From Planoprotostelium fungivorum (lineage: Eukaryota; Evosea; Variosea; Cavosteliida; Cavosteliaceae), in NCBI GenBank assembly GCA_003024175.1, contig MDYQ01000237.1, forward strand, positions 1-64,000: 64,000 nt of DNA, read 5' to 3'. Under the pieces are notes generated by a model that saw nothing but the letters and a program-made list of their open reading frames with translations, searched no databases and had not been told where the DNA came from. Positions within the stretch are counted from its first letter, which is position 1, and each line of letters opens with the position of its first letter. The translations under genes were made by a program, and so were the position numbers. Positions 1 through 64,000 of this stretch are shown here, in pieces.

Positions 1-1821
1 TGACATATCATTCTCATCAATAGTGACCCCGATAGACGTGGTCAGACTGAGCCAAACATGTCGTAACATTCACCATCTCTGTTCAGATGGAGAGATATGG
101 AAACAGCTCTACAGAAACAGGTGTCGATCGGATCGTCTCACTCCCACAGATATGCTGACTTCTTTCTTCAGATCTGAAAAGTCGTTGCGATATAAGGTGG
201 ATAGGTCGTGGATGGATTCTATTGGTATGCATTACATCACAATGAAGCCCGATGACACACTCTTTGCAGGCACGTTACATTCTCTCATCAAGTGAGATCA
301 CGTGCCGGTCTTGATTCAATTCATTTTCTCGCAGGAAGAGTTTGGACCGAGATCCTGACATCAGCAGAGATGTCTTTCTCATGTGTTTCTGTTTAGAAGT
401 CACCAAGCACGATCTCCTCGCTCTCATCTTGTGTCTGTGCGTACACCGGCACCACCTTCATCTCCTGATCGATGCAGAATGGAAGACAGAGACGATCCTT
501 ACTTTACCAAAGCGACGCAACTCCTTCAATACTGGATCGATCTCTACTGGATAGAAGATTTTGTGAGGGAAGATGATAATCTGCGCCTGTTGATCTGCAG
601 CTGGAAAGCTCTGTCCCTTCCCTTGACTTTACCTGCACACGAACGCATCGCAGTGACACATTCTATGAGACAAGTCTCACGGGAGCCAATACAACCTTTT
701 CCAGCTATTCACGATGGAGGTGTGATTTCCATGATCTGTTCATCATCGACATCATCGTCATCATCGAATTCGTTTAAATCCATCAGGATTACTCCAATTG
801 GGCCCAAAAGAGCTCGCCCATCAATTATGCCTGCTGGACATGGAATCCATACAGACCGTGAACGTGAGACGCGATTGCATCACCATGCTCACCCGATGGT
901 CTCGTCTGATGCGATCATCAGAGAGATCGTCTGTTGCAGTACGTTCAGAGTGGAGGCAAGATTGGGTTGGCCATCACGATTCGGTTCAATCGATTGACAG
1001 CATCTCTGGTGAGTGCAGTGTTACACGAAGAAACACCGAAAGAGAGGGCCAGAGTCTTAGAATTCATCGTACAATTGGGCGAGGTGATCCATACGATCTC
1101 GTGGAAATTCGAGTGAAAATCCGTCTTACGTATCGACGTAGGAACTGAAGAGGTTGGGTAACTTTCAGAGTTTGGGATGTGTAGTAGCTGCTCTCACCAC
1201 ATCGACGGTGACTCGCCTCAGGAGGTGACGAATCATCGATGCGATGTCCCTCTCTGATGTGATGCAGGACGAGATCAGAAGTGAAGAAGAAGTATCAAAC
1301 GATGAGTGAAGGTCTAGTGGAGTTGATGTCAGTGACGAGATCCTTTGGAAATATGCGGAAAGCTTACCTGGCGACACCTCATCCAAAGATTCCTTTCGTG
1401 TGAGCACATCACATCACATCATCACATCACATCATCACGATGGACGATGCACGATGAGATCCATTATTCACAAAGACATCCAGGGCGGTCACCATGACCG
1501 ATCTCAACTTTGTCTTCCAAGGAAACTCTCGTTACTTGAGCGGCTCATCCGATGACGAAGCGTCGACGAGACAGATCAACTATTGGAATTGGACCATGTA
1601 TCACAGCATCATCACTGAATTCATGCATCCGAGAGGTGAGCGTTCAAGTCATGAAGAGAGATGAAGAGGAGAAAATGAAGAGGACAACAGGTGCGGTCGA
1701 TTATCCGTTCGTGAGAGAAGAGAGGGTGATGACCATGCTGAGCGATCTCCTTGTGATGGACAAATCGTGGAACGATCAAACGTATCAGAGATCGCTCGAG
1801 CTGGAACCTAGAAATCAATAG
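1..1821 (+). CDS. F-box/RasGEF protein, 5' end outside window
   Basis: A predicted guanine-nucleotide exchange factor for Ras-family GTPases. The window opens in an intron whose acceptor is near base 23. The first exon (about 24-290) encodes an F-box-like segment, VVRLSQTCRNIHHLCSDGEI. An REM-like stretch (QLLQYWIDLYWIEDFV) lies near 510-560. The CDC25 catalytic domain follows in pieces: PKELAHQLCLLDMESIQT (about 800-855), FNRLTASLVSAVLHEETPKE (about 985-1045), RLGNFQSLGCVVAALTTS (about 1150-1205), ATPHPKIPFV (about 1370-1398), TDLNFVFQGNSRYL (about 1500-1540) and the family-typical end SLELEPRNQ before the stop. Introns of 40-60 nt interrupt it; one near 1400-1490 is rich in CATCA repeats. 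F-box proteins normally recruit SCF ubiquitin ligases, so this exchange factor may be controlled by turnover (inference). The RasGEF assignment is firm, the F-box assignment fairly good. Confidence 0.85.
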
Positions 1822-1906
1822 AAGATGTTCCTGTCCACACGTCACACGAGCTCTCGTCCTCTTTATCGAATACGAAATAACGACGCAGAAATAAAGAGAC
1901 GTTTTA

Positions 1907-4165
1907 TCATCCGTGGATCGAGCTCATGAAACAGCCCATGACAAAAGCTTCGTCTTGTCTCTTCTTCTTCTTCTCTTCCTTCTTCCTCTCTTCCTCATCC
2001 ATCTTGTGGTAAGGTCCGTGCTTCGTACCGACCACGGTGGAGGCAGACTTCTCTCTGACCGAATTTCTCGGTGAAGGCTGATGAAGGAAAGAAGAAGGCA
2101 AGTGAACGAGTGGACGTCCGTGGTGTCTGGAAGCTGCAGGTGCAGGTGCAGGTGGGGGTGGGTCTGATTTCTTGCCGTTGGATGTGTGGGGCTCGATCGT
2201 TTTGGGCTTGAAGTTGTGACGGACCTCGGGAGAATCTGAAGGTAAATCGTCAGATGGTGATCATGATCGGGTGACATCGTGTTGATGTGAGGATCGTGAT
2301 GAGATGGGATCGTGCGTCGTGGCGATCGGTGATGGTGACATCACCTTCCGCAGGTGCGATATTCGTGGAATCTGCCATCTTTATGGTCCACTTCCATCCT
2401 TTCAGGTGTCATCACAACACCCTGCCCCTCCTCGACTCACCCTCGTTCTTCTGCTCCGTTATCTTTTCGATCAATTTCTTCTCTTCCTTTGGTTCTTTCT
2501 CTTTCGACAGATCATTCAAGCTCTCGTCACTCTCTTTCTCTTGGTGGATTCCCAACTTCTCGAAGAAATTTGAAAATTTAACGCCGATCTTGATCTTGGC
2601 AGACTTGTAATTTTCCAAGCTCTTCAAGGCGATGTAACTCTGCCCGATCTGTTTCATGATCAGTCTCGTCATGTGGCGATCACGATCACGATCGCGATGA
2701 TGATCACTCGATCACTCACCTTGACCGCCTTGGTGTCCACTCCCCTCTCTTCAAAGTGCTTCATCAACTTGTCAAAGTAATCCGTCGTGCATCGATAATG
2801 ACCAGACAGAGGGGACAGAGAGACTAACTTTCCCTCTTTGATCTGCAGCAGCCCCGCTGCTGTCACTCTGCCGCCGGAGAGAAAAGAAGAATGTTGAAAC
2901 TTTCCAGATTCTTTTGGCCCGACGTACATGTTCAAACTCTCGTCGGTAACAAAGATCCAACTGGGTAGGTGTAAAAATGGCGGGAAACTATCCCTCGAAA
3001 TTTCTGCCGGGGAGATGTTGTGGAAAACTCACGTGTTGGGCAGGAGAGTCTTCTTCAGGAGCATCTGTAAGACGTTCGAGGGCTTCAGAGGGTTGCGTCC
3101 TGGCTGATCAGCGTAATGCTCCTTCCTCCCTGGGCCCGTGAGTTTCATTCCAATGAAAAAAACGCCACGCCGATCACGATCGGGCGATGATTGCGATCGG
3201 GTGATGATCGCGATCGCGATCATGAAGACATGGTGGGACGATCACCTTCGTGTGGTATGATGTTGTTAAATCGATCGTTCATCTCTTCTTCAATTTCAGC
3301 TTCCATGTAATCAGGCTCCTTCTGTCCCTCCTCTGCCTTCTCTTTCCTCTCTAACACCGAATCGTGTTGATTCTCGTCCGGTGATAATTTCTGCCATCTA
3401 CAACGATCGTCAGGAATAAAACGAATTGAAATCGAATTTCAAGTTCTGCACTCACATTCCTCGCTTGGGATCGAAGGTGTGGACCAGCCTACCGTTGGCT
3501 GCCCAGACGAACGTGCCGTCTTTGATTTCTACGAGATAGTCTAATCTCTCTTCGACAGATAAGTATTTGATCTAAAGAGGTCATCGTGTGATCGTCAGAT
3601 GGAATCGCACTCACCCTCTCGTCCTCTAATTGTGGGCGGGGACAGTCTTTGAGAGAGATGTCTCTGCCTTCTCCCTTGTCCAGCCAGTAGAAGAAGTTTT
3701 CTTTCGTGTCGCTCATCTGCCATTTGAGATGGTAGATCTTCAGATTCGATCCATAACGATGATGGGGATCAATGTTCTCCAACCAGTGTTGTGTTTCTAA
3801 TGACTGGAGGAGATGAGGGAAATATAGATTCTCTATTCTCACTTTTGATTTCTCGACATCTCCGTTATCGTTTGGGTGGAATCGATTCCTCCCCTGAAGT
3901 CGTCCAACCAGAAATGCTGCTCTCCTCCATCGAGCGAGTGGCTTCTCTTCCTTTGCAACTCCATCTGTCTTCGTCGTCTGATATCGCACTCTATCTAGAA
4001 GGTCTGATTGGGTTAGAAGATGGTCTCGGAGATCTGCTTACCATCCCATCTTGCAGATGGAGTCAATACTTTCTCTCTCAATTCATTACCAATCGTAAGG
4101 CTTGATCGTGGATCGAATGGGTGTATCTCGTGTGATGTGGAATATTTGTCTTCTCCACTCGTCAT
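1907..4165 (-). CDS. IQM-like (plant IQ-motif protein-like) protein
   Basis: The protein resembles the conserved core of the plant IQM calmodulin-binding family. In order it has TQHWLENIDPHHRYGSNL, NFFYWLDKGEGRDISLKDCP, a YLSVEER-like segment, YVGPKESGKFQHSSFLSGG, VTAAGLLQIKEGKLVSLSP and SGHYRCTTDYFDKL. The tail is long and charged/proline-rich, with a Lys/Glu-rich stretch, and ends FMSSIHG. Fusing exons across two short introns extends the frame upstream to an ATG at 4165 (MTSGEDKYSTSHEIHPF), missed if introns are ignored. No convincing IQ motif is visible in the N-terminal exons, so calmodulin binding is not established. The biochemical role of the family core is unknown to me. It is divergent from the Kae1 gene with about 120 bp between start codons. 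Confidence 0.8.
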
Positions 4166-4287
4166 GCTGTGCGTGTGTTGTGTGATGGTGTGTGGTTCTT
4201 CCGTTCCTCCGGTTGTCTCCTCCAGTTTTCATCTTAGGAGGTGTCACATCAGATCGCATTCATTCGGATTCGAAATCATCAGCAACC
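4166..4287. promoter_or_regulatory. Shared divergent promoter, IQM-like / Kae1
   Basis: Only 122 bp separate the inferred start codons of two divergent genes, so both core promoters and both 5' leaders must lie here or overlap the neighbour's coding sequence. I see no clear TATA box. The short GT-rich stretch near 4170-4195 is the only compositional feature. Confidence 0.5.
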
Positions 4288-5798
<1,511 letters not shown>

Positions 5799-6034
5799 AT
5801 AGACCTTCTGTAACCATTGCACGGAAATGATCTTAAAGTAATATATGATGAGATTGCCATCACCCATAGTCGAAGCCGCGTATGGTTGACGTATAGGTTG
5901 ATGACATCTGTAATATCGCGAGAATTCACGCGGGCAAGATCTCAATTGTCACCTAACCGATTTTCGTCGCGATGGAGCGCGAATACTGCAGGATCGAAAG
6001 ATTCCTCTGATTCTATTCTTCTCTTTCCAACAAG

Positions 6035-7666
6035 ATGCGGACCTACCTTCCGTCGGTTTTCTTCTGTTGCTGCCTCCTGGCTGGTGTCCTGGCGCAAGAC
6101 CTCGTACCACAACTGCAGGGATTAAGTCCAAGATCCCCGTTGGTGGTGAACAGTGACCAACTCAACGTTTTTGGAGTCAGCGATCAGAACGTATCAGTAG
6201 ATGTGAGGCTCTGAGATCACGGACATCTCTAATCTGTTCAGGGAGCCCATTTTCAACAGGCAGACGGTAATGCGGTTCTCATCGTTTGGTCTACCGGACA
6301 AGTTGATGTTATCCCCCTGAACTTCTCCAACATTAACACCACCATCTCTTTCACTATCAGCTCCACCTACAATTCGTCTTACTTCAATGTCTCTGCCACG
6401 AACAACGGTCAAAACTTCTCTAATGTCGTCACGATCGAAGTCCACAACACCAGCATCTACTACCAGGACGACTTCAACATCAGGTGTCTATCCATCCTCA
6501 CACCGATGACACGACTGAAAATGCAGGCCCATCTTTACCTCTCCCAGCAACTTCTGGATCCAAAATGCACAGCTGAATGTCTACAAGGGAGCACTACCCA
6601 ACTTCACACAGGGCATCAGTAAGCACCTCTCTCCCATCTCACCTCCCTCTCATCTCATCTCACCTTAACAGTGATTGGAAATGGGCATCCTGAAAGAAAA
6701 GATGGTGCAGACAGATACTGGAGTCTTAGACAAATATCGACCGGTGCTGCCAACATGCCCCAGGGCGGTTTTTTGACGTTTCGCCTCACTCGTTACTCGG
6801 GCTATGGTTGGGATTATGTGACAGTGTATGTCAACGGAAAAAGTCTAGGAACCACATTCATCCAAGATGGAGAGTTGACAACGTTCAGATTCAGTGCATT
6901 AGACGGAGGTGGAGAGACAGATGTGAATGAGAGTTAACCTCCCCCAGACTCCACGACCAAGAGTTTCGGAATCGAACTGGACGAGAACCTCTGGATCCTA
7001 TCTGACGTAAGTGTACCGTCGTCCTCTATCCAACTCTCACAGGTCACCCTCACGGCCGTCGGTGCCTTCGGTGCTCTTCAGGACAGACCTCCCACCGTAT
7101 TAGCTCCACCATCCCCTGCCTTGCTGAAGATCTGGGACCAAGGTTTCGAACAAATCACGTCTCTGCCCAGCGAATTCAGTGGTTCTTGCGGCATCACTGC
7201 CGCCGATTCACAGTCCGGAAGTCAGTCTGTCTACATCACCTCAGGCTGCAGCCTCAGCCTGATCAAGAGCTACTCCTCTCCCGTCGGTCACCGTTATGGT
7301 ACCTTCCGATTCTACGCCAAGTCATCGGCGATCAGCGGTAGCTCGACGCTCAGCATCTACAGTCGTGGTGCTGGCGTGTCCAGCTGGACCGTAGGAAGTG
7401 AATGGACGGCGATCGATCTACACGTCCTCCCGTTTGATTTGTACCAGTACAGCAGCCTCAGCTATAGTTTCCAAGTTTCCACTCCGATCTATGTGGACTC
7501 GTTCACCGGAAGTGTACCGCTGGATCCCTCCTCTACGGTCCCCACCAGCTCCAGCCCTAGGTCCAGTACGAGCAGACCTGTTCTCACTACCGCTCCCTCT
7601 GGTAGTGCATCGGCTACACTCTGCGTCGGAGTCCTCGCCGTCTCGGCCTTATTCTTAGTGCTATAA
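6035..7666 (+). CDS. Secreted, probably GPI-anchored surface protein
   Basis: I do not recognise the family. The ATG at 6035 opens a signal peptide with a hydrophobic core (VFFCCCLLAGVLAQ) and a good cleavage site after the Ala-Gln region. The ectodomain is rich in Asn-linked sequons (NTT, NSS, NVS) and beta-strand-like Ser/Thr/Gly sequence. One segment (6671-6940) resembles a carbohydrate- or lectin-type beta sandwich (YWSLRQIST, RYSGYGWDYVTVYVNGKSLG). The C-terminus has a Ser/Thr/Pro-rich stalk (about 7520-7600) and then a short hydrophobic end (ATLCVGVLAVSALFLVL) with nothing after it, the usual layout of a GPI-anchor signal. Several short introns interrupt it. Adhesion or cell-coat function is inference only. 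Confidence 0.7.
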
Positions 7667-7782
7667 ACGATCGGATGCTTCTTCTATCGTTCCATCGAGT
7701 CGGTGTCCGTGATGTGATCTCTTCATCAACACCATTGTCATCTGCGATGTGAACATCTGAAGAGAGCGGCAGTAACCTTCTT

Positions 7783-8605
7783 TTATGACATATTTTCCAT
7801 GTTCTCCTTGTCCGACAGCTGCATCATCTTGTCTTCCGCCGTAGATGGAGGGCCGCGGTAAGCTTCCACATCAGCTCTCTGTCTGTCGTTGATCAACTTG
7901 ACGTCCAGACGTTTCAGGCTGCCTTCTTTATCGGGTACGATCTGAATGTTACCGTCGTTCGACTGCGAAAGTTTAGGACGTACAGCGTCTCGTTCATCAT
8001 CTCACCAGTTGAAGGAGGGCGAGGAAATATCGACAGACTTCGTGAGCAGGAGCTTCACCTCCAACGTCCTGCACGAGTCTTTGGAGGGCGACCGATTTCG
8101 TCTTTGTGGCCTTCTCCTTGTTGCATCTGATGTCATCGATCAGATCACCATATCACATGATGTGGACATCAGCATCACCTGTCCAAGAGGGTTCTACCGT
8201 AGATTTTAATATCGTAAGAGGGTCTGGACTCTTGCTCCTCCAACACGGGGAAGATCTTCTTCCTCCAGTCCCCGATGCGCTGCGTCAAAGTAGTCTCACG
8301 AATGAATCCCTCCACGCTCGATAGATATTTTTCCTGAGACATCATCAACCTCCGTCATGTATGGAAGAAGATGAGACACCCACCACATGCTGCCGAACCA
8401 TCTCTTCGTAGCTGGCCTCATCGGTGTGGATTGGAACGTCACTCCAGTCACCGTGACCAACGATGAGACCTCCAGTGATGTCGGCCGAGCCGGAGTCGAA
8501 ATCTCCAAAGGGGGCCGGGCCATCATTGTCCATGTCCGAGTCCAGAATCAGCCTGAGAATTCTTCTTGGTGCAGAAGAAAGACATTCACCTGTTTGAATC
8601 ACCAT
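7783..8605 (-). CDS. Condensin-2 subunit H2-like, C-terminal domain only
   Basis: The reconstructed product matches the C-terminal region of the kleisin NCAPH2/CAP-H2. It has DEASYEEMVRQH, EKYLSSVEGFIRETTLTQRI, GDWRKKIFPVLEEQESRPSY, DIKIYGRTLLD, then after an intron APAHEVCRYFLALLQL and SNDGNIQIVPDKEGSLKRLD, and a polar tail. In condensin-2 this region binds SMC2 and closes the ring. Family members are usually several hundred residues long; here only about 230 codons fit before a divergent gene starts 25 bp away. Either the N-terminal half lies elsewhere, or this is a short stand-alone kleisin tail. The start at 8605 is the first ATG of the open frame and is not certain. Confidence 0.7.
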
Positions 8606-8630
8606 AAATCACATTCGACGAGACACAGAA

Positions 8631-9926
8631 ATGAAGAGGCAGAGGACCCAGATGATCACAAGAGAGGAAGAGACAGCCTTCCAGATTTTGAAGGCAGACG
8701 ACAGGGCCACAGTGGTCATATGCTGCTCGGAAGAGGCGCACCGCATCACGATGTCGAATGACGCGGCGTGCGAGCTGCTGTCAGATATCTTGGTGGATGA
8801 GAGGTACGTCAAGTGTGTGAGATCCAACAGATCGCTCACATGAAAGCAGCACGCAGCCCGAGTTTTGGACGACGGTAGATCGAGTGGGTACGATGGGGGG
8901 CACCTCAGAAGCCACATTGAGGACATCGGATCAAATCATTGACACAAAGTGAGCCGAATGGACCCTCTTGAGATCTAATCAACCATCAGATTGAGAATGG
9001 TCCAACTTTCCGACAAGCGATATGTTGTGGTAACTGCGAAGCGTGCTAAACGCAGTGAGTCACATCAGCATCATTTTCTTAAATGATTAATGTCTTAAAG
9101 ATGCACCTGCGCAACCGACCTCTTTTTACAATGCTATCCTCACCGATGACGTTCTTCCTCTATCAAGCCCTGTGTCCATCCCGTTTAGCCCCTGTTCATC
9201 GAGCTCCCTAAGCCCTCCACTGTCTCCTTGTGTAGACAGGAGCTGGACGAAACGTCAATGGGAGATCTTCGTGGAGGACTTGATCCTCTATGCCAAAGGT
9301 CATCCACGATGCACATCGAGAGAGAGACAGAGATTACCAGGTGAAGCGATTTCCCCTTCATATAACTGAATCATCACAGAGAAATTCTTGGCCGACACAA
9401 ACAGCGTCTATTGCTACGTGTATCGAGGAGCTTTTCTACCTTCAGGCATGAGCGACGGCTTCAAGTGGAAGTCGAGCTGCAACGTTCCCTCTCAAGGTGT
9501 GTGTCAGCACACAAGGAGTAGAAAGAAGTAGCTGACAGTGTGACAGGAAAGCTGCAGAAGAGATACTTCTATACGACTACGCCGCAGGGCGAGAAGCTGA
9601 GACGACGAGTGATGTGGTCAGATGAGGCGCCTGGCATGTGTGCTATCGAATACAGACACTGTTCACACTGCGGCAACACCGAATCAGAGAAATTGATGAG
9701 TCCGAAAGACATCGATTGGACAGAGATCATGGATCACATCTGCGAGAAGGGGAATCAAAGGTTGTTACAGACGATGGAGGAGCTCTCAGCCCAATTTGAA
9801 TCGACGGCGAGAAGAGATCCACCACCCGCGGCAGAAGAACCGGCTCATGTTCTGTCCTATGTCAATGGTATATTGGACAATTGGGCCATACAGTATCATT
9901 CAAATGATCACTTGCTCGATATTTGA
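8631..9926 (+). CDS. Unrecognised protein, possible PAS-like N-terminus
   Basis: I do not recognise this family. The first exon (MKRQRTQMITREEETAFQIL, then ITMSNDAACELLSD) resembles the start of a PAS fold but is short. After small exons comes a Ser/Pro-rich linker (about 9170-9230), and then a compact conserved-looking block: WTKRQWEIFVEDLILYAKGH, YCYVYRGAFLPSGMSDGFKW, KRYFYTTTPQGEKLRRRVMW and CSHCGNTESEKL, with closely spaced Cys/His (YRHCSHCG) that could bind zinc. The block is faintly reminiscent of DNA-binding domains of the CG-1 kind, but this is only an impression. The tail is helical and acidic. It is divergent from the condensin-like gene with 25 bp between starts. Confidence 0.6.
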
Positions 9927-10090
9927 GATAAAATGTATTTATTTATTATCTTTTGAATTGTTTCTGCTAATCATCGGACAGATCTCGATCAGTGCCATCA
10001 TGCGAGAAGAAGAGTAACGGTAATTACGGTATAGATATCTATTCACATATGTACCCTTTGAAGCACTTTCACAGGATCGTTTCCACCTCC

Positions 10091-11044
10091 TCATCCACTG
10101 AACAGAGACAGCAGTGAGTTCTTCCTCTTCAACCAAGGGTGTTCCAGAGCTTGCGATGTTGTCAGCCTCGTTTCCGCATTCAAGTCCAACATTCGGCTGA
10201 TCAAGTCTCTCGCTTGACTGGGCACCTTCACATTCGTGGGGAAACTGGGTTTGGGATGAACGCCGGATGACAGAACCAGTCTCAGGCCCGTCTGGTCCAT
10301 GTTGAATGGGAAGACACCATACAGGAGGCAGAAGAGGGTGACACCCATCGACCACACATCGGCTGCCTTGGCTGAGTACGGCGACTTATAGAAGAGGAGC
10401 TCCGGGCATGCGTATTCGGTGGATCCGGCGAAATCATCGGTGAGATCTTCTCCCAAAATGCAGAGCCCAAAGTCGATGATGGTAGCTGTCTTTGTCTGAG
10501 GAGAGTACATGATGTTCTCCAACTTGATGTCTTTGTGCTGTTGAGGTGATGAGAAAGAGAACGTGACACATGTTCATCTCACCCTGATCCCTGCCTCGTG
10601 TACTTGGTGAAGGGTGCTTAAGAGTTGAAGTGCGATGCGTTTGACTTTCCTCTCATTCCACGGTGTAAACTCAGCTTCCGACATGCATTGAAAGAGGTCC
10701 ATGCCTTCGACCCTCTCGAACACCATCCAGATGCAGTTCCCGCATTCGAAATAACTGAGTAGACGGGAGACACCCTCTATGTTCTCCTCCTTCAATTTGA
10801 TGCCAGCCGATATCTCCAGTGCCACTCGGTGCTGCTGTGACTTGTGCACCTTCTTCAAGATGACATTCTGTCCTCCTGGTATCTGCACCGCGCTGAAGAT
10901 CTGTCCATAAGATCCCTGGTTGACTGATTTTACGTCGTGATATGTGTAGTCTGCTCCTTTCAAGATGGCCATGCGATTGTCTGTATTGTTGCGTGTGAGA
11001 GACACCACCCTCTCGTCCTGTGCTTCCACGTGGAACAAATCCAT
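10091..11044 (-). CDS. Ser/Thr protein kinase, CAMK-like
   Basis: A compact protein kinase of about 300 residues with little outside the catalytic domain. Visible motifs: glycine loop VNQGSYGQIFSAV, lysine in NVILKKVHKS, a helix-C glutamate in RVALEISAG, catalytic loop RHKDIKLENIMY (HKD instead of the usual HRD), IIDFGLCILGED (DFG), YACPELLFYKSPYSAKAADV in place of the canonical APE, and a C-lobe ending ALEHPWLKRKNSLLSLF. The HPWL sequence and the overall order suggest the CAMK group. One intron separates the N- and C-lobe exons at about 10523-10573. All catalytic residues are present, so activity is expected. The substrate is unknown. Confidence 0.9.
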
Positions 11045-11430
11045 TGAAGGGAGTCCTCCTTTCGTACCCCTTACCTGCCCAGTACACCAGCCTCTAGGAC
11101 GTAACGGGCTACTTCTGGTAAACCGACGCCCAAATGGAAATGAAAACCGTATCCTGGCTCAACCGTGGAGGTTTGATAGTGTCTCCAGTTGTCAATCTGA
11201 TTTGGAGGCTGACCATTACGGGGAAGGAGGGACACAACTTTCCCAGAGTTCTATTTCAGTGCTATCATCTAATCTCTACGAAGAAGATATAGGAGGTTCA
11301 AGGCGAAAGCCCTATCAGCTCTGTATGGTCGTGTCACGCTGTGGTGGGCTGCTTGTCAAAGAATAAAATGTAAAATGACACATTTAAATGACCGTTGAGG
11401 CGGTTGGCACAAAAGGAGGAGAGTTCATTC
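11045..11430. other. Intergenic region between kinase and GPS2-like gene
   Basis: This 386-bp stretch holds the divergent promoters of the kinase and the GPS2-like gene. A plus-strand open frame runs through it (to 11366) with a Ser-rich, protein-like end (LSQSSISVLSSNLYEEDIGG), but it has no good start outside the antisense of the kinase. I treat it as a leader or chance frame. Confidence 0.4.
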
Positions 11431-13163
11431 ATGCCAGCAGGTGGAGATGTCGCAATTACAAGGCCCAGGACGCGACGTGCGTCGAATCTTCAGAAACCTG
11501 TGTATCGACTAGAGAGGGATGTGGATCCAATCATGCCCAACATCAATCGCAACGTGATTCTACGTAAGCTCATGCAGCAACAAGTCAAGAGGAACAAACA
11601 GAGAGAAGAAGAGGAGACGCTGAAGATGATACAAATGGAAGAGGAGGAGAGGAAGAAGCATGAGAAGGTGGAAGAACCTGCGGAGGAGATTGTCGTAGAG
11701 GATGTACTTTTGGAGGACACCATCGATCCAGAAGAGAAGTTACGGGTACTTGACAAGAAATTGGATGAGCTATCCAAGCAGAAACACACCATGTTTCTCC
11801 TTCTCAAGCACATACTGAGTGAGGACGAAAAGAGGAGACACAGAGAGACAGAGTTGAGGAGGCAACAAGAGGAACAACAGAGGATGGTGAAAGATACGAC
11901 ACATGCATCTTCTACGACGTCGTCCAAGAAGGAAGAAAATGCAGAGGGAGAAACTGTCAACATCGATGTGGAAGAATTAGACGAATTATTCATCGAGATA
12001 TCTTCGCCCACGATGGACCGAAGATCCAAGATCGAACAGAATGAGAAGGGCAGATCTCTCAATGATGAGATGGACGGTTCTATGGAGGTTGATGCGGAGG
12101 GCATCGCCAACAGCCCTTCAATAACAGTTCGACCTAATCACGACGGTGAGTCATCTCTCGTATTTCGACATCGTCGAACGGTCCACGATCGATTAGAGGA
12201 CCAATGCATCATCAACATCAATGTCGTACGTGGAGTGAGAGATCTGAAGATTCGATAGGACGAAGAGAAGGTCATTACATGCACAACATGATGGGACACC
12301 GGATGACGCCCACTCCTTCGGGCATGATGTCACCCAACCATTCCTACCAGAACAACTACCCTGCCTCTTCACCCAACTCGATACCTCCTCCCTCTCCATC
12401 CTATCAGGTGACCCTCTCTTCCTTCATCCTCTCTGTGGCGTGTTTTATTCTAATTTATTTCAGAACTACACGCCACACTACAACAAGAACAATTATCACC
12501 GAGAGAACCACGGCCCTTGGACCTCACCCAACACGTACGTTCCACCCACTACTCCCACCTTTGCAGCCTCTCCCTCCTTCACCAGCCCCAACTACAACGC
12601 TAACAGTGGAGAATATTACAACAACGCTCCTTACACTCCTTACAACAACACCCCGCAGTACAACAATTATCCACCCCCGGTGAACAACTACAACCAGCCA
12701 CCCAATTACAACTACAACGGGGGAATGGATGGATATCACGACAACCGTAATGTCATGAACTCGCCACCGCAGAGAGATAATCCAAGGTATCAGCCATACA
12801 ACAAGTCCAACTACCATCCATACTCGGTGAGAACATGTCCTTCATCATCTTCATCATCTTCTACATCATCATCATGTCACGATGAGATGAAGAGATGCTG
12901 ATGTTCTTAGGGAGGAGGATACGGTAACAATTACAAGTACAATCAGCAAGGAGGAGCACCTGCCAGGAACAACTATGGAGGACAGAACGAGAGATTCGAA
13001 CCACATTACAACAACCAATACGGAAACGATTCGTATCAAGGCATGAACAACGATTACAGCAGAAGGTGAGAGATTACTACCTGCATCATCATCATCATCG
13101 TCTGTGTGGATGCTCAATGAGAGTAGATTTCACAGGGGTGGTATGATGGGAAGGAGAATGTAG
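11431..13163 (+). CDS. GPS2-like corepressor subunit with prion-like tail
   Basis: The N-terminal half resembles human GPS2, a subunit of the N-CoR/SMRT-HDAC3 complex. It has the order ILRKLMQQQVKRNKQREEEE, a long Glu/Lys coiled coil, then EEKLRVLDKKLDELSKQKHT followed by MFLLLKHILSEDEKRR. Human GPS2, as I recall it, has the parallel block EEKLLALQEEKHQLFLQLKK and continues VLHEEEKRR. The C-terminal half, spread over several exons (about 12270-13163), is a low-complexity Asn/Tyr/Pro/Gln/Gly region (NYPPPVNNYNQPPNYNYNGG), ending RGGMMGRRM, which would favour phase separation or weak self-association. The start is the first in-frame ATG (11431); the frame is open slightly upstream. The link to an HDAC3-type complex rests on family knowledge, not on this sequence. 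Confidence 0.75.
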
Positions 13164-13365
13164 ATGTTATACAGACAATAAAAAGATTGTCATCTTACGA
13201 GATTCTCTTCATTTCAACATGATGATCGTTTGGGTGCTGTTCTTCTTGATATTCCACAGGGCTTGTGATGAGAAGCGAGAACAATTCACTGGCATCATCT
13301 CATCCGACACCTCTGCATCGTACTTGTATGTCAACCAGTTTCGCTTTTTCCATGGCAGGTTGTAA

Positions 13366-14559
<1,194 letters not shown>

Positions 14560-14573
14560 TGTTACATAAACCT

Positions 14574-16545
14574 TTATCCCTCTTCTTCCTTCTTCACCGT
14601 CCGTGTACGCTGCTCGATGTAGTGATAGAAGATGAAACGGTGGACATCGGCGACGCTGAGCAACGTCTTCTCGTTGACCACGGGGGAGACGAAGCGAAAG
14701 CCCGACAGCTGCCCTTCCTCCTATTCTCCTTCAGTTCTCCTCTAATTGTCTCTCTCACCTCTTCTTCTCTCATTCTCCTCCTCTTCTTCTTCTTTTTCGG
14801 CTCAGCAGATGACATGTAGACGGGAAGTATGGACAGTTGTGCGTTGGAGGAGAAGGCTTCGATCTGTGCAGGGTGCGGGCAGCCCTGTGATACACAGGTG
14901 AAGATGAGGAAGGCAGAAGTGAGGAGACTGAGGAAGGGTCTCGTCGATGGAGTGGATGGGGGTGGTGTCTGTGATCGGCGTGAGATGATCGAGATCGTTC
15001 GATGAGATGATGATGTGACGTTCGTGTGATCGTCTCACACGATGAAGACCATGAGAGATGGGAGGCGTTGGAGATGATGAGAAGATGTGATGATCGTCAC
15101 CTTTGTGACTTCTCTGGTGAAATCGGCGATAGGGAAGTTCTTCGCTACGATGGATGGATGGGTGATGATCGAGTTGTAGACGAGAAGTCTCCCCATGTCA
15201 CTCCACCTCTGCCCACACACCGTGTCCCAAATGAGTTTTCCCTCGAAATCACCACTCCTCGTACCAAATCCGTCGCAGAATCGCAGGATCTGGTCGTCCG
15301 TCGCCAAGGGTAGGATGATGGCACACAGCTCCGAGAAGGGTTTCTCCGAAATAAAATCCAATAAAACATCACGATAATGTCGGTGACCGTGATTGAAACC
15401 GTAGAGCAGGGACCTTGCAAAGAAGGTATACTCACAAGATACAATGTCTCCTCGCACCACTTGCTCTCTCAAATTCTCTGATCTAACGTTTCGATGAGTC
15501 ATCTCATCAATGCACGTGTTTCTATCATGAGAATAAAGAAAGAGGAGAATGAGGAATACCTCCAAAAGTCTTCCCATTCTCTCACGACGCGGTCGTTGTC
15601 TTCGTCTGAGGATTCACCATAGTCTCTATTGGATCGGAAGTGAGCCGTAGATAGGTTTCGCAGTGTCTTCCAGACGTTCATCTCGGACATGACTCCCTTC
15701 CTCTGTATGGCCACGGGTGGTGGTATCTGTCTTCGATTCAACATGCGATCCAAGCACAGTGAGATGGATGTTGGGTGATGGATGGGAGATGAAGTCTCAC
15801 CGGTCTCTTTGATTCCCATCGGATTCGATTCCAAAGGTGGTCTCTGTGATAAAAGAGGAACTGAATGGCTAAGTTGAATGATGATGAATCACGATCGTCA
15901 CCTGTTCCAGAGCGAGAGCGCCGGCACTGTTGATACCATCGAAACTGAATCGAAACCAAGAGCCAATGCGATCACGCGACGTGGTGTTATCCCCAAATGT
16001 CTTCGGTCTCTCTTTTCCTTGTGATTCAGCCTCATCTGTTCCCAAGAAGAAATCTTTCAGTACCTACCACATATTAAACCGTCGTCGAATATGGACGATC
16101 TCACGTCCGATTGATCCGCAAAGAACTTTGATATCAATCGTGATTTCTCTCTGCAGATGAGAATGAATAATTGATAGGCGATCTCAGGATTCTCTTCCGT
16201 CAGCTGCTCCAACTTTTTCCTCCTCTGATGCCTACTAGCCTCTTTCCCGCAACGTATGATGGACTGTGTCAACCAAGAGCGTACTTCATCTTTGTCTAAT
16301 CCGTCTCTAGTCGTTTGCAAGGCCTGCACTGCCTTTTCGAATCGTTCCGACAGTTGATCATCGATTATTTGTGTGTGAGAATGCGTTTGGAATGTCTTCC
16401 ATATCAAGAGAGATCGTTGCAGAGGTGAGCTGTCTTCTGAACTGCTCATCGGCGATGTGCGGTGATCTGATGTGAGGGTGATGTGACAGTTTCTACAACC
16501 TACCCCATCGTGAAGGCGTTCGAAGACTTGTGATCCTGTTGACAT
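14574..16545 (-). CDS. Unrecognised multi-exon protein, mostly helical
   Basis: I do not recognise this protein. From the start it reads MSTGSQVFERLHDG, then a helical charged region (LSERFEKAVQALQTTRDGLD, EIAYQLFILICREKSRLISK), SWFRFSFDGINSAGALALEQ, QIPPPVAIQRKGVMSEMNVW, KTLRNLSTAHFRSNRDYGES, an acidic linker, REQVVRGDIVSCEYTFFARS, ICAIILPLATDD-like helical sequence and DTVCGQRWSDMGRLLVYNSI. It ends with a Lys/Arg-rich tract and VADVHRFIFYHYIEQRTRTV. No catalytic motif, signal peptide or membrane segment is evident. Alternating amphipathic helices suggest a scaffold or subunit of a nuclear complex (inference). Its ATG overlaps that of the divergent SET gene. Several internal splice sites are uncertain. 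Confidence 0.6.
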
Positions 16546-18458
16546 GGGATTCACTGAATACGTAGCTGGATTCAGCGATAGAGTGGCTGTCCAGTCCGTA
16601 GATGGAGACCGGATTCTGATCGCTCAGAGAGATTTCCAGGTAACATCACCCATCAGCATCCGTTCTGACGCTCGACAGCCCGGAGAAGAGATCTTCAGCG
16701 AATCTCCCGTGTTGCACACTAGCCATCGCATCGCCCAATCTTCACCTCCATCTCCTCTCTACGGCTTCGCCCTCGACTGGCAACGATTGGTATCGCTCTA
16801 TGTTCACCTCAGGAACCAACCTGTAAGTCACTCTTTCACATCACATCATCACTGATCACATCAGAATGAGGAGGGAGCCGATCTGCTGGAGGTTCTGAGC
16901 ACTGATGGTGTGACTGGAAAGATGGCACAAGAGGTAGATCCAGAGAGGAAACCATTCTACCGAGAAGAAGCGGAACAGTGGTGCAAAGATTACATCAAGA
17001 AGAGCAACAAGAGCAAGAACAAGAAGTCAAAGAACCAGAAAGGTCTGAGACGCTCGGAAGAAAAGAAGACTGAGATCGCCTGCAGATACAGTCAAGTATC
17101 GACCGAAAGTGGAGGACATTGAGAGGTTGATCCAGCAATTTGAGACGAATTGTCACTCAAGATCGGCTGATCCTGATCCATCTGCTGGTGACATCGTGAA
17201 GAAAGGTGAAATCGATGCCCGATGGAAGATGATGTGAATTCGGTGCGACAGGCTTAAAGACACGATCCATCAACGAAGAAGGAGAAGAGGAAGAACAGTG
17301 TGGTCTGTGGCTGGTGGGATCGATGATGAACCATTCATGTCTCCCCAATGCATCGGCTCATCTCCCACTGGTAGATACAAACACCATTCCAAGGTCTATT
17401 CAGACATTCAGTGAGAAAGATGAGCTGATGAGGAACAGGCTGTCACTGAGGTGCATTCGGACCATCAAGCAGGGGGAGAGTGTGACAATCTCATATCACG
17501 ATCAGGAGATGATGAGCAATGACGATCGCTCTCAGCTGATCAAGGTGATGGATCCACGAAGATCATCATAGACACCATGATGATGACTGAAGAAAACAGC
17601 GCAGAGGGTTCAATTGTAGATGTCCGCTGTGCAGTGGCGAGATCCCAGACTATGCGAGAGCCATGCACTGTCCGTCCTGTGAGCCTGCCTCCAAAGGTTA
17701 CATCTCCCCTCGTTCTGGTTCATGGTCCTGCTACGTCTGCAGCAGAAAATTCAGCGTGAGCTCATCCTTCGTCCACTCCATTCACATTCCATCTTGTCTC
17801 ACACTGCATATGCAGGTGGAAGAAGCACAGAAAGCGGAGAAGAAAGAAGAAGAGATGAGAGGAGAGAGCCAAGATAAGCTGGAAGACGGAAAGGTGAGGA
17901 GAGAGGAAGAGAAGGGAAATGAACGGGTCAGGTTCCGTTCATCGCCTTGATTTCTCAGATCGTCAAGTTCTACCGCCAGCGATTGCAATCTCTCGACCCT
18001 CGATCTTTCTGTCTGGCCTCCCTCGTGGTGGAGCTACAATCGAACGTCAACAATCTCTGCTCACCTCTGCACGTCAGTCACGGCATTCTGTACGATACGG
18101 TTAAGGTGAGAAGAGAAGAAGGACGAGAGTCTAATTCCTTTAGACTCTCGTCTTCGAGATGACACCGACGCTGAGAGCCCTCTGTGGCGAAGATTCGACT
18201 TATCTCCTCTTGTTCTACCTGTTAGGTTCTACTTTTCTACTCTTTCGCCTGAACCCAGACGATCCACTATTGAGCGATGTGAGGGGAGCTTCGGAAGAGG
18301 TGAGTCGTGCTAGCGTTCACTTCTGAGAGAAGAAGGTGAGGCACCTGATGTACTGGATGAGTCAAGAGGGAGGACAGAGGAAGGAACAGAGAGACAAGGA
18401 CGTCGGGGAGTGGGCTCAGCAGATATGGAAGAGGCACCTCCAGATCTTCTGTCCTTGA
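16544..18458 (+). CDS. SMYD-like SET-domain methyltransferase
   Basis: A split SET-domain protein of the SMYD kind. The N-terminal SET part reads DRVAVQSVDGDRILIAQRDF and GEEIFSESPV. A long charged insertion follows, with a Lys/Asn-rich tract near 17000-17080. Then come the SET core LVGSMMNHSCLPNASAHLPL (cofactor-binding NHSC-PN), IKQGESVTISYHDQ, and the post-SET cysteines FNCRCPLCSGEI with a second CxxC pair (HCPSC, WSCYVCSRKF). A helical C-terminal region (FYRQRLQSLDPRSFCLASLV) ends near 18458. I see no MYND finger in its usual place within the SET domain, so the substrate class (histone or other) is open. The ATG at 16544 lies inside a CATG shared with the opposite gene. Confidence 0.8.
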
Positions 18459-18528
18459 TCCATCTGTTCGTCATCGAAACAGCTCGAAATGATAAAGGAA
18501 TCGGGTTTTCGTTTCATTTATCACGTCA

Positions 18529-20830
18529 TCACAGATCGTACAACTTGGTGTACTTCTTCTTGAGATAAGCGATGAACTTTGTGGCATCGAGACCGGACCC
18601 GGTGACCTGCCTGGCCAATTCCTCTCCCGATGGAATGAGACTTCCCTTCTTGTGGATCTTCTCTCTCAACCACTCCCTCAACACACTGAACTCTCCCTTC
18701 TCCATCTTCGCTTCCAGATCGGGGATCTCCTCCAGGGCCTTGTGGAAGTACTGACAGGCATAGATGGCACCCAATCTATCTTCATCAGCTCCTCGATCGT
18801 GTTCGTGTGATCATCATCATCAACATCATCATCTCGATGTGACGAGATCCACTCACGTGTAGGTTGGGAAATATCCAAAACTTCCGGACGACCAGTGCAC
18901 GTCCTGCAGAACTCCCTCCGCGTCGTTCCCGGGTTCGATTCCCAGATACTGCTTCATCTTTTCGTTCCAGATCTTCGGTAACTCGTCCACTTGAATCCTT
19001 CCCGCCAACAGATCCCTCTCTGTCTCACGTCAATCGACACATCCATCCTCTATGAATCACCGATTTCGTATCTGACGATGATGTGCATGGGGTATGTCAC
19101 TTCATCTGATTCCACTCGAATGAACCCAGCTCGAACCTGGATGTCTCAGTCACTTTCCCTTCTTAGAAGACTTCACCTCGTTGATCAATCGATAGAAATC
19201 ATCGGCCGGAACGGAAGAATCGATCTGAGGGAAGGCCTTCACCACTGTCTCTCTTCAGTCCTCCCGTCCCAATGGAAAAACTTTAAAAGGAGGGAGAAAG
19301 GTTTTAAAGGATAGGCACTCACGCTTGGGCCAGTAGAGCTTCCAGAAGGGTTCGGAGAGTCCGACCATTCTCTCCCACAATAGAGATTGACTCTCGTGCA
19401 CACCCATGCCAACCGCAGCCGAGGCAGGTAAGTACGCCTCACTGTCCCCGTCAGTCCCTCCATCTACAACCTGCCACTCACGATATCGGTCTCCCCGCCT
19501 CGTAGAGAGAGTGTCCGGTCTCGTGGATGGTCCCTAACGTCGCATCAGAATGAAACACGGAAGAACCATTTACCCGTGATTCCCTCTATCAGTTGATCGT
19601 CCTTATAGCGAGTGGTCATCCTTACGTCTGTGGGGTGGAAGCTGGTGGAGAAGGGATGGAGGGATACGTCTAACCTTCCCGCCTCCTGCGAGATAGCGTC
19701 AGACGTCACGGTGACTACCGCGAGGGCTCACGGTATCGAATCCAAGGTCCTTGGCCAACTGATGGTTGAAGGCGGCCTGGGCGGTGACGTCGAATGTCTT
19801 TCCCTGCATGAATTTGTCGTTTGGCTTTGGCTTCGATTTGATGGCTGCGATGAGAGGGGGTAACTCTTCCTTCACTGTAGATTCATCAGATCATCATCAT
19901 CATCTTGGATGATGGATGACGTCACCATCTTGGATGATGGATGACGTCATCACAGATACGTACGTTGTCCAAAGACGCGATCGACCGTCTTGGAATCTAA
20001 ACCTCTCTCGTATACATCTAAGAGGGCATCGTAGACGTCCTTTCCTGGGTCCGTCAGAGCAGTCTCCTCCTTGACCAGATCGACCCATTGTTGGATGTAA
20101 GGTGCAAACTCTTTGAAGTTCTTGTTCGCTTTGGCTGATGCCTGAAGATGAACGATCAGAAATCACATGATTATATCACAGAGATGATGATGGAGATGCA
20201 AGTGACGAAGGTGATGCTTATTACCCAGGCGTCGTAAGCTTCTACGGACAGCTTGGCCTTCTTCTGTTCCAACTCCTTGGGTACCTTCGTCTTCTTGTTG
20301 TGTTCTCTTCTAGCGTCCCTCACGTGGGCTCGCTCCCATTCGGTCAATTCGCCCACGACCTGTTGTCTATCGGTCTCGAACGTCACATAATGGTCGGTGA
20401 CGAATGCAAAATGGAACATGAATGACTACCTCAGGTGTGAGTCTGTTCAAGAGCTCGCCGACCTCTTTGTCCACGCTCTTATCATGGATGACACCGACGA
20501 TTGCCTCGTTATGCTTCGCACGTGAAGCACTCGATTTAGGTGCCATCATCACCAACTGTCCAAGTTCAACTCGACGATCTACGTCTTTTGTTTTCGATTG
20601 GAAATGTGATCGTCTTCTATTACCTGATCCCATTCCAACAATGACTGAATTCCTTTGAGGGCGCTGATGTCCTCCAGGAGAACCTTCAAACGATCGTAAT
20701 CCTCTCTAACGGTCATGATGTTCCTCTTGTTGAATGCAAATGACTTTCTGTTATGTAAGGAGTTAAAGAGTGGTCTTCTATATGTACTCTGTTGGAGGGC
20801 AGCGTTGCGGAATAACGACCGGGTAATCAT
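18529..20830 (-). CDS. M32 (Taq-type) metallocarboxypeptidase, probably mitochondrial
   Basis: A zinc carboxypeptidase of family M32. The N-terminus ([20 protein letters not shown]) is basic, Ser/Arg-rich and acid-free, as in a mitochondrial presequence; a second Met follows ([20 protein letters not shown]). It then has [10 protein letters not shown] and [20 protein letters not shown], the WDQ and MP motifs near the start of the family, and later the zinc motif [16 protein letters not shown] (HEXXH) near 19485-19530. The downstream family motif GMGVHESQS lies near 19380-19410. The end is [20 protein letters not shown]. The whole family length seems present over about eight exons. M32 enzymes are common in bacteria, archaea and kinetoplastids but patchy in eukaryotes, so transfer is possible. 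Mitochondrial location is inferred only from the leader. Confidence 0.9.
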
Positions 20831-21360
20831 TGAAAAAGTCCGACTTGGACTTCCGAAACACGCGTTGTTGTCGATGACTTGAAGTTGAACGCGTCATCTT
20901 CCGATGCGACAGCGACAACATGATGGGGTTCAAGTGTCCACCATCCGAACCGACTCTCCTTCTCGCCGCCAACTCGTTAGGGAACGCATGTGTTCGTCAG
21001 GGACGACGAGAGGTGAAGGGAGGGAGAGAGGACAAAGAACGAGCAATAGGGTGGCAGTCGCACAGGTGAGTGACAGGGCTCCTCTTCGCAGCCTATCGAA
21101 TCGGAAGGCCTCAATTCGAATTTCACCTTCCCACAGTAGTCACGTGATCACCGGTTGATGCGGCGTCGCGCTTTGAACGCAAAAGGCCATGTCTTCGGGT
21201 TAGGCTTTACAGTCCTTGTCTACATTTTCCACGTGTCTCGAGGCTGCTTCTCAAATATCCTGTGGTTATACGTCGTAAATGTAGACAGTAGACGCAATGT
21301 GTGTGGATCGACCATTTTCTGCCGTCGGCTACATAGGATCCGTCGCAACTCAAACAAAGA
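20831..21360. other. Promoter region between M32 and abpB
   Basis: 530 bp between divergent genes. Short open frames occur but none looks like a protein. The abpB leader includes a CACGTG-like segment (21139-21145 region, gtcacgtgatcaccggt) and pyrimidine-rich tracts. I see no RNA gene or repeat. Confidence 0.45.
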
Positions 21361-22438
21361 ATGTCTGCTGAGAAAGCTGCCCGTCCCTCCCTCGCCCTCC
21401 TGAACAGTGAGCATCTCCCATCTTTCTCCATCGACCTCGTCGAGTCCATCGAGATCCCGTGAAAGTTTGAATGGAACCTAACGTATCGTTCAGACCTCTC
21501 CGGAGGCAAGGGTGCCGCTTCTTTCACTGAGAAGCTCGATGCCGAGGCTCTCGCCTTCTTCAACGAGGTCTCCAAGAGACCTTTCTCCCAGCAGGCCGTT
21601 GCTTTCCTCAACGCCTACTGGCCCGAAGTCAAAGACGAGGCTGAGTTCATCTACAGGTCAGTCATACCTCTCTATGTCTCCCCTCATCCTCTACACATGG
21701 TCTATATATCATTGTTCTCCTTCCATCGAAAGACGTTAGACTGAATGAGAATGCAGCGCTGGATGGGAAGTCATGAAGTACGCCGACATGCACGCCAAGG
21801 GCATCCAGCTCATCTACAAGTACGATGAGGGTAACGATTTGGACTTCGATATCGGACTCTACTTCTACGAGCAGCTCAACAAGTTCGTCGATGACTCCAA
21901 GAACGCCAAGTACAAGGCCTTCACTCGCTCTCAACCCGAGATGATGACTTCTCTCAAGAGAAAGCAGGAGCTCAGAGACAAGGTCGACGTCAACTTTGAC
22001 GGTCGTGTCGGTTTCCTCGAGTACCTCCTCTACCAGTACAAGGACGTTGCCAACCCCGCCGATTTCTGCCACAGATCCATGAACCACGATGAGCACCCCG
22101 AGATCAGAAAGGCCCGTCTCGCTTTAGAGGAGGTCAACAAGAAGATCCGTGCCTACGAGGAGGAGAAGGACAGACTGTCCAAGGACTCTCAAGGTTCCGG
22201 AGTCAAGGCCCTCGGTGCCAAGAACATGCTGGCCCAGATCGACTCCAGCCCACTGAAGGAGGAGCTCAACAAGGCTCTCATCACGGCCGAGGCTGCCGTG
22301 CGTATCGCTTCCAAGAAGTTTGGAGGAGCCGGCGGAGCTGGTGGTGCCGAAGGAGCTGGACACAGCGACGGAGCCATCTGGTGGATGAACAGAGATCTCG
22401 AGGAGAAGAAGAAGAGATACGGACCCAGCAAGCACTAG
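21361..22438 (+). CDS. abpB: 34-kDa actin-bundling protein (ABP-34)
   Basis: A calcium-inhibited F-actin bundler, known from Dictyostelium filopodia and cell cortex. Three exons (about 21361-21406, 21494-21656, 21753-22438) give MSAEKAARPSLALLN, then KGAASFTEKLDAEALAFFNE, PFSQQAVAFLNAYWPEVKDE, YADMHAKGIQLIYKYDEGND, LDFDIGLYFYEQL and the EF-hand VDVNFDGRVGFLEYLLYQYK. These are followed by NPADFCHRSMNHDEHPEIRK, a coiled-coil region with the actin-binding stretch (ARLALEEVNKKIRAYEEEKD), PLKEELNKALITAEAAVRIA, a Gly/Ala linker and the end WWMNRDLEEKKKRYGP. The match to the Dictyostelium protein, as I remember it, runs the whole length. Codon use is strongly C-ending, as in the ODC gene and unlike most neighbours, which suggests high expression. 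Confidence 0.96.
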
Positions 22439-23212
22439 ATGCATCGATGTATTTTTATAAACAGTTGTTTGTTCATGTTGAAGACTTTTTCTTCTCCATT
22501 GTGTGCTGGGTTGGGTGTGTCTTGTGGTGTACGAATGGGATAGAGGATGGAAGAGACCATAATGGAGGGGGAGGAGAGAGAGGGTGACGTCAAGGAGGAA
22601 GGCTGAGGGATTGCGTGAGGTGTTCCCTCTTCTCTCTGGGGGAGGTGAAATCCAGAGATCAACGATCGATTACGCGAGAGTAGAGCGATCATCATCGATG
22701 AAGATGATGATGTGCGAGGGGAGTGACAGAATCTGTTGGCAGAGTCTCAGCCTCCAGGCCTACTGAGCTCCTCACATTTTGATACGATCGATCGCGCTCA
22801 ACGAAATCACCGGAAAAGATTTATTTTGACTTTCCTTTTTCATCGAATGACACCTGCTTCTCAGGCTGATGCCAAACAGGAGAGCCTTCCTCTTTTCTCT
22901 TTCATTGATCCCCTGCACCTCGAAATGCTTGACGTATCGCCACAAGTATGAAAACGTCACGGTGGGTCCCACCATCGTGATGCTGATATTCACCTCTTGT
23001 GATGAGGAGGCCGTGCCTCTCGTCTTCTTTTCTACCGACAAGGTCAAAATGCTAACGGCGATCTTTTGTGTTTCTGTCTCTTGTCCAGTTGATTCAGCGG
23101 AATTTCTGAGCAGAAAAAAGAGGACCTTCAGCCACAACACAAACACGACCTCCGCAAGTAAGGTGGGGCTCAGCGAGAACGCAAGCAGAAGGATTGACCT
23201 TCTTTAGACACG
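22439..23212. other. abpB 3' region and Ca2+-ATPase upstream region
   Basis: 774 bp without a convincing gene. The first part has the abpB 3' UTR with AT-rich possible poly(A) signals (around 22450). On the minus strand an open frame (22772-23146) includes a hydrophobic start and the plausible stretch VGPTVTFSYLWRYVKHFEVQ; it could be a small membrane-protein gene, but no family, start or splice pattern is clear. The rest is the leader of the Ca2+-ATPase. Confidence 0.35.
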
Positions 23213-26200
23213 ATGGGACGAGACGATCCTTCTGCCGATGAGCTGGCAGAATTCGTGACGAACAGAGATCAAGAGAACAAGAAAGGAATCGATGCTTTTG
23301 GAGGCGTAGACGGTCTCACCTCTTCTCTGAAGACAGATGCTAAGAATGGTTAGATCGAGGACGTCACGATTGGAAAATGATCGAGCCACAGGAATCGACG
23401 AGGGCTCAGTGGAAGAGAGAAAGAACAAGTACGGACCCAACTCCTTCCCAGAGAAACCACCCAAAGGGTTCTTCTCGTTTTGGTTCGATGCCTTGAAGGA
23501 CAAGACCCTCATTATCCTTATCATCGCTGCCATCGTATCTATCGCCCTCTCAGAGGCATTTCCAAACACAGAAGAAGGCGAAAGTCGAAAGTAGGATCTT
23601 TCCTCCGAGATCTTTTCTGATGTTTGAACAGGACTGGTTGGATCGAAGGAACAGCCATCTTGGTTGCCGTCCTCGTTGTCTCCGGCGTCACAGCTGGAAA
23701 TGATTGGTCGAAAGATAAGAAATTCAGACAACTCTCCGCCGCCAACGAAGATAGGAAGGTCAAAGTCATCAGAGGCGGCTCCGAAAAGGTGATTCACCTC
23801 TCCATCCACCATCATGGACGATCATTCCGATATCCATCTCATTTGATACAGGTTATCTCTTCTCTCGAAGTCGTCGTGGGAGACATAGTCGTCTTAGAGA
23901 CAGGAGATTTCATCCCGGCCGACATCTTCTTCGTCAAGGGACAACGTGAGGACTACACACTCACCATCCCATCTGATCATCCTCTATAGAATTGAGCGTC
24001 GACGAGGCAGCCATGACGGGCGAGCCAGAGGCCGTGCACAAGGGTAAAGAGGAGGACCCCTTCCTCCTCTCCGGCTGCATGGTCATGGAAGGAGGTGCCA
24101 GAGGTATCGCCATTGCCGTGGGAACGAGAAGTCAGTGGGGTAAGATCAGAGAGACCCTCCAGACAGAAGAGACAGACACACCCCTCCAAGAGAAGCTGGA
24201 GACACTGTCCGAGAACATCGGAAAGGCCGGTCTCGTCGCTGCTCTCATCACCCTCATCGTTCTTCTCATCCGAGTGAGATGTCGACATCGTGTCGACACA
24301 GATTGGAAATTTCTGACGAGGTGATAGTGGTCCGTAGAGCGTTTCGGTCAGGAGCCAGGAAAGAGCAAGGCGTGGAAATGGGGAGAGCTTTCCACTATCG
24401 TAAAATTTGTCATCACCGCCATCACCATCATCGTTGTGGCTGTACCTGAAGGTGAGCCATCACTCACACGGAGCGTACTGATACGTACGAGGTCTACCCC
24501 TGGCTGTCACCCTCGCCCTGGCTTACTCGATGGTTCAGATGATGAAAGATCAGAACCTCGTGAGACATCTTGCCGCCTGTGAGACCATGGGAGGTGCGAA
24601 CGCTATCTGCTCCGATAAGGTGAGACGACGATCTACAACGCGTGAGATAAACCTAAAACCCACAGACCGGTACATTGACTCAGAACCGAATGAAAGTCGT
24701 TCGACTGTGGATCGCCGGTGAGACGTACGACGAGGTGACATCCCCCAGAGATCTCTTGGAAAACTCACGTTACGTTTAGATCCCCAAGAAGGAAGAGATT
24801 GGCGCAGACAAGTCAGTCGATCTCCTCTGCAACGGTGCATGCATCAACTCTGCCGCTTACATCGAAGACGAAGAGAGTGACAACCCCAATTTCGTCGGTT
24901 CAAAGACAGATTGTGCCCTCTTGGGTCTATCCAGAAAGTTTGGCTACGATTACAAGAAGATCAGAGACGAACAACCCACTGATGCCGTCTACTCCTTCTC
25001 CTCGAAGAAGAAGAGAATGTCTTCCGCTGCCAAGGGAATCTACTACTGCAAGGGTGCCTCCGAGGTGAACGATAGAAGGGAGAGGATGAGAGGTGATGTC
25101 GGTAGGTCGTTCTCGAGCTCTGTGTCCAAGTGGTGGACAATAAGGACGGAGAGGAGAAGGATCTGTCGGATCAACAGAAGAAGGAATACTTGGACACCAT
25201 CCAAAACTGGGCTAGCCAGGGTCTCCGTACTCTGTGTCTCACCTACAAGGTGAGAAGAGAGAGACGGAGAGAAATTGATCGAGTGAATAGAAAGCATCGT
25301 CTAGCTTACCGAAAGAGGACAAGGAGGGTGAACAAGACAAGGACCTCATCCTCGTTGCCATCGTTGGTATCGAAGATCCTCTCAGACCCGAGGTGAGATA
25401 TTCTCTCGTTGTAGAGAGATTGAAGGGTGTTCAGGTGAAAGACTCTGTGAAGGTGTGCCAGAAGGCAGGAATCACGGTCAGAATGTTGACGGGAGACAAC
25501 TTATTGACCGCAAAGAGCATCGGTAAGCAGTGTGGTATCCTCACTGACGGGGGTGTTGCCCTAGAGGGACCCAAGTTCAGACAGATGTCTGAGGCTGAGA
25601 TGGACGAAGTCATTCCAAAGTTACAGATCATCGCCAGGTATCTCATCATTCACAATCATTCTTCATCTCTCACAATCATTCTTCATCTCTCACAATCATT
25701 CTTCATCTCTCACAATCATTCTTCATCCATTATCATGTGTGTATCAATGAACGAACGGTACAGATGTTCACCAGAGGACAAGTTGGTGCTCGTCAAGAGA
25801 CTCCGATTCCTAGGTGGTGTCGTTGCTGTCACTGGTGATGGAACCAACGACGCTCCTGCACTCAAAGAGGCTGATGTCGGTTTCGCTATGGGTATTGCAG
25901 GAACTGAGGTGATTCATCTCATCATCATCTCCATCTCATCATCCATCTTCTCATCGTCATCCATCTCATCATCATCTTCTCATCATCACACTTTCTCACA
26001 CCACATCAGGTAGCCAAAGATGCTTGTGACATCGTCCTATTAGACGACAATTTCTCCTCCATCGAGAAGGCCGTTCTGTGGGGCAGAAATGTCTACTACT
26101 CCATCCAAAAGTTCATCCAATTCCAATTGACCGTCAACGTCGTCGCCGTCACCGTGGCATTCATCGGTGCCTGCATCGGAGACGATTCTCCTCTCAAGGC

Positions 26201-27221
26201 CATCCAGCTGCTGTGGGTCAACCTCATCATGGACACTTTTGCCGCCCTCGCCTTGGCCACAGAGAAGCCACAACCAGAGCTGATGGAAAAGAAGCCACAC
26301 GGAAGGAGTGCGAGGCTCATCACGTTGAGGATGTGGAGGTGATGCTGACTGGTGATGATGAATCTGACGAGCATCTTCAGATTCATTCTCTTCCACGCTG
26401 TCTTTCAACTGGGAGTCATGTTCTTCATTCTGAAGGGCCTCGAGGTCGTTCCCAACATCAACTTCCCCAACCCCGAGTTGAAAGAGAAGGAGAACACAAG
26501 GTTGAGACAGACCATACTCTTCAACACCTTTGTCTTCTGTCAGCTGTTCAACGAGATCAACGCGAGGAGACTGAACAACGAGAAGAACATCTTCTCTCAC
26601 ATCTTCAGCAACTGGATCTTCCTCGCTATCTTCTTCGTCACGGCAGGAGTGCAGGCACTCTTGGTCTGTTTCGGTGAGTCCTTTGCGGAGACGGAGCCTC
26701 TCGATTGGAGGCAGTGGGGTTTCTGTCTCGGTGTCGCTCTCATCGAGATCCCCTGGGGTGAGTCATCACCATCATCACCTTCACCTCTGTGACATCGTCT
26801 TCACCATCTTCACCTCTGTGGCATCACCATCATCATCATCATGATGTCGTGTAGCTGATGACATCAGGTTTCCTCATCAAGTTCATTCCCATCCCCGACG
26901 AGCCCGCAGGAACGGAGGCAGACAACCGAAGATCTGTCGAGGACGAGAGAGGATCTGAGACGCAGCCCCTCCTCAAGAGAGAGAGACAGCCCTCCTTCAG
27001 TGCCTTTGGAAACGAGCCCGACCTCGAGGCGGGACACAGAGGTGAGTCATCACGATGACGATGGACACAAGATCGTCCTCTTTATCATCATCATCATGAT
27101 GTTGTGTGTGGATGGAAGGACTGAAGAGGAACAGGAAAAGGGTGGGACAAGGTCAGATCGAATGTTATGCCCAAGCTGCGTGTTGTTTCTGCCCTCAGGA
27201 GAGGAGGAAGACACCCGGTGA
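23213..27221 (+). CDS. Plasma-membrane-type (P2B) Ca2+-transporting ATPase
   Basis: A P-type calcium pump. It begins [14 protein letters not shown] and is interrupted by about a dozen short introns. Motifs in order: [20 protein letters not shown]; first membrane pair; [20 protein letters not shown] (actuator domain) and [19 protein letters not shown]3-4 with [37 protein letters not shown], whose phosphorylated Asp lies in DKTGT, joined across an intron at 24618; [96 protein letters not shown]; and [20 protein letters not shown] (membrane helices). It ends with a short acidic cytoplasmic tail. The tail is shorter than the calmodulin-binding tails of animal PMCAs, and I see no calmodulin site in it. 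Confidence 0.95.
25651..25728 (+). repeat. Intronic 20-bp tandem repeat
   Basis: Four near-perfect copies of a 20-bp unit (cacaatcattcttcatctct) occupy most of a Ca2+-ATPase intron between the exons ending IIAR and starting CSPEDK. Other introns in the gene are enriched in CATCA triplets, from which this repeat may have arisen. Confidence 0.9.
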
Positions 27222-27291
27222 AGATCCAACTGAGCTTATCGAGGACCTCATCCCTCGCTACCAATCTATAATCAATACACACACTCTACGA

Positions 27292-27345
27292 TTCTTCTCC
27301 TCTCCTTCTTCTCCTCTTCTCCTCCTTCTCTTCTTCTTCTCTTGC
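27292..27345 (+). repeat. Polypyrimidine (TTC/TCC) tract
   Basis: An almost unbroken run of C and T, mostly TCT/TCC triplets, lies between the Ca2+-ATPase stop and the receptor-kinase start. It may mark the promoter of the downstream gene; similar CT-rich leaders precede other genes here. Confidence 0.6.
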
Positions 27346-27452
27346 ATGAGCAATCGTTCTTCGACCTCTGGATCTTTCGTCTTGCCTTTCTGACAGGTTC
27401 TGCGGGATGTTGTGCGCGTCAAGTTTCATTCTTCACACAGCGCTTATCTCGC

Positions 27453-30400
27453 GATGAGACGGGAGTGCTGCATCCTCCTACTCCTTATCTTTACAGGATG
27501 TGCAGGGAGTGAGTGTTCTTCTGTCTTCTTATCTGACTGGAAAAGTTAGCATCAGCGCGAGCTCAAAACAGACATTCGGTGATAGCATAAACAGAACGGT
27601 GACTATCACTGGGTCTGGCTTCTCTGCGAAAGGCGTGACTCTGCGTCTCGGTGATACTTGGATAGCTGGCACGGACTATCCTAATTATGATTTCCCCAAT
27701 TCACCCTTCACCGCCACGCAGCAGGATTGTTATTTTAGTTGCCTGAATCACACAACATGTGAGGACGTGCTTTCGTGTCATCATTTAATCTGATTCGATC
27801 GAATGCAGCCAATCCAGCTTGTGTGTTCTCTGTGTGGGCTCCCGATTCATCATTCTGTTGGATGAAGACCGCCATCAACTCCTTCAATTATCCAGCCGAT
27901 CAGCGCGTCGCTCTCTTTTTGAGTGGGATATACATGCAGCCCACCATCATCAGCGACACATCCATCTCTCTCGCTCTTCCCGCGTGGGGTGGCAGTAACA
28001 TCAGGGTGTGTCATCCACCTTCTCGGACATTCACGATGGAAGCTCAATTTCCTTCAAGGTTACCATCTGTGCGGGAGGCAACAACTGTGACACGGCTGCC
28101 CTCTATAATTACCCAGGTTTGTTACAACATCGAATTCTGCCACATCTTGTAGATGCTAAAGACATGGATAGCATCAACCATCACGAGCATCAGTTCTACG
28201 ATGATTCCAAGCAACGGATCCATCGTGACCATACAAGGAACGAATCTATTGTATTATGCATCACCCGCCAGCGTCTCCGCTGGAGGCTATCCCTGTAACA
28301 TATTATCTATCTCTTCCTCTTCCATCGTCTGTCAGTGGGCTCCCGGTGAGTCCAATCGTTCAAAGTAGAGGCGTAGAGGATAAATCGTCTGACTCCTGCA
28401 GGTCAGGGACAACAATACAATCTCTCCGTCGTGATAGCCGGTATACAAGCATCAGGAACCAGCAATTATAAGATCTCATATTACAGTGAGCGTTCATGAT
28501 GATGATGATGATGATCACCTGATCGAGACAGGGGGACCCTGTTACGTTGCGACTCCAAATAATATCACCGACGGTGAGTCGAATGAGAAAGGAGAGATGC
28601 AGAGATTGAGTGGTCATCAGCTTTGGGTTTCATGAGGAACGAGAGTATGTGGAAGGACGTGACTCTCAATATGACCACCGGCTCTTACAACGACATCTCC
28701 ATTAACTTGGTAGGAAAGAGCAGCTTGACCGTCAACGTTCAGAATCTGGCCGCGTCGAGTCTGATGAAGACCAATCTACAATCGAATATCGCGGTCACCT
28801 TTAACGATTTCTACGTCAACACGGTGAGTGAAGGGAGAATACAACAGAGTGATCGTACACAGGTTCTCAATGTGGTGGCTCCTGCGATTTCTTTCTTAGG
28901 ATCGTTCATCAATATACCACCCGGTGGTGAGCCATTCTCCAGGGTTGAACGTATCTTGACCTCTTCCACAGTCCAGATGTCTTTGACAGCATCAAGTTCA
29001 ATTACGTTGAGTCAATGCACCATCACGGGAAGCAGTGAGTGTGACTTCAAACATCAAAATGACGAGAGAAGATACCCCATTCAGCGTCACCAGTCCTTCT
29101 TTCTCTATGACCAACAGCACGACGAGCGGGAACACCGGACCCCTCTTCTCCTTTCAATCCGGCACGAACAGTATCTTCATCACAGATTCATCGTATCAGT
29201 TCTTCAGCGGACAATACATGATCTCCATACGTGAGCTTCCTCCTCTCTATCTTTCTCACTCTCTCAGCCTCTGGTATCAGTTCGGTCACCCTTCGAAATA
29301 ACGCCTTCCTCATCTCCAACGGAGCCATCAACGTCTTATCTCCAGCGATCTTCCAAGGAAATAACGTCAACTTGGTCACATCGTTGAACACCCCCATCGT
29401 CACACTCTACGGTGGTTCTGTCTTCCAAAACAAGTTCACCTTGTGTACGGCCTCGAATACCAGCGTCTTGTACAACGCTAACGGAAACGTGAGTCATCGT
29501 GATGGTTCTCTCTCATCGATTCAGTTAAATCTGTATCTCAATGCGTGGACGACCAACCAAGCCACGGTGGGCGTGCTCCATGCGGTGAAGAGTCAGATGA
29601 ATGTGAAGGGAGACCGATTCTTTGGTACAAATGGGTGAAGATCTCTATTCTCAGATGGAAGAATAGACTGATGGTCAGTAGAATCAACGTACAGGTCGGA
29701 AGCAGCACCTTATCCATCGATTCGTGTTATTTCCAGTCCACCTCTTCTTACGATGTGTTTGTCCAATCTGACTCGACGGCCAACATCACAAACAGTCGAT
29801 TCACCCTGAACTCCTTCTCCCAAGGGTTTGTCATCATTCTCAATCGATTTCTCATGCATCAGTACACCCATCGTCAACTGATCGATCATCCATCATCACC
29901 ACTCATCCACTCACCAGTTCTGTCGTTCTCTCATACGGAGGAATGATCACCAATTCCTCGTTCGATCAGAACAATCTCGGTGTCGTCTCGGGCGGTCCAC
30001 TCTCCCTCGTCGGTAACAATTTCACTCGACACAGAGACACGGCCGTCACGCTGAAAGGTGCCTCACTCCACGATGAAAACTGTCTCTACATCGGAAACAA
30101 CGGAGGGGCCATTCTACTCCACGGAAATCTGACTTCCATCGGAAGTTCGTTCGAGAACAACATGGGAACAGACGGTGCAGCGATATCGGCTGAGGGATCG
30201 AGCACGAACGATCGATTCGAGGTCAACTATGGGAGATTTGGAGGAAATGCGGCGGGAAGATCAGGAGGAGCGGTGAAGGTGAGTCATCTCATCCATTCAT
30301 ACACCTCACATCGTCTCTTTATGATACACACTCATCACTCATCGATCTCGTGACAATTCGAATGGAATATCATCGAATCGTTCTCTCGTGATTGGAAGTA

Positions 30401-33400
30401 TAGATCGGAGGAGTGTATCGAGATGTGATCTTGAACGATGGTCTATTTGTTTCCAACAACGCTGGAAAGGATGGAGGAACCATCGAAATCGGTGACGACT
30501 GTACGGTGACGAACGGTATTCAGATGCGATCCCTCTCTGTGATCGAAGGTTCCGCTGGAGGTGGAGGTGGAGCCATTCACATCACGGGTCCGTCTCGTAC
30601 TCATCAGAGGAGAAACTAAATTACGAACAGGCACAGTTGGGGGACCCATCAGCTTGTTCAACATCACGGGAAGGGGTTTCACTGCGACTCAGGGCGGGTT
30701 CATGATGTTGATCACAAAGAACACCATCGTATCCATCGATTCCATATCCGTTCAAGATTCGTCCTCTCTGTTAGGTGAGACGACCTTGTATCTTCATTCA
30801 TCTGAAGATATGTTAAGGAGGTGCCATTTACCTAGTGGGTGGGTCATCCAGCCCCGTCGATCTCTTCTTGAGTGATGTACATATGATCAACAACTCGGCC
30901 ACGGTGAGTCACAGACGATACGAAGAGGATCGATCTGTACCGATCGTAAATTGACGCGTGTACAGGTGATCGGAGGAGGATTGTACGTGGATGGGAACGT
31001 CGACACACTGTCGATTACAGGTGGAAACGTCACGGAGAATTCGTGTGCTCTCACGGGGGCCGGAATCGTTCTGGCCTACACATCCAAGCACAATCTCGTC
31101 CGCATCGACGGTGTTTCGTTCTACAACAACTCGGCTCAATCGGGTGCCGGCATCTGTATCTTAGGAACCATCTACAACAACATCACTCTCTCCAATTCGA
31201 TCATGTCTCATCATTCCTCACAGAGAGGTAAGACGAGTCTATGAGATGTCATTGACAAGGAAAGGTTCTGCCTTCTACATCGACAAGAGTTCGAACGTGG
31301 AGATCATCAACACCCTCTTTGATCACAACAGAGCCGCCACCGACGGGGGTGCAGCCCTCTTTCAAGGTGAATCGATCACCCAATGAGATGGCTGAGATGC
31401 GAGTAGGGAATAACAATCGCCTGACCATGACGAACACATCGTGGGTCAGCAATACGGCCATCAACGGAGGCAGTCTCTTCTTGTTGGGCGGATGGAAGAG
31501 CGTCGATTTGACTCAATTTAACGCCATGAGTAATTCTGCCTCCCTCGGTGCGGCCGTATACATCTCTCAGGGAGTCACGGACAGCATCACCATCACCCAA
31601 TCCACACTCAATCGTAATCGCGTCACCAGCCAGGGTGCTGCCATCTACCTCGTCACCGACAGGTTCGTCACTCACATCTATTCCTTCCCCTAAATAGACA
31701 CACAGCAATGTCACCGTGGTGGACAGCACGTTGAACGACAACGTGGCCGGAATATCGGCAGCCCTCTACACCACATCGTCCACGGGTGAATCTTCCGTTC
31801 ATCTGATCAACTGTACTCTGTCCGGAAACAGCGCGAAAGATGCAGCTGCCTTCAAAGCAGACGGTACCTATCGTTCATTCACGGTGAGTTCTTATCACTC
31901 ACACCTTTATGAACTGTCCACAGATGACCAACCTCGATGTGAGTTTCAGCACGTCGAGCACGTCGAGCGCCATCGTTCTATACACCACATCAGAGTCCAT
32001 CGACATCATCGGGGGAATCTTCTCCAGCAACCAGGGAAGGCAGGGTGCAGCCTTCCAGCATCCACCTTATTACACCACGGGAAGGCTTCGATTCGAAGGT
32101 GTCGTCTTCACGAACAACAGCGTACTCGAGGGGGGACAGGGTGGAGCCGTCAGCGTGTTGGGTCAAGTGGACGTCGTACAACTGAACGAAAACGATTTCT
32201 CATCCAACTCGGCCAGGGAGGGAGGAGGAGCTATCTATCTCAACTCTCCCAACCGAGTGAACATCACCGGAGGGACTGTGACGAATTGCACCACGTCCAA
32301 TTCAGACGGTGGAGGTATTCTCGTGCAAGGGAGAGTGAGCTCCATCACCATCAACTCGACCTCCTTCTCCTCTTGTTCGGCTCCATCTGGATCTGGTGGT
32401 GCCCTTATGTACGCGGGAACGATCGCGTCTGTTACCGTGGATCACTGTAACTTCACCGCGAACAACGCCTCCTACGGTGAAGATTAACGTGGAGGTTGGA
32501 ATACTGAACATCAAATAGGAGGATCGATGCAGATGACCACCAGTGTGATGAACCAGAAGAGAGATAACGCTCGGACTACCGCAGTCGTTCGATCTTCTTC
32601 CTTCACATCCAACACGGCCACCACCTCGGGAGGCAGTTTGTATCTCGTCAACAGCGGCGATCCACAGTCCATCACCTTGACCGATAACGACTTTGAGAGT
32701 AACACTTCACCTCAAGGTGACGTATCTCTCTCCGGTTCTGCCACCATGATCGACGATCGCGTCACGAGTGGGGTGAGTTCCACGTGATGGTCAGGAGAGA
32801 ATGACACGATCATGCAGAGTGTCTACATCGGTCCATCCAGTCGATTGAACGTCGTGGGAGGTTCTTACTCTGCGTTCGTTTTAGCTGGTAGCACGAGCTT
32901 ACTCTATGCGAGCTCCATGGATATCCAATCGATCATCTCGTGTCCAGTTGGGCAGAAGGCAGGCAACGTCAGCGGAGGTGAATCTTTCCTCTTCTCTCAC
33001 GCTGACCTTCATCTCAGCGTCAGGATGTGTCGATGTGGCCTCTAATGATCCTTCTAACACCAATGCCAAGAGTGACCCCATCTTGCCATTGGGTGGAATC
33101 ATAGGTGAGACGAAGAAGAAGGAGAGAATTGAATCGATCAGGTATCGCTGTGGGAGGAGGAATTCTCCTCATCGCGTTGGCTCTGATCATCATCATCGTT
33201 GTGGTGAGGAGCAGAAGGAAGCAGGCCATCCAATCCTTTGAATTGGTGGATATGTCCAAGCTGAATCTAGAGCCAGCCAAGAAATCGATCATCGACTTTG
33301 ACGTGAGACATTCACCTGTGATGACGATTGAATGATCTGTAAAGGACATCAAGGACATGAAGATCATAGGTCATGGTGCTTTCGGTGTGGTGTACAGCGC

Positions 33401-34639
33401 TTATTGGAGAGAAACGAAAGTTGCGGTGAGGAATCGTCAGGAGAAATTGTGAGGAGATAGTGACACGAAGTAGGTGAAGCAGATTCGAAGCGATTTCATC
33501 ACCACGGATCAACTGAGGGACTTCTTGTGAGTTGCACGAAGAGATAACAAATGATGACCACAATGCAGGAGTGAAGTGGCTATCCTTCAGAACCTTAGAC
33601 CCCATCCCAACGTTGGTGAGTTGATCCTCTACCCTCCCTCCCTTATCTCTGTCAGTTTTATTCTTGGGTGTATCGTTCCCTCCCTAAACCCCTCGCCATC
33701 ATCACCGGTGCGTAATACCCTGAATCAAAACGTTCGATTGACCGACCCTCAGAATTTTGTGACGGAGGATCTCTGTACAGTGAGTTCATCTAGACATCGA
33801 TCACAATTGATCCTCCTTCAGCTTATCTGAGATCGAATGACGTACCCTATCGAATCAAGAAGGATATGATGATCGGCATCGCTGGGTGGGTCTATGTTTC
33901 GTCTCATCACTCACGTTCGACAGAGGAATGATTCACCTCCACGCAGAAGGTGTCATCCACAGAGATCTCGCCGTGAGAAACATCCTACTGACAAAGTCCC
34001 TCGAGCCCAAAGTGAGCGACTTTGGATTATCCAGAACATCCGATGAGGGCAGTGACGGTGGAGAGACGAAATCAGACATGGGTCCAGTGAAATGGTGCCG
34101 AACGATCCGTTCGATTGGAACTGACGAGCTCAGGATGGCTCCCGAGGCCATGACTCACAGGACTTACTCTTCGAAGTCGGACGGTGAGGTGGAAACGGTT
34201 GATGGATGCTGAACGGTGCAGTCTGGTCGTTTGGCGTGTTGTGCTGGGAGATCTGTACGGTGCAGGATCCTTGGGCTGGATACCAAGTGATGGAGGTGTG
34301 AAATGTCACGTGATGTGGACGATGATGTGACCGATGAAGGTGGCCACGATGGTGTGCACACAGAACAAGACTCTCTCACTTCCTCTCGGTTGTGCAGACG
34401 AGACAGTTTTGCACGTGATGGAGAGATGTTGGCAGAGGCAGCCTGAAGACCGACCGAGCATGAAAGAGATCTTCGCGTGGTTGTTGGGAGAGAAGCTGGA
34501 GAAGACGAAGGAGGAACCTCTTCCACCACATTCGAATAGCCCCCTCCAGATTGAGTACGGTCTTTTGATGATGAGCGTTCTTTCTGACATGAACAGTACC
34601 CACTACAGCAGGATCACCACCAACGAAAACATGAGATAA
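27453..34639 (+). CDS. Receptor-like TKL/tyrosine-like kinase with IPT and beta-helix ectodomain
   Basis: A single-pass receptor kinase. The ATG at 27453 opens a signal peptide (MRRECCILLLLIFTGCAG). Next come IPT/TIG-like domains (RTVTITGSGFSAKGVTLRLG; a second near 28170-28350 with IVTIQGTNLLYY). From about 28620 to 33000 there are many Asn/Ser/Gly-rich repeats of the pectate-lyase/polymorphic-outer-membrane type: each has an N-x-S/A core, a GGA(I/V) turn and an N(N/S)SA segment (SGGAVKV, NNGGAILLHG, GGALMYAG). One membrane helix (GIAVGGGILLIALALIIIIV) and a basic stop-transfer lie near 33140-33230. The kinase has IIGHGAFGVVYSAY, KVAVKQIRSD, MIHLHAEGVIHRDLAVRNIL, KVSDFGLSR, GPVKWMAPEAMTH and RCWQRQPEDRPSMKEI, ending NENMR. 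HRDLAVRN is tyrosine-kinase-like. Sequons are plentiful. Ligand unknown. Confidence 0.9.
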
Positions 34640-35393
34640 TAGAAAATACTTTGTTCTTATGTCAACACCCAAACGCTGGAATTTTCTTTGTTTTAATCGG
34701 CTAATTAAATTCAAACACACCAGTGTCGACACACCATGCAAGATGTTCTCTCAAACGTCCCTCATTCTATCCTCCTGCACGTCCTGAGATCTTGCCTTGA
34801 GATTGGTGATGGTCAGCGCCAGCCCAATTGAATCGAAACTTCTAAATTGTTCTATCTGATGACGGATAACACCTCTCGCTTGGATGGTGATCTGATCTGA
34901 TCTGTGACCCAAGACAACTGTACGGATTCCTCACAGGGAGTGTGATAGCGAGATCCTGACTGGAACTGGATGACCTGCGCCACATCGGCAGAAGAAGGCA
35001 GCGAGTCCAGGGGAGAAAGCGATGGAATGAATCCCTACATGATCTCTTGAGCACTCCAAGTACGGAGGAGAAGGAGAGGTTGCGGCGAGACGCGAAATGT
35101 TTGCGAGATGGATGAGGTACATGAGTCTGACGTAGAGGTGAGGTGCGATGCAGGCGAGGTGAGAAGGGGGGAAATGATATATGAGGGAATGATGTGGAGA
35201 AGAGGGTGAGGACGGGGCGGGAATTGAGCGCTGGGTGCCGGATTGGTGTCGAGTCGTAATTTCAATGGGATTTTATTGTTCAGCAGTTTCCTTGGAACTG
35301 AGAAGATTTCCTTCTCGGACCACATCAGCGACATCCATCTGTTCATTTGAGCACGTAAGAACGAAACCACCAGACTATCTCATCGCAGAGACG
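34640..35393. other. Intergenic region with possible small minus-strand gene or upstream exon
   Basis: 754 bp with no firmly supported gene. On the minus strand an open segment from about 35030 to 34852 reads plausibly (SADVAQVIQFQSGSRYHTPC, then WVTDQIRSPSKREVLSVIR before a stop), possibly preceded by a small intron, but I find no start codon or family. On the plus strand an exon-like frame (from about 35268, MGFYCSAVSLELRRFPSRTT) ends at a good GTAAGA donor joined to CAG just before the ankyrin-kinase ATG, so this may be that gene's first exon or a 5' UTR intron. Confidence 0.3.
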
Positions 35394-37983
35394 ATGACAG
35401 ACAGAAGTGGTCCATCGACCAGAAATCCTTTCATAAGATGGGTTACGCTGAGAAAAAAACACAAAGAGGAGACGCCACCGGGGTCCCCTCTGACCAGAAG
35501 AAAGAGTAGCGGGAGTCTCATTCCTCCTGAGACAAAGATCGTCGGCAGCACCTCTTTCACTGGACCATTATTGGTACCCTCTTCTCTCCTGCAGCCGCCA
35601 CCGAGTCGAACGCTCACAAATAGCTCTCCTGGCAAGTCTAAGAAGAAGAGGACATCCACATCATCCAATGGTCACACACAACAGAAAAACATGTACGGCA
35701 TAGCGTTCGAAGGCAACGACGTGGGAGAGCTTATATTGAGAGAAGCGGAGACGGGACATGATCAAGAGGCTGTTTTTCGATTAATCAAGGCCGATCCCTC
35801 TCTTATTACAAAAGTGGATCTCTCTGAGAGGTCTGCTCTGCATCTGGCTGCCATGACGGGCGCACCAGACATCGTGGAGGTCCTCTTATCGAGTGGTGCC
35901 AATCCAAATGCGGGCGACAAGCACGGCTGGACACCTCTACATCACGCAGCCGCACAAGGACACGAAAAAGTCATGCAGATCCTTTTGGAAGATGTAACTC
36001 TCAAAGGTGATATTATCATATGTGCACGATTCACGAGAGGAGAGAATAAAATGTCAACAGTGGACATGAAGAATCAAGACGGTAACACACCACTCCATTA
36101 TGCGGTCCGCAGGCCAATGACCCAACAGATCTTGGACATGTTCAAACAGGTGAACATTTTTCATCTCTTTCATCCATCTCTGAACAGAAAACAGAGGAAC
36201 GCAGACATCAACGCAGTCAATGACAACGGAGACACACCCCTCCATCACAATTGTGCCTTCGGTTCAGACTCTCTCACCACTCGACTGTTGGTTCGCTACG
36301 GTGCCGACGTCAACATCACAAATCACAACGGAGAGACGTGAGTCCATCGCTTCCATCATCCAACGCGTGCATCATGTCCAATGTCGAGATGAAACTGACG
36401 ATGACACCAGCTGTTTACATTGGGCTGCACGTACTGGCCGTACTGATGTAGCCGAGTATCTCTTGTCTGTGGGGGCGAACAAGAAGGTGGTGGGGAAGGA
36501 CGGCAGACCGATGGATGTGGCCGTACCCATCGAGGCACTGAGGAAAGCTCTCGTTGACTCTGGAAGGAATCTCGTCTTCCCAAAGAACCACAGTCGCTCT
36601 TCCTCCTTACACTCGATAGAAGGTGAGATCACGATGATGATGATGAGATCGTCTCGATGGTGAGATGGATGAGTGACGTCTTCAGGTCCAGTCAACCTGC
36701 CGAACAGTTCGAGCAGTCCGTACAACAGCCAAGGGAATTCTCCACGAAATCCACACATGCTGTCCAACATCAGCATGGACAGCCGCGGCTCAGACAACGT
36801 CGTGCAGGGAACGGTCCTTCCCAAACTCCCCCAACTCAAAGTGGAGAGGAAGGGAAGTCTCCCCGACCTCACACAGACCGACAAAGATTTCGGTGCGTAT
36901 TCAAATCTCTAGAGGTAAACCTGAAACCATGCAGCCGTGCCAGACATTGGATCTCAGTGGATCATCAACCCATCAGAATTGTCGTTCGTAGAGAAGATAG
37001 GCAGCGGTGCCTCGTCGAAGGTGTATAGGGCCGTCTATCGAGGAGAAGACGTGGCCGTCAAGATCTTAAAGAACTACGAACAGAACCTCGTGGAGGATTT
37101 TGTCAAAGAGTTCAACATCATCAGGTGATGTCCACCCGCGATACGATGACCGACGCTGACGCTGTAGACAGTTCGATCCGTTCACCTTACGTCATCTACT
37201 TTTACGGAGTGATACTGAATCCATCCATCTCCATCGTGATGCAGTACTTCCCAAGGAAATCACTGAATCACGTGATGAGAGAGAACTTTTTCATGGGGTG
37301 GGACTTGTTCTTCCGCTTTGCCAAAGAGACCGGACAGTGCATCAACTGCCTCCACAGCTGGAAACCACAAATTGTACATAGAGACTTGAAGTCATTGAAC
37401 CTGCTGGTGGATGAATCGGGCAACGTGAGGATCTGTGACTTTGGTCTGTCGAGGTACACCACCACGGAGGGAAACACACTGGGGAAACTGAGGTGAAGGA
37501 GATCTCGTTACAATGTGATTCACGAGGACAGGGGGACTTTTGCATTCTGTGCACCAGAGTTGTATTTCGGTAAATTGTACACGTCAGCGGCGGACATCTA
37601 CAGTTACAGTATCATATTATGGGAGTTATTGTATCGCACCATCAACGGAGTCTATTCGAGACCCTACGCAGAATTTCCGCAGATTCAACAAGAGATGCAG
37701 ATCATCATACAGGTGTGTCTCATCACCATCGTCCATTGCATCACGATCTGATCATCATCAGGTGTCGAAGAAGAATCTCCGACCGACCATTCCTCTGGGA
37801 TGTCCAGAGCAGCTGTCACAACTGATCGAGAGGATGTGGTCAGCCGTGCCTGAAGAGAGACCCACCTGCCCCGAGATCATCTCCACACTGAAGAAGTTAC
37901 AATCGGATTACGAGGCCGATCCGGTGGAATTCAACTCGGCCGTTCGGTGTCTCAGCATGCGATCTTCACAAGAGTCGACGTAG
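35394..37983 (+). CDS. Ankyrin-repeat TKL protein kinase
   Basis: A cytosolic kinase. After a basic Ser/Pro-rich N-terminus it has at least five ankyrin repeats (SALHLAAMTGAPDIVEVLLS, GWTPLHHAAAQGHEKVMQIL, NTPLHYAVRR, DTPLHHNCAFGSDSLTTRLL, CLHWAARTGRTDVAEYLLSV). A Ser/Asn-rich linker follows (about 36690-36900). The kinase reads VEKIGSGASSKVYRAVYRGE, DVAVKILKN, VMQYFPRKSLNHVM, QIVHRDLKSLNLLVDESGNV, ICDFGLSRY, GTFAFCAPELYFGKLYTSAA, DIYSYSIILWELLY and MWSAVPEERPTCPEIISTLK. The pattern (HRDLKSxNLL, DFGLSR, W-ERP) is TKL/MLK-like. All catalytic residues are present. Ankyrin-TKL kinases are common in amoebae. The start is set at 35394; an upstream exon ending at 35354 could add about 30 residues. 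Confidence 0.9.
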
Positions 37984-38562
37984 AGGAGGCCACGTAGAGG
38001 CATCAATCGCAAGCTCGTGTTATTTATGGAGGAGAGAGAACGTGGGGAAATGAAGAGAGTGTTTGGCTATTTGTCGTTGGTGGATGCATGCACTCTTGTC
38101 CCTGACTCTTCTTCCAACCAGGGGAGTAGTGCTGAGATGTGACTGTGTATTTCTTGGCCTTTCTGCCAGAAACTCTTCGTTTTCATCTACTCTCATCAAT
38201 AAAACAAGGGGATGTTCAGAATCCCTATTCGACGGAGGAGAGAGTGGAGTCAGAGTTCCTCCCTCCTTGGCGTAAGCCAAAAGATCGAAGAAGGACCTAC
38301 GATGGAACCGTCTAAAGGAATACTCATAGATTGTTTCTTCATTCTTCTTGTGTTCGAGATGTGATGATGATCACATCTACCGGAGTGACGTCTATCTTGG
38401 ATCTATGACGAGCTCCCTGCTCTGCTAATTTTTCTCGAAGAGCGATGTTTATTTGGCGCCAAAGATGAGGCGATGGCTGTGCGATAATAAAACCATATAC
38501 AAATTTGTCAATTTACATACAGACTTGCCGATCCTTCTGGCCTTTGTGGGTTCGTATAATCC
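37984..38562. other. Intergenic region, no gene seen
   Basis: About 580 bp downstream of the ankyrin kinase. Only short open frames occur, none protein-like. Near 38480-38520 an AT-rich stretch with AATAAAA may be a poly(A) signal. I see no repeat or RNA gene until the tRNA-like unit. Confidence 0.4.
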
Positions 38563-38652
38563 GGGCGCTCCAATGGCGGAGTGGTAAAGCCCAGCCTCTT
38601 GTTTGAGTGTCTGGCCTTTGCGCTCTCGGGTTCAATGCCGGGCGAAGCGTCC
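38563..38652 (+). tRNA. tRNA-like unit with A and B boxes (degenerate or class II)
   Basis: A segment with pol III internal promoter signals. The A box TGGCGGAGTGG is at 38574 and the B box GGTTCAATGCC at 38629, about 55 nt apart; this spacing fits a tRNA with a long variable arm or an intron. The ends pair: GGGCGCT at 38563 with AGCGTCC at 38646 (one G-U). A five-bp T-like stem (CTCGG/CCGGG) encloses the B-box loop. A T-run follows at 38655-38675, as expected of a pol III terminator. However, the spacing between acceptor and D arm is too long and I cannot build a proper anticodon arm. It may be a decayed tRNA gene, a tRNA-derived short element or an unusual tRNA; no anticodon is assigned. 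Confidence 0.4.
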
Positions 38653-38675
38653 TTCTTTTTTGTTTTTTTCAACAC

Positions 38676-39862
38676 AGAACAAAACGAGAACACGAGGAGA
38701 AAGAAACAACACGCAAGAGAGAGAAACAGCGCACAAGAGAGGTCGATTAGCATGTGGACTCGCTGTGGATTCCCTCGTGTGGCACTCGAATGCTGAGGTC
38801 CTTGGAAATGAGATTGGATGGAATCGTAAGTTTCAAATGATACAGACGTATTGGAACACAATTGTAGGACTGATCGGGAGAAGGATTGCGTTGTGTGACG
38901 GTGAATGATTGAGATTGAGATTTTTTAATCTCGATTCAGGCTCAAATCTCTGGATAGGTTCTGAATAGCACGTCACGATATAGTGATACAACGAACGTGA
39001 CTAATGGTGAGGTCAGAGTGGGAATGGAAATCGAATTGACATCTAATCTTGATACAGGTCCACAATCAGTCAACAATATTCAAATTCTACATCGTTGGAG
39101 CCGAGACAAATGGGAGAGGTGAGTCGATGTTGTTGATGGTGTCCGTGATTATGGAGATGTAGATCACCTCTTATCTCAATACAGATGGATAGTCAGTGAA
39201 CAAGACTTGAACACTAAATCACTAGAATCAAGAAAATGGGGAGAAGTGAGTCTAATGTGATGAACTAGTGTTGTCAAAGACAAAAACAACTATACAGAAG
39301 AGTGAAAAATCTCTTGAGCATGCTTTTGTTCTGTTTGTAATAATATAAAGAGGTGGATGTTTGACTGGACTCAAACAGAGGCACTAAATGACCCATATTG
39401 ATTGAAACACAAATCTAGGACTAAATATGAATGAGACACTCTATGTATTGAAGGTAGGAGCAATTTTGATCAAGATAGGATGCTCTCTGATCTCAAATCA
39501 AGCTTTCAATATTGGATGAAATTTAGAGAGCACAATGATACAATATGTATCTGGACACACTTGGTAGGAAGATGGTCAGCAAGTCAATGTAGAGATCAGA
39601 GATTCAATAAACTGTTGATTATCAAGATCAGCATATTTATGTGATTTTCAGTAGCAATGATAAGAAATTGAGCTAACAAGCAGTTCAATTGGCATCCATG
39701 TTAAGAACCTGCAGAGACAGTCTCAATGCAGTATCCTGAATATGACTTACAATCAGGACAAGTTAACCTAAACATGCAAGACAGCCTAACACACGTCCTT
39801 CATCCATTTTTAATGAAATATTCAAAGGGTGCAAAACATGATATTTGCAAAACTGTTGCAGA
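38676..39862. other. AT-rich non-coding block, possibly with decayed exons
   Basis: Nearly 1.2 kb clearly richer in A+T than its surroundings, leading into the satellite. A small hairpin (GAGAT/ATCTC) is near 38917-38933. Two short exon-like segments flanked by GTGAG and CAG (about 39058-39119 and 39182-39237) would join in frame to read QSVNNIQILHRWSRDKWERW and then QDLNTKSLESRKWGE; a third (about 39505-39600) contains QYWMKFREHNDTICIW. No start, stop or family is recognised. This could be an unknown gene, or one decaying next to a satellite. Confidence 0.3.
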
Positions 39863-42680
39863 AATAGTTACTAAACCACCGTCCAACCATTACCATCAGA
39901 GATAAAGGCCTCCGTGCGTTAAATCAAAATAGCGCACGCACCATATGCATCGTTTTTGTGAACCGTGACATATACCGTTGGAATCAGCGCAGTTTGCTGA
40001 GTCAGAAACAGGTCAGAAAATAAGTGGTCATGCGGCGTGCGTTATTTGGAAATAGCGCACGCGAGGCCATATTTCATTTAGGGAAGGTGTCATGTCATTG
40101 ATGACAGTTTACCCAGGTGTAGAATTACCTGGGCTACACGGTGGTGTATTCAGTTTTTTCGTCCGGACTAACATAGCAGAGAAAAGTGTAAAATATACCA
40201 TGCGTGCGCTATTTTGATTTAACGCACGCGGGGTCTTATCTCATTTAGGGAGGGTGCCAGGTCTGTTTTCTCAGTTCCCACGCGTAGAGGTACGTAAGAC
40301 CTACGTAGAAATGGTTACTAAACCACCGTCCAACCATTACCATCAGAGATAAAGGCCTCCGTGCGTTAAATCAAAATAGCGCACGCACCATATGCATCGT
40401 TTCTGTGAACCGTGACATATACCGTTGGAATCAGCGCAGTTTGCTGAGTCAGAAACAGGTCAGAAAACTAGTGGTCATGCCACGTGCGTTATTTGGAAAT
40501 AGCGCACGCAAGGCCATATTTCATTTAGGGAAGGTGTCAGGTCATTGATGACAGTTTACCCAGGTGTAGAATTACCTGGGCTACACGGTGGTGTATTCAG
40601 TTTTTTCGTCCGGACTAACATAGCAGAGAAAAGTGTAAAATATACCATGCGTGCGCTATTTTGATTTAACGCACGCGGGGTCTTATCTCATTTAGGGAGG
40701 GCACCAGGTCTGTTTTCTCAGTTCCCACGCGTAGAGGTACGTAAGACCTACGTAGAAATGGTTACTAAACCACCGTCCAACCATTACCATCAGAGATAAA
40801 GGCCTCCGTGCGTTAAATCAAAATAGCGCACGCACCATATGCATCGGTTTTGTGAACCGTGACATATACCGTTGGAATCAGCGCAGTTTGCTGAGTCAGA
40901 AACAGGTCAGAAAAGTAGGGGTCACATGACGTGCGTTAAAAAAAATAACGCACGTGGGCACTTATCACATCTTAGGGATGGTACCAGGTCATTGATGACA
41001 CTTCACCCAGGTACAAAAACACATGGGCTACCCAAAAATGTATTCAGATTTTTCGTCCGGACATTCATAACAGAGAAAAGTGACAATGTACGCTAAAAAA
41101 ATAGCGTACGTGAGAATCTCCGGGGTCATATCTCATTTATGGAGGGTGCCAGGTCAGTTTCCTCAGTTCCATGGGTAGATGTACGTAAGAACTACGCAGA
41201 AATGTAGACTAAACCACCGTCTGACCATTACCATCAGAGATAAAGGCCCGCGTGCGTTAATTTTTTTAACGCACATAACCATATGCATCATTTTTGNCGC
41301 TAAATAATAGCCTACGTAGGCTAAATAGTAGTGTAATATGGACTTTGCTCAAGTTGGGCATCGTTTCTGTGACCTGTGTGACATACCATTGGAATCAGCG
41401 CATCTCAGAGAGTCAGAATCAGGTCAGAAAGTATGACGTGCGTTAAAAAAAATAACGCACATGGGCACTTATCACATCTTAGGGAGGGTACCAGGTCATT
41501 GATGACACTTTACCCAGGTACAAAAACACATGGGCTACCCAAAAATATATTCAGATTTTTCGTCCGGACGTTAGTAACAGAGAAAAGTGACAATGTACGC
41601 TAAAAAAATAGCGTACATGAGAATCTCCAGGTTCATATCTCATTTAGGGAGGGTGCCAGGTCAGTTTCCTCAGTTCCATGGGTAGATGTACGTAAGAACT
41701 ACAAGGAAATGTACACTAAACCACCGTCCAACCATTACCATCAGAGATAAAGGCCCGCGTGCGTTAATTTTTTTAACGCACATAACCATATGCATCATTT
41801 TTGTGAACCAGGACATATACCGTTGGAATCAGCGCAGTTTGCTGAGTCAGAAACAGGTCAGAAAAGTAGTGGTCACATGGCGTGTGTTATTTCCAAATAA
41901 CACACGTGAGGTCATGTCACAGTTTAGGGAGGGTGCCAGCTCACAAACAATACACTAAAAGGTAGAGAGACACATGGCCTACACGCTGGTGCAATCCATT
42001 TTTTTCGTCCTGACATTTGTATCAGAGTAAAGTGAGAATTACGCTAAATAATAGCCTACGTAGGCTAAATAGTAGTGTAATATGGACTTTGCTCAAGTTG
42101 GGCATCGTTTCTGTGACCTGTGTGACATACCATTGGAATCAGCGCATCTCAGAGAGTCAGAATCAGGTCAGAAAGTATGACGTGCGTTAAAAAAAATAAC
42201 GCACATGGGCACTTATCACATCTTAGGGAGGGTACCAGGTCATTGATGACACTTTACCCAGGTACAAAAACACATGGGCTACCCAAAAATATATTCAGAT
42301 TTTTCGTCCGGACGTTAGTAACAGAGAAAAGTGACAATGTACGCTAAAAAAATAGCGTACATGAGAATCTCCAGGTTCATATCTCATTTAGGGAGGGTGC
42401 CAGGTCAGTTTCCTCAGTTCCATGGGTAGATGTACGTAAGAACTACAAGGAAATGTACACTAAACCACCGTCCAACCATTACCATCAGAGATAAAGGCCC
42501 GCGTGCGTTAATTTTTTTAACGCACATAACCATATGCATCATTTTTGTGAACCAGGACATATACCGTTGGAATCAGCGCAGTTTGCTGAGTCAGAAACAG
42601 GTCAGAAAAGTAGTGGTCACATGGCGTGTGTTATTTCCAAATAACACACGTGAGGTCATGTCACAGTTTAGGGAGGGTGC
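39863..42680 (+). repeat. Satellite array with ~447-bp monomers carrying conserved hairpins
   Basis: A tandem array anchored by a recurring segment (aaaccaccgtccaaccat) at 39873, 40320, 40767, 41211, 41718 and 42462, giving spacings of 447, 447, 444, 507 and 744 bp. The first three monomers are very similar; later ones diverge and form a 744-bp higher-order unit. Each monomer has up to three short inverted repeats at fixed places: Ha (39913-39938 and equivalents), Hb (40035-40062) and Hc (40202-40229). Their arms differ between monomers yet stay complementary. In the first two monomers Hc is the exact reverse complement of Ha. A conserved 8-bp palindrome GTCCGGAC lies between Hb and Hc. An N occurs at 41297. 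It is not coding: frames are broken between monomers. Confidence 0.95.
41298..41937 (+). repeat. 640-bp segment duplicated at 42042-42681
   Basis: The sequence after the N at 41297 (starting cgctaaataatagcctacg) repeats 744 bp later with no difference that I could find by eye, up to the end of the array. Each copy includes a 16-bp perfect palindrome (TAGCCTACGTAGGCTA at 41308 and 42052), one Hb and one Hc hairpin, and one full Ha-Hb pair. Such identity beside diverged monomers points to very recent duplication or an assembly artefact at the N. Confidence 0.85.
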
Positions 42681-42973
42681 ATGCTTGAGCAACGTTTCAT
42701 GTTCCAACTGACATTGCACTGGATTTTGCGCTTGCTGCTGAACAAGGTGGATCCTGTTTCGTCTCAGTAGGCTCTGGTGCTGTACAGAGGGTATATCAGA
42801 TCTTATGTAGAGTTTCAGCGCTGTTCGCATGTTGTTAATCAATTTCATTCCATTTGATCAAATCAGCATTTGTGAGTAAAACTAACTGTTATTCCGGCGA
42901 CAACTCGGAGGGCGTTCCTGATCACATCATTTTTCTCATCGAGCAGAACACTCGCGAGGGAGCCTGTTGAGGC

Positions 42974-45900
42974 ATGTTTCGAAAGCTTACGGGCTCCCCA
43001 TCCTTTTCTTCGCCTCCTAGTCGCTCTCACTCGTGGACACCATCAACCGCAGATCCTATCGGTCTGAAGCAAGGTGAGAGGGGTGTAATGAGGATTCAAC
43101 GTTGACAGAGGACGAGGTCTGATTACGATTGGTAACAAAATCAAAAATGGTGAGCCATATTGGGTGGTGTTAGGGGCGGATGCGATAGAATGTTACCCAA
43201 AAAGATTGAATAGAGATATTCCTTGTGGTGAGGTGTGTGATTGTGATAGTGACGTTACGAATCATTGACTGATATCAATAGCCCACAAAACAAATACCGT
43301 TATCAGACGTATCATCCGTATTAGAACCCTCAGTTAAGAACGGTAACTGTCTCAGGATTGAGGGTGTGCATTCATTTCGTAGCTCGCATTTAAGAGTCGG
43401 CAGTCGGTGAACGAGAGAAAGCGCACATGTTCATTGGGATGAGTCAAGAGGAATCCGAATCATGGGGTGCCGCCATTCGATCTGGCATCTTCCTCTGCAC
43501 ATCCGCCGTCTCCACAGAGCAACAGTGAGTTCGTCTCCTTCGTCTACCCGCTCCTCTATTGTCATCAATTGATCATCTCAGAGCCCAGACTGGGCATTGG
43601 CTGCCCGGCAGCATCAAGCACGTGTTGGTTTCCTTTCACATCATACAACAGAACGAATGGAAACACATGAGAGACGAAAGACATTACACTCAGCTCACTC
43701 GACTGGGAGCCGCAGCTTGTCAGGGTGAGAGAGTGCATCTGACATACAGTGACGGAGGCAGTTGCCATCTATACTCGCCTGTTAGGACTGAAGTTGACCA
43801 ACGTGACATCGTGGCACCACCTCAGAGACAAACTGGAGGAATTCTTCAGGATGATGCAGTGAGTGCACCTGATCATCTCATCATCTCATCTTGACCCACG
43901 CATCACTCGATGTGATTCCAATACGCTTCTTCGTGATTGATTTCAATTAGGACTTATTCGTGTACATACAAAGATTCAAGAATGGCTGTCAGCATCAACA
44001 ACCTGATGAACCTCTTGACGAAAATCAAAGGAGAAGTGGCCGAAGAGTTGAGCAATCCCACCATGGTCAGAGCTTACTCGAACACCGCCCCTCCTTCCGT
44101 TCTCAGAAAGGTACATTGACTCGTTGTAGATGAGAGAAACGCTGATGCAAATGCAGTCGGGCGAGATGCACAGTCCGAGACAGAGTCCGAAGCACATCCA
44201 ACAGATCAAGATGAATCTGTCCAAAAGCTTCTCCCAGAACCAAGTGAACTTCCATCGAAATCTCGCGCTCACCCTTTGTAGCTGGAGAAGAAGATCAATC
44301 GACCCACCATCAGCGTGTCGGCCGATGTCATTGCGACGAGCAGACCTCTATCTCCTTCCATCCGCGACAGAGTTCAGAGGAAGGCATCTTGGATTCCCGC
44401 CAAGGCGAGCACTATGAGGGTGAGATTACGGTCACGCGACCTACTCATCTGAAAACAGGAACGGCCGCCTTGCACTATACCGAACGTGGAGACGCTGCCG
44501 AAAGTGGAGTCACCACCACTGGAGCGTAACAATGCAGTGGAAGATCTACTCGGCTGCTGCAAAGATGTGAGTCACCTCCGAATCATCTTCTCACTGATGC
44601 TTATCATCAGATCCTTGTCTGTTCGAAAGACATGGCGGAGTTGATCAATCCCCTCTCTCACATCATCTCCGAGCAGAGTCAAGTCCACGATACAGCGAGA
44701 GATGGTACAAAGTCCGTGCTGAACATGATGAAACACTTGGAACGCGTCAGGGAGGAAGCTGGAGTCGTGGCGGGAAATCTGACCATGCTGGCCGAAGACG
44801 TCAAGGGTGAGTTGATGAGAATTGCACGGGTTGATGGCTCGTTGTAGATGGATTCCAGCAGCTGATCACGGCCGTGCGTGACGTCATCACGACGAAGGAT
44901 CCGTCCAACTTCAGTCGCATCTCGCAGATATCCTCCGCGCAGATTCCAGTCTCCGTTCGTCTCCTCTTGAGAGCATGTCAGGCGGTAGCTGAAGTTCGTG
45001 TGGCAGACAAGAGACTCAGCTACACCCGAGGTGAAGTCGACAGCAGCCTGTCGACATTGTTATCCACGACCGACGTGTGGAAATCTATGGGAAGAATACC
45101 GGAGGGAGGTATAGAGATCCACACCATGGACAACATGATCGAAGCCATTCAAATCAATCGCGACGCTCTCTCTGCCCTGCCCGAACTCCTCAAGGTAAAC
45201 ATCGCTTCTTTCATTTCCTTTTAATTCTCACTCTTATGCAGAAGGGTGACACGTCCTTCCTCTTTGAAGGTCTGAAGAGAGTGGCCAACAGCACGCACGG
45301 TCTGTCTTCCGTGTTGGATCTCCTGTGCATTGACATGGACCGAATCAGAGCAGATTCCTTTGACAGTCCACTGGAGATCACAAATCGACCGAGGAAGAAC
45401 TCACTCGCTCAGGACAAGAGGACTGAACTGAGGAATTGCACACACTTGGTCAACGCCACATCGGTACAACTCTTGGTCGATTCGAAGATGTTCATCTCCA
45501 GCAATTTCTCCAGACCTGATCTCATGCTGGCCGTTCTCAGAAACACCACGGTGTTGCTGTCGCTGCAGAACACCATGATCAACACGTTAAAGTATTATCT
45601 GGACGTAGAGAGTGAGACATTTGCAGAAGAGGGAAGCTGAAATAAGATACAGTGCAGAATTATGACGATCAGATGATGGAAGAAGAAGAGGAAGAAGAGG
45701 AAGAAGAATACTGGATCGAAGAGCCAGATGATTCCAGGAATATCGTGTACGAGGTGAGCATCTACAACGCTGTATATGGATGTCACGTGACGTGGTGCAG
45801 GCGGGAGAGGAGGGAGAGGTTGTGAAGGCGGGAACATTAAACAAGTTGATCGAGAAGCTCACGGCATCACAACTCAACGGTGAGAGTATTCTATTCGAAA

Positions 45901-47405
45901 TGAATTTGACTCGTTGTAGATCACAAATTCCAGAAGACCTTCTTGGCCACGTATCGTTCCTTCACGACGCCCACCGAACTCCTGACCAAATTGATCCAGA
46001 GGTGATTTTATTTCATTTTATTCTCTCCTCAAGGGAGACAGGTACAACATCTTGATCCCTCGACTTCCACGAGACATCAACATGGACGAATACGCAGAGA
46101 CGACGATCATCCCCATCCAATTGAGAGTCATCAACACCATCAAGCTGTGGATCGAATCAGCTCCCTTCGATTTCGATCGCGCGCTGAGAGACAAAGTTCT
46201 CACTTTCATGCAGAAGATCAACTCGGAGGGACATTCTATATCTGCCAAACAAATCTCTTCCATGTTACAGAGAAAGGTGTGTTTTACTGTTTGTGTGGCG
46301 GGTTGTAGATGGAAGATGACGTGGCACAGGCCAAGCCAGTTCGGCTGACGACCCACCTGGCCATGAAAGATGTACATACGGTGACATTTGCATGAAGTTT
46401 CTAGTCTGACGGGTGCAGTTGAACACGGGTGCCCTGGACTTTTCAAAGATCTTGCAGCAGTATCCAGAAGAGTCCATAGCAAAGTGTCTCACCATCATCG
46501 ACTCCACCTTCTTCGTCAACATCAAAGTGATATCATCATAAGAGAAATCGACTGACGATCACAGCCCGATGAGCTGATGAACTGGAAGGGTTCTTCTTCG
46601 AAATCGATCAGTAACCTCGCTCAATTATCAGAAAAGTTCAACCAAGGTGAGAGGAAATGGCATTCGATTTCACTTGATTGGTGTGACACGATTGTAGTCT
46701 CTTATTGGGCAGTGTCCAGCGTTTTAGAATGTGACAGAGTGAACGACAGAATCAAAGCCATGGAGAAATTGTTAGACCTCTGCACGGTGAGAAGTAAAAG
46801 AGAGAGTTCCACTGAATCACCGTAGCACCTGCGAAAGATGAACAATTTTTGTTCGTTGTTCGCAATCATCTCGGCTATGAACACAGTGCCCATCTATCGA
46901 TTGAGCTTCACCAAGGAAGGGATGTCACAGAAGTACACGAAGGTCAGTTCCATAGACATTGATTTCGATTGACGTACGACAGATGCTGGACAATTTCATG
47001 GAGCTGATGTCTCCCAGTGGAGCCTACAAGAACTATCTAGACTGTCTCAGGAGCATCAATCCACCGTGAGTTCTATAGAATGTTTCATCCTGATGAAATC
47101 CTTCAGATGCGTACCTTACGTCGGAGTGTGGCTGACTCAACTCTTGTGAGGCGCGTTGTAGATGGAAGAATACTCACCCACACAGACACATTGACGAGGG
47201 AAATTCGAACAAGAGCAACGGCCTGATCAACTTTAGAAAGATGGAGATGTTCTCCAATGTCATCTTGGACGTGCAATTGTACCAACAGATGCAGTACAGA
47301 GACGTTGGAGCCGACCAGCAGCTGGTCAGCATCTTCATGCAGTTGCCCAGAGACTACAACGAGGACGACTTTTACGCTCTGTCTCATCTGAGAGAACCGA
47401 GGTGA
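42974..47405 (+). CDS. PH-REM-RasGEF protein
   Basis: A Ras exchange factor with a lipid-binding module. The ATG at 42974 (MFRKLTGSPSFSSPPSRSHS) leads into a PH domain read across four short introns: LITIGNKIKNGEPYWVVLGA, PTKQIPLSDVSSVLEPSVKN, KAHMFIGMSQEESESW (conserved terminal Trp) and GAAIRSG. A long helical central region follows (NNLMNLLTKIKGEVAEELSN, DLLGCCKDILVCSKDMAELI). An acidic poly-Glu patch lies at about 45675-45710. The REM domain has TLNKLIEKLTASQLN and TFLATYRSFTTPTELLTKLI. The CDC25 domain has DFSKILQQYPEESIAKCLTI, LECDRVNDRIKAMEKLLDLC, LRKMNNFCSLFAIISAMNTV, PIYRLSFT, PPCVPYVGVWLTQLL and NGLINFRKMEMFSNVI. It ends LSHLREPR, or slightly later (about 47468) if a last small exon is used. 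One intron appears to be 19 nt. Confidence 0.9.
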
Positions 47406-47693
47406 GGAAGAGAGGAGGAGAAAGTATCTGAAAGAAGCAGGAATGCCGAGAGATCAGATATTGCCTGAGAAGAGACAAAATAAACGTTTCAATCGCACGA
47501 GCTGAGAGACAGCGCTCGGCGAGGAGGGATATACAGTCGTTGCTTCTCTTTCACTTTTTACTGATATCGATCTCTCTTCTGTCGTCTCCTCTGGTGTACC
47601 GAAGCAAAAGATGGTTTTAACTCTTGTATAGAAATCATATGGACACACGAGAGGGCGCTGATTCGTATTTGACCTTTTCTCTTCTCATCCTCC

Positions 47694-49153
47694 TCATACT
47701 CCTCTCTGAGAGGTCCACCTGTTGTTCACGTCATCTCCCTCCTCTGTCAACAAACTCACCTCTTCGATCACAGTGGTCGTTTCTGTCTTCACCTTCTCAA
47801 GCTTCACTCCCTCCAACCTCACCCTCTCCACCTTCACTTTCTTCACTTCCTTCACCTTCTCTTCTTTCAATTCAAACCCACTTTGATCTCTCACCTCCAT
47901 CTCTCCACTCTCCCTCTTCTTCAAGAGCAGCTCTTCCTTCTGAAAGAAAGCGAGGTCCGATGCAAACAAGACGGAATGAGCCCAGCCCGCGTAATCTCCA
48001 AATTTGTCGCAGAAGAGGTTGTTCACCTCATCGTGGAGAGAAGGTGTGAGAGTCTTTCCCTTCAGTTTGGGCCAGTAGCTCTGGGCGATCTGCCACACGT
48101 GTGTGTCCACTGGTACGATGTCGTATCGATTGAGGGAGAAGAGGGCCACGCAGTCAGCCACCTTTTCGTTTCAGAAGGTGAAGGAAGGTGAAGGTGTGGG
48201 ATAGTGAGTGTGGTTCACCTTCCTGCCAACACCCATCAGTTGCATGAGCTCGGAGCGAACTTTTTCTCTGCTCATCGTCTCTGAAGTCAACCCATTCAAC
48301 CATGTCTCCCCTCCTCTTTCGATGACCTGTGACCCTCCATCAGACATTACATGAGAGATGGAGAGACACTTTAGATGATCGGATGAAGTGGATGATGCAG
48401 TTGATGAGAGGTGATGATCTTCACCTGTTTCGCTGCGGACGTGACAAAACGAGCGCGATATCCGAAACCTAAATCACGAAACTTTTCTTCTTCCGCTGCA
48501 GCCAACTGCTCGATGGTGGGGAAAGTGTGAAAGGTGGTATCCCCACTGGTGTAGATCTTCTCTCCGTACTCGGCACACAGTGATTCTGTCTCACTCAATC
48601 CATATCATTCCTCCATCATCTCACCAATCATCTTTGTGATGCGTGCGATGTTGTTGTTCGAAGTGCAGATGAAAGAGAAGAGACACTCTGCCGGATCTTG
48701 TCTGAGAAGTCTCAGACCTCCGTATCGCTCTCCTGTACCTCTGAATCGCTCATCCGCCGCACTCCATCTGTAGTTCGTGTCAACCACGGAGGACCTTCAC
48801 GACCCACCTGTCGTATAGCTGTACCAGATCTCTATCGAGGTGAAGGTAATTTCTCAATCTCTCTTCATCTCCCTCCTCTTTCTCGTCTTGACGTGCCAGT
48901 ACACGGTAACAGACGTCCCCTGTGCCGTCTTCACGCAGGCCATACACTCTTCGTCCGATCACTCCAACCCACGACTGTCAATCATTAAATGAGATCAATC
49001 ATTGAGTGAGAGGACGAAAGATGGTGATACCTCTCCCTCGCTGTCGTTCAGTTTCCTCCAACGGAAGCTCTGTCCACATCGTAATGTCTTACTGAGATTG
49101 AGATCGACAGATGAGCTGAGTCCGAGGGGTTTCCAGCCGTTACTGCTTACCAT
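47694..49153 (-). CDS. OGG1: 8-oxoguanine DNA glycosylase
   Basis: A bifunctional base-excision-repair glycosylase that removes 8-oxoG paired with C. The start MVSSNGWKPLGL leads to LNLSKTLRCGQSFRWRKLND, then WVGVIGRRVYGL, RQDPAECLFSFICTSNNNIA, TFHTFPTIEQLAAAEEEKFR, DLGFGYRARFV and the helix-hairpin-helix GVGRKVADCVAL, split by an intron after GVGRK. The catalytic Lys is in GRKVADC and the catalytic Asp in DIVPVDTHVWQIA. The substrate-loop CTSNNNIARIT is present. After the domain (YWPKLKGKTLTP) there is a Lys/Glu/Val-rich tail unusual for the family, ending RWTSQRGV. I see no mitochondrial presequence. Full-length and apparently intact. Confidence 0.94.
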
Positions 49154-49487
49154 TGTCTGTAGTCATCAGCATCAGAGTGTTGCTGTACAAATCACCTTTG
49201 ATGCAGACATGTTACGCCTAGTTTGACAAGATAAACGATATATACAGTGAGAAATAGTTGTTTGTCCTCTCAATCTGCCATTGAGCATCAGCCCGTGACG
49301 AATAATAAATGAAACCAAGAATTGCATGAGTTGTAGAATTCATAAAACGAATCCCAAAATGTTGAGATGGAGCTCATCTTCTGAATGGCGATATCGAACC
49401 TTCTCAAAGACTATTGAATCAGCATATCCGATCGACTCCTTCGATTCATGTTTCTCTTCCACTCTTAAAACACATCATCCAACCCAT
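49154..49487. other. OGG1 upstream region / aminopeptidase 3' end
   Basis: 334 bp holding the OGG1 promoter and the 3' UTR of the leucyl aminopeptidase, both read from the minus strand. AT-rich at 49220-49330, with an AATAAA-like signal on the plus strand (49310 region). No gene is seen. Confidence 0.4.
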
Positions 49488-51465
49488 TTATTTAGAGGAC
49501 AGTTGTCTCACGAACTCGATGAGAGGACGCGTTCCTCTCCCAGACATTCCCTTCACGTTGACTCCTCCATCTGCCGTCATCATGACCCCCGCGATGTCGC
49601 AGTGTGCCCACTTGATCTCCTTCTCCTTCAGTCCCTTCACAAAGAAAGACAAGAAGGCCGCCGCCGTGCAGGAACCCCCCGCAGGTCCCACCGAATTGTT
49701 CAGCTTCGCGTTCGGTGTCTTCTTGACCAACTCTCTGTACCTCTTATCTGTTCGAGTCAGCCTGACCTCTCCGATGCCTCACCCAATGGCATTCTCCAGT
49801 ATCGATCGTGGGTGAGATCACCCGCCCTCTTAAGAGACTGCCACATGTCGTCGTCCGAGCAGAACAGCCCGGTGAATTCGGCGCCCAGTGCAACGGAGAC
49901 AGCACCAGTGAGGGTGGCCACATCGATGACAAACTCGGGTTTGTACTTTTCTGTAGAGTAGTAGAGGGCGTCGGCGAGCACCAATCTTCCCTCTGCATCC
50001 GTGTTGTTCACCTGATGGATTCAGGGTGTCTTCCTCTACAACGAGTCACCTGGATGGTGTCTCCGTTCATGGCTGTAACGACGTCTCCTGGTTTTGTGGC
50101 CGTACCCGATGGCATGTTCTCACACAGGGGTGTCACTGCAACCACATTCACGTTCAACTGTTTTCATCAACATCTTCCTCTCTTTCTATCCCTCTCTTCT
50201 TCTGCTTCTCTCTCTTCTATCCCTCTCTCTTCTATATCTCCTCTTGTATATCTCTCCTCTTGTATATCTCTCCTCTTCTATATCTCTCTCACCTTCAATC
50301 TGGCGATGGCTCTCATGGTGGAAGCGACCACGGCAGCACCTCCCATGTCTCCTCTCATCATCTCCATGTCCTTTGATGGTTTGATCGATATACCTTCACT
50401 CCTTCACCTCCCCCCCCATTCCATCTCACTCACCTCCTGTATCGAAGGTGATTCCCTTCCCCACTAAAACGACGTCTACGCCCTCCTTCTCTGAGCCCTG
50501 TGACCTTCAGCTCTTCTTCTCATCCAGCGGTACGTCTCAATTCAAAATGTTTAAAATACCTTGTATGTCATCTCTACGAATTTGGCGGGCTCGGCCGAAC
50601 CACGAGTCACGCTGAGGAAGGCACCCATGTTCTTCTCTCTCGCCCATTCTTCTTCGTGGACTTGCACTTTGACGTTGTCCAGTCCATTTAACATGTCCTT
50701 CACCTTCTCGGAGAAGATGGTGGGAGTGAGGAGATTGGCCGGTGTCTGTCATCGGTCGACGATGGAAGGACGAGGAGACACACCTCCATCAGTTCTCTCG
50801 CCATGTTCTGGGCTTCACCGTAGATGACTCCGGTTTCCCACGTCAAGCCATCATCTGAGATGATTTCAATCACTTCAATCGATTGACGTCCATATCGTGT
50901 CTGACCTGAGGTAGTAGTGCGTTCGGTTGGGAGGGGATGGACATCGAGAGCCTTCTTGTTGTATTTGTAAAGGCCTAGCATGGCTCCTTCCGCCGCAGCT
51001 GTTCATCTTTAATGATGTGTTTGGGACATTGTGAGATCACCATGAGCGCTGTGGAGTGTGTCCACATGAATGGCTTCGGCACCGTTGTTCCTCAAGTGTC
51101 TGGCGCCAAGGGCTGCCATCTCTCTCGTCTTCTCTCTCAAATCGACGTCGTCCTCTTCATCTTCTTTCACGTATACAGCAGCAAACTGTTGAACACTTCA
51201 GATGTAACAACCCTGAGAAGACAATCACCTGTTGTGATTCGGGACCAACACCGTGGAACACTCTGACTTCATTGGACTTGTTCTTGGTCTTGGCTGATTT
51301 CCACAGGTGAGAGAGTGTCTCTGCCAGAGGTGCAGCTACGGAGGAGACAGTGGCGTCTTTCTGGACAGCGACGACAGAGCTTGAAGTAGCACGTCGAAAT
51401 GACACACCATTTGTGCTCGGGCGAGACAAAAGAGTGCTAGTGAGTCTGGGAATCCTGAGCATCAT
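49488..51465 (-). CDS. M17 leucyl aminopeptidase, probably mitochondrial
   Basis: A two-metal aminopeptidase. The N-terminus [20 protein letters not shown] is Arg/Ser/Thr-rich without acids, as in a mitochondrial presequence. The middle has [22 protein letters not shown] and the linker [20 protein letters not shown]. The catalytic core has the family signature [14 protein letters not shown] (metal ligands Asp and Glu, bicarbonate-site Arg), [20 protein letters not shown] and [10 protein letters not shown]. It ends [40 protein letters not shown] and [18 protein letters not shown]. Expected motifs are present at usual length. One intron has a CT-rich tandem repeat. It is divergent from thioredoxin reductase with about 100 bp between starts. 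Confidence 0.93.
50206..50290 (+). repeat. Intronic pyrimidine-rich tandem repeat
   Basis: Repeats of a 17-18-bp CT-rich unit around tctcctcttgtatatc lie within an intron of the aminopeptidase gene, extending more loosely back to 50160. Simple-sequence expansion; no coding role. Confidence 0.75.
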
Positions 51466-51568
51466 GTTCGATCAGGCCTGATGTATATATGACGTGATCG
51501 AGATCTGTGATGATTTCTACAACGCAAACGTTGTGTGAGAACCGATCAAAGACGATGTTGGCCAACTC
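51466..51568. promoter_or_regulatory. Shared divergent promoter, aminopeptidase / thioredoxin reductase
   Basis: The two inferred start codons are 103 bp apart. Both proteins carry basic, acid-poor leaders expected for mitochondrial import, so co-regulation from one short region is plausible (inference). A tatatat segment near 51484 could be a TATA element for either direction. Confidence 0.5.
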
Positions 51569-53707
<2,139 letters not shown>

Positions 53708-53754
53708 TGGACGCCCGTGGGCTGCTCTGAGAGATAGAGATGACACTCGTGGCA

Positions 53755-53815
53755 TTGCCGTTGATGACGTCATGCACCGCAACCTATCAAGGAGGTGCAT
53801 GCACTGAAGGAGTGA
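53755..53815 (+). promoter_or_regulatory. Candidate SECIS element in TXNRD 3' UTR
   Basis: An ATGA at 53764-53767 and a TGAA at 53805-53808 flank a stem (CATGCACC at 53771 with GGTGCATG at 53794) extended by a G-C and a T-A pair around one bulged C. The apical loop has unpaired AA (53781-53782), 13 nt after ATGA. This order (ATGA, 10-bp stem, AA loop, GA) is the eukaryotic SECIS plan. The lower stem below the core is weak, so I am not certain. Confidence 0.6.
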
Positions 53816-53929
53816 TAAACATCTGCTATATGTCTATGACATGTGTGGACCACGTATGGATCATGTATAGATCATGTGTGGATATGGACATGTATAGATA
53901 TGTGTGGTGGATGTTGCAGTGAGACGAAT

Positions 53930-55145
53930 TTATACAACCATGACGACGCATTTCGAACCGAGAGCCTTTTGCAGGGAGTGAACGAAGGACTCCGAACCAA
54001 AGTAGGGTGTGATCTTCCTCTCCTGCTGATTCTCTAGGCTCCTTCCCACCACGATGTAACTGACGGCATACTTCTCTCCTATCGTCACCACCGTATCTGT
54101 TGCCTCCCCCGCAGCGATCAACACCGAATAGTCCAACTGTCTCCCTTCAGATGAATCACACGTATCTCTCTCACCTCCGGTCTCATCTCATTCAAGACTC
54201 TCTCGTACCTCTTTGCGATGTTTCTGGCTTGCTCCCACAGGAGAGATTTGAGTAGAACGTTGCAGTTGTTGTTGCTGATGTGGTACTTGAAGGAGTTGGC
54301 GGAGATGGCGTTCATGATGCCGGCGGGGAGGCGACTGTTCCACGGGACTAAGATGATGACGTGTTCTTGGAGTGGGTTGACCACCATCTTGCATGCGGCC
54401 TCTAATGCCTTGTCGGCCTCGCCCGATCCATCGGCCAAGATCATGATGACGTTCTGTAGGGGTGATTTTTCGGTCATCTGCTTTTTGTTTTCTTCCATCT
54501 GCGTGTGGTCTACAAAGTCTATCAGATCGGTGATCGGTGGTGAGTTGCTGTTGGTCAACAGAGGAGAGATTCCAGACGTGCTGTTTCTCTTGAGGGATCC
54601 TCGCCTGTCTCTCGATCAGATCACGTAAAGAGGTGACGTGTAGGATGATGATGATTGGACTCACATGAAACCCGGTGAAGAGGGTGCTTCCATCTTGGGT
54701 GACGTCTTAAAGAATCCGAGTTTGGGTGAGGTGGGTGTTGGTGATGATGTCAAGTTATCTGTTCGAAGGTTGAGTGGGATCGAAAACATCCGATCGCGCG
54801 GATTACCCAAGTTGTGTGTGATGATGGATGCGGGTTCGACGAGACCATCTCCCTTCCTGAGACAGTTGATCTTGATGTCTCTGTGCGCTTGTTCTATCGT
54901 ATTGTGGAGCTGTTCCGGTTGCATGTGTTGGAATTCATGTAAAAGCGTCTGCCAGTTGTGCTTGATGAGACTCTCCGCCTCTTGGAGCGTGACGCAGTCT
55001 GCAACGTCGGAGACCGAGATCTGTTCCCTCTTCAGAACCCATCGAGAGAAAGATCTTTACAAACCTGCTCGTATTTCACATGTGGCATCATATCCAAAGA
55101 CCTCGTAACTGGTCCGGAGACGTGCTTGTGGAAGATGCTAGTCAT
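53930..55145 (-). CDS. Universal-stress-protein-fold protein with extra N-terminal domain
   Basis: The C-terminal part is UspA-like: LQNVIMILADGSGEADKALE, AACKMV, VIILVPWNSRLP, then across an intron DYSVLIAAGEATDTVVTIGE, KYAVSYIVVGRSLEN and the ending SFVHSLQKALGSKCVVMVV, which matches the last beta strand of the family. The first exons (from the ATG at 55145, MTSIFHKHVSGP) give an N-terminal region I do not recognise (ADCVTLQEAESLIKHNWQTL, HEFQHMQPEQLHNTIEQAHR) and then a Ser/Pro-rich linker (SPTPTSPKLGFFKTSPKMEA). The ATP-binding G-2x-G-9x-G(S/T) motif of some Usp proteins is not evident, so nucleotide binding is doubtful. Role unknown beyond a general stress link in the family. Confidence 0.75.
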
Positions 55146-55409
55146 GATCCTCTCTCTGTGTGGATGTGTGGCTTTGTTTCTACCCCCTTTTTCTCTGTTC
55201 GTTCCCCGGGGCTCGGCGCGCTTCGGAATGTGTAGCGGGCCTTGTGGTTCCTGTCATTCGGAGAATTCAATCAGCCCGATTCAAGTTGGTCTCTGTGGGA
55301 GGATCATGTCAGACTCCTTCCAGTGAACAGAATAAGTCGTCCTCTAAGAAGCTGGTCACGCCGGTGTGATGACGAGAGAGATGAGAAACGCCGTGTGAAT
55401 ATAAATAAT

Positions 55410-55631
55410 TTAATGCATGGCCTTTTGCTTGTGGAACTCGCTCTTGACGGCGTGGACACCTTCTGAGACCTTATCTACTGCGGCGTTGAGGCCTCCCTTA
55501 GTTCTAGTGCTGGTGGGCAGGAATCTGTCCTTGGCGATCTCGCTGTTGCTGGAGGCTGAGACGTGATCGACGTCCTGGCGGAGCTTGTTGTCGGCGTAGT
55601 CGACGGTGGCTTTAGCGTGCTTGTAGTCCAT
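55410..55631 (-). CDS. Small charged protein, 73 residues, single exon
   Basis: An intron-less frame: MDYKHAKATVDYADNKLRQD at the start and VDKVSEGVHAVKSEFHKQKA near the end. It is hydrophilic, Lys/Asp/Ala-rich and without Cys or Trp, predicted helical, with no signal peptide or membrane segment. The composition resembles small stress-related hydrophilic (LEA- or Hsp12-like) proteins, but I cannot name a family. The ATG has a clean leader. An AT-rich 3' end with ATTTAAATTATT-like sequence near 55400 fits a poly(A) site. Its codon choice (ctc, gcc, aag) suggests good expression. Confidence 0.65.
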   Translation of the reverse strand: MDYKHAKATVDYADNKLRQDVDHVSASSNSEIAKDRFLPTSTRTKGGLNAAVDKVSEGVHAVKSEFHKQKAMH

Positions 55632-55750
55632 GTTGTTCGTGTGTTGTCTGTGTATAAAGTGATGTGTCCATCAGCTCAACATCGAACACCACCCGATTTT
55701 TCGAGAATTGATTCACATTGAATTTTCTGTCGATTTCACGTTCAAGAGTT

Positions 55751-57864
55751 TTATATAATCTTCTTTCCCTCAGCCTTCTGCATCTTCTTGTATAACCTGT
55801 GCACAGTCAGTCGACGATCCATGTGTAGATCCATACTTGTCTCGGATGGCTGCCTTCTTCTGAAGCGTTTCACTCCTCCAGCCGAACAGAATGAAGAAGA
55901 AATATCGCAACCGCATCGGATTGACCATGAAGAACATGGCGAACCACATCAACTGTCTTCTTCAGTCACATAAGACGAGGAGAGTCACCAGTTCAAAGTA
56001 GGTGATGAAAGTGAGAGCCGTCACGGCCTTTGCATCACGAGTCTTCCCTGTTCGAAGGTCAAGGGAGGAGTTGAGAGAGGTACTCACATAGATTGACGAA
56101 TCTGACCCACACTTGCATCAATTCTGGGTAAGGGGCGGTGGAAGGATCTCCCAGGAAAGTCAACAAGAGGCGACTGTACATTCCCAAGTGAATGTGTCCA
56201 GCCGTCGCCACTCCATTCTTGTACGTGCAATTCAACCTTCTCTTCTTCAGTACGTGTCCGTGGAGATGAAACGAGAGGATCGATGCTAAAAGAAAAGGAA
56301 TGGAGGTAGAGACACACAGTAAGAGGGTGGGGTCACGGACAGAGAAGACTTGCATGTACATGTTGGGAGGTGCGAACGGCTCCTCCGTGTACCTCTCAGG
56401 AATGAACGTCTGACTCTCTATGGGACAGTCGAAACCCGTGGACATGATGATGACTTCCGCCTCGATCATCTGCATCCGTCACGAACCACCACCAAAATCA
56501 ACTCACTTGATTTCCACATCCTCCGCTCTCTCTCGTCGCCTCTTTGATCCTCTCGGAAGCTCTATCGCCCAGGTGCTTGTGCATGACATCGGCGGTGGAG
56601 TCGTACTGGTCGAAGAGGACACCCTTCTCGGTGATCTCTACGATGTCTCCTCTTCTCAGTGTAACTTGACCCTTTCTCGTGTGCTTGAGGAAATCACTGT
56701 TGACCACGGGTGTGCTCGTGTGGATTCCGTACTTGGGTGCAAAGTCCTGAAGGAGTCAGTGTCTCTCTTGGCTCGCGCGTTTACCTTTAGCTCGCGGTAG
56801 AAGAAGGTTCGCACGTACCATTCGGGGATCTTACTCAGATAGGTCTGTGGATGTCAACGACTCATGGCTTCAGTCATCGATGAGATGGACACCTGTCGAC
56901 CCGGGTGCATGGATAGAGCGGCCTCGAAGAGGATGTTTCTGGGTATGATCCACTTGTCGCTTCGAGTCAGCATGTCCGTGGACCTCGCTCCTTTACTGAT
57001 GGCTAACTCTACGGCTTCTATCGCAGAGGCTCCTCCTCCGATGACGACGACCTTCTTTCCCGAGACGTCCAGATCATCCAATTGGCTGGAATGGACGATC
57101 TGTCCCTGCGGTCGATTCAACATCTAATCTCGATCGAAAGTCGAGCCACCTTGAATTGATCTTGGTTCTTGAATTGAGCGATGCGAGGTGCGCCACAAGC
57201 ACCAATGGCTACGATGATGGCGTCGAAAGCATGCTCTTTGTCTCCGTTAACGTACCACACGGAAGGACTTGAGTAGTCGTTATCGTTCTTCTTTCCTGCT
57301 CTCTCTATCGATTTGACTTCGGTTCCAAATCTAGTCTTGTTCTGGAGATGATGTTCCAACCAGATCCTCTTGATGTTCGTTAAGATCTCCTCTTGCTGGG
57401 GGTATCCACTCTTCCTGTTCTCTTCAGCATCGTGTTCGGAATGGAGGATTTGGGTTGTCTGGATATTCGGTCCTGATAGTGAATTGATCCTTTCTCACCA
57501 CACAATATCAGGGAAGAACCTGATCGCGCATCAGCAAAGACATTATGTGAATTCTGATGTGGCTTTACCTGTACAGAACGGAGTGGATCTGAAGCCCGCT
57601 GGTGCTGTTAACATCGGCCCAGATCCCACCGACGTCTTTCTTGCTCTCGAAGATGGTGACGTCCCATCCATGGCTGACAGCGTTAGCAGCAGCACTGATC
57701 CCTGCGATACCAGCTCCTATCACTGCTATCCTTCCATTGTGCAATGTCAATCCTGAACGAGGTCTGGGAGGTGTGAAGAGGTAAGCGATTAGCCTCTGGA
57801 AGAGGATGTAAAGAGAGAGAAAGAGCTTGGTAAGACCGTCTGTGAAGGACTCGACAGACACCAT
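55751..57864 (-). CDS. Flavin-containing monooxygenase-like protein
   Basis: An FAD/NADPH monooxygenase. After an N-terminal amphipathic or membrane helix (KLFLSLYILFQRLIAYLF) comes the FAD fingerprint RIAVIGAGIAGISAAANAVS, then VGGIWADVNSTSGLQIHSVL. The family region with GQIVHSSQLDDLDVSGKK fits the FxGxxxH-type signature. The NADPH fold is KKVVVIGGGASAIEAVELAI. Later parts are KWIIPRNILFEAALSMHPGR, EVIIMSTGFDCPIE and a hydrophobic C-terminal third with at least two membrane-like segments (LLLCVSTSIPFLLASILSFH; MWFAMFFMVN). It ends KLYKKMQKAEGKKII, a basic lysine-rich tail. The likely topology is ER-anchored (inference). The start is the ATG at 57864. Substrate unknown. Confidence 0.85.
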
Positions 57865-59158
57865 TCCGCGCAGTAATGATCTTACCAAATTTTTGCGCGA
57901 CTTCGTTAGAGCGAAATTGCTTCTTCGCAGCTAGACTCACAGACCTCTCCCATCTAACTCATCCGTTTGATAAGGTTGTATGGATACAAGATGAATAACA
58001 CAGATGGTCTTTTGGTTTTATTACTTGCACTGTCGACTTACTCTCACCGTTGGTTCATCATGCATGCTCTATATACGACTTGCGTCCGGAGGAGAAGATA
58101 TGGAAGATGGGTTTGTGGTCTGTAGTCGCCTTCGTAGAGAAATCTCCCCTCTGCTACAAACTCCGAAGGTGGAAAGGATTGAGAATGGTACATTAGTCTT
58201 GATCTCCTCTGTCTCACGATCCTCTTATCTTACTTGATGTTCACCTATCCATCCAGATCTCCAGGTCTTCTTTGATCAAAGATACAACCTCCATCGAACA
58301 TCATCCTGAACCGATCTCGTCGAAAGGACGATCCTTCCATTCTTCTCGTCACGAGTCAGAAGATGTTCTGTGTTCGTCGATCGATTGGTGACGACGCAGT
58401 TGTGAATCGGTCGTGTTTCTTCTTCAGATCGTTTCAATCCACCTCAAAGGTGGATCGGAAGGGGCAGAAGCTAGCTAGGTTCTACGAGGTCGCTTGCGTG
58501 TCCGCGATCAGAAAGAAGAAATGGGCGGGAGCGTGAGGAGGAGAGGGAGGGAAGGCGTCAAAGATCTCCCTGTGATGTCAGTGGAAGGCCTCATTTCCTG
58601 GCTCTTCGGTTCTTAACGCAACACACCGAGGAAATCTGGACAGACGCCTTTCCGTTGACTTCTTTCACCTTAACTTCTCCATAACTTTAGGTCACCGCTA
58701 GGCAGAGTCTATTGTGCCCGAGAGTGGTGACAATAAATTTATCGCATAATGAATCGAGAATCTATTCAGGGATTCGCGCTGTGTTTTCGCAAGAGTGAGA
58801 GATGCGAACGGAGAGGGAGGGCATTCGTGGCGTGGTTTAAGGTTCAACGAGGAAAAAGGAGGCGAAGGTCAAAACCATCTTGCCCCATCAGTCGATAAGC
58901 GCGGTCTCTTTCCCGTGCTCTATCTACCACTCTCACCGCTGTTTCTTCGAGACAGCAACACACAGCATCCCCACGGGATAGCTCATCCTCGGCCTGGAGA
59001 TCTTCTAATCTCCGGCCCGTTAGTGAATGCGCTTTGAGGAAAAAAGGGCTCTTCGTCGTGCCTACGGCCATCCGGCTGGGCCACACTTTGAGTAGCACCC
59101 TTTACTGTTAGACTCTCACCAACCTCCCAAACCTCTATAACCTTCAACCCAAACCAAC
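57865..59158. other. Long upstream region of ornithine decarboxylase
   Basis: About 1.3 kb, the longest single-copy gap in the window. Short frames (for example 58004-58237 plus, 58844-59098 minus) do not look like proteins. The final 60 bp before the ODC start are very poor in G and rich in C, A and T (ctctataaccttcaaccc), as in leaders of highly expressed genes. A tctataa segment at about 59132 may be a TATA box. An uORF-like ATG occurs at 58802. The space may hold the ODC control region; no repeat or RNA gene is seen. Confidence 0.4.
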
Positions 59159-60548
59159 ATGCTCGCCATCGACTCTTACCCCTCTTACACCAAGACTTCC
59201 AAGCCTTCTTCTGAGAGCACCGAGACCACCGAAACCGAGACCATGTCTTACCAGGTGAACATCCTCACTCTTTCTCACCTTCTAGATCTTTTCACCTACT
59301 TCATTTTCCATCCTCTTTACGATCGATCACGATCTCATGTATCCCCTTTAGGTCCCCAAGGACGTTGTTTCCAAGTGGTCCGTCGAGTACGTGGGCTCCA
59401 CCCCCATCGAGGAGCTCATCCAAAAGAAGATCGACGAGTCCCCCGAGGATGCCTTCTACTTTGTCGATCTCGGACGCGTCGTAGCCAAGTACAAGCAGTG
59501 GATGGAGAACCTCCCCCGTGCTAAGCCCTACTACGCCATCAAGTGCAACCCCTCCACGGCCGTCATCAAGACCCTCGCCTCTTTCGGTGTCAACTTTGAC
59601 TGTGCCTCTCAATCCGAGATCCAGCAGATCCTCGGTTGTGGTGTTGCCCCCAACCGCATCATCTACGCCAACCCCTGCAAGATGAAGTCTCACATCCGCT
59701 ACGCCAAGTCTATGGGAGTCGAGATGATGACCTTTGACAACAAGGACGAGCTCCTCAAGTGTGCCGAGGTCTACCCCAACGCCAAGTTGGTCCTCCGCAT
59801 CATCACCGATGACTCTCAGTCTGTGTGCAAGTTCTCCACCAAGTTTGGTGCCCCCCTCGATGTCTGCGAGGAGCTCATCGCCACTGCCAAGGACCTCGGC
59901 CTCAACATTGTCGGTATCTCCTTCCACGTTGGTTCCGGCTGCATGTCCGTCGCCTCCTTCGAGTCTGCCATCACCAACTCTGCCCGCATCTTCAAGATGG
60001 CTGAGAACTACGGCTACAAGTTCAACTTTTTGGACCTCGGTGGTGGCTGGCCAGGAAACGACAACGAGTCCGCCATTGCCTTCAACGACATTGCTGCCGC
60101 CATCCGTCCCCTTCTGGACAGACTCTTCCCCGAAGACGTCAAGATCATCGCTGAGCCCGGAAGGTACTTTGTTGCAGAGTCCCACACATTGGCCGTCAAC
60201 GTCTTTGCCAAGAGAGCCATGGACACTGGCTATGGAGACAGGAAGTTCCTGTACTATGTCAACGACGGAGTGTACCAGTCCTTCAACTGCATCTTCTTCG
60301 ACCACAACTCACCCAAGGCTTTGGTCTTCGCCCCTGGAGACAGAACGGATCTGTACCGCAGCACCATCTTTGGTCCCACCTGTGACTCGATGGATTGCAT
60401 TGCAAAGGACATTCTCCTGCCCGAACTCGAGGTCGGAGAGTGGCTCTACTTTAAGGATATGGGTGCATACACGGTTGCCGCTGCCTCACCGTTCAACGGC
60501 TTTCAGTCGTGCCCCACGACGTACTACATTGAATCTGATGTTCTATAA
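59159..60548 (+). CDS. ODC1: Ornithine decarboxylase
   Basis: A PLP enzyme that makes putrescine, the first step of polyamine synthesis. Two exons: MLAIDSYPSYTKTSKP and an Ser/Thr/Glu-rich head up to 59251, then from 59353 VPKDVVSKWSVEYVGSTPIE. Motifs: KPYYAIKCNPST (PLP lysine), NFDCASQSEIQQIL, ISFHVGSGCMS, FLDLGGGWPG, KIIAEPGRYFVAESHTLAVN, YYVNDGVYQSFNC, FGPTCDSMDCIAKDI (catalytic Cys) and DMGAYTVAAASPFNGF. The full length is present (about 420 residues). It lacks a long C-terminal PEST tail like that of mammals; the Ser/Glu/Thr-rich head could play a part in turnover (inference). Codon use is strongly C-ending. A long antisense frame opposite it (59301-60305) is an effect of that bias. Confidence 0.97.
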
Positions 60549-60674
60549 ATCCTTGTTCATGTCAACCTCCATCATCTCTTCTATCTTCTCTTTCTTGTTT
60601 GATTTGTGTGTACTAGTGGATTCACTTGGAACGTTCACGATGTGATGAATGATCGCGATAACAAGTACAACGAT

Positions 60675-63600
60675 TTAGAAGAGATTCTTTATAATGTCTG
60701 TGGTGGATCTCTTCTCTTCCTCCATCTCGTGGCTCAGTCGATTATCAAGAGAGTAGAGCAGCTTCTCCATCTTGGTCCATTCCCTTCCATCCACAGCCCT
60801 CCACGTCGAGTTGAAATCAATCCCCGATCCACTCCCCCTCGATTTCACTCCAATCTCCTTCTGTCTCATGTTCAGCACATCCACATCAATCATCCATGTG
60901 AATCCATATCATTGAAGCTCACCATCATGTGTATGTCGTCATCTGACAAGGCAGAGAAGTAATCGGAAACGTGTACACTCATTGGGAGAGTACCCCTCGG
61001 TGTATCGTGATTGACCCAGAACCACTGTATTGCCGACACGTCCGTACCCATCGTACTGTCATACGGTGCTACCTCTCTTCAGTTCCATAGAGAGATGGAT
61101 GAGCCATTCACTCACACAAGATGGCAGCAACAAAAGGTTGAACGTCAGAAATGGACAACAATCTCTGCCAGGCAGATTGCGTCTCGATGTCTCTCAGGGA
61201 TGGGTCCGGTGTCCACGTGACGTGAGAGTGATACCACCCTATGACTTGCATTCCCTTTCTCTCCAAGACATTCCTCGCCTCGATCTGTGACAGTGGATCC
61301 ATCTCACACTACCTCTATCACTCTCCATCTCTCTCCTTCGTCTCACCTGAGTGTGGGTGGAGCTACCTTCACAGGGCACGGCCATCTGTACATCGATACA
61401 TTTGTACTCTTCGTGATACCTCCCTCCCAACAGTCCGATGATCTCCGTCTTCATCGTGTGGGCGTGCAGATCCATGACGATCTGTTCTCTTCAGCTCCAT
61501 CACTCCTCCACCTCACCATGGAGCTGGAGGCCACGTTCACGCGGAAGGGTTGAACGTAGTTGGCCACGTAGCCCTCCCCCACGTACTCTCCGAAGGGAAC
61601 GCAGGGCACCAGAGTGAGGTCCGAGTGTTCATAGTTCTCTCTCTTTGCCTTCTTCCTCGCCTTCTTCTCCTCCCTGTATCACTCTCTCACGTTCTCTCCT
61701 CTCTCTCCTCTCCTCTCACCTCTCGGATGAATCGATTGTCACGGAATGATCGTGCGTCTTGTGTGACTTCTTCTCGTAGTCTCCCTTGGACATCCACTCA
61801 CCCTCTGATGTTCTGATCTTCCTCGTTCTCTTCCCCATCACCTCAAATCCCTTTCCCGTGATGGACAGCTGCTTGACGATGGTCTGTCTCTTCCTCTCAG
61901 ACCTTTCCTCTCTTCTCTCTCACCCCGTGTTGTTTCCCTCTCTCGTTCGACTCAACCTCTCCGGTCTGGGAGCACCAAAGTTGATGGCTCCACAGGCTTC
62001 GAGATAATCGTGAACTCTACCGATGGCATTCACATCTCCACAGTCCTACCTCATTCAGTCCCTCGTTGAACGATGACCAATTCGATGGACATGTATCGTG
62101 GAGAGAACATTCGGATCACCTTGAGTTGATGTCGAACCGATGTTTTGGATAAATAATTTGGCTTCGTAGTCTTCCATACGTTGATGATTCCATTCCTTAT
62201 TCTGAGATACCTCGCCGGTGTCTTCCTTAAATTGCCAGAGAAGAATTCGTAATTGTATTTCTCTTCCTCTGCTGTCACAGCATGTTCATCTAATATCTGA
62301 TCTACATCAGCTACATCCCATAGAATCATACACAAATGCTTATTTCATAAGAAGGACTCACCATCTCCTTCGTTGGTGTCTCTATGGTCATGATGATCGT
62401 TTCTTCCATCTCTTCTCTCTCACTGTTTCCTTCCACCTTCACTTCCTTCGTCTCCTCTTCTATTGCCTCCTCCCTCTCTTCTCCCTCTTCCTTCTCTTCT
62501 TTCTCGGTGAACGACAACTCCCCTCTCTTCTGTTCCCTTCACTCTCCTTTCCTTGTACGATTTCAATGATGATCACCGATGTGATGGGTTCATCGTCTCC
62601 TATGTCCACGATGATCTCTTCTTCTTCTCCATTGTGTTCCCTTCCCTTGGTGGGGCTCTCCATCCCCACTCCCACTTCCACCGGTACATCTAGAGCACTC
62701 CTCATCTTCTGTCTCTCTTCATTCTATACTCTCCCCTCCCTCTCACCTTCGGGCTGCTCTTTCGATTCTTGATGATGTTCATGTTACTGACCTGTATCTC
62801 TCTCAGTCCATCTTCTCATCATTGTACGTTGTAATGGATAGTGTGGACGTGATGATGATGATGTCACAATGACGATCATCACCTGTTTCTTCTTGAGGTA
62901 ACCTCTCGCGTGGTTCTTGACTTGGAGTGTGGTGCGTGATCCAATGTGTCGACTGATGTCTGTCCACTTGCCCACACCGTAGATCTCGATGCCCTCCTCC
63001 ATCAACCTCTGCTCTTCGGGTGTCCATGGGATGTTGTGTGTCGCTCTCTTTCCCTTTCCTCGTTCATCTCCTCTCCTTCCTTCTCCCTCACCTCTTTGCT
63101 CTCTCTCCCATTCTCTTCTTTCTTCTTCACTTTCTTCTTTTTCGCATTCTTCGACTGTGAGAATCAACATGATGGGATGAGGAAGATTGGATGAAGAGAA
63201 GATGAGAAGGAGAGAGAGGGAGAGAAAAGAGAGGAGAGAGGGACGGTGTGAATAGTAGAGGAGACTTACTGGTGTGTCAGGGATGATGGTCGATTCCAAG
63301 ATGTCCTTCAGATGATATTCATCTGTGCTCGAGGGTGAGTCTGTTCGACTTGTCCTTGCTTTCTTCGATACGTGCAAGGGGGAATCGATCCTGGTATGAA
63401 AACTGATCACTGTCATTCGACCGCAGCTTCACTATAAATCCATTGTTCATTCTTACTCTTCAGAGCTCTTATGGAACGATTCATTTCTCTCTTCGTTAGA
63501 CACCTCCAATCCCCATTCCTTTCGATCGTCAGTAAGACCTAACAGAAATGTACCTGCTGTCGGTATCACCTCTTCTAAAGGATATTCCTCCCAGATGTCA

Positions 63601-63731
63601 TCCACAAAATCAGAGGAGAAGAAACCAACTGGATGAGATTGATCGTCAGTTCTCCACACTTGATCGAGCTTGACTGCCTCTGAATCGTCGCCATCGACGT
63701 CAACATCAACCTCCTCCTCTACACCCGCCAT
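60675..63731 (-). CDS. MYSM1: MYSM1-like histone H2A deubiquitinase (SANT-SWIRM-JAMM)
   Basis: A predicted metalloprotease that removes ubiquitin from histone H2A. From the start [20 protein letters not shown] it has an acidic N-terminus and a SANT/Myb domain ([40 protein letters not shown], near 62890-63050). After a long acidic Glu/Lys linker comes a SWIRM domain ([62 protein letters not shown]). The JAMM domain has [38 protein letters not shown] and [17 protein letters not shown], Ser and Asp of the H-x-H-x7-S-x2-D zinc motif are all present, so it should be active. The order of three domains is the same as in human MYSM1. It is split by about nine introns and divergent from the next gene with an 80-bp gap. 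Confidence 0.93.
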
Positions 63732-63810
63732 GTGTCTGACCGCAAATTACTCGAAACTTTTTCTCCTCGAAAATTCCTGTTCCACAGACGACCCGTCCAT
63801 CAACTGACGA
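63732..63810. promoter_or_regulatory. Shared divergent promoter, MYSM1-like / next gene
   Basis: 79 bp separate two inferred start codons that face away from each other. The segment is rich in T and C toward the MYSM1-like start. I see no TATA element. Confidence 0.45.
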
Positions 63811-64000
63811 ATGCAAGACGATCAGGTGGGAGACATTCCTCATCTGAGAGCTCTATCCACTCAATCCTTCTGCAGGACGATGAAGACCACGGATGGCTGT
63901 ATTCCAGCACAGAGCATCCGTTGTCGCAGATTTCACGCTATGCCTCTAATTCCAGAGCAGACGATTGGTTTTCTACTCCTCTGAAGCCGAGGAAATCTTT
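63811..64000 (+). CDS. 5' end of an unidentified gene
   Basis: An ATG at 63811 begins a tiny exon (MQDDQ), followed by a GTGGGA...TGCAG intron of 46 nt and a second exon from 63873 that stays open to the window edge (DDEDHGWLYSSTEHPLSQIS, then RYASNSRADDWFSTPLKPRK). The reading is acidic then Ser/Arg-rich, with no recognisable domain. The clean splice and open frame support a real gene, but nothing can be said of its role. Confidence 0.5.

What the first reader, a model, noticed from the sequence alone, without database searches (positions are those of the whole stretch)
39863..42680. Satellite whose monomers keep hairpins by compensatory changes
The monomers hold short inverted repeats at fixed positions (Ha, Hb, Hc). 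Arms differ between monomers but remain complementary. Hb is CGTGCGTTA/TAGCGCACG with one G-T in monomer 1 (40036) but CGTGTGTTA/TAACACACG, fully paired, at 41881. Hc is GTGCGCTA/TAACGCAC at 40203 but GTACGCTA/TAGCGTAC at 41594. Loops vary freely (AAATCAAAA, seven A, TTTGGAAA, TTTCCAAA). Paired substitutions are hard to explain by drift alone. Options: selection for an RNA or cruciform structure, a dimeric DNA-binding protein, small-RNA precursors, or a replication process that rewrites imperfect palindromes into perfect ones. I know of no described element with this plan.
Basis: seen in the sequence. Interest (0 to 1): 0.75.

Follow-up and report, generated by a model that had tools for sequence, protein, structure and literature searches.

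The report
Tandem repeats with rewritten small hairpins
A short run of tandem DNA repeats in a eukaryotic, perhaps amoeba-type, genome carries small hairpins whose arms mostly stay matched, probably because DNA copying rewrites one arm from the other and not because the hairpins have a function.

Summary
The hairpins are real: 18 stem-loops in the array 39860-42680, far beyond chance. The compensatory-change claim is weaker than stated.

- Only 10 distinct stems and 5 distinct 8-bp cores exist. Covariation over all ten is above shuffles, but drops to P 0.40 without Hc3/Hc4.
One clean in-register core paired change remains: pair 6 of Hb5.
- Seven of 18 hairpins have a mismatch at pair 8. Ha is an inverted copy of the module.
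- An N at 41297 and a 639-bp exact repeat make later copies non-independent.

Best explanation (0.42): replication template switching in quasi-palindromes, plus exchange between repeats. Main sign: Hb5 against Hb1 has a matched arm and an inverted loop, TTTGGAAA/TTTCCAAA. RNA selection is poorly supported. Cruciform selection, hairpin exchange and chance are not excluded. Known kinds of process; modest interest.

The parts
39860..42680 (.). whole tandem array; starts and ends at different phases of the monomer (left edge at AGAAATAG, right edge 29 nt after Hb7)
39860..40306 (+). monomer 1, type 1, 447 bp
40307..40753 (+). monomer 2, type 1, 447 bp
40754..41197 (+). monomer 3, mosaic: Ha of type 1, Hb and Hc of type 2
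41198..41296 (+). incomplete monomer 4 ending at the N
41297..41297 (.). single N, the only one in the window; read as a join of two contigs (inference)
41298..41936 (+). 639 bp identical to 42042-42680 (recent 744-bp unit duplication or assembly duplication)
42042..42680 (+). second copy of the 639-bp identical stretch; ends exactly at the array edge
39899..39940 (-). Ha module, inverted relative to Hb and Hc
40201..40242 (+). Hc module, inverted partner of 39899-39940 (42 nt, 88%)
39912..39939 (-). Ha1 stem-loop (same in Ha2 40359-40386, Ha3 40806-40833); pair 8 mismatched, pair 1 unpaired
41250..41276 (-). Ha4 stem-loop (same in Ha5 41757-41783, Ha6 42501-42527); core fully paired, pairs 1 and 2 not Watson-Crick
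40035..40062 (+). Hb1, loop TTTGGAAA, T-G at pair 8 (Hb2 40482-40509 also has A-C at pair 1)
40929..40955 (+). Hb3, poly-A loop, all 10 pairs Watson-Crick
41436..41462 (+). Hb4 (same in Hb6 42180-42206), C-A at pair 2; 10 nt missing on its left flank
41880..41907 (+). Hb5 (same in Hb7 42624-42651): pair 6 T-A where Hb1 has C-G, pair 8 T-A where Hb1 has T-G, loop TTTCCAAA = inverted loop of Hb1; G-T at pair 1
40202..40229 (+). Hc1 (same in Hc2 40649-40676), C-A at pair 8
41086..41111 (+). Hc3: core fully paired, T-G at pair 2; displaced about 10 nt from the place of Hc1 relative to flanks
41593..41618 (+). Hc4 (same in Hc6 42337-42362): as Hc3 with T-A at pair 2, all 10 pairs Watson-Crick
42037..42080 (+). 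Hx, a longer nested palindrome where the 744-bp unit would be expected to have an Hc (placement by inspection)

Best explanation
The array is a short tandem repeat built from a hairpin-bearing module present about three times per 447-bp monomer, one copy inverted. Its arms stay matched mainly because of how they mutate. A point change in one arm gives a G-T or A-C quasi-palindrome. In replication the strand folds back, or switches to the sister strand, and re-copies one arm, sometimes with the loop, from the other. This can make the palindrome perfect, invert the loop, or make a new perfect hairpin beside the old place (as the displaced type-2 Hc might be). Exchange between monomers then spreads the forms. 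Shown here: hairpins, their mismatched and matched forms, the inverted loop of Hb5 against Hb1, Hc3 (T-G) against Hc4 (T-A), the displaced Hc. Inferred: direction of change and the mechanism. No cell function is required.
For: Hb1 to Hb5, in register: 8 direct changes fall to 5 with one inverted block, TATTTCCAAATAA = reverse complement of TTATTTGGAAATA, 0 mismatches (null P 0.043; reverse direction 0.03). As point mutations GG to CC needs two adjacent transversions. Over five hairpin pairs in both directions, 7 of 10 comparisons gain from an inverted block at P < 0.05 uncorrected, lowest 0.003 (Ha4 to Ha1). Hc3 and Hc4 stems differ only at pair 2, T-G against T-A. The ten variable arm columns differ by transitions, one also by a transversion (10:1), against 25:28 in four type-1/type-2 flank segments, Fisher P 0.009; the units differ (columns over ten stems against pairwise sites), so this is rough. 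Published signature: arm homogenisation plus spacer inversion in short inverted repeats (PMC8604942, abstract and section 6 read) and multibase compensatory changes (PMC8794818, abstract with opening of introduction, and discussion, read).
Against: Very few independent events: 5 distinct cores, P 0.10; without the displaced Hc3/Hc4, P 0.40. Three of 10 comparisons miss P 0.05 (0.853, 0.157, 0.067); the ten are five pairs read both ways, no switch penalty was charged (nor in the null), and A/T-rich loops make inverted matches easier. The one clear loop inversion is a single case. Seven of 18 hairpins keep the pair-8 mismatch, so correction is not efficient. In the yeast paper only one of ten spacer inversions came together with arm conversion, the combination invoked here for Hb5. 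The transition bias also fits selection through wobble intermediates. Polarity is unknown; no outside copies were found.
Confidence: 0.42

Rival explanations
1. Hairpins are exchanged between sites by gene conversion or recombination between inverted, palindromic copies. Because the arms are palindromic, donors can enter in either orientation, which flips loops, displaces hairpins and keeps arms matched.
For: Ha1 and Hc1 hairpins are identical 26 of 26 in inverted orientation while their further flanks score like shuffles (right flank z -0.4). Monomer 3 is a type-1/type-2 mosaic. The type-2 Hc hairpin is displaced by 11 and 9 nt with anchor distance nearly kept, 61 against 59, as if replaced.
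Against: No donor with GTACGCTA or GTGTGTTA arms is seen at another hairpin position of the array, and blastn finds no second copy in the rest of the window (best E 1.8).
Confidence: 0.22
2. Chance and shared descent: a palindromic module was duplicated, and its few later changes happen to look paired.
For: Only 5 distinct cores, P 0.10; without Hc3/Hc4 P 0.40 on 8 stems, 0.42 on 4 cores; sliding by +2 still scores 0.236.
Against: Covariation score on all ten stems: 4/500 shuffles. Monte Carlo from type-1 cores: P 0.059 (Ha), 0.059 (Hb3), 0.004 (Hc), 0.004 (Hb5); from a perfect ancestor 0.002 (Hc), 0.024 (Hb5); the Hc values assume a register that one search does not support, and the Hb3 and Hb5 values may share one change. 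The loop inversion is unexplained.
Confidence: 0.14
3. Selection keeps the hairpins as DNA cruciforms, for example for chromatin or centromere identity.
For: Nine regions folded as single-stranded DNA (eight hairpins and Hx) have z -2.5 to -7.4. A displaced Hc that still forms a perfect hairpin fits selection on shape. Dyad symmetries are reported enriched at centromeres of several species (PMC9070824, abstract and a short significance statement seen; that paper itself finds them enriched only on the fly Y centromere).
Against: Seven of 18 hairpins keep a core mismatch. The array is 2.8 kb between what read as coding regions. Loop inversion is not explained.
Confidence: 0.12
4. Selection keeps an RNA structure or small-RNA precursor.
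For: Monomer 1 folds far better than shuffles as RNA (+ strand z -8.2, - strand -6.0); M3 and M5 too (-3.6 to -7.4).
Against: With hairpins deleted, z is -1.41 to +1.0 on both strands of M1, M3 and M5. + strand mismatches in 10 stems: 6 wobble, 4 A-C, 1 other, no strand bias (P 0.75). No Rfam gathering match in the window; in 38500-43500 only COG2908 RNA at E 0.14, 19.5 bits against a gathering score of 58.7.
Confidence: 0.05
5. The hairpins are operator-like half-sites of a dimeric DNA-binding protein.
For: Symmetric half-sites GTGCGYTA with short spacer.
Against: Spacers of 6, 7 and 8 bp, and half-sites that change to GTACGCTA and GTGTGTTA; the effect of spacing on a dimer is recalled knowledge.
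Confidence: 0.04

Closest known systems
Template-switch mutations in quasi-palindromes (PMC8604942, yeast coding genes; abstract and section 6 read)
   Same: Short inverted repeats with about 10-bp arms and short spacers; arm homogenisation and spacer inversion.
   Different: There single-copy genes across strains with a tree, spacers 2-5 in the inversion table; here tandem repeats of one window without a tree, spacers 6-8 (4 in Hb1 and Hb5 if pairing continues into the loop).
Template switching creating and maintaining RNA hairpins (PMC8794818; abstract with opening of introduction, and discussion, read)
   Same: Compensatory changes explained by copying one arm from the other; perfect new stems in one event.
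   Different: There in RNA genes; the authors call the strongest evidence for maintenance of short stems circumstantial. Here no sign of an RNA gene.
Dyad symmetries in satellite and centromere DNA (PMC13081366, abstract seen; PMC9070824, abstract and significance statement seen)
   Same: Repeats with inverted symmetry able to form hairpins or cruciforms.
   Different: Tribolium symmetries span tens of kilobases in multi-megabase regions; here 10-bp stems in a 2.8-kb array.
Tandemly arrayed MITE-like repeats (recalled; related papers seen only in the listing)
   Same: Ha and Hc of type 1 form a 42-nt inverted pair 260 nt apart.
   Different: No target-site duplication evident in 12 nt on each side (by eye); no lone copy found in the rest of the window.

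Membership tests
Template-switch-shaped inverted repeat | One arm becomes the exact reverse complement of the other | tested here: inconclusive
   Pattern present: Hb5 against Hb1 at pairs 6 and 8, Hc4 against Hc3 at pair 2, but direction of change unknown and pair 1 of Hb5 stays G-T
Template-switch-shaped inverted repeat | Loop (spacer) inversion | tested here: met
   Hb1 TTTGGAAA, Hb5 TTTCCAAA, in register, inverted block with 0 mismatches. One clear case; Ha and Hc loops only suggestive
Template-switch-shaped inverted repeat | Several changes arise on one branch of a tree | tested here: inconclusive
   No tree built; copies few and not independent; no outside copies
Satellite DNA | Head-to-tail tandem array of related monomers | tested here: met
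   447-bp period, 3.1 copies, 90% matches; copies 744 bp apart on the right
Satellite DNA | High copy number and long arrays in the genome | not testable with these tools
   No genome held; no convincing second copy in the remaining 61,080 bases
MITE or terminal-inverted-repeat transposon | Terminal inverted repeats with target-site duplication | tested here: not met
   Inverted pair present; flanks ccattaccatca and atttagggaggg show no evident duplication (by eye)
Structured non-coding RNA | Structure beyond the local palindromes, or match to a known family | tested here: not met
   Hairpins deleted: z -1.41 to +1.0; no Rfam gathering match
Structured non-coding RNA | Transcribed | not testable with these tools
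   No reads available
Dimeric protein operator | Conserved half-sites at constant spacing | tested here: not met
   Spacer 6, 7 or 8; core half-site versions vary
Centromere dyad satellite | Located at the centromere | not testable with these tools
   Single 64-kb window

The most novel reading that the evidence does not exclude
A repeat family in a microbial eukaryote whose monomers are kept by selection for cruciform-forming hairpins: the hairpin is kept even when its sequence changes and its place shifts by about 10 nt (type-2 Hc), so geometry, not sequence, is what is conserved.
Probability: 0.12. Interest if true: 0.65.

Novelty: new member of a known kind. Interest (0 to 1): 0.28.

Why it matters
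Covariation is usually taken as a mark of a functional structure. Here arm matching comes with an inverted loop, a displaced hairpin and copies of the hairpin in both orientations, which points to a copying process. If more copies bear this out, such repeats would let the rate and direction of template switching be measured from many parallel hairpins in one genome, and would warn against reading covariation in repeats as function.

Tried and rejected
Chance palindromes: rejected. Separate insertion of each hairpin: not supported for Ha and Hb, open for type-2 Hc. RNA gene: the strong fold (z -8.2) first seemed to favour it; deleting the hairpins removed the signal. Long-range Ha x Hc pairing: one search shows it largely broken in monomer 3, but that alignment (A3; likewise A1) puts Hc stems out of register. 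A direct check gives 39 of 43 matching positions in M1 and M2, only an 8-nt stretch (7 of 8) in M3, 20 of 25 in the M4 and M6 comparisons; duplex energies -67.2, -67.2, -30.9, -28.8, -28.8 kcal/mol. So it weakens but does not vanish, and I do not use it as an argument. A first template-switch comparison with longer flanks (13 comparisons, no null) was replaced. RNAalifold on three monomers gave 3 of 146 pairs with both sides changed. MITE: no evident target-site duplication. tRNA-like sequence near 38570: ARAGORN none there (with introns, whose only hit is a doubtful tRNA-Arg at 34100-35542 with a 1349-nt intron); Rfam no tRNA match (only RMST_10 at E 10).

More copies: conserved 25-mer in viral contigs and genome contigs, 0 exact matches; conserved 20-mer in viral contigs, 0; monomer 1 by distant blastn in phages and plasmids, no match at 1e-5. 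The E. coli set and metagenomes were not searched.

Literature: 1 of 1 listed; 12 of 12; 1 of 1; 4 of 4; 12 of 12; 15 of 1,311; 15 of 65. No listed title or abstract start describes compensatory hairpins in satellite monomers or template switching shaping them; that is all these searches show. (20 of 26 listed) searched a guessed organism name and did not identify the source.

Full report
What is there. The window looks eukaryotic: frames are broken by what read as introns, and of eight frames scanned, six hit Pfam families (ornithine decarboxylase, ankyrin, Myb, protein kinase, hydrolase and F_actin_bund_C; two had none). An actin-bundling domain of that kind suggests an amoebozoan; that is recalled and inferred, and the species is not identified. 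No genome is held. Between what read by eye as a coding region ending near 38.0 kb and one starting near 43.4 kb lies a tandem array, 39860-42680. Its left part has a 447-bp period; in the right part copies lie 744 bp apart. Blastn finds no convincing second copy in the rest of the window (best E 1.8).

Assembly caution. The only N is at 41297. The 639 bases after it (41298-41936) are identical to 42042-42680, which end exactly at the array edge. Monomer 4 is thus probably a join of two pieces, and the right-hand copies are one recent duplication or an assembly duplication. They must not be counted as independent.

The hairpins. There are 18 stem-loops of the Ha, Hb and Hc kinds. Reading Ha on the minus strand, all look like versions of one module: a 10-bp stem, a loop of 6-8 bases and a short tail. 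Ha is inverted relative to Hb and Hc (42 nt, 88%). The strict pattern occurs 13 times with none expected. Nine regions tested as single-stranded DNA (eight hairpins and Hx) fold with z -2.5 to -7.4.

Do arms covary? On all 10 distinct stems, yes, modestly: 5 of 10 pairs change on both sides (12/500 shuffles), covariation score 0.280 against 0.200 (4/500), though further pair types show no excess (319/500) and a slide of +2 scores 0.236. Permuting right arms gives P 0.0185 for 10-bp stems and 0.10 for 5 cores. Random placement of the observed changes on type-1 cores gives full pairing with P 0.059 (Ha), 0.059 (Hb3), 0.004 (Hc), 0.004 (Hb5); from a perfect ancestor 0.002 (Hc) and 0.024 (Hb5).

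A result against this. The Hc values assume that type-1 and type-2 Hc hairpins are at the same place, and they are not. Measured to flank anchors, the centre lies at 38.5/22.5 in Hc1 and Hc2 and 27.5/31.5 in Hc3, Hc4 and Hc6, with anchor distances of 61 and 59. The Ha and Hb hairpins measured are in register (Hb4 lacks 10 nt on its left). Leaving out Hc3 and Hc4, permutation gives P 0.40 on 8 stems and 0.42 on 4 cores; Hb alone 0.20 and 0.33. What remains in register is one clean double change in the core (pair 6, C-G in Hb1, T-A in Hb5), a variable edge pair (pair 1), and pair 8, where type-1 copies are mismatched (T-G or C-A) and type-2 copies matched. All seven type-1 hairpins of 18 carry that mismatch.

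What process? Signs of copying between arms: Hb5 against Hb1 has the loop inverted (TTTGGAAA, TTTCCAAA) and the core arms matched; one inverted block cuts the changes from 8 to 5 (P 0.043 and 0.03 in the two directions); over five pairs in both directions 7 of 10 comparisons are below 0.05 uncorrected. Hc3 has T-G where Hc4 has T-A at pair 2. The displaced type-2 Hc is a perfect or near-perfect hairpin in a new place. Ha1 and Hc1 are identical 26 of 26 in inverted orientation while further flanks score like shuffles, so hairpins also seem to be copied between sites. Arm homogenisation and spacer inversion are the published signature of template switching in short inverted repeats (PMC8604942, abstract and section 6), and template switching has been proposed to create and maintain hairpins (PMC8794818, abstract and discussion). 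The events here are few, and direction is unknown.

What does not fit a function. With hairpins cut out, RNA folding of monomers 1, 3 and 5 is near shuffles on both strands (z -1.41 to +1.0) against -3.6 to -8.9 with them; 20 control stretches from the first 38 kb gave -1.96 to 2.72. + strand mismatches are 6 wobble, 4 A-C, 1 other, so no strand stands out. Spacers of 6, 7 and 8 and changing half-sites speak against a rigid dimer site. A cruciform role is not excluded; a hairpin that survives a shift of place could even fit it.

Arm changes are transitions in ten variable columns, one with an added transversion, against 25 and 28 in four flank segments (P 0.009; two further segments against monomer 4 gave 11:9 and 16:17). 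This fits G-T or A-C intermediates under copying or selection and does not decide.

Verdict. The hairpins are confirmed; the compensatory claim is only partly confirmed. Most likely (0.42) template switching within quasi-palindromes plus exchange between repeats shaped them: a new instance of known processes in an otherwise ordinary tandem repeat. More copies from the source genome would decide.

Noticed in passing
41297; 41298-41936 and 42042-42680: Single N followed by 639 bases repeated exactly 744 bp later, ending at the array edge; probable scaffold join and possible assembly duplication.
   Followed up: partly
42037-42080: Longer nested palindrome Hx (contains CCTACGTAGG) in the 744-bp unit; the piece after the N starts inside the copy of this palindrome.
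   Followed up: partly
40190-40245 against 41075-41135: Hc hairpin displaced by 11 and 9 nt between monomer types while the distance between flank anchors is nearly unchanged; origin not explained.
   Followed up: partly
38565-38665: tRNA-like stretch with what look like pol III A-box and B-box sequences (recalled consensus) and a T-rich run after it; no tRNA by ARAGORN there or Rfam; possibly a tRNA-derived repeat.
   Followed up: partly
38700-39860: AT-rich stretch left of the array with no frame over 108 codons in 38600-39900; might be a decayed gene or element. Its frames were not searched against families.
   Followed up: no
40754-41197: Monomer 3 is a mosaic of the two monomer types, switching between Ha and Hb, which suggests recombination inside the array.
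   Followed up: partly
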